A stretch of 43,625 bases of DNA from Chloroflexota bacterium (GTDB taxonomy: Bacteria; Chloroflexota; Dehalococcoidia; SM23-28-2; JACOUE01): NCBI GenBank assembly GCA_016178045.1, contig JACOUE010000070.1, positions 1-43,625 on the forward strand, in the 5' to 3' direction. Positions within the stretch are counted from its first letter, which is position 1. Each line of letters begins with the position of its first letter. The notes beneath the pieces were generated by a model. The model did no database searches. It had not been told where the DNA came from and was given only the letters and a program-made list of their open reading frames with translations. The translations under genes and the position numbers were made by a program. This document shows positions 1-43,625 of this stretch, in pieces.

Positions 1-18
1 CTCCACACCCTGGATCAT
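1..18 (-). CDS. rfbC: Start of probable dTDP-4-dehydrorhamnose 3,5-epimerase (cut by window edge)
   Basis: Only six codons are visible (MIQGVE). The ATG overlaps the rfbB stop codon as TGATG, which indicates translational coupling. An epimerase commonly follows rfbA-rfbB, and RfbC proteins of this type often begin MI-GV. The identity is inferred from position and these few residues. Confidence 0.4.
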
Positions 19-1076
19 CAGGTCGAGGTCCTCAGGTCGTAGGGGACGCCCTGGGCCAGCCGCTCCCCGTACTGCCGCTCGAAGTACTCCTGGAACAGTG
101 CGTCGGCGTAGATGGGCGCCCACCACCAGCGGTTCTCCCGGTACCACGCCACCGTGTTTGCCAGCGCGCTGTGGAAGTCGTACCGGGGCGACCAGCCCAC
201 CGTCCGCAGTTTCGAGGAGTCGAGGCTATAGCGGCGGTCGTGGCCCTGCCTGTCGGTCACGAAGCGGATGAGGCTCCGCGGCTTCTCCAGCAGGTCCAGG
301 ATCGCCTCCGCCACGTTGATGTTCTCCTGGTAGTTGCCGGCGCCGATGTTGTACACCTCGCCTGGCTCTCCCGCCCGGGCGATGAGGTCGAGGGCGCGGC
401 AGTGGTCCTCCACGTACAGCCAGTCGCGCACCTGGCGGCCGTCGCCGTAGAGGGGGAGGGGCTGGTCGCGGAGGGCGCTGGTGGCGAACAGCGGCACCAC
501 CTTCTCCACGTGCTGGCGGGGGCCGATGTTGTTGGCGGCGCGGGTGATGATTGCCGGGAGGCCGTACGTCTCGAAGAAGGCGAGGCACTGCATGTCGCCG
601 CCGGCCTTGCTGGCGGCGTAGGGGCTGCGGGGACGGAGCGCGTCCGTTTCCCGCGCCGACTGCCCTTCGGGCATGTCGCCGTACACCTCGTCCGTGGATA
701 TCTGGACGAAGCGGCGGACATTGCCGTAGCGGCGGGCGGCCTCCAGGAGGACGTAGGTGCCGTAGACGTCGGTGGTGATAAAGGAGCCCGCCTCCAGCAG
801 CGAGCGGTCGACGTGGGTCTCGGCGGCGAAGTTGAAGACGGCGTCGACGTCCGCCATCAGCCGGTCGACGAGCTTGGCGTCGCAGATGTCGCCCTCGACG
901 AAGCGGTAGCGGGCGTCGTCCTGGACGTGGCGCAGGTTGTTGGGGTTGCTGGCGTAGGTGAGCTTGTCCAGGTTGACGACACGGCAGCCGGGGTACTCCC
1001 GCAGGAGGTGGAGGATGAAGTTGCTGCCGATGAACCCGCAGCCGCCGGTGACCAGGATGCGCGCGTCCTTCAGCAA
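18..1076 (-). CDS. rfbB: dTDP-glucose 4,6-dehydratase
   Basis: This 352-aa protein of the extended short-chain dehydrogenase family converts dTDP-glucose to dTDP-4-keto-6-deoxyglucose, the second step of dTDP-L-rhamnose synthesis, in the cytoplasm. The N-terminus has the NAD-binding motif GGCGFIG (about residues 11-17). TDEVYGD near residue 125 and the catalytic YxxxK (PYAASK) near residue 153 are both present, and the length is normal for RmlB. The start is TTG, 1 nt after the rfbA stop, preceded by GGAGGGATAGG. It lies between rfbA and the beginning of rfbC in one operon, so the product very likely feeds rhamnose into the glycan made by the neighbouring transferases. Confidence 0.95.
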   Translation of the reverse strand: MLKDARILVTGGCGFIGSNFILHLLREYPGCRVVNLDKLTYASNPNNLRHVQDDARYRFVEGDICDAKLVDRLMADVDAVFNFAAETHVDRSLLEAGSFITTDVYGTYVLLEAARRYGNVRRFVQISTDEVYGDMPEGQSARETDALRPRSPYAASKAGGDMQCLAFFETYGLPAIITRAANNIGPRQHVEKVVPLFATSALRDQPLPLYGDGRQVRDWLYVEDHCRALDLIARAGEPGEVYNIGAGNYQENINVAEAILDLLEKPRSLIRFVTDRQGHDRRYSLDSSKLRTVGWSPRYDFHSALANTVAWYRENRWWWAPIYADALFQEYFERQYGERLAQGVPYDLRTST

Positions 1077-1077
1077 C

Positions 1078-2202
1078 CTATCCCTCCGGCATCTCGATCT
1101 GGCTGTGGTCGCCCAGCGTCAGGCTGTAGCTGCCGCCCACGGCCTGCGCCCCGCGCAGAGTGACGTAGCGGCCGATGAGGCTGTGCTCGATGGGCCAGTG
1201 CAGGTCCTCGATGGTGGTGTACTCCAGGATGATGCTGCCGCCCACGCGCACGCCCTTCAGCTGGCAGTGGTGGTCTATCGATGTATGCGGGCCGATGTAG
1301 GAGTCGATGACCTTCGTCTCCGCCCCGATGATCAGGGGGCCGCGGAGGACGCTGTTCACCACCCGGGCGCCGGGCTCCAGGATCACCGTGTCGTAGGTGC
1401 GGGTGCGCTCGTCCACCTGGCCGCGGTTGCTGGAGGGGAGGGTGTCCAGGATGATCCGGTTCGCCTCCAGGATGTCGTCCATCTTGCCGGTGTCGATCCA
1501 GTAGCGATCGAGCACCTCCGCCTTCACGTTTAGCCCCTTATCGATCAGGTACTGGATGGTGTCGGTGATCTCCAGTTCGCCGCGGGCGGACGGCTTGAGC
1601 TGCTCCACCGCCGCGAAGACGTTATGGTCGAACAGGTAGATGCCGATGACCGCCAGGTTGGACGGCGGCTCCGCTGGCTTCTCGATGATGCGTCTGACCC
1701 GCCCGTCCACGAACTCGGCGATGCCGAAGGCCTGAGGGTTGCTCACGGGTTGGAGGAGGATCTGGCAGTTGCAGTCGTCGGCGCAGAAGCTCTCCACGAA
1801 CGACTTGATGCCACCGAGGAGGAAGTTGTCGCCCAGGTAGAGAACGAAGGGGGACTCGCCCAGGTAGTCGCGTGCGACCTTCACGGCGTGGGCTATGCCC
1901 AGCGGCGTTTCCTGGTGGATGTACTCCACGCGGGCGTCGAAGGCGGAGCCGTCGCCCACGGCGGCCTGGATCTGCTCCCCCGTCTCCCCGACAACGATGC
2001 CGATGTCGCGGACGCCGCACTCCACCAGCTGCTCGATGGCGTAGAACAGCACCGGCTTGTTCGCTATCGGCACCAGCTGTTTGGCGTTGGTGTAGGTGAA
2101 GGGGCGGAGGCGGCTGCCTTTGCCGCCGCTAAGGATCAGCCCCTTCAGCTTTCGCAGCCGCTTCGCCTTCTTTTCCAGCAGTCGCTCCTTTGTCGAAGCC
2201 AT
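1078..2202 (-). CDS. rfbA: Glucose-1-phosphate thymidylyltransferase, long form
   Basis: This 374-aa nucleotidyltransferase makes dTDP-glucose from dTTP and glucose-1-phosphate, the first step of dTDP-rhamnose synthesis. The signature LILSGGKGSRLRPFTYT lies near residues 21-37, followed by KPVLFYAIEQL and the GDN motif of the sugar-nucleotide site. Beyond about residue 240 the chain continues into a left-handed beta-helix type region, which marks the long RmlA subfamily rather than the roughly 290-aa enterobacterial form. An extra basic N-terminal segment of about 18 residues precedes the usual start (KGLILSGG); no later start codon exists there, so ATG 2202 is kept. Its stop is 1 nt from the rfbB start and it follows a GT2 gene by 12 nt. 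Confidence 0.93.
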   Translation of the reverse strand: MASTKERLLEKKAKRLRKLKGLILSGGKGSRLRPFTYTNAKQLVPIANKPVLFYAIEQLVECGVRDIGIVVGETGEQIQAAVGDGSAFDARVEYIHQETPLGIAHAVKVARDYLGESPFVLYLGDNFLLGGIKSFVESFCADDCNCQILLQPVSNPQAFGIAEFVDGRVRRIIEKPAEPPSNLAVIGIYLFDHNVFAAVEQLKPSARGELEITDTIQYLIDKGLNVKAEVLDRYWIDTGKMDDILEANRIILDTLPSSNRGQVDERTRTYDTVILEPGARVVNSVLRGPLIIGAETKVIDSYIGPHTSIDHHCQLKGVRVGGSIILEYTTIEDLHWPIEHSLIGRYVTLRGAQAVGGSYSLTLGDHSQIEMPEG

Positions 2203-2214
2203 AGCGGATTTCGG

Positions 2215-3126
2215 TCAGGGGGCGGCGGCGCGGGGCAGTCGCAGCAGGCTGCCGAAGTGCCAGAGCAAGGCCCGCGCCTCGCCGGGGACGCGCCTTATCG
2301 CGCCCGGGTGCCTTATCAAGTAAAACGGCCCAAAAGCGAATAGGTAAAGGAACAGCGCCGAGAGTAGGTGCAACGGCGACTTCCGCTTCCGCAGGAAGAG
2401 AAAGGCGTTGCGGCGGAAGAGGAAGTAGAAGTCGCTGTCCGGCGCCTGGGAGCGCGCCGCCTTGTGCCACACCTTCGCCGCCGGCGCGTAGTAGCACCGG
2501 TAGCCGGCCTCGGCGGCGCGGGCGCACCAGTCGGTCTCCTCCCAGTAGGCGAAGTACTCCTCGTCCAGGAGACCGACCCGCTCCAGCGCCTCCCGCCGGA
2601 TGAGCATGCAGGCGCCGTCGGCGTAGTCCCGCACCGCCGCCTCGTCGCGCTGGCCGCGGTCCTCCTCGCCCCGACCCACCTGCCGCGACGTCCCCGTCCA
2701 CGCGTTCACCCGCCCGCCGGTGGAGCAGATGACGCTGGGCCGGTCGTGGAAGTAGACCTTGGGACAGAGGGCGGCGGCGTCCGGCAGCGCCTCTGCCGCC
2801 GTCACCAGCTCGTCCAGGAAGTGGGGGTCGACCGTCACGTCGTTGTTCAAGAGCAGCACGTAGTCGGGCGAGCGCTGGAGGGCGTCGCGGATACCCAGGT
2901 TGCAGCCGCCGGCGAACCCCAGGTTGCGCTCGCTGACGATGAGACGGACGAAGCCGCCGAACCTCTCGCCGAGGACGCCGGCGTCATCGCCGCGGGAGCC
3001 GTTGTCTATGAGGATGGTCTCATACTCAGCGTACGTTATCGCCTGGAGCGACTCGAGGCAGGCGGAGGTGTCGGCCAGGCCGTTCCAGTTGAGGACGATG
3101 ACGGCTACCTTAGGGTGCGGCTTCAT
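2215..3126 (-). CDS. Family 2 glycosyltransferase (rhamnosyltransferase-like)
   Basis: This 303-aa GT-A fold enzyme opens with VAVIVLNWNGLADTSACL, has the nucleotide-sugar DxD-like stretch LLNNDV near residue 97, and EETDWCARAAEAGY near residue 195. This is the pattern of rhamnosyl- and related transferases that act on the cytoplasmic face of the membrane. A hydrophobic segment (LHLLSALFLYLFAFGPFYL) near the C-terminus could anchor it. I chose ATG 3126, with AGGGGA upstream; an in-frame start at 3216 would add 30 residues with no family resemblance. It is the first gene of the leftward rfbA-rfbB-rfbC operon, so dTDP-rhamnose is the likely donor, by inference. Confidence 0.85.
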   Translation of the reverse strand: MKPHPKVAVIVLNWNGLADTSACLESLQAITYAEYETILIDNGSRGDDAGVLGERFGGFVRLIVSERNLGFAGGCNLGIRDALQRSPDYVLLLNNDVTVDPHFLDELVTAAEALPDAAALCPKVYFHDRPSVICSTGGRVNAWTGTSRQVGRGEEDRGQRDEAAVRDYADGACMLIRREALERVGLLDEEYFAYWEETDWCARAAEAGYRCYYAPAAKVWHKAARSQAPDSDFYFLFRRNAFLFLRKRKSPLHLLSALFLYLFAFGPFYLIRHPGAIRRVPGEARALLWHFGSLLRLPRAAAP

Positions 3127-3403
3127 CGGCGGATAGTCCCCTGAGCGGCGGCGGAAGTACAGTGGCATGAAACCACAGCCGCCCGCGCTTGGCAAGCGCT
3201 GGATACAGTTTGGCAATAATCAGAGGATGCACCAATTTTCTAAACGTTGGGGCACGCCCCAAGTTAACCAATTACCGAACTCTCGCTGCTGGACGCTGCC
3301 TGCTGATATAATCGGGCCGCCGCCTGAGAAGCGACTGGAAACCCCCGCCTTCTGCACACGTTATATTTGACGAAGACGGGGCACCCAAGCACCGCACCCA
3401 CCT
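3127..3403. promoter_or_regulatory. Divergent intergenic region with two hairpins and a -10-like site
   Basis: This AT-richer spacer separates the leftward GT2-rfbAB operon from the rightward fusion gene. It contains two perfect inverted repeats: GCGCTT-GGC-AAGCGC at 3185-3199 and TTGGGGC-AC-GCCCCAA at 3247-3262. A TATAAT hexamer at 3307-3312 points toward the rightward gene, with no good -35 at 16-18 nt. A leader of about 85 nt would follow. No gene is visible here. Confidence 0.4.
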
Positions 3404-6400
3404 ATGGCTATTCGACCGGTCGGCCTGCTCCTCGATACCGTCTACGACAACACGGGCGATAAGGCCATCCGTATCGCCATGGAGGAGTTCTTCCAGCGGA
3501 GCGGCCTCCTCTACGAGGTGCTTAACCCCCTCTCCTTCGGCCGCTCCCACTACAGCCGGCTGGTGATCGGCGGCGGGCACCTCATCCGCGACGAGGACGG
3601 CGGCTACTACGATGTCTTCCGCGTCCCCGGCCCCCACGTGCTGAACACCGTCGGCGTCCTCGCCACCCGCAACCTGGATTACCTCCGCCGCTACGAATAC
3701 GCCTCCGTACGCTCCGCCGCCGACAAGCAGCGCATCGAGGCCGTCGTCCCCGACGCCGCCGTCGTGCCCTGCGTCTCGCTCGCCATGACCCCGGCCAGGA
3801 CCGACTTCAAAGTGCGGCCAGGCACGGTAGGCCTGCACCTGCCGGCGACAGCGCTCGTCGGGTGCCCCGGGGTGGAGAAGGCGCTGGCGGAGTTCGACTT
3901 CCCCTACATGCTCTTCATCCCCTTCACTCCCTACGCCCACGACCGCAGGACGATGGAGCCGCTCGCCGCAAGTTTCCCCCGCTCGCAGCTGCTGGACTAC
4001 ATGGACCCGCGTGAGCTCCTCACCATCACCGGCCAGCTAAGCTTCCTCGTGTCGTCCTCCCTGCACGGGTGCATGTTCGCCTACGCCAACAACGTCCCCT
4101 TCCTGGCCCTCGACACGGGCGCGGGCAAGATCGCCGAGTTCCTGCGCGACCGGGGCCTGGAGGAGTGGCTCTTCCGCAACACGCCAGAGCTGAAGACGAA
4201 GCTGAAGCAGCTGATGGAGTCGCCGCCGGACTACTCGGGCAGTCTGCGGCAAGACAAGAAGCGCCTGCGCGAGCACTTTCAGCGGCTGACGGAGGTACTG
4301 GGGCCACACGCCTCCTATGCCGCAGTCGGCGAGGCGGCGCAAGACGGCAACGGCGTTCGCCTCCTCCAGGAGCAGGTCCGCCGTCTACGTGAAGCCGTCC
4401 GGGACAGGGATTTCACCGCCGCCGGTAGGTTCCGTGAGCTGAGCGAGACGTTGCTGGACCGGAAACTCCGCGAGCGGGAGATGGTGAAGGCACTTGCCGA
4501 GACAGAGGCCGTCCTCGCCGAGCGGGAGGAAACGCTGGCGGAGCGAGAGGCCACGCTGGGGGAGCGCGAGTCCCAGCTCGCCGAGCAGCATAACCACATC
4601 GTCCAGTTGGACAAGCGCCTCTCGGAGACGCGGCGCAAGCTAGAGGCGGAGCGGGAGCAGGTCCGTGTGCTGGCAGGGGAGCTGGCCGCGGTCCACCGCG
4701 AGTGGCAGCGCGCCACCGGCAGCATCGGCTACCGGCTGCTGGAGCGGGTGCGGGCCGTTATCCGCTGGCTGGCGCCCCCCGGCAGCCTCCGGCGCGGGCC
4801 GCTGAGGCTCGTGCACCGCGGCATCGAGATCATCATCAACGACGGCTGGCGGGCGTTCGTCTGGCGCGTACCCCACGTCTGGAAGTGGCCGCGCCTCCTC
4901 CGCAGCGGGCCGCCAGCGGAAGCGCTGCCCTCCCTCGACGACCAGTACCAGCTGTGGCTGAAGGCGCACGCTCTCACCCCGGCGCGGTTGGGGCGGCTGA
5001 AGCGGCGTGCCGCCGAGCTCGCCTACCGGCCCAGGGTGAGCCTAGTCATGCCCGTCTACAACCCGGAGCTAGACTGGCTCCGAGAGGCGATCGACTCCGT
5101 CCGCGGGCAGGCCTACGACAACTGGGAGCTGTGTATCGCCGACGACTGCTCCACCCTCCCCGGCGTCCGCGAAGTCCTGAAGGAGTACGCCGCGGCCGAC
5201 AGCCGCATCAAGGTGACGTACCTGCCGGAGAACCGGGGCATCGCGGGTGCCTCCAGCGCCGCCCTCGCCCTGGCCAGCGGCGAGTTCGTCGGCCTCCTGG
5301 ACAACGACGACGAGCTGAAGCCCGATGCCCTATTCGAGGTGGTCAGGCTCCTCAACGAGCGGCCCGACCTAGACTTCATCTACAGCGACGAGGACAAGAA
5401 GGACGCCGACGGCAGGCTGGTGGAGCCGTTCTTCAAGCCGGACTGGTCGCCCGACCTGCTCATGACGGTGAACTACGTCACCCACTTCAGCGTCTTCCGC
5501 CGCGAACTGGTCGAGGCCGTAGGTGGCTTCCGCCCCGGGTACGACGGCAGCCAGGACTACGACCTGGTCCTGCGGGTAACGGAGAAGACCGACCGCATCG
5601 CTCACATCGTCAGGCCGCTGTACACCTGGCGGAAGGCGCCCGGCTCGGCGGCCGCATCAGTGGACGCCAAGGGCTATGCTTACGAGGCGGCCAGGAAGGC
5701 GCTGGGGGACGCCCTCTGCCGGCGCGGCCTGCAAGGGGAAGTGGTGGACGGGCCGTTCAAGGGCTGGTACCGCGTCAGGTACGAGGTCCAGGGTAACCCA
5801 AAGGTCAGCATCATCATCCCCACCAAAGACAGGGTGGACATGCTCCGCCGCTGCATCGACGGCATCGAGGAGAAGAGCACGTACCACAACTACGAGATCA
5901 TCATCATCGATAACAACAGCGAGGAGCCGCGCTCCTTCCAGTACTTCAAGAAGCTGCGCCGGCGCGTCGTCCCCTATCCGCACCCCTTCAACTTCGCCGA
6001 GATCGTCAACTTCGGCGCCCGCCAGGCCGAAGGCGACTACCTCCTCTTCCTCAACAACGACACCGAGGTGATCAGCCCCGACTGGATGGAGGCGCTGCTG
6101 GAGCAGGGCCAGCGGCCGGAGGTAGCGGCGGTGGGCGCCCGCCTCCTCTACCCCGACGGCCGCGTGCAGCACGAAGGCATCATCATCGGCCTGGGCGGCG
6201 GCTCCGCGGGCAACGTCGACCACGGCGGCTTCTTCGCCCTGGGCGAGTCGATACGCAACTGCACGGCGGTGACCGGCGCCTGCCTGCTCACCCGGCCCGA
6301 CGTCTTCTGGGAGCTGAACGGCTTCGACGAGCGCCTGCGCGTCGCCTTCAACGACGTCGACTTCTGTTTGCGGGCGCTGGAGAAGGGCTACCGCATCGTC

Positions 6401-6571
6401 TACACACCCTACGCCCTCCTCTACCACCACGAGAGCGCCACCCGCGGCCGCCTCCACCCGGACGAGGACGAGAAGCTGTTCCGCAGCCGCTGGGGCCGGC
6501 CGGGGCAGTACCGCGATCCGTTCTACAACCCGAACCTGGACCTGCGCCGGCCCTTCACCATCAAGGTCTAG
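3404..6571 (+). CDS. Fusion protein: polysaccharide pyruvyl-transferase domain, coiled coil, two GT2 domains
   Basis: A 1055-aa protein with three modules. Residues 1 to about 300 resemble the polysaccharide pyruvyl transferase family (CsaB-like): DNTGDKAIRIAMEEFF near the start, VIGGGHLIRDEDGG near 50, and SSLHGCMFAYANNVPFLALD near 220. Residues about 315-440 are a charged coiled coil with a repeating AERE pattern. Residues about 544-770 form a first GT2 domain (SLVMPVYNPE, LLDNDDE, SQDYDLVLR). Residues about 800-1055 form a second GT2 domain (VSIIIPTKDRVDML, FLNNDTEV, NDVDFCLRALEKGY). Tandem GT2 pairs occur in O-antigen polymer synthesis; the added pyruvyl-transferase domain suggests sugar addition and ketal capping by one polypeptide, which is inference. 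There is no convincing ribosome binding site. Its stop overlaps the convergent YfhO gene by 4 nt. Confidence 0.85.
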   Translation: MAIRPVGLLLDTVYDNTGDKAIRIAMEEFFQRSGLLYEVLNPLSFGRSHYSRLVIGGGHLIRDEDGGYYDVFRVPGPHVLNTVGVLATRNLDYLRRYEYASVRSAADKQRIEAVVPDAAVVPCVSLAMTPARTDFKVRPGTVGLHLPATALVGCPGVEKALAEFDFPYMLFIPFTPYAHDRRTMEPLAASFPRSQLLDYMDPRELLTITGQLSFLVSSSLHGCMFAYANNVPFLALDTGAGKIAEFLRDRGLEEWLFRNTPELKTKLKQLMESPPDYSGSLRQDKKRLREHFQRLTEVLGPHASYAAVGEAAQDGNGVRLLQEQVRRLREAVRDRDFTAAGRFRELSETLLDRKLREREMVKALAETEAVLAEREETLAEREATLGERESQLAEQHNHIVQLDKRLSETRRKLEAEREQVRVLAGELAAVHREWQRATGSIGYRLLERVRAVIRWLAPPGSLRRGPLRLVHRGIEIIINDGWRAFVWRVPHVWKWPRLLRSGPPAEALPSLDDQYQLWLKAHALTPARLGRLKRRAAELAYRPRVSLVMPVYNPELDWLREAIDSVRGQAYDNWELCIADDCSTLPGVREVLKEYAAADSRIKVTYLPENRGIAGASSAALALASGEFVGLLDNDDELKPDALFEVVRLLNERPDLDFIYSDEDKKDADGRLVEPFFKPDWSPDLLMTVNYVTHFSVFRRELVEAVGGFRPGYDGSQDYDLVLRVTEKTDRIAHIVRPLYTWRKAPGSAAASVDAKGYAYEAARKALGDALCRRGLQGEVVDGPFKGWYRVRYEVQGNPKVSIIIPTKDRVDMLRRCIDGIEEKSTYHNYEIIIIDNNSEEPRSFQYFKKLRRRVVPYPHPFNFAEIVNFGARQAEGDYLLFLNNDTEVISPDWMEALLEQGQRPEVAAVGARLLYPDGRVQHEGIIIGLGGGSAGNVDHGGFFALGESIRNCTAVTGACLLTRPDVFWELNGFDERLRVAFNDVDFCLRALEKGYRIVYTPYALLYHHESATRGRLHPDEDEKLFRSRWGRPGQYRDPFYNPNLDLRRPFTIKV

Positions 6572-9195
6572 CCGCCGCCCGTCTCTGGGGCCGCCGGCTC
6601 GCGTCCTCCGGCCCGCGACAGCCTGAACCGCCACACCGCAGTCCCGATAAGTATCGCCAGTACCGCCGCCGCGGCGATCAGAGAGATGATCACGCCGGCG
6701 CGCAGCAGCGGCGGTCGGTAGACAAACTTGACCTCATGCTCGCCGGCGTCCAGGAAGGCGCCCCGGAAAATGTAGTCGGCGCGGTAGACGTCCACCCGCT
6801 CGCCGTCCACGTACGCCTTCCAGCCCGGGTAGTACAGCTCCGGCGTCACCAGGAGCGCGTCGGAGTCCGTCTTCACCCGGTAGACCACGGAGTCGGAGTG
6901 GTACCGCACCACCCGCACGGAGGAGGCCGTGGCGGGTCCGGGCTCCCAGCCCCCGGGGGGCGCCTTCTCGACGTAGGCGATCGTGTGGGGATCGAAGCCG
7001 GGCGAGGTCAGGCCCTCCAGGACCTGCTCCGGCTCGCCTACGTGGACATCGCTCACCAGGAAGGCCGGCGAGAATGCCGTGTTCTCGAAGATCGTGAGCT
7101 CGCCGGGGTTGTCGTAGACCTTGCGGTACTTGCCGGGAGCGGTCTCCGCGTGGAGCGCGTTCAGGTTGTACCCCGGCCAGAACGTCAGGTAGCGGACGCC
7201 CAGGAGGTCGATGATGGGCGAACCGAAGTCGGTCCGCTGGCTCTTCGGCACCAGCGAGGTGATGCTCTGGAACGCCCCCTGGGAGAACGAGAGGACGAGC
7301 TCGCGGTGGCGGCCGCTGTAGTAGGTGTGGGAGAAGGCGCTGCTGAAGCCGTAGAAGGCTTGGGCGCCCGGGTTGAAGGTGTTGTCGAAGGGGGCCACGC
7401 GCTCGTAGGGACGGATGTTGGCCTGGAGGAACTCGACGCTCGGCAGCTCCGGGTAGAAGTAGGCTTCCGAGGTCGTCGGGTTCTGGCGGTAGGCGAAGAC
7501 GAACAGGTCCGTGATGACTAGGGCGAGGATGCCAGCCGTCACCAGCGCCGTGGGGATCGCCCGCGCGAAGTGGGCGGCCAGCAGCAGGGCGAAAAGCATT
7601 AGCACCAGGATGCCGAAGGCGGTGGTCGCGATGCGGAAGCTCTCGTAGTCCAGGTTGGCGAGGGCGTGGATGTCCAGGAAGGGGAAGTCGTCGAAGAAGT
7701 CGCTGAGCAGGGCGCGGCGTCCGTCCATCCTGTAGAGGAGCATCGCTGCCAGGAGTCCCAGCCCTGCCGCCCCGGCCAGCATCGCCAGGGAGGCGAGCCG
7801 GCGCGACCAGCCGTTCAGGCGCACTCGCAGCAGCTCCTCGAGGCCGAAGGCCGCCGCCGCCGACAGCGCGAAGCCCATCACGGAGAGCATCCGGGTGTTC
7901 GGGTTGAGGTCAAAGATGGGGAGCTGGCGGACGAACGACCGCAGGGGCCCCGTGTCGCGGTAGACGACCATGAAGGCCATGAGCGCGAGCACGCCGAAGA
8001 AGATGCCGGTGACGTCGCGCCTCCTCACCGACGCCACGATGCCCGTCATGGCGATGAATATCGTGGCGATGCCGATGTATGCCGACGTCTCGTTGAGGTT
8101 GCCCCATCCCCGCTGGCCGTTGCCGAAGACCTGGTTGCCGTAGAAGTTGGGGAAGAACAACTGGTAGGCGTGCTTGATGGGGATGGCGGCGGACGATATC
8201 CCCTTCCGCTGCCGCGATATGTCCACGAAGTTGGCGAACTCCAGGCTCGGCAGGAGCACGAACGCCGTTAGCCCGGCGGCCAGGCCGAAGCCCAGGCAGA
8301 AGCCGCCGACGGTCCACGCGGCCCTGGGTAGCGACCGCTCCTGGAAGTAGATGTGCACGACCCTCACCACGAAGTACAGGCCGACGGCGTAGAAGAAGTA
8401 CGCGGCCACCGCCGGGAACCCGCCCAGCACCATAACGGCGACGACGATGCTAAGGAGGGCGGAGTTGAGCGGCGTCGGCTTGCGCACGAGGTTCTCGGTC
8501 TGGAGGAAAAGGAGCGGGGCGACGGAGCTGACCAGCGTGTGCCGCCACATCAGCCATACGATGTTGAACCCGCTGAACATATAAGCAATGCCGCCGAGGA
8601 CCGACGCCGCGTTCCCCAGCCCGAGCCGCCGCAGGAACAGGTACATGAACAGCCCGGACAGGAACAGCTTGGCCATTATCGACAGCGAGAACCCCTCGGC
8701 CAGGGGGAAAATGATGGGGAGGGCGTTCACGGGATGGTAGAACGCCCGCAGCATCTGAGAAGCGAAGGGCCGCCCCTGGCTCCAGATTGGCGTCCAAAGC
8801 GGTATGTCGCCGCCGCGAATGCTGTCGCGGAAGTAGCTGAGGGCCGGGAGGCGGCCGTCGACGACGTCGCCGCGGACGATGTTCTTGATGTCCTTGAGGG
8901 TGAAGTCCTCCGGCGCGACCGACGACCAGGGGTAGTATCTGAGCAGGAGATCGGTTGGCGCGATGACTTCGCCGCGCAAGACGAAGGGCCAGAAGTAGAG
9001 GAGCGTGAGGAAGAGCAAAAGGCCGATCGCCCCCGCCGTGATTACCCGGGGGCGCCGCGCCCACTCGAGGATGCGCTCCGGTACGAACGGGAGTGCGTCG
9101 GCCGTCTCGTCTTCCGCTATCGGGGGACCGTCGGTAGACGCGGAGGTAGCCTCAGCGCCAGCGTGCAGGGGCGGGCCCTGACTGGAGGCGTTCAC
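6568..9195 (-). CDS. YfhO-family multi-pass membrane protein
   Basis: This 875-aa integral membrane protein has about a dozen hydrophobic segments between residues 40 and 570, a large non-membrane C-terminal region at about 590-825, and one last membrane helix near 835-860. The first loop has FVLRGEVIAPTDLLLRYYPWSS and later PLWTPIWSQGRPFASQ, typical of YfhO proteins, which resemble GT-C type lipid-linked sugar transferases. In Gram-positive bacteria YfhO is linked to glycosylation of teichoic acids; the role here is inferred from the glycan neighbourhood. GTG 9195 is the start, with a weak AGGCG upstream. The last 4 nt overlap the convergent fusion gene. Confidence 0.85.
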   Translation of the reverse strand: MNASSQGPPLHAGAEATSASTDGPPIAEDETADALPFVPERILEWARRPRVITAGAIGLLLFLTLLYFWPFVLRGEVIAPTDLLLRYYPWSSVAPEDFTLKDIKNIVRGDVVDGRLPALSYFRDSIRGGDIPLWTPIWSQGRPFASQMLRAFYHPVNALPIIFPLAEGFSLSIMAKLFLSGLFMYLFLRRLGLGNAASVLGGIAYMFSGFNIVWLMWRHTLVSSVAPLLFLQTENLVRKPTPLNSALLSIVVAVMVLGGFPAVAAYFFYAVGLYFVVRVVHIYFQERSLPRAAWTVGGFCLGFGLAAGLTAFVLLPSLEFANFVDISRQRKGISSAAIPIKHAYQLFFPNFYGNQVFGNGQRGWGNLNETSAYIGIATIFIAMTGIVASVRRRDVTGIFFGVLALMAFMVVYRDTGPLRSFVRQLPIFDLNPNTRMLSVMGFALSAAAAFGLEELLRVRLNGWSRRLASLAMLAGAAGLGLLAAMLLYRMDGRRALLSDFFDDFPFLDIHALANLDYESFRIATTAFGILVLMLFALLLAAHFARAIPTALVTAGILALVITDLFVFAYRQNPTTSEAYFYPELPSVEFLQANIRPYERVAPFDNTFNPGAQAFYGFSSAFSHTYYSGRHRELVLSFSQGAFQSITSLVPKSQRTDFGSPIIDLLGVRYLTFWPGYNLNALHAETAPGKYRKVYDNPGELTIFENTAFSPAFLVSDVHVGEPEQVLEGLTSPGFDPHTIAYVEKAPPGGWEPGPATASSVRVVRYHSDSVVYRVKTDSDALLVTPELYYPGWKAYVDGERVDVYRADYIFRGAFLDAGEHEVKFVYRPPLLRAGVIISLIAAAAVLAILIGTAVWRFRLSRAGGREPAAPETGGG

Positions 9196-9318
9196 GCGCG
9201 CCTAACGATACTCCATTCGTTCTGAATTAGGCCGCGCAACCCAGTGCAACGCATGGTAAGGGCCGGGGCCGGCCTTCACCACTAATAACGTTCGGTAAAG
9301 AGAGCGGGTTAGTGGCCG

Positions 9319-12300
9319 CTACGCGGGCTGCGGACAGGGGGCTGCCGTGACGTCGTCGCCGGTGGGGATAGCGGCCAACGTGCTGTCCGCTATGGCGTTG
9401 ATGTTCCCCGCCCTGTAACCGCAGGCTTCGAATACGGACGGGCTGGCGACGCGACGCTTCAGGCCGCCGTCCATCACATATATCGGATCATCGGTCCCCT
9501 GGAGGAGGAAGCCGTCGGGAGGGATCAGCTGAGGGCAGGGCGGAGCTTTGAGTTTTTCGCCCAGCGGTATGCTCTTCAAGACAGTCTTCGAAATGCGATG
9601 CACGGCGTCCCAGCTATAGCCACAGGCATTCATCACTTTTGTGCCGTACACCAGGCGCCGCACCCCGCCCTCCATCACGTACACGCCGGTCCCATTCGCC
9701 TTTAGGAGGTTGCCGTCGGCCAGCACGCTGAGCAGGGGATGGCCGATCGGGATCGCCTTCATGTAGGAGGAAGCGAGGACGTTGAGGTTGCCCCAGTGGT
9801 AGTCCGCGTCGTGGAAGGTGACGGGGTCGGGTATGTACCGCCTGAGCCCGCCGCTCATGACGAAGACCTTGCTCCCCTTCACGCTGCGAAGCAGGGAGCC
9901 GCTGGGCGGCACGAACTTCGGGCAGGGCGGCCCGCTGAGGTTCGCGCCTTCGGGGAGGGCGGCGAGGCGGGTGTCGGAGATCTGGCGCACCGCGTCCGAG
10001 CCGTAGCCGCACTCCGTCATCACGGACGGGCTGGTGACGTGGCGCTTGGCGCCGCCCTCCATCACATAGATGGCGTCGCCGCTGCCCGTGAGGAGGTTGC
10101 CGTCGTCCTTGGCGTTGAGGATCGGCTCGCCGGTGGAGATCGCGGCGAGGGTGGAGTCGGCCAGCTGGTTGACGTTGGCCGTGCGGAAGCCTTCGGCGCT
10201 GAAGGTGAGGGGGTTGGGGACCTGCCGCTTGAGGTTGCGCCGCATCAGATAGATGACCGTGTCCGACCCCATCAGCAGGGCGCCGCTGGGCGGGACGAGC
10301 TGGGGGCAGGGCGGGCCGCTCAAGGGGGCGCCCTCCGGCACGGAAGAAAGCTTGCCGTCCGGCACGGTGAGTATGGCGTCGGTGCCGTAGCCGCAGTCCT
10401 CCATTACGGAGTTGGTGAGGCTGTGCCTCCTCCCGCCCCGCATCACGTAACGGGTGCTGCCGCTCCTGCCCTTCAGCAGGTTGCCCTCAGCGAGGGCGCT
10501 GAGGAGGCGGTCGCCCGTTGGTATCGCCGCCAGCGAGGAGTCGGGTACGCGGTTGAGGTTGGCCGTCAGGTAGCCGTGGACGCTGAAGGTGACGGAGTTC
10601 GGTATGTACCGCTTCAGCTTCCCGCGCATCACGTATATCGGGCTCTCGCTGCCGCGCAGGAGGGCGCCGCTGGGCGGCGAGAACTCCGGGCAGGGAGGCC
10701 CGGTCAGCAGCACCCCCTTCGGTATGTGGGATAGCGTCTCCTCGGTGATGCGGTAGACGGCGTCCCAGCCGTAGCCGCACTCGCCGAAGACCGTGGCGCT
10801 CGGGATCGGCCGGCGCTGGCCGCCCTCCATGACGTAGTGGGTGGTGCTGTCCCTCCCCTTGATGATGTTGCCGTCGTCGAGGACGCTGAGCAGGGGGAGG
10901 GCGTCGGGGATGGTGGGGGTCAGGCTGTCGGGCACCTTGGTGACCTCAGCCTGGTCGAACTTCCGGGCCTGGAAGGTGGCGCGGTCGGGGACGAGGCGCT
11001 TGAAGCCCCTCTTGATCAAGTAAGTCGCCGACGAGTCGCGGATAATGCTGCCGTCGGGCAGCTCGAAGACGCGGAAGGTTGCGTTGACCTTGACGCTGCC
11101 CGGCGGGTAGAGGGTGTCGATGATAATCGTGGCCGTGTGCTCCCCGGCCGGGATGGCCGTGGCCACCCCCCGCACGCTGATGGTCAGTTTCTTGGGCCCC
11201 AGATCGTCGCCCAGGGAGACCCCCTGGACGCGCGAGATCCTGAGCCAGGGCTCGGAGACGGAGGCGCGCCAGGCGAGGACGCCAGAACCGCCGTTGGCGA
11301 TGGTCAGGGACACCGGGAGGCTGGTGTCGCCGTGGAGGGCGGAAAGGGTGAGGCCTTCCGGCGACGGCTTGATTGAGGGCTCTCCCAGGACCTCTGCCCG
11401 GGTGAGGCTGGTGCCGGCGGAGTCCGTGTTGGAGGGGTTGGGGGTGGGTATGTCCATGGCGGCGCAGTCGCCGTAGACCGCGCAGGCCGACCAGTTCGAG
11501 GGGCTGAGGGGCCCGCGGAAAGCCGGGTCGGACAGGTCCGGCAAGTGGACCTTTATGGGGTTCCAGAGGGGCGTGCCGTCGAAGACGGGCGGGTTGCGCA
11601 TGCAGCCGAAGACCAGCTCCTGGTACGGGTAGCGCGAGCGGTCGTCGGCGATGCCGTCGTTGGCGTTGTCGCAGCCCTTGTAGGTGGGGCGGGGCCAGTC
11701 GTAGGCCGGGTTGAGGGGGTGGTTCTTCCAGGCGAAGCCGTTGTATCCCCAGACGGCGTAGTACCACGTCTCGACGAGGCTCGGGTTCCGCTTGCCCACG
11801 ATGGGGCGCCACTCCGGCGCGGCGTTCCACTTGTCGATCAGGATCTGCACGCCGCGGGCGATGTTGAAGGCGTAGTGCCCGCCGATCATCGCCTGCTGGA
11901 GGCTGGGCACGCCGCTGGTGTTCTGCATCCCTGTGGTGATCTGCATCATCCCGTAGCCGCAGTCGTGGGAGACCAGAACGGGGCCGACTTCACCGTAGGG
12001 CACGGACCAGTCCGCCTGGATCCAGGTGCTCTCGATCCAGGCGATGGCCTTCAGGAGGGTCGGCGGCACGTAGGGGCCGGTGAGGTTGGAAGAGCCGTCG
12101 GAGCGGGGCCCGGTCTCCAGCTTGGGCGGCTTGAACGCGGCGACGTCCGGGAAGAGGCGGTTGTGTCCCGCCAGGTTGAGCGCGCGGTTGTAGGCCCGCC
12201 TCCATTTCTTGGCCTCGTAGGTCAGCAGCTTGAAGGGGCCGGCGGAGCTACCGGTGTCGCCACAGAGGTGGGTGGCGCCGGCGCTAGGGGCGTTGGACTG

Positions 12301-12372
12301 AAAGGCCAGCAAGGCCAGCAGAGCGAGGGCTAAAGCCCCACCCAAAACAGGCCACTGCCTCAACGACCTCAT
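9319..12372 (-). CDS. Secreted transglycosylase-like protein with BACON-like domain and nine C-terminal repeats
   Basis: About 1017 aa. A signal peptide is visible (RSLRQWPVLGG, then a long Ala/Leu-rich core, cleavage probably after SAGA near residue 36). Residues about 85-240 resemble a lytic transglycosylase SLT domain: AIAWIESTW carries the expected catalytic Glu, and CGYGMMQIT resembles the GLMQ motif. Residues about 330-430 look like an Ig-type BACON domain (LPVSLTIANGGSGVLAWRAS). The rest is nine repeats of 55-65 residues. ATG 12372 is chosen because it starts the signal peptide and has GGAGG about 15 nt upstream; an earlier in-frame start at 12438 is possible. It sits beside the Wzt/Wzm exporter. 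The real substrate, peptidoglycan or another glycan, cannot be told. Confidence 0.75.
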   Translation of the reverse strand: MRSLRQWPVLGGALALALLALLAFQSNAPSAGATHLCGDTGSSAGPFKLLTYEAKKWRRAYNRALNLAGHNRLFPDVAAFKPPKLETGPRSDGSSNLTGPYVPPTLLKAIAWIESTWIQADWSVPYGEVGPVLVSHDCGYGMMQITTGMQNTSGVPSLQQAMIGGHYAFNIARGVQILIDKWNAAPEWRPIVGKRNPSLVETWYYAVWGYNGFAWKNHPLNPAYDWPRPTYKGCDNANDGIADDRSRYPYQELVFGCMRNPPVFDGTPLWNPIKVHLPDLSDPAFRGPLSPSNWSACAVYGDCAAMDIPTPNPSNTDSAGTSLTRAEVLGEPSIKPSPEGLTLSALHGDTSLPVSLTIANGGSGVLAWRASVSEPWLRISRVQGVSLGDDLGPKKLTISVRGVATAIPAGEHTATIIIDTLYPPGSVKVNATFRVFELPDGSIIRDSSATYLIKRGFKRLVPDRATFQARKFDQAEVTKVPDSLTPTIPDALPLLSVLDDGNIIKGRDSTTHYVMEGGQRRPIPSATVFGECGYGWDAVYRITEETLSHIPKGVLLTGPPCPEFSPPSGALLRGSESPIYVMRGKLKRYIPNSVTFSVHGYLTANLNRVPDSSLAAIPTGDRLLSALAEGNLLKGRSGSTRYVMRGGRRHSLTNSVMEDCGYGTDAILTVPDGKLSSVPEGAPLSGPPCPQLVPPSGALLMGSDTVIYLMRRNLKRQVPNPLTFSAEGFRTANVNQLADSTLAAISTGEPILNAKDDGNLLTGSGDAIYVMEGGAKRHVTSPSVMTECGYGSDAVRQISDTRLAALPEGANLSGPPCPKFVPPSGSLLRSVKGSKVFVMSGGLRRYIPDPVTFHDADYHWGNLNVLASSYMKAIPIGHPLLSVLADGNLLKANGTGVYVMEGGVRRLVYGTKVMNACGYSWDAVHRISKTVLKSIPLGEKLKAPPCPQLIPPDGFLLQGTDDPIYVMDGGLKRRVASPSVFEACGYRAGNINAIADSTLAAIPTGDDVTAAPCPQPA
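9322..11055 (-). repeat. Nine-unit protein repeat array inside the transglycosylase-like gene
   Basis: Nine tandem units follow the BACON-like domain and alternate between two types. Type A reads roughly (P/D)SGxLLRG--IYVMRGxLKRYIPNPxTF, then (A/V)DSxLAAIPTG. Type B reads DGNLLKG--YVMEGGxRR, then ECGYGxDAV, then PEGxxLSGPPCP. Each type B unit has two cysteines, one in CGYG and one in PPCP, spaced regularly and so possibly forming one disulfide per unit. The last unit is a hybrid with both cysteines. Confidence 0.8.
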
Positions 12373-12514
12373 CGATAAAAGGTGAACCCTCCGAGCGTGC
12401 ATACGTATAACGCTGGTGCCTGAGAGTGGGATAACCACCGCGTCTTCGCTTATAGACGCGGATACGGCCCGGGTGTAACAGGTCTGGCGGAGGAAATTGA
12501 CGGCCCGGAAGGGG

Positions 12515-13276
12515 TCAGACCGCCATCTCCGGCAGGTGCCCCACCATCTCGATGTAGCGGGAGACGACGGCCTTGGGCGCGCCCTCGTCCACCAAGTAGC
12601 CGTTGTCCATGAGCAGGACGCGGTAGCAGAACTTCTCGATCAGCTGCATGGCGTGGCTGACGACGAGGACGGTCACCCCCCGCGACTGGAACTCGTGCAT
12701 CTTGCCCAGGCACTTGTCTTGGAAGTGGGCGTCGCCCACGGCCAGGACCTCGTCCACCAGGAGTATCTGCGGGTCGCTGTGGACGGCCACCGAGAAGCCG
12801 AGGCGCATGTACATGCCGGAGGAGTACCGCTTGACGGGCGTGTCGATGAAGTCCCAGAGCTCAGCGAAGTCCACGATCCCATCGAAGCGGTCGCGGATCT
12901 CCCGGCTGGTCATGCCCAGGATGGAGGCGTTCAGGAAGACGTTCTCGCGGCCGGTGAGGTCGGGGTGGAAGCCCGCCCCCAGCTCGATGAGAGGCGAGAC
13001 GCGGCCGCTCACCCAGACGTCGCCGTCGGTGGGGGCCATCACGCCGGCGATGAGCTTGAGGATGGTGCTCTTGCCGCTGCCGTTCCGCCCGATGATCCCG
13101 ATCGTGTCGCCCCGCTCGACGGTGAAGCCGACGTCGCGGAGGGCGTAGAAGGGGTCGGACCAGGCCCGGCCCTTGAGGATGGCGGGGACGAACTCCCGCA
13201 GGGTGTAGCCTTCCTGGATCTGGAAGCGCTTGCTGACGTGACGGAACTGGATGGCGATTTCAGATTCGGTCTGCAA
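12515..13276 (-). CDS. wzt: Polysaccharide ABC exporter ATP-binding protein (Wzt-like)
   Basis: This 253-aa ATPase should power export of an undecaprenyl-linked polysaccharide or teichoic-acid-type polymer across the inner membrane. It has Walker A GRNGSGKST near residue 66, the signature-region segment YSSGMYMRLGFSVA, Walker B ILLVDEVLAVGD, and the switch His in VSHAM. The segment GRVSPLIELGAGFHPDLTGREN is characteristic of the Wzt/TagH subfamily. It lacks the long C-terminal glycan-binding domain of Wzt proteins that recognise modified O-antigens. The start is TTG 13276, with GGAG upstream, and it overlaps the permease gene by 17 nt. Confidence 0.93.
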   Translation of the reverse strand: MQTESEIAIQFRHVSKRFQIQEGYTLREFVPAILKGRAWSDPFYALRDVGFTVERGDTIGIIGRNGSGKSTILKLIAGVMAPTDGDVWVSGRVSPLIELGAGFHPDLTGRENVFLNASILGMTSREIRDRFDGIVDFAELWDFIDTPVKRYSSGMYMRLGFSVAVHSDPQILLVDEVLAVGDAHFQDKCLGKMHEFQSRGVTVLVVSHAMQLIEKFCYRVLLMDNGYLVDEGAPKAVVSRYIEMVGHLPEMAV

Positions 13277-14132
13277 AGCGGGGCTCCATCCGCTTGAACA
13301 GGTAGTAGCCGACGATGAACGTGATCAGGGCCACGGCCAGTCCCAGCAGGAGGCGGTCCGCCCCCGGCGTGATGCCCTGTATCACTACCCTGCGGTAGGC
13401 GTTGATGAACAGCGAGTTCGGGTTCAGGTCGAACAATATCTGGTATTGCTGCGGCACCAGGTCCACGGGGTAGATCACGGGCGTCAGGTAGAACCAGAGC
13501 GTGAGGGCTACCCCTACTAGAAAACGCACGTCGTGGAAGAAAAGGTTAAGCGCCGCCAGGGGAAAGGCGAGGCCCAGGGTGAAGATGAGGTGGATGAGGA
13601 ACAGCAGGGGCACCCACACCAGCGTCCACTGCGGCGGGTAGCCGAAGTACACCATCATGCTGATGAGGATCAGCAGCCCGAACGCCAGGTCGACGACCTT
13701 GGTGAGGACGGCGGCGGTGGGCAGAAGCTCGCGGGGGAAGTAGACCTTGGTGACCAGGCTGGCCGCGCCGGTGATGCTGTCGGTGGCGGAGGAGACGGCG
13801 GTGGAGAAGAAGATCCAGGGCAGGAGTCCCATCAGCACGAAAAGCGGATAAGGGATGCCCTCCGTCTGCACCCTGATTATCTGAGAGAACACGAAGGAGA
13901 GGATCAGCATCTGGCTCAGCGGGTTCACGAACGCCCAGGCGTAGCCCAGGACCGACTGCTTGTACTGGCCCCGCAGATGGCGGATGGTCATGTGCCACAG
14001 CAGCCCGCGGCGATCCCACAGCGCGACGAGGCTGGGGAGGAGGTCGCCCGGGCCGAAGGAGGACCGGATAAAGTGCGCCCGGGGGATGCGAAGGCTTTCG
14101 TTCAAGGGACCGGATGCGGCTTCTCTGCGCAA
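13260..14132 (-). CDS. wzm: Polysaccharide ABC exporter permease (Wzm-like)
   Basis: This 290-aa protein with six predicted membrane helices is of the ABC-2 type that partners Wzt-like ATPases. The N-terminal cytoplasmic stretch LLWHMTIRHLRGQYKQSVLGYAWAF leading into the first helix is typical, as is the downstream YFPRELLPTAAVLTKVVDL. It overlaps the ATPase gene and is the first gene of that leftward pair. The listed start is TTG 14132 without a clear ribosome binding site; another TTG 10 codons downstream is possible, so the exact N-terminus is uncertain. It likely flips the finished lipid-linked glycan made by the surrounding transferases. Confidence 0.92.
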   Translation of the reverse strand: MRREAASGPLNESLRIPRAHFIRSSFGPGDLLPSLVALWDRRGLLWHMTIRHLRGQYKQSVLGYAWAFVNPLSQMLILSFVFSQIIRVQTEGIPYPLFVLMGLLPWIFFSTAVSSATDSITGAASLVTKVYFPRELLPTAAVLTKVVDLAFGLLILISMMVYFGYPPQWTLVWVPLLFLIHLIFTLGLAFPLAALNLFFHDVRFLVGVALTLWFYLTPVIYPVDLVPQQYQILFDLNPNSLFINAYRRVVIQGITPGADRLLLGLAVALITFIVGYYLFKRMEPRFADRI

Positions 14133-14337
14133 CGTTTCACAAATTGTAAGGCTCGGGGCGACGATGGCGCAAGGAGGGCGAACCGGTGCCGTTGAGGGCG
14201 GCAGACAGCGGCGAAACTAACCTTGCTCGCTTCCTGACGTTATTTATGTCGGAGCACCACGAGTGCGGATTCGGCGGGCGAACGCTATTCGCGGCTTGAC
14301 AGCGGACCGCGAATCCGGGTAAAAGGGAGCAGTCACG

Positions 14338-15366
14338 TTGACTAAGCTGATCGTCGTCATCCCGGCGTATAACGAAGAGCAGACCGTGGGCGAGGTGGTC
14401 CGCAGCGTCCCGCGGGTCATCCCCGGCGTCGACCGCCTGCAGGTGCTGGTGTACGACGACGGCTCCACCGACAGGACGGTCGAGGAGGCGCAGCGCGCCG
14501 GCGCCGACTACGTCCTGCGCCACGGCAAGAACCGCGGCCTGGCCGTCACCTTCCGCGACGCCCTGGACGCCGCCCTGCAGCTGGGCGCCGACTGCATCGT
14601 CAACACGGACGCCGACAACCACTACGACCAGTCGCGCATCCCCGATCTCGTGGAGCCGGTCGTCCGTAGCCAGGCGGACATCGTCGTCGGGTCACGCGCC
14701 CTCGGCGCGCTACAGGATATGGGCTTCGCCCGTAAGTGGGGTAACCGCATCGCCAACTGGACCTTCAGCTTCCTCTACCGCCTGCCGGAGGGGACCGACG
14801 TCTCCAGCGGCTTCCGAGCTTACTCCCGCGAGGCGGCGTTGCGACTCACCATTACCTCCAAGTACACCTACGCCCACGAATCGCTTATCGTGGCGAAGGA
14901 CCACAACTTGGTGATCGTGAACAAGATCTTCCCCGCCAGGGACGTGGCCCGGCCCTCGCGGCTGATGAGCGGCGTGGGCGCCCACATCTACCGGGCGGGG
15001 TCGGTGGCCGTGCTGAGCTTCGCCGTCCACCGCCTGTTCCATATCCTGATGGGGACGGCCGCCCTCCTCATGCTGGCCGGGTCGGCGGCGTTCATCCGCT
15101 TTCTCTACTTGTTCGCCACTTCCGGCGGCGGCGGCCACATCCAATCCCTCATCATCGGTGCCGTCCTGGTCATCCTGGGGATGCAGGTGATCATGGGGAG
15201 CTTCTTCGGCCTCGCCCTGGCGAAGAACCGGCAGCTCACCGAGGACATCATCTACATGCAGCGCCGCCAGATGTTCGAGGCCCGCTGGTCGCTCCCCGAG
15301 CCGGCGGAGGCCCTTGAGGTCGGCCCGGGAGAGCCCGAGCCCGCTTCGGTTCGGGCCAAGCACTAG
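14338..15366 (+). CDS. Polyprenyl-phosphate glycosyltransferase (DPM1/GT2-like) with C-terminal membrane helices
   Basis: 342 aa. The N-terminal GT2 domain has VVIPAYNEEQTVGEVV, then VYDDGSTDRT near residue 39 and NTDADNHYD near residue 90, the metal and donor site. Residues about 235-310 hold two long hydrophobic helices separated by a glycine-rich loop. This layout fits enzymes that load a sugar onto undecaprenyl phosphate at the inner membrane. Translation starts at TTG with GGGAG about 8 nt upstream. A TTGACA at 14296-14301 could be a -35 element, but the matching -10 is poor. It is divergent from wzm. The sugar cannot be deduced. Confidence 0.88.
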   Translation: MTKLIVVIPAYNEEQTVGEVVRSVPRVIPGVDRLQVLVYDDGSTDRTVEEAQRAGADYVLRHGKNRGLAVTFRDALDAALQLGADCIVNTDADNHYDQSRIPDLVEPVVRSQADIVVGSRALGALQDMGFARKWGNRIANWTFSFLYRLPEGTDVSSGFRAYSREAALRLTITSKYTYAHESLIVAKDHNLVIVNKIFPARDVARPSRLMSGVGAHIYRAGSVAVLSFAVHRLFHILMGTAALLMLAGSAAFIRFLYLFATSGGGGHIQSLIIGAVLVILGMQVIMGSFFGLALAKNRQLTEDIIYMQRRQMFEARWSLPEPAEALEVGPGEPEPASVRAKH

Positions 15367-15423
15367 AGCAACCCTCAAGGGCCAGGACTTTGGTCTGTCT
15401 TTCCCCAGAGGCTAATGAAGCGC

Positions 15424-15452
15424 TTGCCAAGTGGTAATGCCTCTGTTATACT
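15424..15452 (+). promoter_or_regulatory. Sigma70-type promoter for the zinc-ribbon gene
   Basis: TTGCCA at 15424-15429 and TATACT at 15447-15452 are separated by exactly 17 nt. A start of transcription near 15459 would give a leader of about 43 nt before the zinc-ribbon gene. This is one of the two best consensus promoters in the window. Confidence 0.65.
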
Positions 15453-15501
15453 CGCCGAACGAAACGCCCCGCGCCAGCCAGTCTAAGGTGGGAGGGACCC
15501 A

Positions 15502-15720
15502 GTGGTAGTGGTGACCAGTTTCCCCAAGTGCCAGAAATGCCAGTCCGGCGACCTCGTCCCCTTCTCGGACTTCGGCAGCCAGGGTGCGGCCATCTACTTC
15601 AAGGCCTGGGCTTGCACTAACCCCGTCTGCGGCTTCAACCTGAAGATCCGCAACGGGGACCTGTACATTGAGGAGCCGATCACCAACGGGGCGATGCATA
15701 CGCCGCGGACGCACGCCTGA
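15502..15720 (+). CDS. Small zinc-ribbon protein
   Basis: This 72-aa protein has two cysteine pairs: CQKC at residues 9-12, and a second knuckle (ACTNPVCGF) around residues 37-42. They should bind one zinc ion. Between them lies VPFSDFGSQGAAIYFKAW. I know no defined function for it. GTG 15502 is the start, with GGGAGG 6 nt upstream; two further in-frame GTG codons follow within four codons. It has its own good promoter and is alone between a GT2 gene and a nucleotide-sugar dehydrogenase, so it need not belong to the glycan pathway. It could bind nucleic acid or act as a small regulator, which is speculation. Confidence 0.75.
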   Translation: MVVVTSFPKCQKCQSGDLVPFSDFGSQGAAIYFKAWACTNPVCGFNLKIRNGDLYIEEPITNGAMHTPRTHA

Positions 15721-15896
15721 GGCGCGCCGGCAGTCCGGCGTCCGCTGCGTTGGATCGCGGACGTTACGGGTAGCCAGGCCCGGCTCGGGCGCGGCTCGTA
15801 CGACGGCAGGTTCTGTTAACCTCGCTCAAGTGAGGGCGTTGTAGATGGTGAACGCTCGGCGGCCTGCGATTCGTAACCGTCCAAGTGCGCCATCGT

Positions 15897-15902
15897 TATA
15901 GT
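15897..15902 (+). promoter_or_regulatory. Possible -10 element before ugd
   Basis: TATAGT lies about 90 nt upstream of the dehydrogenase start. The matching -35 position reads TAACCG, which is weak. The rest of the 271-nt gap at 15721-15991 holds a GTCCGC/GCGGAC inverted repeat near 15740-15762, perhaps terminating the zinc-ribbon transcript, and no gene. Confidence 0.3.
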
Positions 15903-15991
15903 CTCCAGAGAGTTCACTCCTTTTCGGCCGTGCTCAGTCCGGCCTTGCGCCAATGTCGCCCCTGTCAGGACAGCGGCTCCGGAGGAAGCAG

Positions 15992-17344
15992 ATGCGGGTA
16001 ACCGTCGTGGGTATGGGCCGCGTGGGCCTCACCACCGCGGTCGCGCTGGAGTACCTCGGCCACGAGGTAGCGGCGGTCGACCGCGATGAGGGGCTCATCG
16101 AAGGTCTGCGGAAGGGCACGCTCCCCTTCCACGAGACGGGCCTGGAGCCCCTCTGGCGCTCTTCCCGCATAGAGCTGGCCACCTCACTGGAGCCCGCTCA
16201 CCTCTCGGCTGACTTCATCCTGATCGCCGTCGGCACGCCCGGGCTGCCCGAGGGCGGCGCCGACGTCTCCGCCGTCGAAGCCGTCGCCGATGATGTCGGG
16301 CGGCTGGCCTCGGACGGGCAGGACTTCGCCGTCGTCGTCAAGTCCACCGTGCCGCCGGGGACCTGCGAGCGGGTGGGCGCCATCATCGACGCCGCGCTCC
16401 ACCGCCGCGGCTGCTCCGCCCGCGCGGCCGTGGCCAGCAACCCCGAGTTCCTGCGCGAGGGCAGCGCCCTCTTCGACACCCTCTACCCGGACCGCATCGT
16501 CATCGGCGCCGAGGACGCGGAGACTGCGAAGAGATTGCGAACGCTCTACGCGCCGATGATCGACCAGCGGTTCACCCCGCCGGAGGACGCGCCGCGTCCC
16601 GAGGGCTACGCCTCCGCTCCCGTGCTGGAGGCGAAGCCGGTGGACGCGGAGCTGATCAAGTACGCCGCCAACGCCTTCCTGGCGACGAAGCTCTCCTTCG
16701 TTAACGAGCTGGCGGCCCTGGCCGAGGCCGTCGGCGCCGACATCGAGACGGTGACGGCCGGCCTGGGCTACGACCCGCGTATCGGCCCGCACTACATGAA
16801 GGCGGGCCCGGGCTGGGGCGGGCCCTGCCTGGGGAAGGACGCCCGCGCCTTCCTCTCCACCGCAGCCCAGAACAGGTCCGAGATGTCGGTGGTGGCGGCG
16901 GCGCTGGAGGCCAACGCCCGCCAGCGCCGGCGGCTGGTGGAGCGGCTGGAGAACACGCTTGGCTCCTATCACGGGACGACCATTGGTATCCTGGGCCTCG
17001 CCTTCAAGGCGAACACCGACGACCTGGCCGACTCGCCCGCCCTGGAGGTGGCCTCGCTCTTGCTGGAGCGGGGCGCCCGCGTCCGCTGCTTCGACCCGGT
17101 GTCGGAGCGGCGGGCCCAGCGCGAGCACCCGGAGTTGGCCCTGGAGTACCACGAGTCGGTCGAGGAGCTGGCCAAAGACTGCGACGCCCTCATCGTCATG
17201 ACAGACTGGGCGCAGTTCCGCGACCTGCCCTGGCGGCGGCTCGCCCGCACCATGCGCGGCGCCACGGTCCTGGACGGCCGGAACATCCTGGACAGGCAAC
17301 TCGTGGAGCAGGCCGGGCTGACCTACCTGGGCGTCGGCCGATGA
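15992..17344 (+). CDS. UDP-glucose/GDP-mannose dehydrogenase family protein
   Basis: A 450-aa NAD-dependent enzyme that should oxidise a nucleotide sugar twice to the uronic acid, most often UDP-glucose to UDP-glucuronate. The N-terminus VTVVGMGRVGLTTAVALEYLGHEV is the Rossmann motif; VASNPEFLREGSA near residue 149 and GWGGPCLGKDARAF near residue 275 hold the active-site region with the catalytic Cys. The usual GGxCxPKD reads GGPCLGKD here, so the proline is missing, while Cys, Lys and Asp remain. ATG 15992 is chosen because GGAGGAAGCAG lies directly upstream; an in-frame ATG 39 nt earlier has no such site. The product would supply a uronic acid to the exported polymer. The substrate is not proven. 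Confidence 0.9.
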   Translation: MRVTVVGMGRVGLTTAVALEYLGHEVAAVDRDEGLIEGLRKGTLPFHETGLEPLWRSSRIELATSLEPAHLSADFILIAVGTPGLPEGGADVSAVEAVADDVGRLASDGQDFAVVVKSTVPPGTCERVGAIIDAALHRRGCSARAAVASNPEFLREGSALFDTLYPDRIVIGAEDAETAKRLRTLYAPMIDQRFTPPEDAPRPEGYASAPVLEAKPVDAELIKYAANAFLATKLSFVNELAALAEAVGADIETVTAGLGYDPRIGPHYMKAGPGWGGPCLGKDARAFLSTAAQNRSEMSVVAAALEANARQRRRLVERLENTLGSYHGTTIGILGLAFKANTDDLADSPALEVASLLLERGARVRCFDPVSERRAQREHPELALEYHESVEELAKDCDALIVMTDWAQFRDLPWRRLARTMRGATVLDGRNILDRQLVEQAGLTYLGVGR

Positions 17345-17402
17345 GCCCCGACCCCCGAGAGACAGCGAGAGTGTGGCGATTCAAAAGGGTGTAGGAGAGC
17401 GG

Positions 17403-18653
17403 GTGCAGACGCCGACGGTATCGTCGGCCAATCCACTTAAGGACAAGCTGAAGGTCACCCTCGTAGGAAGTCTCCCCCCCATCAAGGGGGTCTCGCCCTA
17501 CACCAGCCATCTCCTCCGCGCCCTCGCCGCCGACCAGACCCTCGACTTGGAGTTCGTCGGATTCCGCAGCATCTACCCCCGCCGTTTCTACCCCGGCGGC
17601 GAACCGGTCGACCCTTCGGTCATCCGGGGCGAGTACCCCGGGGTGAAGGTGCGCAACGTCCTCGCCTGGTACAACCCGCTGTCGTGGGTCTGGGCGGGGC
17701 TGACCCTCAATGGGGACGTGGTCCATGCCCAGTGGTGGAGCTACATCCTCGCCCCCGTCTACGCCACCGTCTTGGCCATCGCCAGGCTGAGGGGCAAGCG
17801 CGTCGTGGTCACCGTCCACAACGTCGACCCCCACGAGCGGGTCTGGTGGAAGAAGGCGCTTAACCGCGCCATCTACTCCTTCGGCCAGCGCTTCATCGTG
17901 CATTCGGAGCCCAACCGTGAGTCGCTCGGGCGGCTGTACGGCCGCTCGGCCAACGCGGTCTCCGTCGTCCCCCACGGCATCCTGACCGCGGGCCCGCTGA
18001 AGGGTCTTTCGCCGGCAGAGGCGAGGGCGAAGCTGGAGATCCCGGCGGAGGCGCCCGTCGCCCTCTGTTTCGGCAACATCCGCCCGTACAAGGGCGTGGA
18101 GGTGCTGCTCCAGGCGTGGCCGGAGGTGCTCAAGGCCTGCCCCCCGGCCAGGCTCGTCGTCGCCGGTAAGCCCTGGACGGAGTGGGAGCCGTTCCAGCGG
18201 CTCATCGACGGTTTGGGGATCGCCTCGAGCCTCCATCTGTTCCTGGATTTCGTCCCGGCGGATCGGCTCGAGGAGTTCTTCGCGGCGGCGGACGTGGTGG
18301 TGCTGCCGTACTCCCAGTTCGACGCCCAGAGCGGCGTGGGCACCCTCGCCCTCTTCTTCGCCAAGCCGATGGTCGTCACCAGCGTCGGCGGGCTGCCGGA
18401 GCTGGTGCAGGACGCGCAGGCCGTGATCCCTCCCGATGACGCTGGTGCCCTGGCATCAGCGATTGCTAAAATCCTGACAGACGAGCGGTTGCGGGGGAAG
18501 CTGGCGGCCGACGCCGCTGAGGTGGCGGCCCGCTTCAGCTGGGAGCCCATCGCCGCCCAAACCGTGGAGGTTTATCGGACCTTGGTCTCGGCGGGAGCAA
18601 CTCCTGCCGGGGGAACTGAGCCGTTCGAGGGAGGGGACGTTGGCGCGACTTAA
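17403..18653 (+). CDS. Family 4 glycosyltransferase
   Basis: A 416-aa GT-B retaining transferase. The N-terminal half contains VTLVGSLPPIKGVSPYTSHLL, the acceptor-side glycine-rich loop; the C-terminal half has CFGNIRPYKGVEVLLQAW near residue 220 and the nucleotide-sugar site VLPYSQFDAQSGVGTLALFFAKPMV near 300. I prefer GTG 17403 because GTAGGAGAG precedes it by about 6 nt; a GTG at 17373 is also in frame but has no clear site. The last 14 nt overlap the next methyltransferase gene, and the gene follows the dehydrogenase by about 58 nt, consistent with one transcript. The sugar transferred is unknown. Confidence 0.88.
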   Translation: MQTPTVSSANPLKDKLKVTLVGSLPPIKGVSPYTSHLLRALAADQTLDLEFVGFRSIYPRRFYPGGEPVDPSVIRGEYPGVKVRNVLAWYNPLSWVWAGLTLNGDVVHAQWWSYILAPVYATVLAIARLRGKRVVVTVHNVDPHERVWWKKALNRAIYSFGQRFIVHSEPNRESLGRLYGRSANAVSVVPHGILTAGPLKGLSPAEARAKLEIPAEAPVALCFGNIRPYKGVEVLLQAWPEVLKACPPARLVVAGKPWTEWEPFQRLIDGLGIASSLHLFLDFVPADRLEEFFAAADVVVLPYSQFDAQSGVGTLALFFAKPMVVTSVGGLPELVQDAQAVIPPDDAGALASAIAKILTDERLRGKLAADAAEVAARFSWEPIAAQTVEVYRTLVSAGATPAGGTEPFEGGDVGAT

Positions 18654-19410
18654 GCTGCCCGAGGAGCTGACCGACGACGACTACGCCGTAAGCGCGACCG
18701 TCCGCGACCTGGGCCGCCTGCACAGGGTACTGAGGCGCCTGGAAGATCTTCCCGAAGACAACAGGCCCAATAGCCTCCTGGACCTGGGCTGTGGCATCGG
18801 GGGGCTGACCATGCACATCGCCGGGCGCCTGGGCATCGCCCAGCCCCTCGGCGTGGACGTGGACGAGGAGCGGCTGGAGCGGGCGTCGGTCCGCGGCGTC
18901 CGGACGATAAACGCCAACCTCAACGAGCAGCCCCTGCCCATCGCCGACGCTAGCATCGATCTTGCCACGTCCTTCGGGGTGTTCGAGCACTTGGTTTTTT
19001 ACGATAACGCGGTGGCGGAGGCGGCGCGGGTCCTGCGGGACGGCGGCTGGTTCCTCCTTTCGATGCCGAATCTGGGCAGCTACATAAACCGGGCCGCCCT
19101 CCTCCTCGGCTTCCAGCCACGAGAGGTGGAGGTGTCGCGGGAGGTGGCAGCAGGGATGCTCCCCATATATCGGAAGGGCCCTTCTAAGGGCGCGCCCCTG
19201 GGGCACGTCCACGCGGCCACCTTGCGCTGCATGCGCGAGCTTCTGGACCACCACGGTTTCCGCATAGAGACAGTCTCCGGCTTCTCACCCGACTTCGGAA
19301 GCACGGCCATCCGCATGCTGGACGTGGTCTTCGGAAATATCGCCTCGCTGAGCCGGCGCTTCATCATCCTCGCCCAGAGACGGCCGCGCTCGTCGGGGGG
19401 TCAACGCTAA
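18640..19410 (+). CDS. Class I SAM-dependent methyltransferase
   Basis: A 256-aa methyltransferase with the SAM motif LLDLGCGIGGLT near residue 46, the acidic loop GVDVDEERLERA near 71, and ASIDLATSFGVFEHL near 105. The C-terminal third continues with a hydrophobic patch (NRAALLLGF) and a helical end. The start is TTG 18640 with GAGGGAGGGGA upstream and a 14-nt overlap with the GT4 gene, so the two are translationally coupled. In this position it may methylate a sugar of the glycan, for example to cap the chain; that is inference from context and the acceptor is unknown. Confidence 0.85.
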   Translation: MARLKLPEELTDDDYAVSATVRDLGRLHRVLRRLEDLPEDNRPNSLLDLGCGIGGLTMHIAGRLGIAQPLGVDVDEERLERASVRGVRTINANLNEQPLPIADASIDLATSFGVFEHLVFYDNAVAEAARVLRDGGWFLLSMPNLGSYINRAALLLGFQPREVEVSREVAAGMLPIYRKGPSKGAPLGHVHAATLRCMRELLDHHGFRIETVSGFSPDFGSTAIRMLDVVFGNIASLSRRFIILAQRRPRSSGGQR

Positions 19411-19412
19411 GG

Positions 19413-21104
19413 ATGGCTTCTAACGGCCGCAGGGTCCTCCTTATTGGCCTGGATGGGGCTACCTGGCAGACGATGGACCCCTGGGCCAGGGAAGGCCTCC
19501 TCCCCAATATCGAGCGCCTGCGGCACAAGGGCACCTGGGGCGCCCTCCGCTGCACGTTGCCGCCCATCACGCCCTCGTGCTGGACGTCGATGTACACCGG
19601 CACCAACCCGGGCAAGCACGGCATCTTCGGCTTCTTCCAGCGCCGGCCGGAGAGCTACCGCCTCTCCCCGGTGCACGCCTCCGCCCGCCGGGCGAAGACG
19701 ATGTTCCGCATCCTCAGCGAGGCCGGCCTGAAGATCGGCGTCCTCAACGCCCCGGCGACGTACCCTCCCGAACGCCTCAACGGCATGCTGGTGCCGGGGA
19801 TACCGGTGCCGGAGCAGGACCGCGAGTACACCCACCCGCCAGGGCTCGGCGCCGAGCTCCAGGCGTTGACGCAGGGGAAGCACAAGTACCCGCCCGGACT
19901 GGCCCAGGCCACAGCGGACGTGGACGGCTTCCTCCAGGCCTGCTACGACTACTCGCAGGCGGTCACGGGGGCCGCCCTCCACATGATGGACCGACTGGAG
20001 CCGTGGGACCTCTTTATGGTCCAGTTCCAAGTGACGGACGCCGTCCACCACCACTTCTGGCACTGCCTCGACCCCGAGCACCCGCGGCACGACCCCGAGG
20101 CCCCTGTGAAGGTGCAGAACGCCGTCCTCGACGTCTACCGCACCGTCGACGAGTGCGTCGGCCGGATCGTGGCGGCGGCCGGCGACTCCGCCGACGTGGT
20201 GATGATGTCCGACCACGGTGGCGGGCCGTTCTACGAGGAGCTTTATCTGAATATCTGGCTCTGGCAGCGGGGCTGGATGAAGTTCAAGCGGGGCTCCCTA
20301 ACTACGCTGCGGAGGCTGTTGTACGCCTTGGGCATCACACCCGAGTTCTTCAGGCGCCATGTCTACGGCCGCGCTCCCAAGGCCGTGCGGCGTTCCGTCG
20401 AGGCGCGGAAGTCTGGGGTTCTGGCCCTGGCCGACCGCTTCTTCCTGTCGCTGGACGACGTCGACTGGGAGCGGACGCGGGCCTACTGCTACGGCAGCCC
20501 GCTGGGTTCGATCTACATCAACCTCAAGGGCCGCGAGCCGAAGGGCTGCGTGGCCCCCGAGGAGTACGAGACGGTAGCGCAGGAGCTGGAGCGCGACCTC
20601 CTGGCGATGCGCCACCCCTTGACCGGCGAGCCGCTCGTCGAGAAGGTCGTCCGCGGCGGTGAGGCCTACGACGGCCCCTTCGCCCAGGACGGCCCCGACC
20701 TGCTGCTGCTGACCACCGGCCTCCGCTATCACAACCGCGGCTTCCTCCAGTTCTCCTCGAAGCGCTGGATCGGCCCGCCGCAGAACAAGCAGACGGGCAG
20801 CCACAGCCTGGACGGCATCGTCCTCGTCTCCGGGCCGAACGCGAAGGCCGGCGTCCGAATGAACGGCGCCAGCATCGTGGACATCGCCCCCACGGTGCTC
20901 GCCCTGCTCGGCCAGCCCATTCCCGACTGGATGGACGGCAAGGTCCTGGTCGACGCCGTGCGCGACGAGTTCCTGAATGAGCGGGCGCCCCAGGTGGTGC
21001 ACGAACAGGCCGTCCCCTCGCAGGCATCCGGCTCCGACGGCTACACCGCGGAGGACGAGGCCCAGATCGCCAAGCGCCTGGCCGACCTGGGGTACATCGA
21101 CTGA
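19413..21104 (+). CDS. Alkaline-phosphatase-superfamily phosphodiesterase/phosphotransferase (first copy)
   Basis: A 563-aa protein of the type I phosphodiesterase/nucleotide pyrophosphatase group. Metal-site features are visible: IGLDGATW at the N-terminus, the nucleophile region PPITPSCWTSMYTG near residue 50, VTDAVHHHFWH near 210, and VMMSDHGGG near 265. There is no signal peptide or membrane helix, so it probably works in the cytoplasm or is exported by another route. It starts 2 nt after the methyltransferase and overlaps the flippase-like gene by 1 nt (TGATG). A second enzyme of the same superfamily lies just beyond that gene on the opposite strand. The natural substrate is unknown; a phospho-linked glycan or nucleotide-sugar-like diester is plausible. 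Confidence 0.85.
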   Translation: MASNGRRVLLIGLDGATWQTMDPWAREGLLPNIERLRHKGTWGALRCTLPPITPSCWTSMYTGTNPGKHGIFGFFQRRPESYRLSPVHASARRAKTMFRILSEAGLKIGVLNAPATYPPERLNGMLVPGIPVPEQDREYTHPPGLGAELQALTQGKHKYPPGLAQATADVDGFLQACYDYSQAVTGAALHMMDRLEPWDLFMVQFQVTDAVHHHFWHCLDPEHPRHDPEAPVKVQNAVLDVYRTVDECVGRIVAAAGDSADVVMMSDHGGGPFYEELYLNIWLWQRGWMKFKRGSLTTLRRLLYALGITPEFFRRHVYGRAPKAVRRSVEARKSGVLALADRFFLSLDDVDWERTRAYCYGSPLGSIYINLKGREPKGCVAPEEYETVAQELERDLLAMRHPLTGEPLVEKVVRGGEAYDGPFAQDGPDLLLLTTGLRYHNRGFLQFSSKRWIGPPQNKQTGSHSLDGIVLVSGPNAKAGVRMNGASIVDIAPTVLALLGQPIPDWMDGKVLVDAVRDEFLNERAPQVVHEQAVPSQASGSDGYTAEDEAQIAKRLADLGYID

Positions 21105-22180
21105 TGGGCGCGCGGGGGACAGACGTGGAGGAAGCAGGGAGTGCGCCGGCCACGGCGGAGCCCGCCGTCCCGCGGGCAGATGCTTCTGCCAAGAAGAGCC
21201 TCTTTCGCCGCCTTTTGCCCTGGCTCCTGCGCAGCCTGGGCCTGCTGATTCTGGTCGCCCTCAGCTTCCTCGGCGTGGACATCATAGGCGGGCTGAAGCT
21301 GATGGGCGACGCCCAGCCCGGACTGCTGGTGGCGGCGCTGGTCGTGTTCAGCCTAGGCCTGCTGGTGAAGATGGTGGCGTGGGTGGGCCTGGCCCAGACA
21401 CTGAAGCTGGGGTACCAGAAGGTGCGGAGCTACGTGAAGCTGTTCCTCATCGGCTGGTCGGCCGGGCTCGGCCTGCCCCGGGGCGCCGCACCCCTCGCCC
21501 GCGTCGCGATCCTCGCCGCCGACAAGCGCTCCGTGCCCCGAGGGGTCATCGTGGATGTCGCCGACCGCCTGATCGAGCTCGTCACCATGGTCTTCCTGCT
21601 GCTGGTGAGCGCGGCCTATCTCTCGGCCGAGTCGACGCGGGTGCTGCAGGGGGTGGGATTGGGCCTGGCGGCGGCGACGGCAGCTCTGCTGGTGTTGGGC
21701 GCCGTCGCCTGGCTGGGACGGCCCTTGCTACGCCGTCTGCTCTCCTACCGCTGGATAAAGGCCTTGGTGGACGACGTCACCGCCGCGGTCGACGACCTCC
21801 GCCGGACGCCGCGGTCGGTGCTGGCCTGGCTGGTCCTGCTGAACCTCGTGGCCTCGCTCCTCACCGTGGCCTCCGTCCTGCTGGTATCGCGCTCGCTGGA
21901 CATTGACCTGTCGTACCCGGCGCTTATCGCCGCCTTCGCCGCGATACGCCTGACCACGCTTTTGCCCATCTCCATCAACGGCCTCGGCCCCCGCGAGGGC
22001 ATCCTTACGGCGGCGGTGGCGGGCGCCGGCTTCAGCAGCGAGGCCGGCGTCGCCCTGGGACTGCTGTGGTTCCTTATCCAGGCCGTCACGCGGCTGGCGG
22101 GCAGCGCCGCCTGGTTCATGAGCTCGGTGGAAGGCGTCGAGACGACGCAGGCGCGGAAGGCGGAAGCGAAGTCCGGGTAA
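21104..22180 (+). CDS. Lysylphosphatidylglycerol-synthase-type transmembrane (flippase-like) protein
   Basis: A 358-aa membrane protein with about eight hydrophobic helices after a 40-residue hydrophilic N-terminus. It resembles the LPG_synthase_TM/UPF0104 family: VVFSLGLLVKMVAWVGLAQT near residue 80, GWSAGLGLPRGAAPLARVAIL near 120, DVADRLIELVTMVFLLL near 150, and LTTLLPISINGLGPREGIL near 285. Stand-alone members are thought to translocate lipids or lipid-linked sugars; the lysyl-transferase domain of MprF is absent. It overlaps the phosphodiesterase gene by 1 nt and converges with the second phosphodiesterase at a 3-nt gap. It probably acts at the inner membrane on a lipid intermediate of this locus. 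Confidence 0.8.
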   Translation: MGARGTDVEEAGSAPATAEPAVPRADASAKKSLFRRLLPWLLRSLGLLILVALSFLGVDIIGGLKLMGDAQPGLLVAALVVFSLGLLVKMVAWVGLAQTLKLGYQKVRSYVKLFLIGWSAGLGLPRGAAPLARVAILAADKRSVPRGVIVDVADRLIELVTMVFLLLVSAAYLSAESTRVLQGVGLGLAAATAALLVLGAVAWLGRPLLRRLLSYRWIKALVDDVTAAVDDLRRTPRSVLAWLVLLNLVASLLTVASVLLVSRSLDIDLSYPALIAAFAAIRLTTLLPISINGLGPREGILTAAVAGAGFSSEAGVALGLLWFLIQAVTRLAGSAAWFMSSVEGVETTQARKAEAKSG

Positions 22181-22183
22181 GAC

Positions 22184-23572
22184 CTACCGGATGGGCCGGC
22201 CGATCATCTCCGTCGGCACCGGCAGCCCCAGCCGCTCCATCACCGTAGGCCCGCAGTCCACGATCTGGAGCCCGTCCAGGCGGCGTCCGCCCTGGATCCC
22301 GGGGCCGCGCATGACGAAGATGCCGTGCTGGGCGTGGTTGGCGCCGTCGGGCCCGGTGTCGTTCTCAAAGGTGTAGACGCTGCCCGTCCCCACCTGGGCC
22401 ACGGCCCGCCAGTCCAGGTCGCCGAAGTAGACGATGAGGTCGGGCGGGACGTTGCGGCACTCCTTGTAGATCTGCTCCGGCTTGAAGACGCGGGTGACCA
22501 AGGGCCGGCCCTCGTGGTCGGGGATGGCGGCCAGCCTGGTCGACAGCTTGTCGCGGAACGCCTCGTACTCGTCCGGCGGGACGGTACCCTGCGGCTCGCG
22601 GCCCTGGACGTTGATGAAGACTCGGCCGTAGTAGCCGCCTTCGCCCCAGGCCTTCGTCCGCGCCCAGTCGACCGCCTCGAAGGCGAAGCGAGTTGGGCCG
22701 TCCGGCGGCGACTTGAGGCGCAGGTAGCCCTCCTGGATGAGCCACTCGTTGATGCAGACGCCCCCGAGCATCGCCTTGGCCCCGTGGTCCGACATGACGA
22801 TTACCGTCGTGTCGCCGTCAAGCTCCGCCAGCAGCGCGCCGATCTCGCGGTCGAGCAGGCGGTAGTAGTCCAGGACGGCGTCGCGGTAGGGGCTGCCGGG
22901 CTCGTACTTCGGGTGCGTCTCGTCGAAGTGCTGCCAGAAGCCGTGGTGGACGCGGTCCAGCCCGATCTCCACCATCATGGCGAAGTCCCAGGGCCGGGTC
23001 TTCAGCAGGTGGCGCAGGAGCCGGAAGCGGCGCGCGGCCATCTCCTGGGCCTGCTTGAGGATGCGTTCCTTGTCCTCGCTGCGGAACTCGGGAACGTCGA
23101 TCATGTATTCGCCGACGACGGAGGCGATCTCGGACTTCAGCTCGGCCGGGTAGGTGTAGTCGCTGTCGGTGTTCGGGGTGAGGAAGCAGCCGACGCGGCA
23201 ACCGTTTACGGGGGCCGGCGGGTAGGAAGGGGGCACGGAGATAACGATGACGTGCTTGCCGAGGCCGGAGAGGATGTCCCAGACGGCGGGCTCTCGGACG
23301 GCGGCGGCGTTGGCGAAGGCCAGTCCCTCGTACGAGTAGTCCTTGCGGTTGCGGAAGCCGTATATCCCCAGCTGGCCGGGGTCGCGGCTGGTCATGGAGC
23401 AGGCCCAGGCGGGCACGGTGATGGCGGGGATGACGCTGGTCAGCTCCCCCCAGACGCCCTCCCGGCGCAGCTGGCCCAGGTTCTCGAGCTCGCCGGCGAA
23501 GCGGTCGAACACCAACTGGGGCGTAGCGCAGTCCAACCCCAGCACCAGGACTTTCGAGCTGTTACCCGTCAC
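22184..23572 (-). CDS. Alkaline-phosphatase-superfamily phosphodiesterase/phosphotransferase (second copy)
   Basis: A 462-aa relative of the enzyme at 19413-21104. Shared features include VLVLGLDCATPQLV at the N-terminus, the nucleophile region SVIPAITVPAWACSMTS near residue 50, EIGLDRVHHGFW near 200 and VIVMSDHGAKAM near 255. The motif after the nucleophile reads DPGQLGIYGF, where the first copy has NPGKHGIFGF. GTG 23572 is used, with AAGGGG about 7 nt upstream. A TATAGG sequence about 40 nt upstream on this strand could be a -10 element. The substrate is unknown. The pair suggests two related phosphoester steps, or two alleles of one activity, acting on envelope lipids or glycans. Confidence 0.83.
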   Translation of the reverse strand: MTGNSSKVLVLGLDCATPQLVFDRFAGELENLGQLRREGVWGELTSVIPAITVPAWACSMTSRDPGQLGIYGFRNRKDYSYEGLAFANAAAVREPAVWDILSGLGKHVIVISVPPSYPPAPVNGCRVGCFLTPNTDSDYTYPAELKSEIASVVGEYMIDVPEFRSEDKERILKQAQEMAARRFRLLRHLLKTRPWDFAMMVEIGLDRVHHGFWQHFDETHPKYEPGSPYRDAVLDYYRLLDREIGALLAELDGDTTVIVMSDHGAKAMLGGVCINEWLIQEGYLRLKSPPDGPTRFAFEAVDWARTKAWGEGGYYGRVFINVQGREPQGTVPPDEYEAFRDKLSTRLAAIPDHEGRPLVTRVFKPEQIYKECRNVPPDLIVYFGDLDWRAVAQVGTGSVYTFENDTGPDGANHAQHGIFVMRGPGIQGGRRLDGLQIVDCGPTVMERLGLPVPTEMIGRPIR

Positions 23573-23638
23573 GATAACCCCTTCTCCACAAGCGGCGGTC
23601 TGTCTCCGCCCTATCCTATAACGTCTGTTCGCGGCACG

Positions 23639-24598
23639 CTACGCTTCCGCCGGGCGGAGGCCGCTGCGGGTGCGGACGGCGTCGATGAAGGCGCGGGCGG
23701 CCGGGTTCAGGTAGGCGCCGGCGCGGGTGATGATGCCGTAGGACAGGCGGGGGAAGTCGTAGCGGACGCGGGGGAGGGCGAAGCGGCGGCGGTCGTCGCC
23801 CAGGGAGAAGGCGGGCACCAGGGCGATGCCCTGGCCCAGGGCGACGAACTCCTTGATCACCTGCCAGCGCTCCAGCTCCATGGCGATCGTCAGCTCCACC
23901 CCGCCCTGGGCGAAGGCGTCCTCGATGACCCGCCGCGTGGAGGAGCGGGTGTCCGGCATGAGGAGGGGGAAGCGGGCGATCTCCGCCAGCGAGACCTCGG
24001 CCCGGGCCGCGAGGTCGTGGTCCGGCGGGACGATCAGGAGGAGGTCGTCCGCCAGCACCTCCTGGTAGTCGAGGCCCGGCGGCAGGCCGGCGCGGGCGGC
24101 CACGGCGAAGTCGATCTGGCCGCGGGCGACCATGGCCTGGGCCTCCGTGCGCACGCGGGCGTGGACGACAAGGCGGACGCTGGGGTTGTCGTGCCGGAAG
24201 GCCTGGACCACCGGGGCCAGGAAGTCGAGCAGCATCTCCTGGCCGGCGGCGAAGCGCACCTCGCTTACGGTGAGGGCCGCCGCGCGTTCGGTCAGCTCGT
24301 GGGGGAGGCGGTCGATCCCCTCGACCAGCGGCGCGGCCAGCTCGAAGAGGATGCGGCCGGCCGGGGTCAGCTCCACGCCCCGGCGCTGGCGCTGGAAGAG
24401 GGACGTGCCCAGCACCTGCTCCAGTTGCTTGACGTGGTTGCTGATGGAGGGCTGGCCGGTGGCCAGCTCGTGGGCGGCGCGGGTGAAGCTGCGGTGGGTG
24501 GCGGCGTAGTAGAACGAGCGCAGCTGCTGGAGGTCGCCCTCGAAGAAGCGGGAGATGGCGCGGATGGACGAGCCATTCGAGTTCATGATGGCAACCAT
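23639..24598 (-). CDS. LysR-family transcriptional regulator (probable regulator of cysC-sat)
   Basis: 319 aa. The N-terminal winged helix reads LQQLRSFYYAATHRSFTRAAHEL, then QPSISNHVKQLEQVLGTSLFQR, placing the recognition helix near residues 50-65. The remaining 230 residues form the usual effector-binding domain. It is transcribed divergently from cysC with about 100 nt between, the classic LysR arrangement, so control of sulfate activation is a strong inference. The family match begins about 18 residues into the protein, where no start codon exists; ATG 24598 or ATG 24586 are the only choices, and neither has a ribosome binding site, so the mRNA may be leaderless. The effector is not known, though CysB-type regulators respond to sulfur intermediates. 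Confidence 0.88.
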   Translation of the reverse strand: MVAIMNSNGSSIRAISRFFEGDLQQLRSFYYAATHRSFTRAAHELATGQPSISNHVKQLEQVLGTSLFQRQRRGVELTPAGRILFELAAPLVEGIDRLPHELTERAAALTVSEVRFAAGQEMLLDFLAPVVQAFRHDNPSVRLVVHARVRTEAQAMVARGQIDFAVAARAGLPPGLDYQEVLADDLLLIVPPDHDLAARAEVSLAEIARFPLLMPDTRSSTRRVIEDAFAQGGVELTIAMELERWQVIKEFVALGQGIALVPAFSLGDDRRRFALPRVRYDFPRLSYGIITRAGAYLNPAARAFIDAVRTRSGLRPAEA

Positions 24599-24619
24599 TG
24601 TAAATTATGCGGCGCTGAA

Positions 24620-24674
24620 ATACAAGCAGGGCGATAACATCGGATACAAGCCCTTCGTTGTCATATACGACAAC
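24620..24674. promoter_or_regulatory. LysR operator region between regulator and cysC
   Basis: A perfect inverted repeat GTTGTC-ATATAC-GACAAC lies at 24657-24674, the shape of a LysR-type site (near T-N11/12-A). Upstream, the octamer ATACAAGC occurs twice in the same orientation, at 24620-24627 and 24644-24651, 24 nt apart, about two helical turns. These may be the regulatory and activation half-sites of the regulator. There is no strong -35/-10 pair. Confidence 0.6.
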
Positions 24675-24699
24675 AATTACCTGGCGAAGGGAGGCAGCT

Positions 24700-25248
24700 T
24701 TGGATCGAGGTTTCGTCGTATGGTTCACCGGCCTGTCGGGGGCGGGCAAGTCCACGCTCGCCCGAAGGCTGGAGTCGGTCCTGCGGGAACGCGGGCTGAA
24801 GGTGGAGGTGCTGGACGGCGACATCATCCGCACCAACCTGAGCAAGGGGCTGGGCTTCAGCAAGGAGGACAGGGACACGAACATCCGCCGCATCGGGTTC
24901 GTGTGCAAGCTGCTGGCCCGCAACGGCGTGGCGACCATCGCCGCCGCCATCTCGCCCTACCGCGAGATACGCGATGAGGTCCGCCGCGACATCGGCGACT
25001 TCGTCGAGGTGTACGTGAAGTGCCCCATCGACGTGCTGACCGGCCGCGACGTCAAGGGGCTGTACGCCAAGGCCCTCAAGGGCGAGATCCCCAACTTCAC
25101 CGGCGTCTCCGACCCCTACGAGGAGCCCCTCAAGCCCGAAGTGCTCCTGGAGACCGACAAGGAGAACGAGGACGAGAGCCTCGCCAAACTGGTGCGACGC
25201 CTGGAGGAGCTCGGCTACTTGGAGCCCTCCTGGGCCGTCGCCCGATAG
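24700..25248 (+). CDS. cysC: Adenylylsulfate kinase
   Basis: 182 aa. It phosphorylates APS to PAPS, the second step of sulfate activation. The P-loop GLSGAGKST begins about residue 10; [20 protein letters not shown] near residue 40 and [20 protein letters not shown] near 75 are the APS-binding region. I prefer TTG 24700 because AGGGAGG is 5 nt upstream and the protein then matches the family length; an in-frame TTG at 24658 would lie inside the LysR operator. The stop codon is 5 nt before sat. With no APS or PAPS reductase nearby, the product could feed either sulfate reduction or sulfation of surface glycans. Confidence 0.92.
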
Positions 25249-25253
25249 AGGTC

Positions 25254-26456
25254 ATGTTGACGGAACAGACTGTCCCCAGCGAGACCATCCCCGCCCACGG
25301 CGGCCGGCTGGTCAACCCCATCGCCGAGGGCGAGGAGCGGGAGGCGCTGCTGGAGCGCGCCGGCTCGCTTCCCGCCGTGCTGCTCTCGCCGCGCCTCATC
25401 TCCGACCTGGAGATGCTGGCCATCGGCGGCTACAGCCCCCTGGAGGGGTTCATGGGGAAGGAGGACTACCGCCGGGTGGTGGACGAGATGCGCCTGGCCG
25501 GCGGCCTGGTCTGGCCCATGCCCGTCACGCTGCCGGTCAGCGCGGACGAGGCCGAAGGCCTGACCGAAGGGACAGGCGTCGCCCTCCAGGACGAGTCGGG
25601 CCGGCTGCTCGCCGTCCTGGACCTCCAGGAGGTCTTCCTCTACGACAAGCGCCACGAGGCGGAGGAGGTCTACCGCACCACGGACGACGCCCACCCCGGC
25701 GTCGCGGCTGTCTACGCCCAGGGGGATGTCCTCCTGGCGGGCCGGGTCACCGTCGTGAACCGCCCCCGCCACGACGACTTCCCGCAGCACCGCCTTGACC
25801 CTGCCCGGACGCGCGCCGCCTTCGCGGAGCGGGGGTGGCGGACGGTGGTGGGGTTCCAGACCCGCAACCCGGTGCACCGCGCCCACGAGTACATCCAGAA
25901 GTGCGCCCTGGAGACGGTGGACGGCCTCCTCCTCCACCCCATCGTGGGCGAGACGAAGGACGACGACATCCCCGCCGACGTTCGCATGCGCTGCTACGAG
26001 GTCCTCCTCGAGCGCTACTACCCGGCGGACCGCGTCCTGCTGGCGGTCAACCCGGCGGCGATGCGCTACGCCGGCCCCCGCGAGGCGATCTTCCACGCGC
26101 TGGTGCGCAAGAACTTCGGCTGCACCCACTTCATCGTCGGGCGTGATCACGCCGGCGTGGGTAACTACTACGGGCCGTTCGACGCCCAGCGCATTTTCGA
26201 GGAGTTCGGGCCGGGGGAGCTGGGCATCACGCCCATGTTCTTCGACAACACCTTCTACTGCCACGCCTGCTTCGGCATGGCCAGCGCCAAGACCTGCCCG
26301 CACGACGACGAGGCCCGCGTGATCCTGTCGGGAACGCAGGTGCGGGAGATGCTGAAGAGCGGCGTCGCGCCGCCGCCGGAGTTCACCCGGCCCGAGGTGG
26401 CGCAGGTGCTGATGGAAGCGATGCAGGAGAGGACCACTCCGCGCTATGCCGTCTGA
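25254..26456 (+). CDS. sat: Sulfate adenylyltransferase, stand-alone ATP sulfurylase
   Basis: 400 aa. It makes APS from ATP and sulfate. The ATP-binding motif [13 protein letters not shown] is near residue 200, and [18 protein letters not shown] near 300 completes the active site, as in the homo-oligomeric Sat enzymes of bacteria and archaea rather than the CysDN type. ATG 25254 follows the cysC stop by 5 nt with AGAGG upstream; the same frame is open into cysC, but the family match starts here. There is no fused kinase domain. Its 3' end overlaps the next membrane-protein gene by 11 nt, so cysC, sat and that gene form one operon. Confidence 0.95.
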
Positions 26457-27609
26457 GCCTCTGGAGCGGGCGGCGTCCCGCCCGCTGATGGAGCGCGAGC
26501 GCCTCGAGGGAACGCCCACAACCCGGGAGCTTGTTCTGGCCGCAGCTGCCACGCGGGCGGCGCGCGGCTGGCTGCTGGGAGGCGCCGTCCGCGCCCTCTA
26601 CGCCGGCGCCGCCGTCGTCCTGTTCATATTCGCCCTTGAGGTGCTGAAGACCGGCGCCGGCGGCGTCGCCGAGGTGCTGGACACCGTGTCGGCGGACGGG
26701 CCGGTCAACATCCTGGGCTTCGGCTGGCTCCTCGCCTACTTGGCGATGAGCGGCTCGCCGGTGGCGGCGATCGCCGTCAGCCTCTTCGCCGGCTCCGTCA
26801 TCTCGGACACCGAGGCGTTCGCCATGCTCAACGGCTCCCGCCTGGGCGCCTCGTTCATCGTCCTGTTCGTCGGCTTCCTGTACTACCTGGGCCACCGCCG
26901 CAGCGCCGACGGCATCTTCATCGGCGTTGTCGCGCTACTCACCACGTTCACCATCTACGCGCCCGTGGTGCCCATCGGCTCCTTCATCCTGGAGCGGGGC
27001 TGGCTGAACGACGTTCAGGTCTCGACCCCCGCCTTCGTGGTCGACTTCAAGGACTACGCCTTCGGCCCGGCCCTCGACGCTGGCAAGGAGCACCTGCCGC
27101 GGCTGGCGCTTTTCGCGCTGGGGGCCGGACTCCTGCTGGGCAGCTTCTCCGTGTTCGATCGCGCCCTGCCGAACCTGGAGCAGCCCAGCCTGCGGGTGGA
27201 GCGGATAAAGGACTGGCTCCACCGCCCGCTGATGATGTTCCTGCTGGGCCTGCTGGTGACCACGCTCACCATGTCCGTCTCCATCTCCCTCACCCTGCTG
27301 ATCCCGCTATCGCTCAAGGGGTACGTGCGCCGGCAGGAGATCATCCCCTACGTGATGGGGGCGAACATCTCCACCTGGGTCGACACGATGGCCGCCGCCC
27401 TCCTGCTGGAGTCGCCGCGGGGGTTCACCATCGTCTTCACGCAGATGGTGGTAGGGGCGGCGATATCGCTGCCGGTGCTGCTTTTGGCCTACAAGCCGTA
27501 CTCGGGGCTGATCCTGGGAATAGCGAGGCGCGTCATGCGCCAGCGGCCCGCCTTCGCCCTCTTCCTGGCAGCGATCTTCTTGCTGCCGCTGCTGCTGTTC
27601 CTGGTCTAA
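26446..27609 (+). CDS. Divergent Na/Pi-cotransporter-like membrane protein, candidate sulfate transporter
   Basis: 387 aa with about nine hydrophobic helices after a 50-residue soluble N-terminus. Two inverted-repeat-like halves are visible: [16 protein letters not shown] followed by [13 protein letters not shown] near residues 100-145, and [19 protein letters not shown] followed by [20 protein letters not shown] near 265-325. These align with the QSSSATT and GANIGTT motifs of the PF02690 Na/phosphate cotransporters, but the QSSS serines are largely replaced, so the substrate may differ. Overlap with sat by 11 nt and co-transcription with cysC-sat suggest sulfate uptake; that is inference. 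The start is ATG 26446, with AGGAGAGG rather far upstream; ATG 26488 is an alternative. Confidence 0.72.
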
Positions 27610-27618
27610 CGCCCCGCC

Positions 27619-28974
27619 CTAGCCGGCCGCCGCTTCGACTTTCGACTCCTTGATGGCCTCCCAGCGGTCCTGGAGCTTGAGCGCCTGCCGGATCGTCTCG
27701 CCCAGGGCCCAGCGGATGGGCTCCGGCGGGAGGGGGATGACCGTGCGGTTGACGAAGAACAACTCGGTGAACTCGGACTCCCGCTCGAGCACCAGGTCGC
27801 GCATGATGTGGCCGGCCATGTTCATCAGGGCCACGCCGTGGCCCATGCAGCCGAGGGCGTAGGCGACCCGCTTGTCCTTCCCCAGGTAGCCGAAGGCGGG
27901 GAAGAAGTCCAGCGGCACGGAGACCGGCCCGCCCCAGCGGTAGTCGATGCGCGCGTCCTTGAGGGGTGGGAACATGCGCGCCAGGTCCTGCTCCAGCATG
28001 CGGAAGACTCGCGGGCTCTGGTCGCGGTCCAGGGGGGCGCCGAAGTAGTACTGGGCGTCGGCGCCGCCAAAGAGGAGGCGGTTGTCGGCGGTCAGGCGGT
28101 AGTAGTGGATGAAGTTGCGCCCATCCTCGATTCCCTGGCGGCTCTTCCAGCCGATGGCCTGGAGCCGCTCTTCGCTCAGCGGCTCGGTAAGGACGATGTA
28201 GGTGAAGACCGGGTACTGCTTGGCCGCTAGCTGGGGGAAGCAGGCCGAGAAGGCGTTGGTGGCGAAGACGACCTTCTCCGCCTCCACGTTTCCGCGCGGC
28301 GTCTCCAGCCGCGGGACGGGCCGGTGGTGGAAGGCAGTGACGGGGGTCGTCTCGTAGACCTCGACACCCTGCTCCTGAGCGACGCGCTTCATCCCCCGCA
28401 CGAACTTGGCGGGGTTGATGAGGGCGCACTGCTCCTCCCACCGTGCCCCCAGGTACATGGGCGAGTGCACCTGAGCGCGCACCTCGTGCATGTCCAGCCA
28501 GCGCAGGCCCTGCATGCCCAGCGACTCGGCCAGGCGGACCTCTCCCTGGAGACGCTTAGCCTGCCCCGGGTTGAGGGCCACGGTCAGCAGGCCCGGCTTC
28601 TCGTAGTCGCAGTCGATGCCGTGGGCGTCGACCAGCTGGCCGATGTGATCGACGGCCCGGTGGGCGAAGTCGTGGGCTTGCTTCGTCTTCTCCTTGCCGA
28701 AACGGAGGGCGGTGAGGCCCAGGGTCATCCCCATCAGGGTCATGGCGAAGCCGGCGTTGCGGCCGCTGGCGCCGTACCCCACCACCTCCTGCTCCAGCAC
28801 GGCGACGCGCAGGCTGGGCTCGGCGCGCTTCAGGTAGTAGGCGGTGGAGAGGCCGCAGAACCCCCCGCCCACCACGGCGACGTCAACCTTGGTGTCGCCC
28901 TCAAGAGGCGGGTCCGGCTGGTAATCGCCGGCGGTGGCGAGCCAGAAGGACTTCTCGGCCCAGTGCTGGGACAT
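27619..28974 (-). CDS. FAD-dependent oxidoreductase of the DAO/PuuB type
   Basis: 451 aa. The dinucleotide motif VDVAVVGGGFCGLSTAYYL near residue 28 and GYGASGRNAGFAM near 65 define a DadA-like flavoenzyme; the closest described activity type is gamma-glutamylputrescine oxidase, which oxidises a primary amine with oxygen. The C-terminus has the second FAD-contacting stretch (GCMGHGVALMNMAGHI) near residue 380. The start codon lies only 3 nt downstream of the disrupted hicA stop, and no other polyamine gene is in the window. It converges with the transporter-like gene at a 9-nt gap. The exact amine substrate cannot be read from the sequence. Confidence 0.85.
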   Translation of the reverse strand: MSQHWAEKSFWLATAGDYQPDPPLEGDTKVDVAVVGGGFCGLSTAYYLKRAEPSLRVAVLEQEVVGYGASGRNAGFAMTLMGMTLGLTALRFGKEKTKQAHDFAHRAVDHIGQLVDAHGIDCDYEKPGLLTVALNPGQAKRLQGEVRLAESLGMQGLRWLDMHEVRAQVHSPMYLGARWEEQCALINPAKFVRGMKRVAQEQGVEVYETTPVTAFHHRPVPRLETPRGNVEAEKVVFATNAFSACFPQLAAKQYPVFTYIVLTEPLSEERLQAIGWKSRQGIEDGRNFIHYYRLTADNRLLFGGADAQYYFGAPLDRDQSPRVFRMLEQDLARMFPPLKDARIDYRWGGPVSVPLDFFPAFGYLGKDKRVAYALGCMGHGVALMNMAGHIMRDLVLERESEFTELFFVNRTVIPLPPEPIRWALGETIRQALKLQDRWEAIKESKVEAAAG

Positions 28975-28977
28975 CGA

Positions 28978-29215
28978 CTAGCTCCTGAGATGGCGCCTAA
29001 AGTCGTCCTGGGTGAGCCGGGCCAGACGAAGAATGCCGCGCAGGGTCCCGCGGGGCAACTCCCGTCTTCCCAGGGGTATCACGGTGGTGATCACTTCGCT
29101 CGCTTCCCGCTTCTCCATAGTGAGGTGGCTGCCGGGCGTCCGGGCTGGCTCGAAGCCGGCTCGCTGGAGGGCACGGATTACCTCGTCGCTAGGAGCACGA
29201 GGGCAGCTTGGTCAC
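28978..29215 (-). pseudogene. hicA-like toxin gene with a one-base frameshift
   Basis: The GTG start overlaps the hicB stop as GTGA, as expected for a HicBA pair. It reads VTKLP and then hits TAG within 10 codons. In the next frame the sequence continues as RAPSDEVIRALQRAGFE, TPGSHLTMEKRE, then GRRELPRGTLRGILRLARL, a full HicA with the catalytic His of GSH, ending 3 nt before the flavoenzyme start. The region is 238 nt, exactly one more than a multiple of three, and the shift falls at CTG CCC T. A single extra base, a sequencing error, or +1 slippage at CCC-T would all fit. The mRNA interferase is probably inactive unless slippage occurs. Confidence 0.7.
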
Positions 29216-29547
29216 GCCGCTATTGGGTGGACGTAGGCCGTGAGGAGTTCGTTGGGCCTAGCGCGACCGCGCACCTCCGCTGCACCCGGGGGTTCCCCGG
29301 CGACCACTTTTATCCCGCGCTGCCGGAACACCTTCTCTCTGCTACCGTTGCCCTCTATCGTGTTCAGGTAGAGGACCGTGGCGTCTTTGATATTGGCCAG
29401 GGCCTCTTCGATGCTGTCGCCGCAGCTGGCCGTCCCGAGCTCAGCGCACTCGGAGACCCACTGCGCGCGCTCTGGATAGACGCGGAACGTGAGGAGGACA
29501 TAGCCTTTAGACGGCGTCGTCGTCTTACCTGCCACGGCAGATCTCAT
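29212..29547 (-). CDS. hicB: HicB-family antitoxin
   Basis: 111 aa. YVLLTFRVYPERAQWVSECAELGTASCGDSIEEALANIKDA near residues 16-55 is the degenerate RNase-H-like fold of HicB antitoxins, which neutralise the HicA mRNA interferase and repress the operon. The C-terminal 45 residues are basic and may hold the DNA- or toxin-binding tail. It begins 12 nt after the cimA stop on the same strand, without a clear ribosome binding site, and overlaps hicA by 4 nt. Here the antitoxin is intact while its toxin is frameshifted. Confidence 0.75.
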   Translation of the reverse strand: MRSAVAGKTTTPSKGYVLLTFRVYPERAQWVSECAELGTASCGDSIEEALANIKDATVLYLNTIEGNGSREKVFRQRGIKVVAGEPPGAAEVRGRARPNELLTAYVHPIAA

Positions 29548-29559
29548 GTTAGCACATCG

Positions 29560-31137
29560 CTAGCGGGCGGGGCCGCCCGTCTTCGTAAGCCAGTATTCCA
29601 GGCTGTCGGCGAGGGCCAGCCACGACGCCTCGATAATGTCCGTCGAGGCGCCGACGGTGGTCCAGCTGTGGTCGCCGTCGGTCGACTCGATGAGGACGCG
29701 GACGGAAGCGCCGGTGCCGGCGGCGGTGTCGATGATGCGTACCTTGTAGTCGACCAGCTTGACCGCGCCCAGCGTCGGGTAGAACTGCACCAGGGCCTTG
29801 CGGGTGGCGGCATCCAGGGCGTTGACGGGGCCGTTGCCCTCGGCGGCGGTGTGGACCACCTCGTCGCCGACGCGGATCTTCACCATCGCCTCGGACAGCA
29901 TCTCACGCTCGCCCGGGCCGTGGTGGCGGCGCTCGACCACCATGAAGTCCTCCAGCTCGAAGGGTGGGCGGTAGCCGGGCCGACTGCGGTGCACCAGCAC
30001 TTCGAAGGACGCCTCGGCGCCCTCGTACTGGTAGCCGCGGCTCTCCATCAGCTTGACCTGCTCCAGCAGTCGCTGCGCCTCCCGCCGCTCCATCTTGATG
30101 CCCCGCTCCTGGAGCTTGGTGAGGATGCCGCGGCTGCCCCCCAGCTCCGAGATGAGGATGCGGGTGTCGTTGCCGACGGCCGCCGGGTCGACGTGCTGGT
30201 ACGACCATTCCTCCTTGGCCAGCGCCGCCGTGTGCAGCCCCGCCTTGTGGGCGAAGGCGGCCGTGCCGACGTAGGGCTGGCGAGGGTTCGGTGGCAGATT
30301 GGCGATCTCGCTGACGTAGCGGGAGACCTCGGTCAGGAGGCCAAGCTGCCCGTCGGTCACGACATCGAGGCCCATCTTCAGCTTCAGGTTGGCGATGACG
30401 CTCATCATGTTGGCGTTGCCGCACATGTCGCCGTAGCCGTTCACGGCCGCCTGGACGTGGGTAGCGCCCGCCTCTATGGCCACCATGGTGTTCGCCACCG
30501 CCAGGTCAGCGCCGTTGTGGGCGTGGATGCCGACGGGACAGCTCACCTGGGCGACGGCGGCGCTCACCACGTCGCGCACGGCCGAGGTGACCGTGCCGCC
30601 GTTGGTATCGCACAGGACCACGCAGTCGGCGCCGGCGCCCGCCGCCGTCTTCAGGCACTGGAGGGCGTAGTCGCGGTCGGAGGCGAAGCCGTCGAAGTAG
30701 TGTTCGGCGTCGAAGAAGACGGTGAGGCCGTGCGACTTGAGGTAGCGGACGGAGTCGCCGATCATCGCCAGGTTCTCCTCGAGGGTGGTCTCGAGGACGT
30801 GGGTGACGTGGCGGTCGTGCGCCTTACCCACGATGGTGACGACGGAGGTGCCCGCCTCCACCAGCGTCTTGAGGCTGGCGTCCGACTTGACGCTGGCGCC
30901 GGCGCGGCGGGTGGAGCCGAAGGCGGCGAGCCTGGCGTTCTTCAGCCCGAGCGACCTAGCCCGGGCGAAGAACTCGGCGTCCTTGGGGTTGGAGCCCGGG
31001 TAGCCGCCCTCGATGTAGTGGACGCCGAGCTCGTCTAGCTTCGCCGCGATCTTCAGCTTGTCTTCGACGGAGAGGCTGATCCCCTCCATCTGGGTGCCGT
31101 CGCGCAGCGTCGTGTCGTACAGTTCGATAGTGGCCAC
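29560..31137 (-). CDS. cimA: (R)-citramalate synthase
   Basis: 525 aa. It condenses acetyl-CoA with pyruvate to citramalate, the first step of the threonine-independent isoleucine route; LeuC, LeuD and LeuB then carry the chain on. The start IELYDTTLRDGTQMEGISLS holds the DRE-TIM metallolyase metal site, CDTNGGT near 180 and HAHNGADLAVANTM near 208 follow, and AAFAHKAGLH near 300 is the linker motif. EVLVHR near 395 and the C-terminal regulatory domain match the long CimA subfamily (TIGR00977 type) rather than leuA. I chose GTG 31137 because AGGGGGA lies 8 nt upstream; an in-frame extension to 31341 would run through an interspersed repeat. Confidence 0.9.
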   Translation of the reverse strand: MATIELYDTTLRDGTQMEGISLSVEDKLKIAAKLDELGVHYIEGGYPGSNPKDAEFFARARSLGLKNARLAAFGSTRRAGASVKSDASLKTLVEAGTSVVTIVGKAHDRHVTHVLETTLEENLAMIGDSVRYLKSHGLTVFFDAEHYFDGFASDRDYALQCLKTAAGAGADCVVLCDTNGGTVTSAVRDVVSAAVAQVSCPVGIHAHNGADLAVANTMVAIEAGATHVQAAVNGYGDMCGNANMMSVIANLKLKMGLDVVTDGQLGLLTEVSRYVSEIANLPPNPRQPYVGTAAFAHKAGLHTAALAKEEWSYQHVDPAAVGNDTRILISELGGSRGILTKLQERGIKMERREAQRLLEQVKLMESRGYQYEGAEASFEVLVHRSRPGYRPPFELEDFMVVERRHHGPGEREMLSEAMVKIRVGDEVVHTAAEGNGPVNALDAATRKALVQFYPTLGAVKLVDYKVRIIDTAAGTGASVRVLIESTDGDHSWTTVGASTDIIEASWLALADSLEYWLTKTGGPAR

Positions 31138-31224
31138 GATGGAGTCCCCCTGCCTGCTGTGGCCCCAGTTTAGCGAAATGCGGTAGCTGGCGAAAGGGAG
31201 CCGTCCCTCGGAGGCATGACCAGC

Positions 31225-31322
31225 GTCATTGCGAGCGACCGGAGGGAGCGCAGCAATCTCACACTTGCCGCTGGCGCGGGCGAGGGGTGGGATTCCTTCG
31301 TCGCTCCGCTCCTCGGAATGAC
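31225..31322. repeat. 98-bp interspersed inverted repeat (GTCATTGCGAGC type)
   Basis: The left arm starts GTCATTGCGAGCGACCGGAG and ends CAGCAATC; the right arm reads GATTCCTTCG, TCGCTCCGCTCC, then TCGGAATGAC. The two arms are imperfect reverse complements over about 30 nt each, with a central loop. This matches a MITE-like repeat that I recall as common in many bacterial genomes. It sits in the divergent spacer between cimA and purU. Confidence 0.75.
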
Positions 31323-31374
31323 CGGGCAAGGTCAGGCTCAAAACTGGCCTTCAAGGACTTGGCGACGCCGCTGC

Positions 31375-31380
31375 TATAAT
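31375..31380 (+). promoter_or_regulatory. Consensus -10 element before purU
   Basis: A perfect TATAAT lies 18 nt before the purU ATG at 31398, with no strong -35 (CAAGGA at the expected place). Transcription would begin around 31387, leaving a leader of only about 11 nt without a ribosome binding site, so purU may be translated nearly leaderless. Confidence 0.5.
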
Positions 31381-31397
31381 TGCGTCACCTAATCGAG

Positions 31398-32261
<864 letters not shown>

Positions 32262-32310
32262 CGACGGGTGGCCCCGAGCTTGACTCGTAACCAGGCACGA
32301 TGAAGAGCTA

Positions 32311-32548
32311 GTGGAACCCAGGATCATTCCCTACGCCCGGCGGCGGATGCGAGAGCGCCAAATTCCGGAGGAAGCAGTCGAGCAGGTGTTGCAAAATTAC
32401 GAACGTCAGCAGGCCAGCTCCTTTCCGCGAGGGCGCCAAACCTGCGATAATTTACATCGGCTGGTACCAAGGCCGACGGTTGAAGGTGTACGTGACACGG
32501 GACAGCGACCCGCCCGAGGTGCGGACGGTGGTCTGGGAAGGCGACTAG
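32311..32548 (+). pseudogene. DUF4258-like toxin gene with a one-base frameshift
   Basis: Reading from GTG 32311, the first half gives IIPYARRRMRERQIPEEAVEQ, the helical start typical of DUF4258 proteins. The matching second half (AIIYIGWYQGRRLKVYV, then RDSDPPEVRTVVWEGD) lies one frame over and ends at TAG 32546-32548, 2 nt before the DUF2283 gene. The length is 238 nt, one more than a multiple of three. The shift falls between 32412 and 32436, where TCC TTT CCG or CAG CAG GCC could have gained a base. If the frame is kept as read, the first part would fuse to DUF2283, which looks artificial. DUF4258-DUF2283 pairs behave like toxin-antitoxin modules. Confidence 0.62.
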
Positions 32549-32550
32549 CG

Positions 32551-32808
32551 ATGGGTAAAGGTTTCCGCCCGTACGCTGAATATGACGGTGAGGCCGACGC
32601 AATCTACGTGCGTCTCACCGAAGAGACGGTTACGCGCTCGGTAAGCATCGATGATGCGCGTATAATCGACTATTCGGCCGATGGCGGCGTAGTGGGGATC
32701 GAGTTCCTGGGCGTCAGCGGCGCCGTAGACCTGCGTGACATACCCCGCCGCCCCACAGTCGAAAAGCTCATCGGGCAGTTGGGTCAGGACATCAAGATCT
32801 TCGTCTGA
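32551..32808 (+). CDS. DUF2283 protein, putative antitoxin
   Basis: 85 aa with the DUF2283 pattern YAEYDGEADAIYVRL near residue 7, SIDDARIIDYSADGGVVGIEFLG near 36 and VDLRDIP near 64. Families of this kind sit beside DUF4258-type putative toxins, and here it follows such a gene by 2 nt. ATG 32551 is used, with GGGAAGG about 9 nt upstream. The reading frame is also open upstream in the first half of the broken partner, but the family match starts here. The module lies directly behind purU and is followed by a hairpin and a decayed copy of the purU 3' end. Confidence 0.72.
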   Translation: MGKGFRPYAEYDGEADAIYVRLTEETVTRSVSIDDARIIDYSADGGVVGIEFLGVSGAVDLRDIPRRPTVEKLIGQLGQDIKIFV

Positions 32809-32832
32809 AAGGCGCCACGTGCAGGCGTCCGT

Positions 32833-32860
32833 TCAGCGGAGCCCCCAAGGGCGCCGCTGA
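32833..32860 (+). terminator. Hairpin after the DUF2283 gene
   Basis: A two-part stem TCAGCGG-A-GCCC, loop CCAA, GGGC-G-CCGCTGA lies 25 nt past the DUF2283 stop and is followed by GTTTGT. It could end the transcript or be a repeat element that marks the junction with the purU relic beginning at 32859. The U-tract is short. Confidence 0.4.
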
Positions 32861-32965
32861 GTTTGTGGTGCTGGCGCGGGTGGTGAGCCTGCCTGCCGGC
32901 AGGCAGGCCCGCACCTCCGCAACCGCATCCTCGTCTACGGCAACAAGAAGATGGTGTTTGATTAG
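32859..32965 (+). pseudogene. Decayed second copy of the purU 3' end
   Basis: From GTGGTGCTGGCGCGGG to TTTGATTAG this segment repeats the last 85-90 nt of purU (32172-32261) with scattered changes, including the stop codon context. A 22-nt palindrome of the GCCTGCC family is inserted in the middle (net +20 nt), which breaks the frame. Read around the insert it would give LARVVSL, then HLRNRILVYGNKKMVFD, against LARAVSLHLRNRVLVYGNKTVVFD in purU. It is not expressed as a protein. Confidence 0.8.
32887..32908. repeat. 22-bp perfect palindrome (GCCTGCCTGCC / GGCAGGCAGGC)
   Basis: The two 11-nt halves are exact reverse complements. It interrupts the purU relic; the intact purU has a single base where this relic has 21. 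That makes the palindrome an insertion into an older duplicate. Confidence 0.85.
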
Positions 32966-32974
32966 GGGGACGCG

Positions 32975-33481
32975 ATGGTCGACTGGGAGCACGTCCGCCG
33001 TCGCTACGACCCCGTTCGATTAAGTGCGCCTCTACGTTTTCTGCTGGTTGGTGAATCTCCGCCTCCACGGAGCGGAACATTCTTTTACAGCGCGAACTCC
33101 ATCCTCTTTCGGGAAACACGGAAGGCGTTCACCGAAGCATATGGGAAGGTGGCGGCAGAGGGGGAGGCATTCCTCCGCCAGTTCCAACGGAACGGTTTCT
33201 ACCTGGTGGACCTCTGGAAGCGTCCTGAAACAGAACTGACGACACGTGAGATTGCCGCAGGCTCCCAACGGCTGACACGGTTACTTAGGCAGAGGCGGCC
33301 TGATCACGTGATCACCGTAAAAGTGACAGTGCACCCTCACGTCGATTTGGGTTTGAAAAACGCGGGCCTTCCAACATCCCCGCCGCACTTCGTGAGCCTC
33401 CCGTTTCCGACTCATTACGCATGGAAGTTCAAGCGCGACCTCGTGGCCTTCTTGCTGGCTAACTGCGCAGTTTTCAATTGA
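32975..33481 (+). CDS. Hypothetical protein, possibly uracil-DNA-glycosylase-like
   Basis: 168 aa. FLLVGESPPPRSGTFFY at residues 22-38, then a helical stretch with FRETRKAFTEAYG, FYLVDLWKRP near 75, DHVITVKVTVHP near 109 and FPTHYAWKFKRDL near 148. The GESPP loop and the later motifs recall the uracil-DNA-glycosylase fold, but catalytic residues are not clear, so the function is open. ATG 32975 has AGGGGGA upstream and starts 9 nt after the purU relic. Base composition is visibly poorer in G+C than in purU or leuB, and codon choice differs, which suggests transfer. It converges with the leuB side genes. Confidence 0.6.
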   Translation: MVDWEHVRRRYDPVRLSAPLRFLLVGESPPPRSGTFFYSANSILFRETRKAFTEAYGKVAAEGEAFLRQFQRNGFYLVDLWKRPETELTTREIAAGSQRLTRLLRQRRPDHVITVKVTVHPHVDLGLKNAGLPTSPPHFVSLPFPTHYAWKFKRDLVAFLLANCAVFN

Positions 33482-33493
33482 TGTGGCTAGCAC

Positions 33494-33560
33494 CTACACC
33501 AGCCCCGCCACCAGGTCCCACACCGCTGACGTCGACAGGCCCATCCGGCAGCTGGGCCCG
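33494..33560 (-). pseudogene. Decayed second copy of the leuB 3' end
   Basis: Reading leftward directly after the stop codon of the gene at 33561-34001, this segment gives CRMGLSTSAVWDLVAGLV and a stop. The intact leuB ends GHMGLSTSEVGDLVAFYI. Over the 38 nt from ATGGG to GGTRGC only five bases differ. There is no upstream leuB sequence, so it is a 3'-end fragment. Confidence 0.75.
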
Positions 33561-34001
33561 TTATTCCTTGGGCGGGCCTACGTCATCACCCAGGGTCAGG
33601 GCGCGCACGCCTTCGATCTGGGTAGTCCAGTAGGAAAGGGTGCGGGGCGCATGGCCGTTTAGCCAGTCGCGCAGGCGTACGTTGGCGGGCTGGTTGTTCC
33701 ACTGCGAAAGGCTGTCACGGTCCTGCCACCAGACGACGGACAGCTGCCGCCAGGGCTTGTTCACCGGCAGGCCGATTAGGGCCAGCCAGAAGGTGGCGAT
33801 CCAGAGAAGCCAGTGCGGGATGGCTCGGGGCGGTGGCTTGTTCTCCGAGTAGAAGCGTCGGCCCAGGAGACCCGGGGCCTCCCGCAGCGCCGCCAGGAAG
33901 GGTGGCGACTCCTGAGCGATAAATCGCCGCCACACTGAAGCTTTGCAGAAGACGATCTCGGTGATCTGGAGTACAGGTCCCGGTTGCTCGCCATCGCTCA
34001 T
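33561..34001 (-). CDS. Hypothetical protein, ABM/dimeric-barrel-like
   Basis: 146 aa. A beta-strand start (VLQITEIVFCKASVWRRFIAQESPPFLAALREAPG), a hydrophobic helix (HWLLWIATFWLALIGLPV) near residues 63-80, then RQLSVVWWQDRDSLSQWNNQ near 85. The strand-helix pattern and LSVVWWQDRDSLSQW resemble antibiotic-biosynthesis-monooxygenase or DUF3291-like barrels, but I do not recognise a specific family. ATG 34001 has GGAGGG overlapping the leuB stop codon, so it is coupled to leuB. It is followed immediately by a broken copy of the leuB 3' end. The function is unknown. Confidence 0.6.
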   Translation of the reverse strand: MSDGEQPGPVLQITEIVFCKASVWRRFIAQESPPFLAALREAPGLLGRRFYSENKPPPRAIPHWLLWIATFWLALIGLPVNKPWRQLSVVWWQDRDSLSQWNNQPANVRLRDWLNGHAPRTLSYWTTQIEGVRALTLGDDVGPPKE

Positions 34002-34011
34002 GAGAGCCCTC

Positions 34012-35106
34012 CTAGATGTAGAAAGCTACCAGGTCCCCCACCTCTGACGTCGATAGCCCCATGTGGCCGGCGGACAGCGACTTGATCCTGCCGCTTGTCA
34101 GCGCCTTGACGATGGCCGCCTCCACGCGGGCGGCCGCCTCCGCCTCGCCCAGCTGCTCCAGCAGCATCTGGATGGCGCTGATGGCGGCCAGCGGGCAGAC
34201 GACGCCCTGCCCCGTGTACTTCGGCGCGCTCCCGCCGATGGGCTCGAACATTGAGACGCCGTCCGGGTTGATGTTACCCCCGGCGGCGATGCCCATGCCG
34301 CCCTGGATCATCGCCCCCAGGTCGGTGATGATGTCGCCGAACATGTTCTCCACCACGATGACGTCGAACCACTCCGGGTTCTTGACGAACCACATGCAGG
34401 CGGCGTCGACGTGGGCGTACTCGCGGCGGACGTCCGGGTAGTCGGCGTCGCCGACCTCGTTGAAGGCGCGCCACCAGGTGTCGTGGACGTAGGTGAGGAC
34501 GTTGGTCTTCGCCACCAGGTGCAGTTGCTTCTTGTCCCGCTTCCGGGCCAGGTCGAAGGCGAAGCGGACGCAGCGCTCGGCCCCGAAGCGCGTCGTCATG
34601 TGCACCTGTGTCGACACCTCCTGTGGCGTCCCCTTGTACTGGAAGCCGCCCATGCCGCTGTACAGCCCCTCCGTGTTCTCCCGCACCACCACGAAGTCGA
34701 TATCCTCCGGGCCCTTGTCCTTGAGGGGGCAGTCCACGCCCGGGTAGAGCTTCACCGGCCGCAGGTTGATGTACTGGTCGAGGCCGAAGCGGATCGCCAG
34801 GAGGAGGTCGCGCTCCAGGACGCCCGGCGGTACTTCCGGGTGGCCGACGGCGCCCAGGTAGATGGCGTCAAACCGGCGCAGCTCGTCGAGGCCGCCGGGG
34901 GGAAGGGTCTCGCCTCCGCCGGAGGCGGATCCGCCTTTGGCGGAGGTGCGGAGGTAGCGGTCGCCGCCCCAGTCGAAGACGGCGGTGTCGTACTTGAAGC
35001 CGCTGGCCTGGGCGGCGGCCTCCAGCACCTTCAGCCCCTCGCGCACCACCTCCGGCCCCGTGCCGTCGCCGGGTATGACGGCGATGCGGTAGGTCCTATC
35101 GGACAT
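34012..35106 (-). CDS. leuB: 3-isopropylmalate dehydrogenase
   Basis: 364 aa of the isocitrate/isopropylmalate dehydrogenase family. It oxidises 3-isopropylmalate to 2-ketoisocaproate with NAD, and also 3-methylmalate in the citramalate route. IAVIPGDGTGPEVV opens the protein, DFVVVRENTEGLYSGMGG near 135 contacts substrate, MFGDIITDLGAMIQGGMG near 260 holds the metal-binding aspartates and EPIGGSAPKYTGQG near 300 the cofactor site. ATG 35106 is taken, with GGGGGGA 4 nt upstream. About 12 extra residues (SAKGGSASGGGET) sit near residue 53 and are encoded by a palindromic insertion. The substrate assignment rests on the leuA, leuC and leuD neighbours; tartrate or malate dehydrogenase relatives look similar. 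Confidence 0.88.
   Translation of the reverse strand: MSDRTYRIAVIPGDGTGPEVVREGLKVLEAAAQASGFKYDTAVFDWGGDRYLRTSAKGGSASGGGETLPPGGLDELRRFDAIYLGAVGHPEVPPGVLERDLLLAIRFGLDQYINLRPVKLYPGVDCPLKDKGPEDIDFVVVRENTEGLYSGMGGFQYKGTPQEVSTQVHMTTRFGAERCVRFAFDLARKRDKKQLHLVAKTNVLTYVHDTWWRAFNEVGDADYPDVRREYAHVDAACMWFVKNPEWFDVIVVENMFGDIITDLGAMIQGGMGIAAGGNINPDGVSMFEPIGGSAPKYTGQGVVCPLAAISAIQMLLEQLGEAEAAARVEAAIVKALTSGRIKSLSAGHMGLSTSEVGDLVAFYI
34913..34946. repeat. 34-bp palindromic element inserted in frame in leuB
   Basis: The outer arms are CCTCCGCC and GGCGGAGG, with an inner perfect palindrome GGCGGATCCGCC; the 3-nt joints (GGA and TTT) are the only unpaired positions. It adds about 12 Gly/Ser/Ala residues to LeuB without a frameshift, like the protein-coding palindromes known from Rickettsia. 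Confidence 0.75.
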
Positions 35107-35145
35107 GTGTCCCCCCAATCGGCGGGTCAGGCTTCAGCCTTACCC
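35104..35145. repeat. 42-bp direct repeat, copy at leuB start, with REP-like hairpin
   Basis: Together with 35717-35758 it forms a direct repeat (36 of 42 positions match). It covers the leuB start codon and ribosome binding site (CATGTGTCCCCCC on this strand) and ends in the hairpin GGGTCAGGCT-TC-AGCCTTACCC at 35124-35145. The two copies flank the transposase gene. Confidence 0.75.
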
Positions 35146-35167
35146 CTAGCAAATTCTCTCATTCGGC

Positions 35168-35189
35168 GGGTCAGGCTTCAGCCTGACTC
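35168..35189. repeat. REP-like hairpin at the transposase 3' end
   Basis: GGGTCAGGCT-TC-AGCCTGACTC. The stop codon of the transposase gene (TGA at 35171-35173) lies inside it, so the repeat supplies the last codons of the protein (QAEA). Confidence 0.75.
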
Positions 35190-35650
35190 AGATAGGCCGC
35201 CAAGTCAATCGGATAGTGGCCGCTGGCCCAGGACCACGGGTAACGTTCAATGGCAGCGGAGAGTCCGGACGATACCGGATTGGCGTGAACGTATTCCACC
35301 GCGGAGATCAATTCTGTCTCGCTGCGCAACGTGCGCTCATGGTAGCGGCTCTGCCATAAGGCACCGCTGCTGCCAGTCACTAGATTATATCGACGGGCAA
35401 AGCGGCCTTTGATGAGCCGGACCACGTCGGGCAGGGGACGTTCAGCAAGTGCTGACAAAACCAGATGGCAGCGGTCCGGCATGACGACGAACGCCAGAAG
35501 CCGAAACCCTGTCTCTGAGCGCACCTCCAAGAGGACCTCGATTAACAGACGGGACGCTGTTCCGGACCGGAAAATGGCTTTGCGGCCAGCTACGTTCGTG
35601 GTCACTAAGGAAGGAAAAAGTCGGCTGTCGAATCGCCTGTAGACACTCAC
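35171..35650 (-). CDS. RAYT-type (REP-associated, IS200-like) transposase
   Basis: 159 aa of the Y1 transposase superfamily, the single-strand HUH enzymes that move or maintain REP hairpins. RRYNLVTGSSGALWQSRYHERT near residue 90 and EYVHANPVSSGL near 122, with the likely catalytic tyrosine, are typical. The HUH motif, normally H-x-H in MPxHxHLL, reads MPDRCHLVL near residue 58, so the first His is Arg and the enzyme may be inactive or use metal differently. GTG 35650 starts the gene with no strong ribosome binding site. It is bracketed by four REP-like hairpins and a 42-bp direct repeat, between leuB and a membrane-protein gene, and is visibly less GC-rich. Confidence 0.8.
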   Translation of the reverse strand: MSVYRRFDSRLFPSLVTTNVAGRKAIFRSGTASRLLIEVLLEVRSETGFRLLAFVVMPDRCHLVLSALAERPLPDVVRLIKGRFARRYNLVTGSSGALWQSRYHERTLRSETELISAVEYVHANPVSSGLSAAIERYPWSWASGHYPIDLAAYLSQAEA

Positions 35651-35693
35651 AGTCGTTCTGGTCAGTCTATGGTAACCCTACCCCAGGCACGCT

Positions 35694-35711
35694 GTCAGGC
35701 TAAAGCCTGAC
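35694..35711. repeat. REP-like hairpin upstream of the transposase gene
   Basis: GTCAGGCT-AA-AGCCTGAC, the same stem family as the hairpin overlapping the 3' end of the transposase gene, in mirrored position about 44 nt before its start. Confidence 0.75.
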
Positions 35712-35716
35712 CCCCG

Positions 35717-35758
35717 CATGTGTCCCCCCCTTCGCCGGGTTAGGCTAAAGCCTTACCC
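35717..35758. repeat. 42-bp direct repeat, second copy, with relic leuB start
   Basis: This copy repeats the leuB ribosome binding site and ATG (CATGTGTCCCCCC on this strand) and the hairpin GGGTTAGGCT-AA-AGCCTTACCC at 35737-35758. The relic ATG opens only a 13-codon frame. It shows that the leuB 5' end was duplicated when the transposase segment arrived. Confidence 0.72.
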
Positions 35759-35791
35759 AAGCATGGTGTAGCAGGGCACGAGCGGCGGCCC

Positions 35792-36286
35792 CTACCCCTC
35801 GGCGACGGCCTCCGGCTCCTCCCGCCGGACGGGCCGCATCCGCTGCTGCGACAGCTCGCCGAAGACGGCGCGGAAGCTGATGAGGCCGCCCGCCGTCCCG
35901 GTGAGGAGCAGGGGGTAGATGCGCCACGCGCGCAGGTTCTCGAAACCCAGGTTGCGGAGCAGCCCGACGCTGGCGATGAGCCCGGGGAGGAACCAGACGG
36001 CGGCGAAGGTGCCCGTGGCGATGCGCAGCGGCGCCTTCTTCACCCCCATGCCCCGGTCGCCGATGACGAGCCAGAGGAGGCTCCCCAGGCCCGCCAGGCC
36101 CAACACCCGCTCGAGGTAGTTGGCCTCGTTGGTTTTCCAGACGGTAAGGAACGCGTTCAGCAGGGCGACGATCGTATTCCGGCCCTGGGACTCGTCCTCC
36201 GCCTCCTCCTCCTCGGTGAGGTCGAACAACTCGTCCTCGACGCGCGTGCCCAGCCTGCGGAGGCGCTTCCAGATGTCGTCGGGCAT
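35792..36286 (-). CDS. Hypothetical membrane protein
   Basis: 164 aa. The soluble N-terminal 45 residues are strongly acidic (DLTEEEEAEDESQ near 24-36). Four hydrophobic segments follow: VALLNAFLTVW near 42, VLGLAGLGSLLWLVIG near 60, GTFAAVWFLPGLIASVGLL near 92 and IYPLLLTGTAGGLISF near 122. The C-terminus is short and basic-acidic. I recognise no family. ATG 36286 is 2 nt after the methyltransferase stop, with AAGGGGAG overlapping it, so the two genes are coupled. It ends before the REP-like repeat cluster. Confidence 0.65.
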   Translation of the reverse strand: MPDDIWKRLRRLGTRVEDELFDLTEEEEAEDESQGRNTIVALLNAFLTVWKTNEANYLERVLGLAGLGSLLWLVIGDRGMGVKKAPLRIATGTFAAVWFLPGLIASVGLLRNLGFENLRAWRIYPLLLTGTAGGLISFRAVFGELSQQRMRPVRREEPEAVAEG

Positions 36287-36288
36287 GG

Positions 36289-37149
36289 TCAGCTCCCCTT
36301 CACGCCAACGCCAATCACTACTTGGGCCGGTATCCGGTAAGTGGAGCCGTCCCAGAAGGGGACGGAGTTGTCGGCGATCTCGCGTTCCACGGCCAGCTTC
36401 GCGTCCTCGGGCAGGCTCTCCAGCATGCGGCGGAACGGCGCCGCGATGTCCACGAGCGCCTGGAACCGCTCCTCCGGCCGCACCCGCAGGTCCATGGTCA
36501 CGTTCAGCCGCTGCTCCGACGCCATCGGGAAGGCGCCGGCGATGGCGGCCTCGAGGGAGCCGGGCGACGCGAACTTGAAGACGTTCGGCCGCTCCGGGTC
36601 GGGCGGCGGCATGACGCCGTGCTTGGCTACGGCTACCATCGGGACGGAGAAGAAAGGGTTGCCCTCCAGCGGGCCCCAGGCGGCGAAGGCGGCACGGCCT
36701 CCCGGCTTCAGCACGCGGCGCACCTCGGCCAGCGCCTTCTCGACCTGGGGGAAGAACATGATCCCGAAGCGGCAGGTCACCGCGTCGAAGGAGCCGTCCT
36801 CAAAGGGGAGCGACTCGGCGTCGGACTGGCGGCACTCGAAGTTGCCGAGGTCGGCCTCCCGCGCCTTCTCCTCGGCCACCCGGAGCATGTCCGGCACGAG
36901 GTCGGTGGCGACAACGCGGCCGTCCGGCCCCACCGTGCGGGCAATCTGTAAGGCCGGCTCGCCGGTACCGGAGGCGAGGTCGAGCACCTGCATCCTCGGT
37001 TTCAGCTCCGCCGCCTCCAGGAGCCTGTCGCTCACTTCCCGCATCGACTCGGTGAGGACGGCGTCCCACTTCTTCCAGCCGGGCGCGGCAACCGTCCACT
37101 CCTCGCGGATCTCCTGCTTGTACTGGGCGGCTTTTACGTCGTCAACCAT
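36289..37149 (-). CDS. Class I SAM-dependent methyltransferase (UbiE-like)
   Basis: 286 aa. VLDLASGTGEPALQIAR near residue 55 is the SAM-binding motif, GRVVATDLVPDMLRVAEEKA near 78 the acidic loop, and FDAVTCRFGIMFFPQVEKALAEVRRVLKPGGRAAF near 122-157 the rest of the fold. The N-terminal WTVAAPGWKKWDAVL is common in quinone and small-molecule methyltransferases. GGGAAGGAGCG precedes ATG 37149. It follows leuD by 27 nt on the same strand. Nothing links it to leucine synthesis, so its substrate is unknown. Confidence 0.85.
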   Translation of the reverse strand: MVDDVKAAQYKQEIREEWTVAAPGWKKWDAVLTESMREVSDRLLEAAELKPRMQVLDLASGTGEPALQIARTVGPDGRVVATDLVPDMLRVAEEKAREADLGNFECRQSDAESLPFEDGSFDAVTCRFGIMFFPQVEKALAEVRRVLKPGGRAAFAAWGPLEGNPFFSVPMVAVAKHGVMPPPDPERPNVFKFASPGSLEAAIAGAFPMASEQRLNVTMDLRVRPEERFQALVDIAAPFRRMLESLPEDAKLAVEREIADNSVPFWDGSTYRIPAQVVIGVGVKGS

Positions 37150-37176
37150 CGGGCGCTCCTTCCCTTAGCTACCAGA

Positions 37177-37791
37177 TCACGTGCGGTCAGACGGGGTCAA
37201 CCAGCGCGGCCGCTCCCTTTCGAAGGCGGTGATGCGGTCCTCTTGCTTCAACGTGAAGGCGATGTCGTCCAGGCCGTGCAGCAGCCGCTCCTTGACGAAC
37301 GGGTCGATATCGAACGGCACCTCGAACCCGTTCGTATCGTAAAGCATCTGCGTCCTGAGGTTGACGCTCAGCCGATAGCCCGGCCGGTCCTCGGCCTTGC
37401 GCAGAAGCTCCTCCACCTGCTCCTCGGGCAGGACCACGGGGAGGACGCCGTTCTGAATGCAGTTATTGAAGAAGATGTCGGCGAAGGACGGGGCGATGAT
37501 GGTGCTGAAGCCGTACTCAAGCAACGCCCAAACCGCGTGCTCCCGCGACGACCCGCAGCCGAAGTTGCGGCGCGCCACAAGTATGCTGGCCCCCTCGTAG
37601 CTGGGCCGGTTCAGCTCGAACTCTGGGTTAGGCTTGCCGTCAGGCAGGTAACGCCAGTCGAAGAAGGCGAACCCACCGAACCCCGTGCGCTCGATGCGCT
37701 TGAGGAACTGCTTGGGGATGATCTGGTCCGTGTCGACGTTGACCCTGGGCAGGGGCGCGACGACGCCGGTGTGGGTGCTGTAAGGCTCCAC
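37177..37791 (-). CDS. leuD: 3-isopropylmalate dehydratase small subunit
   Basis: 204 aa of the aconitase swivel-domain family, paired with Leu[14 protein letters not shown] near residue 19, [29 protein letters not shown] near 58-86 and [22 protein letters not shown] near 100 are the substrate-recognition motifs. The length suits the 200-aa bacterial LeuD rather than the short archaeal type. GTG 37791 directly abuts the leuC stop (TGAGTG) with GGGAGTGG upstream. With LeuC it isomerises 2-isopropylmalate to 3-isopropylmalate, and would also process citramalate. Confidence 0.95.
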
Positions 37792-39195
37792 TCACCACTC
37801 CCGTATGTCCACGAAGCGCCCGGCGATGGCGGCGGCCGCGGCCATCTGCGGGCTCACCAGGTGGGTGCGGCCGCCTTTGCCCTGGCGTCCCTCGAAGTTG
37901 CGGTTGGACGTGGAGGCGCAGCGCTCGCCGGGCTGGAGGACGTCCGGGTTCATCCCCAGGCACATCGAGCAGCCGGAGTCGCGCCACTCGAACCCGGCCT
38001 CCGAGAACACGCGGTCCAGCCCCTCCGATTCCGCCTGCAGCTTGACCTGGCTGGAGCCGGGAACGACCATCGCCTGAACGCCGGGGTGGACTCGCCGCCC
38101 GCGCGCGATCTCGGCGGCGGCCCGCAGGTCCTCGATGCGGGCGTTGGTGCAGGAGCCGATGAACACGCGGTCGAGGGAGATCTCCTGTATGGGCGTATCC
38201 GGCTCCAGGCCCATGTACTCGAGGGCGCGCTCTGCCGCCGCCTTCTCCGCTGGCGACTCTACCGACGCCGGGTCAGGCACGCGGCCGCTGACCGGCACCA
38301 CCTGCCCGGGGTTGGTGCCCCAGGTGACGTACGGCTCCAGCTCCGCCGCCTCGATCACCACGGTCCTGTCGAAGGCGGCGTCGGGGTCGGTGGGCAGCGA
38401 CCGCCAGCGCTCCAGGGCCGCCTCCCAGTCGTCTCCCTGGGGGGCGAAGGGCCGCCCCCGGATGTAGGCGAACGTCGTCTCGTCCGGCGCGACCATGCCG
38501 GCGCGGGCCCCCGCCTCGATGGACATGTTGCAGACCGTCATGCGCCCCTCCATGGAGAGGCTGCGGGCGGCCTCGCCGCTGTACTCGATGACGTGGCCCA
38601 CGGCCCCGTCCACGCCGATGCGGCCGATGATGCCCAGGATCATGTCCTTGGCGGTGACGCCCCGGGGCAGCTTGCCGTCGACCCTCACCTCCATAGTCTT
38701 CGGCTTCTTCTGCACCAGGCACTGGGTGGCGAGCACGTGCTCCACCTCCGAGGTTCCGATGCCCAGGGCGAAGGCCCCGAAGGCGCCGTGGGTGGAGGTG
38801 TGGCTGTCGCCGCAGGCGATGACCAGGCCGGGCAGGGTGTATCCCAGCTCCGGGCCGATAACGTGGACGATCCCCTGGCGGTCGGAGTCGATGCCGTAGA
38901 AGGGCACGCCGAACTCCTCGCAGTTACGCTTCAGCGCCTCCACCTGCTTCCGCGATATCTCGTCGCGGATGAGCAGGCGTTCGACCGTCGGTATGTTGTG
39001 GTCGACGGTGGCGACGGTGAGGTCGGGCCGGCGGACGGTGCGGCCGGAGAGCCGCAGCCCCTCGAACGCCTGGGCGGAGGTGACCTCGTGCACCAGGTGG
39101 AGGTCCACGTAGACGAGGGCAGGCTTGCCGTCGCCCTGCTGGACGACGTGGGCGTCCCAGATCTTCTCGAAAAGGGTCTTCGGATTACTCGCCAT
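37792..39195 (-). CDS. leuC: 3-isopropylmalate dehydratase large subunit
   Basis: 467 aa of the aconitase family. The cluster-binding cysteines are visible: [11 protein letters not shown] near residue 345 and [11 protein letters not shown] near 405 (Cys-x-x-Cys). Other family marks are VDHNIPT near 84, [31 protein letters not shown] near 130 and [20 protein letters not shown] near 205. ATG 39195 is preferred; a GTG is adjacent at 39198, and GAGGAG lies just upstream. It starts 24 nt after the PIN gene on the same strand, so leuC may be co-transcribed with the toxin-antitoxin module that separates it from leuA. Confidence 0.95.
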
Positions 39196-39219
39196 CACTC
39201 CTCGTGTTCCGTTCCAAGG

Positions 39220-39669
39220 CTAAACGTAGTCCTTGAGCAGAAGGTACGAGAAACCCCGCACGCGACGTGCAAACTCTCCGTCATTGCCTAGGAGGTAGCG
39301 ACAGCCAGCCGCAAGTCCGGTCGCAGCAACGAGAGCGTCGACACTTCGGAGCCTGGTTTCTGCACGAACGCTGGCAGCTCGACGTGCTAACGTGCTATCC
39401 ACCGGCACTATCTCTAGCCATCGCAGCCTGCGCAAGAAAGCCTCTATCGCATCGACGATATCAATCCGCTTCTGGGCTAAAGGCTCAACAAGCAGTTCCA
39501 TCTCCGTCACCGTGGATACAACAGCCCTGAGGTCCCCGGTTTCGATCGCCCGCATGATCGCTTGACAGGCATCGAAATAGGGTTCATGCCGATTGAAGTA
39601 GTAGATAAGAATTGAGGTATCCAGGCAAATCTTCTCTCCAGCCGAGAACCTCTGAAGCAAGCCACGCAT
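39220..39669 (-). CDS. PIN-domain ribonuclease, VapC-like toxin
   Basis: About 149 aa. The four acidic PIN residues are visible: Asp 17 in CLDTSILIYY, Glu 56 in TEMELL, Asp 111 in SVDALVAAT and Asp 130 in LGNDGEF, so the nuclease site is intact. VapC-type toxins cleave RNA and are held by an upstream antitoxin. ATG 39669 is used; TTG 39681 in frame is an alternative, and neither has a strong ribosome binding site. It follows a small HTH gene and an AbrB-type gene on the same strand. Its base composition is visibly lower in G+C than leuC or leuA, which points to transfer. Confidence 0.8.
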   Translation of the reverse strand: MRGLLQRFSAGEKICLDTSILIYYFNRHEPYFDACQAIMRAIETGDLRAVVSTVTEMELLVEPLAQKRIDIVDAIEAFLRRLRWLEIVPVDSTLARRAASVRAETRLRSVDALVAATGLAAGCRYLLGNDGEFARRVRGFSYLLLKDYV

Positions 39670-39717
39670 GAGGACACTCAAGCCTTTGAACGTACTTGGC
39701 GCAGCGGAGCCGCCGGA

Positions 39718-39970
39718 TTAGACTCCCCTTCTGTCCATGTAAAGCCTAATGCTTGGCGGGACTCGGTGGTAACTCTCTATCCCGAGGTCGTCCGCGATTT
39801 GGCGCACTAACTCGCGTGTTACCCCGAAACGCCTGGCAATTGCCGAGAAGTTCTTCATCACGCGATGGGTCACTCCGTGCTCGTCCGTGACGTCTACCGC
39901 ATGCTGCTGGAGATAGGCCTCTATTCTCGGGCTCTTGTCTCCCCACCTCGCTCGCAGTGTAGTTGGTCAC
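39718..39970 (-). CDS. Small HTH protein with uncertain start and probable one-base frameshift
   Basis: The region is open in one frame from just after the AbrB-gene stop to TAA at 39718: LRARWGDKSPRIEAYLQQHAV, then MKNFSAIARRFGVTRELVRQIADDLGIES with a clear helix-turn-helix, ending LYMDRRGV. No ATG, GTG or TTG lies at the natural N-terminus in that frame; a GTG overlapping the AbrB stop (GTGA at 39970) is one frame off. The span from that GTG is 253 nt, one more than a multiple of three, the same defect as in hicA and the DUF4258-like gene. Alternatively translation begins at GTG 39861 or ATG 39858 and makes only the 46-47-residue HTH. It sits between antitoxin and toxin genes. Confidence 0.42.
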
Positions 39971-40413
39971 TCAGCGCCCTTCAGAGGTTCCCACTCACCC
40001 CTTGATTCCCGTAAATACGCACTTACGTCATCGTCCGTCGCCCCATACAGCCCGGGGGCCATGCCCGCATAATGGTCCGCCCAACTCTTTGGATGGGGAG
40101 CCAATTCCAAAATGTGACCCTTGACCATCAGTAGAAGCTTGTCGCCTGGCTTGACACGTAGCGCGCGGAGCGCGGCTGCTGGCAGCGTCACCTGGTTCTT
40201 ACTGGAGATAGGCAGATCCCACTCCAGAACCTCGTCATGGGCCCGGCCATCCGCCAGCCGGCGCAGCACACGGGCTAGCTCAGGGTCCTCCCAGTCCCGC
40301 CAGACCCAGCGGTCATGGCTGCGGTGCCCAACGGTTTCCTCACGAGCCAGCTGCCTTACCCACTTCTCACCGACGCCATATCTTTGCGCTACATCTTTCG
40401 GAGCTATTGACAT
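39967..40413 (-). CDS. HTH plus AbrB/MazE-type antitoxin
   Basis: 148 aa. The N-terminal half has a helix-turn-helix-like start (DVAQRYGVGEKWVRQLAREE) and an acidic-basic linker. Residues about 67-110 form the SpoVT-AbrB swapped-hairpin domain: DLPISSKNQVTLPAAALRALRVKPGDKLLLMVKGHILELAP. The C-terminal tail (SWADHYAGMAPGLYG onward) is the part that usually wraps the toxin. ATG 40413 has GAGGTG about 6 nt upstream. It is the first gene of an operon with the HTH gene and the PIN toxin, driven by its own promoter just after the leuA stop. The same frame is open upstream through leuA, but antisense logic and the promoter support this start. Confidence 0.78.
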   Translation of the reverse strand: MSIAPKDVAQRYGVGEKWVRQLAREETVGHRSHDRWVWRDWEDPELARVLRRLADGRAHDEVLEWDLPISSKNQVTLPAAALRALRVKPGDKLLLMVKGHILELAPHPKSWADHYAGMAPGLYGATDDDVSAYLRESRGEWEPLKGAE

Positions 40414-40424
40414 GTTGCACCTCA

Positions 40425-40452
40425 AGTAAAGCAGGGAACTACGTTCTTTACT
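40425..40452 (-). promoter_or_regulatory. Autoregulatory operator overlapping the -10 of the toxin-antitoxin operon
   Basis: A perfect 7-nt inverted repeat, AGTAAAG at 40425-40431 and CTTTACT at 40446-40452, with a 14-nt spacer. One arm touches the -10 hexamer and the other lies just before the ribosome binding site, so binding by the AbrB/HTH antitoxin would block initiation. This is the usual autoregulation design of toxin-antitoxin operons. Confidence 0.65.
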
Positions 40453-40478
40453 ATACCTGGCGTTTGCCGAATTGTCAA
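40450..40478 (-). promoter_or_regulatory. Consensus promoter of the AbrB-HTH-PIN operon
   Basis: Read leftward: TTGACA (40473-40478), 17-nt spacer, TATAGT (40450-40455). This is a near-perfect housekeeping promoter, placed just 9 nt beyond the leuA stop codon. Transcription would start near 40443. Confidence 0.75.
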
Positions 40479-40487
40479 CGTACCCGG

Positions 40488-42056
40488 CTACGGGTTTGCC
40501 CACACCCGCTCCTCGCGCGGCATTTGGGTGAGGAGGCGGTTCAGGGCGTTCATCAGCGCCTTGGCCGAGGCGACCACGATGTCGGTGTCGGCGGCGCGGC
40601 CCACGAACGTGCGGCCGTCCGCCTCGATGCGCACTGTCACCTCGCCCTGGGCGTCGATCCCCTCGGTGACGCTGTTCACGGCGTACTCCACCAGCTGGTT
40701 CGGCACGCCGATCAGCGCGTTGATCGCCTTGTAGGAGGCGTCGACCGGGCCGGTGCCGGTGGCCGTCGTCTCGAGCGTCTTCCCCTCCGGGCCGACGAGG
40801 CGGACGGTGGCCGTGGGCACCAGCTGGTTGCCGCACGACACCTGGAGGAGGTCGAGGCTGTACACTTCCTCGATGGCGCGCCGCTCCTCGGAGATCAGGG
40901 CGTCGAGGTCGCGGTCGTCGATCTCGCCCTTCTTGTCGGCCAGGTCCTTGAAGGCGACGAAGATGCGGTCCAGCTCCTCGCCGGTGATCTCGTAGCCCAG
41001 CTCGTCCAGGCGGGCCTTGAGGCCGTGGCGACCCGAGTTCTTGTTGAGGACGAGGACGCCGCCGCGCGGCAGGCCGATGTCGCGGGCGTCGATGATCTCG
41101 TACGTCTCCCGCAGCTTGACGATGCCCTGCTGGGGCACGCCCGGCTGGTGGCGGAAGGCGTTCGCCCCGACGATGGCCTTGTTGGGCTGCACCGGCATCC
41201 CCGTCAGCTGGGAGACCAGGCGGCTCACCCGGTAGATCTGGGTGGTGTCCACGTTGGTGGTGACCCCGAAGAAGTCCTCCCGCGTCCTGATCGCCATCAC
41301 CACTTCCTCGAGGGCGGCGTTGCCCGCCCGCTCGCCCAGGCCGTTGACGCACACCTCCACCTGGCGGGCCCCGGCGCGAACGGCGGCAAGGCTGTTCGCC
41401 ACCGAGAGGCCGAGGTCGGTGTGGCAGTGGACTGAGATGACGGCCTTGTCGATGTTCGGCACGTTCTCCTGGATCTGACGGATGAAGTCGCCGAACTCCT
41501 CGGGGATCGCGTAGCCGACCGTGTCCGGGATGTTTACAGTCGTCGCCCCCGCCTCGATACACTCGGTGAGCATGCGGTAGACGTACTCGGGCTCGGAGCG
41601 GGTGGCGTCCATGGGGGAGAACTCGACGTCCGGGCAGTACTTCTTGGCCCGCGCTACCATTGAGCTCGCCATCTCCAGCACCTGCTCGCGGTCCTTCTCC
41701 AGCTGGTGGAGGATGTGGATGTCGGAGCTGGAAAGGAAGACGTGGATGCGGGGCTGGGCGGCGTGGCGCACCGCCTCCCAGCAGGCGTCGACGTCGCCGG
41801 GGACGGCGCGGGCCAGCCCGGCGATGGCCGTGCCGCGCACCTCCCTGGCGATGACGCTCACCGCGTCCAGGTCGCCCGGGGAGGAGGCGGGGAAGCCGGC
41901 CTCGATGAAGTCGACCCGAAGCTTCTCCAGGGCGCGGGCGATCTCGAGCTTCTCTTCGGCGTTGAGGGCGACGCCGGGGGACTGTTCGCCGTCCCGCAGC
42001 GTCGTATCGAATATCAGCACCCGCTCGCTGGCGGGCAGGCTCTTGTCTTCGGTCAT
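40488..42056 (-). CDS. leuA: 2-isopropylmalate synthase with altered HxSGIHQDG motif
   Basis: 522 aa. It condenses acetyl-CoA with 2-ketoisovalerate, the first step of leucine synthesis. LIFDTTLRDGEQSPGVAL near residue 14 is the DRE-TIM signature, VNIPDTVGYAIPEEF near 165, SVHCHTDLGLSVANSLAAV near 200 with the metal histidines, and NGLGERAGNAALEEVVMA near 240. The C-terminal third matches the leucine-sensing regulatory domain (VPTATVRLVGPEGK, ATGTGPVDASYKAINAL). The linker motif, normally H-x-S-G-I-H-Q-D-G, reads HQPGVPQQG near 305, losing Ser, the second His and Asp. CimA in this window keeps a more usual linker. GGAGG lies 11 nt before the ATG. Confidence 0.9.
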   Translation of the reverse strand: MTEDKSLPASERVLIFDTTLRDGEQSPGVALNAEEKLEIARALEKLRVDFIEAGFPASSPGDLDAVSVIAREVRGTAIAGLARAVPGDVDACWEAVRHAAQPRIHVFLSSSDIHILHQLEKDREQVLEMASSMVARAKKYCPDVEFSPMDATRSEPEYVYRMLTECIEAGATTVNIPDTVGYAIPEEFGDFIRQIQENVPNIDKAVISVHCHTDLGLSVANSLAAVRAGARQVEVCVNGLGERAGNAALEEVVMAIRTREDFFGVTTNVDTTQIYRVSRLVSQLTGMPVQPNKAIVGANAFRHQPGVPQQGIVKLRETYEIIDARDIGLPRGGVLVLNKNSGRHGLKARLDELGYEITGEELDRIFVAFKDLADKKGEIDDRDLDALISEERRAIEEVYSLDLLQVSCGNQLVPTATVRLVGPEGKTLETTATGTGPVDASYKAINALIGVPNQLVEYAVNSVTEGIDAQGEVTVRIEADGRTFVGRAADTDIVVASAKALMNALNRLLTQMPREERVWANP

Positions 42057-42109
42057 CTTCGCTCAACCTCCGTGAGCTTGCTTTGTAGAGGGGGGCTTGC
42101 CCCACCCCT

Positions 42110-42133
42110 GGGGCGACCACGGGGGGTCGCCCC
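42110..42133. repeat. Hairpin GGGGCGACC/GGTCGCCCC
   Basis: Nine-nt perfect arms with a 6-nt loop, 54 nt upstream of leuA. I recall this palindrome as a common interspersed hairpin in high-GC environmental genomes. It may act as a terminator for a transcript entering from the right. Confidence 0.6.
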
Positions 42134-42155
42134 TACGCGTTCTAGGCGTTCGGCT

Positions 42156-42186
42156 GGCCCTCCCCCGACAGCGGTCGGGGAGGGCC
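42156..42186. repeat. Strong hairpin GGCCCTCCCCCGAC/GTCGGGGAGGGCC
   Basis: Arms of 13-14 nt with one bulged base and a 4-nt loop, one of the strongest stems in the window. It lies in the 237-nt gap (42057-42293) between leuA and the transposase remnant. The gap holds only repeats and the leuA ribosome binding site. Confidence 0.6.
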
Positions 42187-42220
42187 GGCGAAGGTTGAGG
42201 GCGGGTATGAGCGCTCCACA

Positions 42221-42240
42221 CCGCGGGTTGAAACCCGCGG
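42221..42240. repeat. CCGCGGGTT hairpin, copy 1
   Basis: CCGCGGGTT-GA-AACCCGCGG, a 9-bp stem with a 2-nt loop. Three copies of this hairpin lie within 360 nt around the transposase remnant. Confidence 0.8.
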
Positions 42241-42254
42241 ATGATTCGCGTGCA

Positions 42255-42274
42255 CCGCGGGTTAAAACCCGCGG
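42255..42274. repeat. CCGCGGGTT hairpin, copy 2
   Basis: CCGCGGGTT-AA-AACCCGCGG, 20 nt beyond the 3' end of the transposase remnant. Confidence 0.8.
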
Positions 42275-42293
42275 CATCGGGTAAGGGCCTCGC

Positions 42294-42536
42294 CTAGCTC
42301 TCATATTTCTCCAACCGCTGGTCTTGAGTCCGAATATACCGACGGACGGTTTCAATCTGCGGTTCTGGCACTTCTCTGGCGGCGAAGCCTCGCTGCCAGG
42401 AAGAGTTTTCTTTAGCATCTGTCTTGATCTCGGGCATCTGGCGGAATAGTTCGTAGGACGAACGGCCTTTGAGAAGCTTCATTATGGAAGAGAGCTCGTC
42501 AGCGGTGTTGGCCTCGTTTAGTGGAGAACCATACAT
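42294..42536 (-). pseudogene. 5'-truncated IS200/RAYT-like transposase remnant
   Basis: 80 codons resembling only the C-terminal part of a Y1 transposase: SSIMKLLKGRSSYELFRQMPEIK near the start, SSWQRGFAAREV near 45 and the tyrosine region IETVRRYIRTQDQRLEKYES at the end. The HUH-bearing N-terminal half is missing and no upstream frame continues it. ATG 42536 could still allow a short protein. It is flanked at about 20-25 nt on each side by CCGCGGGTT hairpins, so it is probably the remains of the enzyme that handled those repeats. Confidence 0.65.
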
Positions 42537-42560
42537 GGTAGAACAACGCCTTATCTCATG

Positions 42561-42580
42561 CCGCGGGTTTTAACCCGCGG
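42561..42580. repeat. CCGCGGGTT hairpin, copy 3
   Basis: CCGCGGGTT-TT-AACCCGCGG, 24 nt before the 5' end of the transposase remnant. Its loop is the complement of copy 2, that is, the opposite orientation. Confidence 0.8.
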
Positions 42581-42590
42581 TACCCCCATG

Positions 42591-42610
42591 CCCCAGCCTT
42601 CAGGCTGGGG
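42591..42610. repeat. CCCCAGCCT/AGGCTGGGG hairpin containing the VOC gene stop
   Basis: CCCCAGCCT-TC-AGGCTGGGG, a 9-bp stem. The stop codon of the VOC gene (TGA at 42600-42602) is inside it, and the last codons (TPA) come from its arm. Confidence 0.75.
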
Positions 42611-42965
42611 TGGCGCCGCCTCTCACCAGCGGCTGCGCCACCTCAATCTGATAGCCGTCGGGGTCGCAGAAGTAGAAGTTGCGCACCCCCCAGTATTGGT
42701 CCTCGGGCTCGCCTTCAAGGGCCACGCCTTTAGCCTTCAACTGGGCGTACGCCTCATCGGCGGACTCTACGACGAAGCCGATGATCACGGGCTTGGGCCC
42801 GTCTGATTGGTCCGGCCGGTGGTCCAGGTCCACCGACAGCGTCGGCCCCACGCGCACGGAAGCCCACGTGTCGCGCCGCGACACCTCAAGGCTCAGGGTG
42901 TCTCGGTAGAAGGCCACGGCGCGGTCGAGGTCGCGCACACCGAGGTGGACGTGGTTCAGCCACAT
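42600..42965 (-). CDS. VOC-superfamily (glyoxalase-like) protein
   Basis: 121 aa with the paired beta-alpha-beta-beta-beta fold: NHVHLGVRDLDRAVAFYRDTL at residues 4-24 and VIIGFVVESADEAYAQLKAKG near 60-80. YFCDPDGYQIEVAQPL at the end holds the usual second metal-side Glu, and the first His lies in NHVHL. Members include glyoxalases, dioxygenases and resistance proteins; the substrate cannot be told. AGGACGG precedes ATG 42965. It starts 11 nt after the bacterioferritin stop on the same strand, so the two are an operon. Its 3' end has been rewritten by an inserted hairpin that gives the stop codon. Confidence 0.82.
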   Translation of the reverse strand: MWLNHVHLGVRDLDRAVAFYRDTLSLEVSRRDTWASVRVGPTLSVDLDHRPDQSDGPKPVIIGFVVESADEAYAQLKAKGVALEGEPEDQYWGVRNFYFCDPDGYQIEVAQPLVRGGATPA

Positions 42966-42976
42966 AGCCGTCCGTC

Positions 42977-43411
42977 CTACTTCCCCAGCACGCTCTGCAG
43001 GTCGCGGGCGTGCTCTTCCGTCTCCTTGAGGATGTCCTCCAGGAGACGGCGCGTGACCACGTCGTTCGCCTGCTCGGCCGTCTTGACCAGGCCGCGGTAC
43101 ATCTCGATGGCGTCGTACTCGGCGTTCAGGTTGTCCTGGAGCATCTTCTGGAGGTCGCCGCCGATCTTGATGGGGCCGATGGCGGTGGTGGGCACGCCGC
43201 CCAGGAGGTCGATGCGCTCGGCCAGGGTGTAGCCGTGCTTCATCTCCACCATCGACAGCTCTTTGAACATGTCGGCGATGGAAGGGCTCTGCAGGCCCCG
43301 CGCCAGGATGTGGTCCCAGAGGTACTGGATCGCCGACGCCATCTCCTCGGAGAGGGCGGCGTTGAGGGCCTCGATGAACTTTTCGCTGGCCTTGGGGAGC
43401 TTGCTAGCCAT
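42977..43411 (-). CDS. bfr: Bacterioferritin / ferritin-like protein
   Basis: 144 aa, four-helix bundle. Di-iron ligands are visible: Glu in ALNAALSEEMASAIQYLWD near 18, Glu and His in VEMKHGYTLAERI near 55, Glu in LNAEYDAIEMYRG near 95 and Glu-x-x-His in ILKETEEHARDL near 130. A methionine (ELSMVEMKHGY) sits where bacterioferritins bind haem, so haem binding is possible. It would store iron or detoxify peroxide. ATG 43411 has ACGGAGGC about 8 nt upstream. No iron-responsive operator was recognised. Confidence 0.85.
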   Translation of the reverse strand: MASKLPKASEKFIEALNAALSEEMASAIQYLWDHILARGLQSPSIADMFKELSMVEMKHGYTLAERIDLLGGVPTTAIGPIKIGGDLQKMLQDNLNAEYDAIEMYRGLVKTAEQANDVVTRRLLEDILKETEEHARDLQSVLGK

Positions 43412-43625
43412 GGCTTTGCCTCCGTTGGACTGGCGTGGAGCGGCCCACCCGCCGCGCCCCGGTCGTTATTAGGATCAAATCTCCGGGGGACACCCCCAGA
43501 CCCCCGGCCCTTCGACTAGCCTCAGGGCAGGCGGCCGGGCTGCGCCCGTCTGCGCTCCCGGGAGACGCTTGGGTTGCCATCCGTTTATCCGTTCCTGTAT
43601 CCGTTGACTACCGCTTCTTGAGCCA
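43412..43625. other. Repeat-bearing edge of the window, no gene seen
   Basis: This holds the bacterioferritin leader, a run of G and C hairpins near 43480-43506, and GCCCTTCGACTAGCCTCAGGGC at 43507-43528, which resembles a common CCCTTCGACAAGCTCAGGGC repeat. The heptamer ATCCGTT occurs three times at 43579, 43587 and 43599. No coding frame with support was found. Confidence 0.4.

Follow-up and report, generated by a model that had tools for sequence, protein, structure and literature searches.

The gene at positions 9319-12438 of the window (the whole stretch of DNA that was analysed, 43,625 nucleotides) encodes a protein whose nine tandem repeats are almost certainly of the EccB type (PF05108 R domain). 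The periplasmic repeat unit of EccB stands alone in tandem here, on a wall-enzyme-like head. The source of the DNA is a soil Chloroflexota bacterium. The gene, its parts and its neighbours are as follows.

9319-12438, minus strand: whole gene, GTG start, 1039 aa (ORF list and translation)
12277-12372, minus strand: putative signal peptide, residues 23-54 (by eye from the sequence)
11539-12201, minus strand: SLT/GH23-like transglycosylase head, residues 80-300 (16-row and 59-row alignments, Pfam SLT)
12031-12033, minus strand: E136 codon (head alignment)
11056-11382, minus strand: Ig-like/BACON-like middle domain, residues 353-461 (BACON_2 in the family, structure model)
9322-11055, minus strand: nine-unit EccB-type repeat array, residues 462-1039 (PF05108, hhalign, Foldseek)
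10876-11055, minus strand: unit A1, without Cys
10678-10875, minus strand: unit B1, C554 and C583
10489-10677, minus strand: unit A2, without Cys
10294-10488, minus strand: unit B2, C682 and C711
10105-10293, minus strand: unit A3, without Cys
9910-10104, minus strand: unit B3, C810 and C839
9718-9909, minus strand: unit A4, without Cys
9523-9717, minus strand: unit B4, C939 and C968
9322-9522, minus strand: closing unit B5 (B'), C1006 and C1035, A-like at its start and B-like at its end
12515-13276, minus strand: Wzt-like ABC exporter ATPase (Pfam ABC_tran, 74 bits)
13260-14132, minus strand: Wzm-like ABC-2 exporter permease (Pfam ABC2_membrane, 64.9 bits)
6568-9195, minus strand: YfhO-type membrane protein, next gene downstream (Pfam YfhO, 70.5 bits)

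An earlier note on this DNA had given the gene as 9319-12372. The gene is present there, but the ORF reaches 12438 and 12372 is an internal ATG (codon 23). Translation from this ATG gives a signal peptide of normal appearance, and the gene may in fact start here. The putative signal peptide that follows it, read by eye, agrees with the claim that the protein is secreted. No close relative of the full-length protein was found in a search of genome contigs.

Pfam EccB (PF05108) matched the protein in three stretches with 57.3 bits (cut-off 27). In hhalign, a profile of 33 repeat units (alignment A3) was aligned to three Streptomyces EccBs over 60 columns with a probability of 96.3 and 33% identity, and the negative controls (reversed and 20 column-shuffled profiles) reached at most 0.73. 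An AlphaFold model of four units was obtained with a pLDDT of 92.7 and a pTM of 0.85, which bears out the expectation that the repeats fold as units. Each modelled unit has the order beta-beta-beta-alpha-beta-alpha (four strands and two helices), and four strands plus two helices are also described for the R1-R4 units of EccB1 in the part of the EccB1 paper seen (PMC4769845). Foldseek comparison of the four-unit model with the PDB gave 11 matches at E ≤ 0.001, all 11 of them EccB. VIA Z scores of 4.8 to 6.9 were found for nine EccB entries against the repeat model, and a single unit was superimposed on EccB1 (3x3n) with Z 5.5 and rmsd 3.0 over 60 residues. The EccB link is thus drawn from Pfam, hhalign and Foldseek; the PDB sequence profile searches never reached EccB. 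In those searches profile A1 picked up BurrH helices, A3 picked up 17-residue pieces of "Pizza" propellers with no single stretch passing, and A4 picked up a fatty-acid-binding protein at E 0.22; all three were dismissed as chance. Other named repeats were rejected, as there was no Pfam match and the Foldseek hemopexin and propeller rows stood at E 0.26 and above. The earlier note had recognised the repeat from no named family and had named a match to a known repeat domain as the finding that would overturn this. PF05108, the periplasmic repeats of EccB, is such a match, so that claim falls. Pfam and NCBIfam gave no name other than EccB for the repeat in any protein scanned, and for this reason a separate domain entry is called for. 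Searches of open-licence PMC text for EccB in Chloroflexi or Dehalococcoidia and for "EccB repeat" or "EccB-like" found nothing.

The units, each about 64 aa long, run A B A B A B A B B'. Chance repetition was ruled out with residue-shuffled sequences: 33 of the 36 unit-to-unit alignment scores exceeded the maximum of 200 shuffled sets. At the DNA level, copies of the repeat recur with a period of 384-387 bp. Five of the nine units carry a Cys pair (C554/583, C682/711, C810/839, C939/968 and C1006/1035). The phrase "nine cysteine-paired repeats" in the earlier note is therefore right in the number of repeats and overstated in the pairs, which its own text had restricted to B units; its proposed check, whether the pairs are conserved in all copies, comes out negative. 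The pairs do lie in the B units, but their motifs, CGY[GSR] and [PA]PCP, are looser than the CGYG and PPCP that had been given. All 49 units, including those of related proteins, were counted for cysteines (33 of the 49 form alignment A3). Both cysteines are present in 23 units and neither in another 23; the remaining three were scored as having the first one only, but in two of these the second Cys is shifted, and the third unit is truncated where its locus ends. The second Cys without the first was seen in 0 of the 49 units. The two cysteines thus appear to be gained and lost together, as a disulfide would be, in line with the disulfide-stabilised pair that had been suggested, and a disulfide is probably formed within each B unit.

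By its sequence, the head belongs to a family that is conserved in Dehalococcoidia and carries transglycosylase motifs. Relatives were collected and 80 of 320 were kept and examined. The family is common in Dehalococcoidia, where the protein frequently has just two domains, and the tail behind the head is exchanged between relatives. Alignment A5 holds 58 of the 80 named relatives plus the window protein (near-duplicates and short ones were excluded); alignment A2 holds 16 of 19 heads, with L012, L013 and L014 excluded for truncation or a long insertion. E136, G161/G163/Q166 and Y232/N233 are invariant in 59/59 rows of A5, and the window head shows the GYG..Q and YNG motifs along with E136. 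We take the ES Glu and the G..Q and YN motifs to be the catalytic and characteristic motifs of SLT. The claim of a transglycosylase-like head with a catalytic Glu is upheld to this extent by the alignment. Pfam SLT matched 36 of 59 head-family members at E ≤ 0.1 (best 5.8e-7), and its cut-off was passed by members in genomes G001, G008 and G011; the window protein scored 11.4 bits, below the cut-off of 21.3. Alignment of the head with canonical SLTs by hhalign covered 21-30 columns only, around the ES motif. A PDB sequence search with profile A2 (heads) gave no match, and profile A5 gave EtgA alone, presumably a transglycosylase, at E 0.61, which is too weak to count. The model of head plus middle has a pLDDT of 93.8, and the PDB matches listed for it are filled by the Ig-like domain: model residues 298-406 match Ig folds of the MSP/ASH/PapD type with Z up to 13.6 and rmsd 1.5 over 98 residues. 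BACON_2 scored 16.4 bits on the window protein, below the cut-off of 25. It lies above the cut-off in four of the five head-family relatives scanned (L004, L006, L007 and L009, not L017). Among the 59 members BACON_2 matched 34 and BACON 7. The description of the middle as BACON-like is supported by the Ig-like fold and by these relatives.

The ATPase and ABC-2 permease genes lie directly upstream of the gene on the same strand and resemble an O-antigen-type exporter, in a locus of glycosyltransferase and ABC-exporter genes. The placement of the gene beside an exporter, pointed out earlier, is thus correct, and the adjacency is kept elsewhere: Wzm and Wzt at ≥50% identity adjoin the head gene in 7 of the 80 relatives, in differing orders and orientations. 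These seven loci are mostly from close relatives, and some of the other loci end at contig ends. The genome contains murF and four transpeptidase-domain matches, so peptidoglycan would be available as a substrate; the idea of a genome without peptidoglycan was rejected on the same grounds.

We propose that the protein may well be a wall-remodelling, lytic-transglycosylase-like enzyme that EccB-type repeats tether where polysaccharide is exported. It would be exported out of the cell, with the Ig-like domain as a spacer carrying the enzyme head and a disulfide stiffening every second repeat unit. The repeats would anchor the enzyme either to the cell wall or to the surface polysaccharide that the adjoining Wzm/Wzt-type ABC exporter delivers. 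The head would then cut or remodel peptidoglycan locally and let the polysaccharide pass or become attached. Inferred here are the disulfides, glycan binding, the activity of the head, its substrate and its connection with export, and so is the glycan-binding and cutting machine suggested in the earlier note. Editing hydrolases trim polysaccharide in other secretion loci, and it is conceivable, although rather improbable, that the head trims the exported polysaccharide or is an inactive glycan-binding fold instead of cutting peptidoglycan. The glycosyltransferase and exporter surroundings in the window and in the relatives are consistent with this, as are the divergence from canonical SLT and the family-specific cysteines and YPYQELV.GC motif. 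Yet the Glu and both following motifs do not vary across the family, and the head is also found in large plasmid-borne proteins of Streptomyces with no exporter or glycosyltransferase locus in the stretches seen. Both points speak against this alternative. The repeats occur on 4 of the 80 named head-family loci, one of them split; since most members lack them, the head does not need the repeats.

The repeat is found on many other proteins. In a sample of 350 Chloroflexota genomes, 38 carry it. One protein has it fused to Amidase_2, and it is present on TMEM260-type membrane proteins, on PA14/Golvesin proteins, on PQQ propellers, on membrane glycosyltransferase-like and esterase heads, and on two proteins without Pfam match (L132 and L147). 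In Bacillota it is attached to the GT2 protein CgeD and to a CDP-glycerol transferase; B. subtilis CgeD scored 40.5 bits with the repeat profile, in C-terminal copies. Phage searches by tblastn gave only matches at E 4-5, among which gp46 of phage Stigma, a tail-region protein, was confirmed by the repeat profile as carrying the module. The module is otherwise known from EccB, a component of the type VII secretion machine; its nine copies on a secreted enzyme-like protein suggest that it serves bacterial cell-surface proteins in general and is not limited to secretion. By eye, the N-termini of CgeD and the CDP-glycerol transferase enter the enzyme domain at once or show no evident signal peptide. 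These are biosynthetic enzymes without an evident export signal, and therefore the repeat need not be a wall binder.

Tentatively, the R repeat of EccB, rather than an invention of type VII secretion, could be a single branch of a widely used module that binds surface glycans and that bacteria and phages attach to diverse proteins. With the same reserve, such a module would sit on wall hydrolases, glycosyltransferases, membrane proteins and tail-region proteins, and in the window protein and its relatives it would form multivalent (AB)n-B' arrays with an alternating disulfide. If this is true, the periplasmic repeats of EccB would anchor it to wall glycans, and a free-standing array like that of the window protein would be the tractable route to the ligand. 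Given the stand-alone tandem units and their spread in Chloroflexota, Bacillota enzymes and phage, the ligand question can be tested with soluble proteins outside any pathogen. A less probable explanation is that the repeats serve in protein-protein scaffolding as in EccB assembly, with the array linking the enzyme with the exporter or with itself and building a scaffold that spans the envelope. The closest solved structures are indeed EccB in a multi-subunit periplasmic assembly (7nps, 7np7), and the R domains of EccB1 are described as packing against one another and against the core in the part of that paper seen (PMC4769845). The PQQ propellers, L132 and L147, heads without a glycan enzyme, point the same way. 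The hydrolase, glycosyltransferase and phage tail-region contexts suggest surface glycans instead, and an array length of 6 to 9 units among the head-family relatives carrying repeats is easier to reconcile with avidity than with a fixed scaffold. We consider it very unlikely that the protein is a secreted lysin for antagonism or predation on other bacteria, with the repeats as its targeting part. Its hydrolase-plus-binding-array layout would be endolysin-like and the phage tail-region copy fits as well, but heads of this family are widely spread across Dehalococcoidia, frequently in a simple two-domain form, and the gene adjoins a polysaccharide exporter. A scan of neighbouring genes revealed none that looks like an immunity gene. 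A wall-remodelling enzyme tethered at the export site is the reading we prefer.

Comparison with known systems places the repeats closest to EccB R1-R4 (PF05108, TIGR03919; EccB1 4kk7/5cyu). Repeat length, the four-strand two-helix unit, the profile YVM..G.KR.VP...F...GY...V......L..IP.G..L and the extracytoplasmic location are alike. EccB has four repeats around a central core and an N-terminal membrane helix, whereas the window protein consists of head, Ig-like domain and nine tandem repeats, lacks the core domain, has its Cys pair inside the repeat unit instead of a core disulfide, and, unlike EccB, carries a hydrolase-like head fused to the repeats. TIGR03919, the full-length EccB equivalog, scored 48.3 bits, below its cut-off of 154. 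An EccB orthologue was rejected on the different architecture and because no WXG100 gene was found; WXG100 gave no match and PF05108 no second match in this genome, a draft of 89.8% completeness in which absence is not proof.

The head shares with SLT/GH23 (PF01464) the ES, G..MQ-type and YN motifs in order and the invariant Glu, and certain members of its family exceed the Pfam cut-off. It differs in that the family of the window head has longer loops, three conserved cysteines (160, 256 and 279) and a C-terminal YPYQELV.GC, and that the window member lies below the cut-off. BACON and BACON_2 (PF13004, PF19190) share the Ig-like fold with the middle domain, but the window member lies below the cut-off and its neighbours by structure are Ig folds of a general kind (ASH, MSP, PapD). 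Bacillus CgeD, a spore maturation glycosyltransferase, has C-terminal repeat copies by profile, but it is a GT2 enzyme with two divergent copies and no Cys pair in them. Altered saccharide layers are described for cgeD mutant spores in the part of the source seen (PMC7439481); a search of open-licence PMC text for CgeD with spore crust and glycosyltransferase found nothing.

The last comparison is with phage wall-binding proteins. As far as the part of the EccB1 paper seen goes, EccB1 R1 resembles the wall-binding protein PlyCB with a Dali Z of 5.0, peptidoglycan binding was proposed from this weak likeness without experimental data, and no ligand of the EccB repeats is known (PMC4769845). The part seen of a paper on ESX-3 restates the likeness as the ground for the hypothesis (PMC6986878). 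PlyCB is not among the matches listed for our four-unit model against the PDB. The next match after EccB is the endolysin LysIME-EF1, a weak one (Foldseek E 1.3; VIA Z 4.5, rmsd 2.8, 53 residues). One unit of the repeat may partly match the fold of these proteins, through LysIME-EF1 directly and through the EccB1 paper for PlyCB; sequence similarity to the window repeat was not seen. In PlyCB and LysIME-EF1, too, a small domain in several copies accompanies a lytic head, but their copies are separate ring-forming subunits, whereas those of the window protein are a covalent tandem.

The protein under study carries, behind a transglycosylase-like head, nine repeats of the kind found in EccB, a component of type VII secretion.

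Layout of the gene, its product and its neighbors
9319-12438, minus strand: whole gene from the ORF list, 1039 aa from a GTG start
Domain order in the product: putative signal peptide, head (about residues 80-300), linker, Ig-like domain (353-461), nine repeat units
Repeat array: nine units of 60-67 residues each, running to the C-terminus in the order A B A B A B A B B' (two alternating types and a closing unit)
Upstream, same strand: ABC-2 permease and ATPase of O-antigen/teichoic-acid type
Downstream: YfhO-type membrane protein
Surrounding genes: glycosyltransferases, a pyruvyl-transferase/GT fusion, a nucleotidyl transferase and a UDP-sugar dehydrogenase

An earlier note placed the gene boundary at 12372. 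This is a real ATG (codon 23 of the 1039-aa frame) and the N-terminus that follows reads as a putative signal peptide, but the frame extends to the GTG at 12438. Within the array, 33 of 36 unit pairs outscore the maximum of 200 shuffled sets, and the DNA has a period of 384-387 bp. A nearby 1055-aa frame (3404-6571) consists of a polysaccharide pyruvyl-transferase domain and two GT2 stretches.

The earlier note did not recognize the repeat from a named family. Pfam does name it: PF05108 (T7SS_ESX1_EccB) matches the protein in three stretches at 57.3 bits (cut-off 27). A profile of 33 units aligned by hhalign with three Streptomyces EccB proteins at probability 96.3 (60 columns, 33% identity), and reversed or column-shuffled controls gave 0.73 or less. 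In a HMMER test on seven proteins, the same profile found three to four stretches per EccB, with whole-protein scores of 28.8 to 60.0 bits. Structure prediction of adjacent units, suggested in the earlier note, yielded a confident four-unit AlphaFold model without templates (pLDDT 92.7, pTM 0.85), in which the units are predicted to fold as in EccB. The modelled unit runs three strands, helix, strand, helix; passages of PMC4769845 describe the EccB1 repeat as four strands and two helices. All 11 Foldseek matches in PDB at E ≤ 0.001 are EccB. Single-unit VIA fits on EccB gave Z 5.5 (3x3n; rmsd 3.0, 60 residues) and Z 4.8 (6sgy; rmsd 3.0, 61 residues), while longer fits reached Z 6.9 with large rmsd. 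AlphaFold was trained on data that include EccB structures, which limits the independence of the fold match; the evidence from sequence for the proposed kinship is independent of those structures.

The protein was rejected as an EccB itself: it has neither the EccB core domain nor the EccB layout, and the NCBIfam equivalog model scores 48.3 bits, far under its cut-off of 154. The own-genome assembly (2.03 Mb, 89.8% complete) contains no further PF05108 match and no WXG100 match. In a second protein of this genome (L002:631-2037; contig C3, about 820-1146), a 469-aa frame holds two to three divergent repeat copies behind an unrelated head with no Pfam match.

The heading of the earlier note gave all nine repeats paired cysteines, its text every B unit. 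The pair exists in only five of the nine. Among 49 units (this protein plus ten reading frames from nine other loci), 23 have both cysteines, 23 have neither and three were scored as first-only. In two of these three the second cysteine sits a few residues away from its usual place, and the third unit is truncated by the locus end; the second without the first occurred in none of the 49. A putative disulfide within the unit would give this co-occurrence.

The protein has a match in 35 of 61 genomes, own genome counted. Across the named genomes scanned, 320 head relatives turned up; 80 were retained, nearly all titled Chloroflexota or Dehalococcoidia. Glu136, the putative catalytic residue, is invariant among 59 aligned members, as are G161, G163, Q166, W230, Y232 and N233. 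At E ≤ 0.1, Pfam SLT is found in 36 of the 59 and BACON_2 in 34, the latter in agreement with the suggested BACON-like middle. Three head-family loci (in G001, G008 and G011) pass the SLT cut-off; this protein, at 11.4 bits, falls under it (21.3). Alignment by hhalign to canonical SLT domains of related genomes reached 87-92%, over only 21-30 columns. Confidence in the head model is high (pLDDT 93.8, pTM 0.92), but matches to the Ig-like part took up the whole list of its fold search. The head is thus called transglycosylase-like by motif and family, and is putative in fold and activity. The genome encodes murF and four transpeptidase-domain matches, so peptidoglycan is there as a possible substrate. 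No canonical SLT was found in it at E ≤ 0.001, and 22 of 26 genomes searched have one; the genome may rely on this protein, or SLT genes may sit in assembly gaps. The head also occurs inside two very large Streptomyces plasmid-borne proteins (L179:1133-4987 and L181:848-5242; 96 and 106 bits), one annotated as a GDSL esterase.

EccB-type repeats follow the head at four of the 80 loci.

Head relatives with EccB-type tails
L039: head and nine units
L040: head and seven units
L042: head and six units
L041: head and one unit, eight more units in a second frame

In L041 (close relative CF_163) two overlapping frames (8752-10296 and 10136-11740) share the gene between them; the head frame stops inside the first unit, through an assembly error or a real break. 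Many other loci end shortly past the Ig-like domain. FG-GAP tails are found in L017 (Pfam) and, by eye, in L010 and L015; other tails, again by eye, look dockerin-like or SH3-like. The exporter genes, which the earlier note had beside the protein, lie directly upstream, and orthologues of both (at least 50% identity) stay near the head gene in seven of the 80 loci (L040-L044, L057, L101), mainly closer relatives. The head gene lies before, after or facing them. That the genes stay adjacent even where their order or the tail has changed suggests that head and exporter probably have a joint function.

The repeat was detected in 38 of 350 sampled Chloroflexota genomes at E ≤ 0.001, with up to 17 matches per genome; a narrower first profile had found it in 5 of 148 genomes of the class. 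It occurs on an Amidase_2 head (L031), PQQ propellers, TMEM260-type membrane proteins, PA14/Golvesin proteins, an esterase and PD40, and on many proteins without a Pfam match on the head. The TMEM260-type proteins of other Chloroflexota (L123, L126, L127 and L128, the last assigned by likeness to L123) have a single C-terminal copy. Outside the phylum, three Bacillota enzymes carry C-terminal copies in a region with no Pfam name. CgeD scores 40.5 bits; of two Priestia glycosyltransferases, the CDP-glycerol transferase scores 60.7 bits and the other 27.3 bits.

Bacillota genes with C-terminal repeat copies
L150:2308-3588: B. subtilis CgeD
L149:2561-4192 and 4720-5979: Priestia glycosyltransferases

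An expanded saccharide layer is reported for cgeD mutant spores in PMC7439481. Streptomyces phage Stigma gp46 (L178:2773-3177), two genes downstream of the minor tail protein gene, has one copy (36.7 bits). PHROG 9616, a group listed as of unknown function, also matches the protein under study (47.7 bits).

What these heads, a non-random sample, seem to share is a tie to the cell surface and to surface glycans. A tether plus cutter is the most likely way for the protein to work, with binding and activity both inferred: the array would anchor it, either to the exported polymer or within the wall, with the Ig-like domain as spacer, and the head would open or edit the wall at the export site. Ligand and activity are the weakest steps; we know of no ligand for any EccB repeat. 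The main rival, by analogy with EccB, is that the repeats would assemble with protein partners. The protein is a new combination of head and array, and the free-standing array is a new form of a known repeat; in open-licence full text, nothing was found on EccB in Chloroflexi or Dehalococcoidia, or on an EccB repeat or EccB-like proteins. Below the EccB matches, the sole standout in the fold comparison was endolysin LysIME-EF1 (Z 4.5, rmsd 2.8, 53 residues), a relation of the same kind as the likeness to PlyCB reported for EccB1 in passages of PMC4769845.
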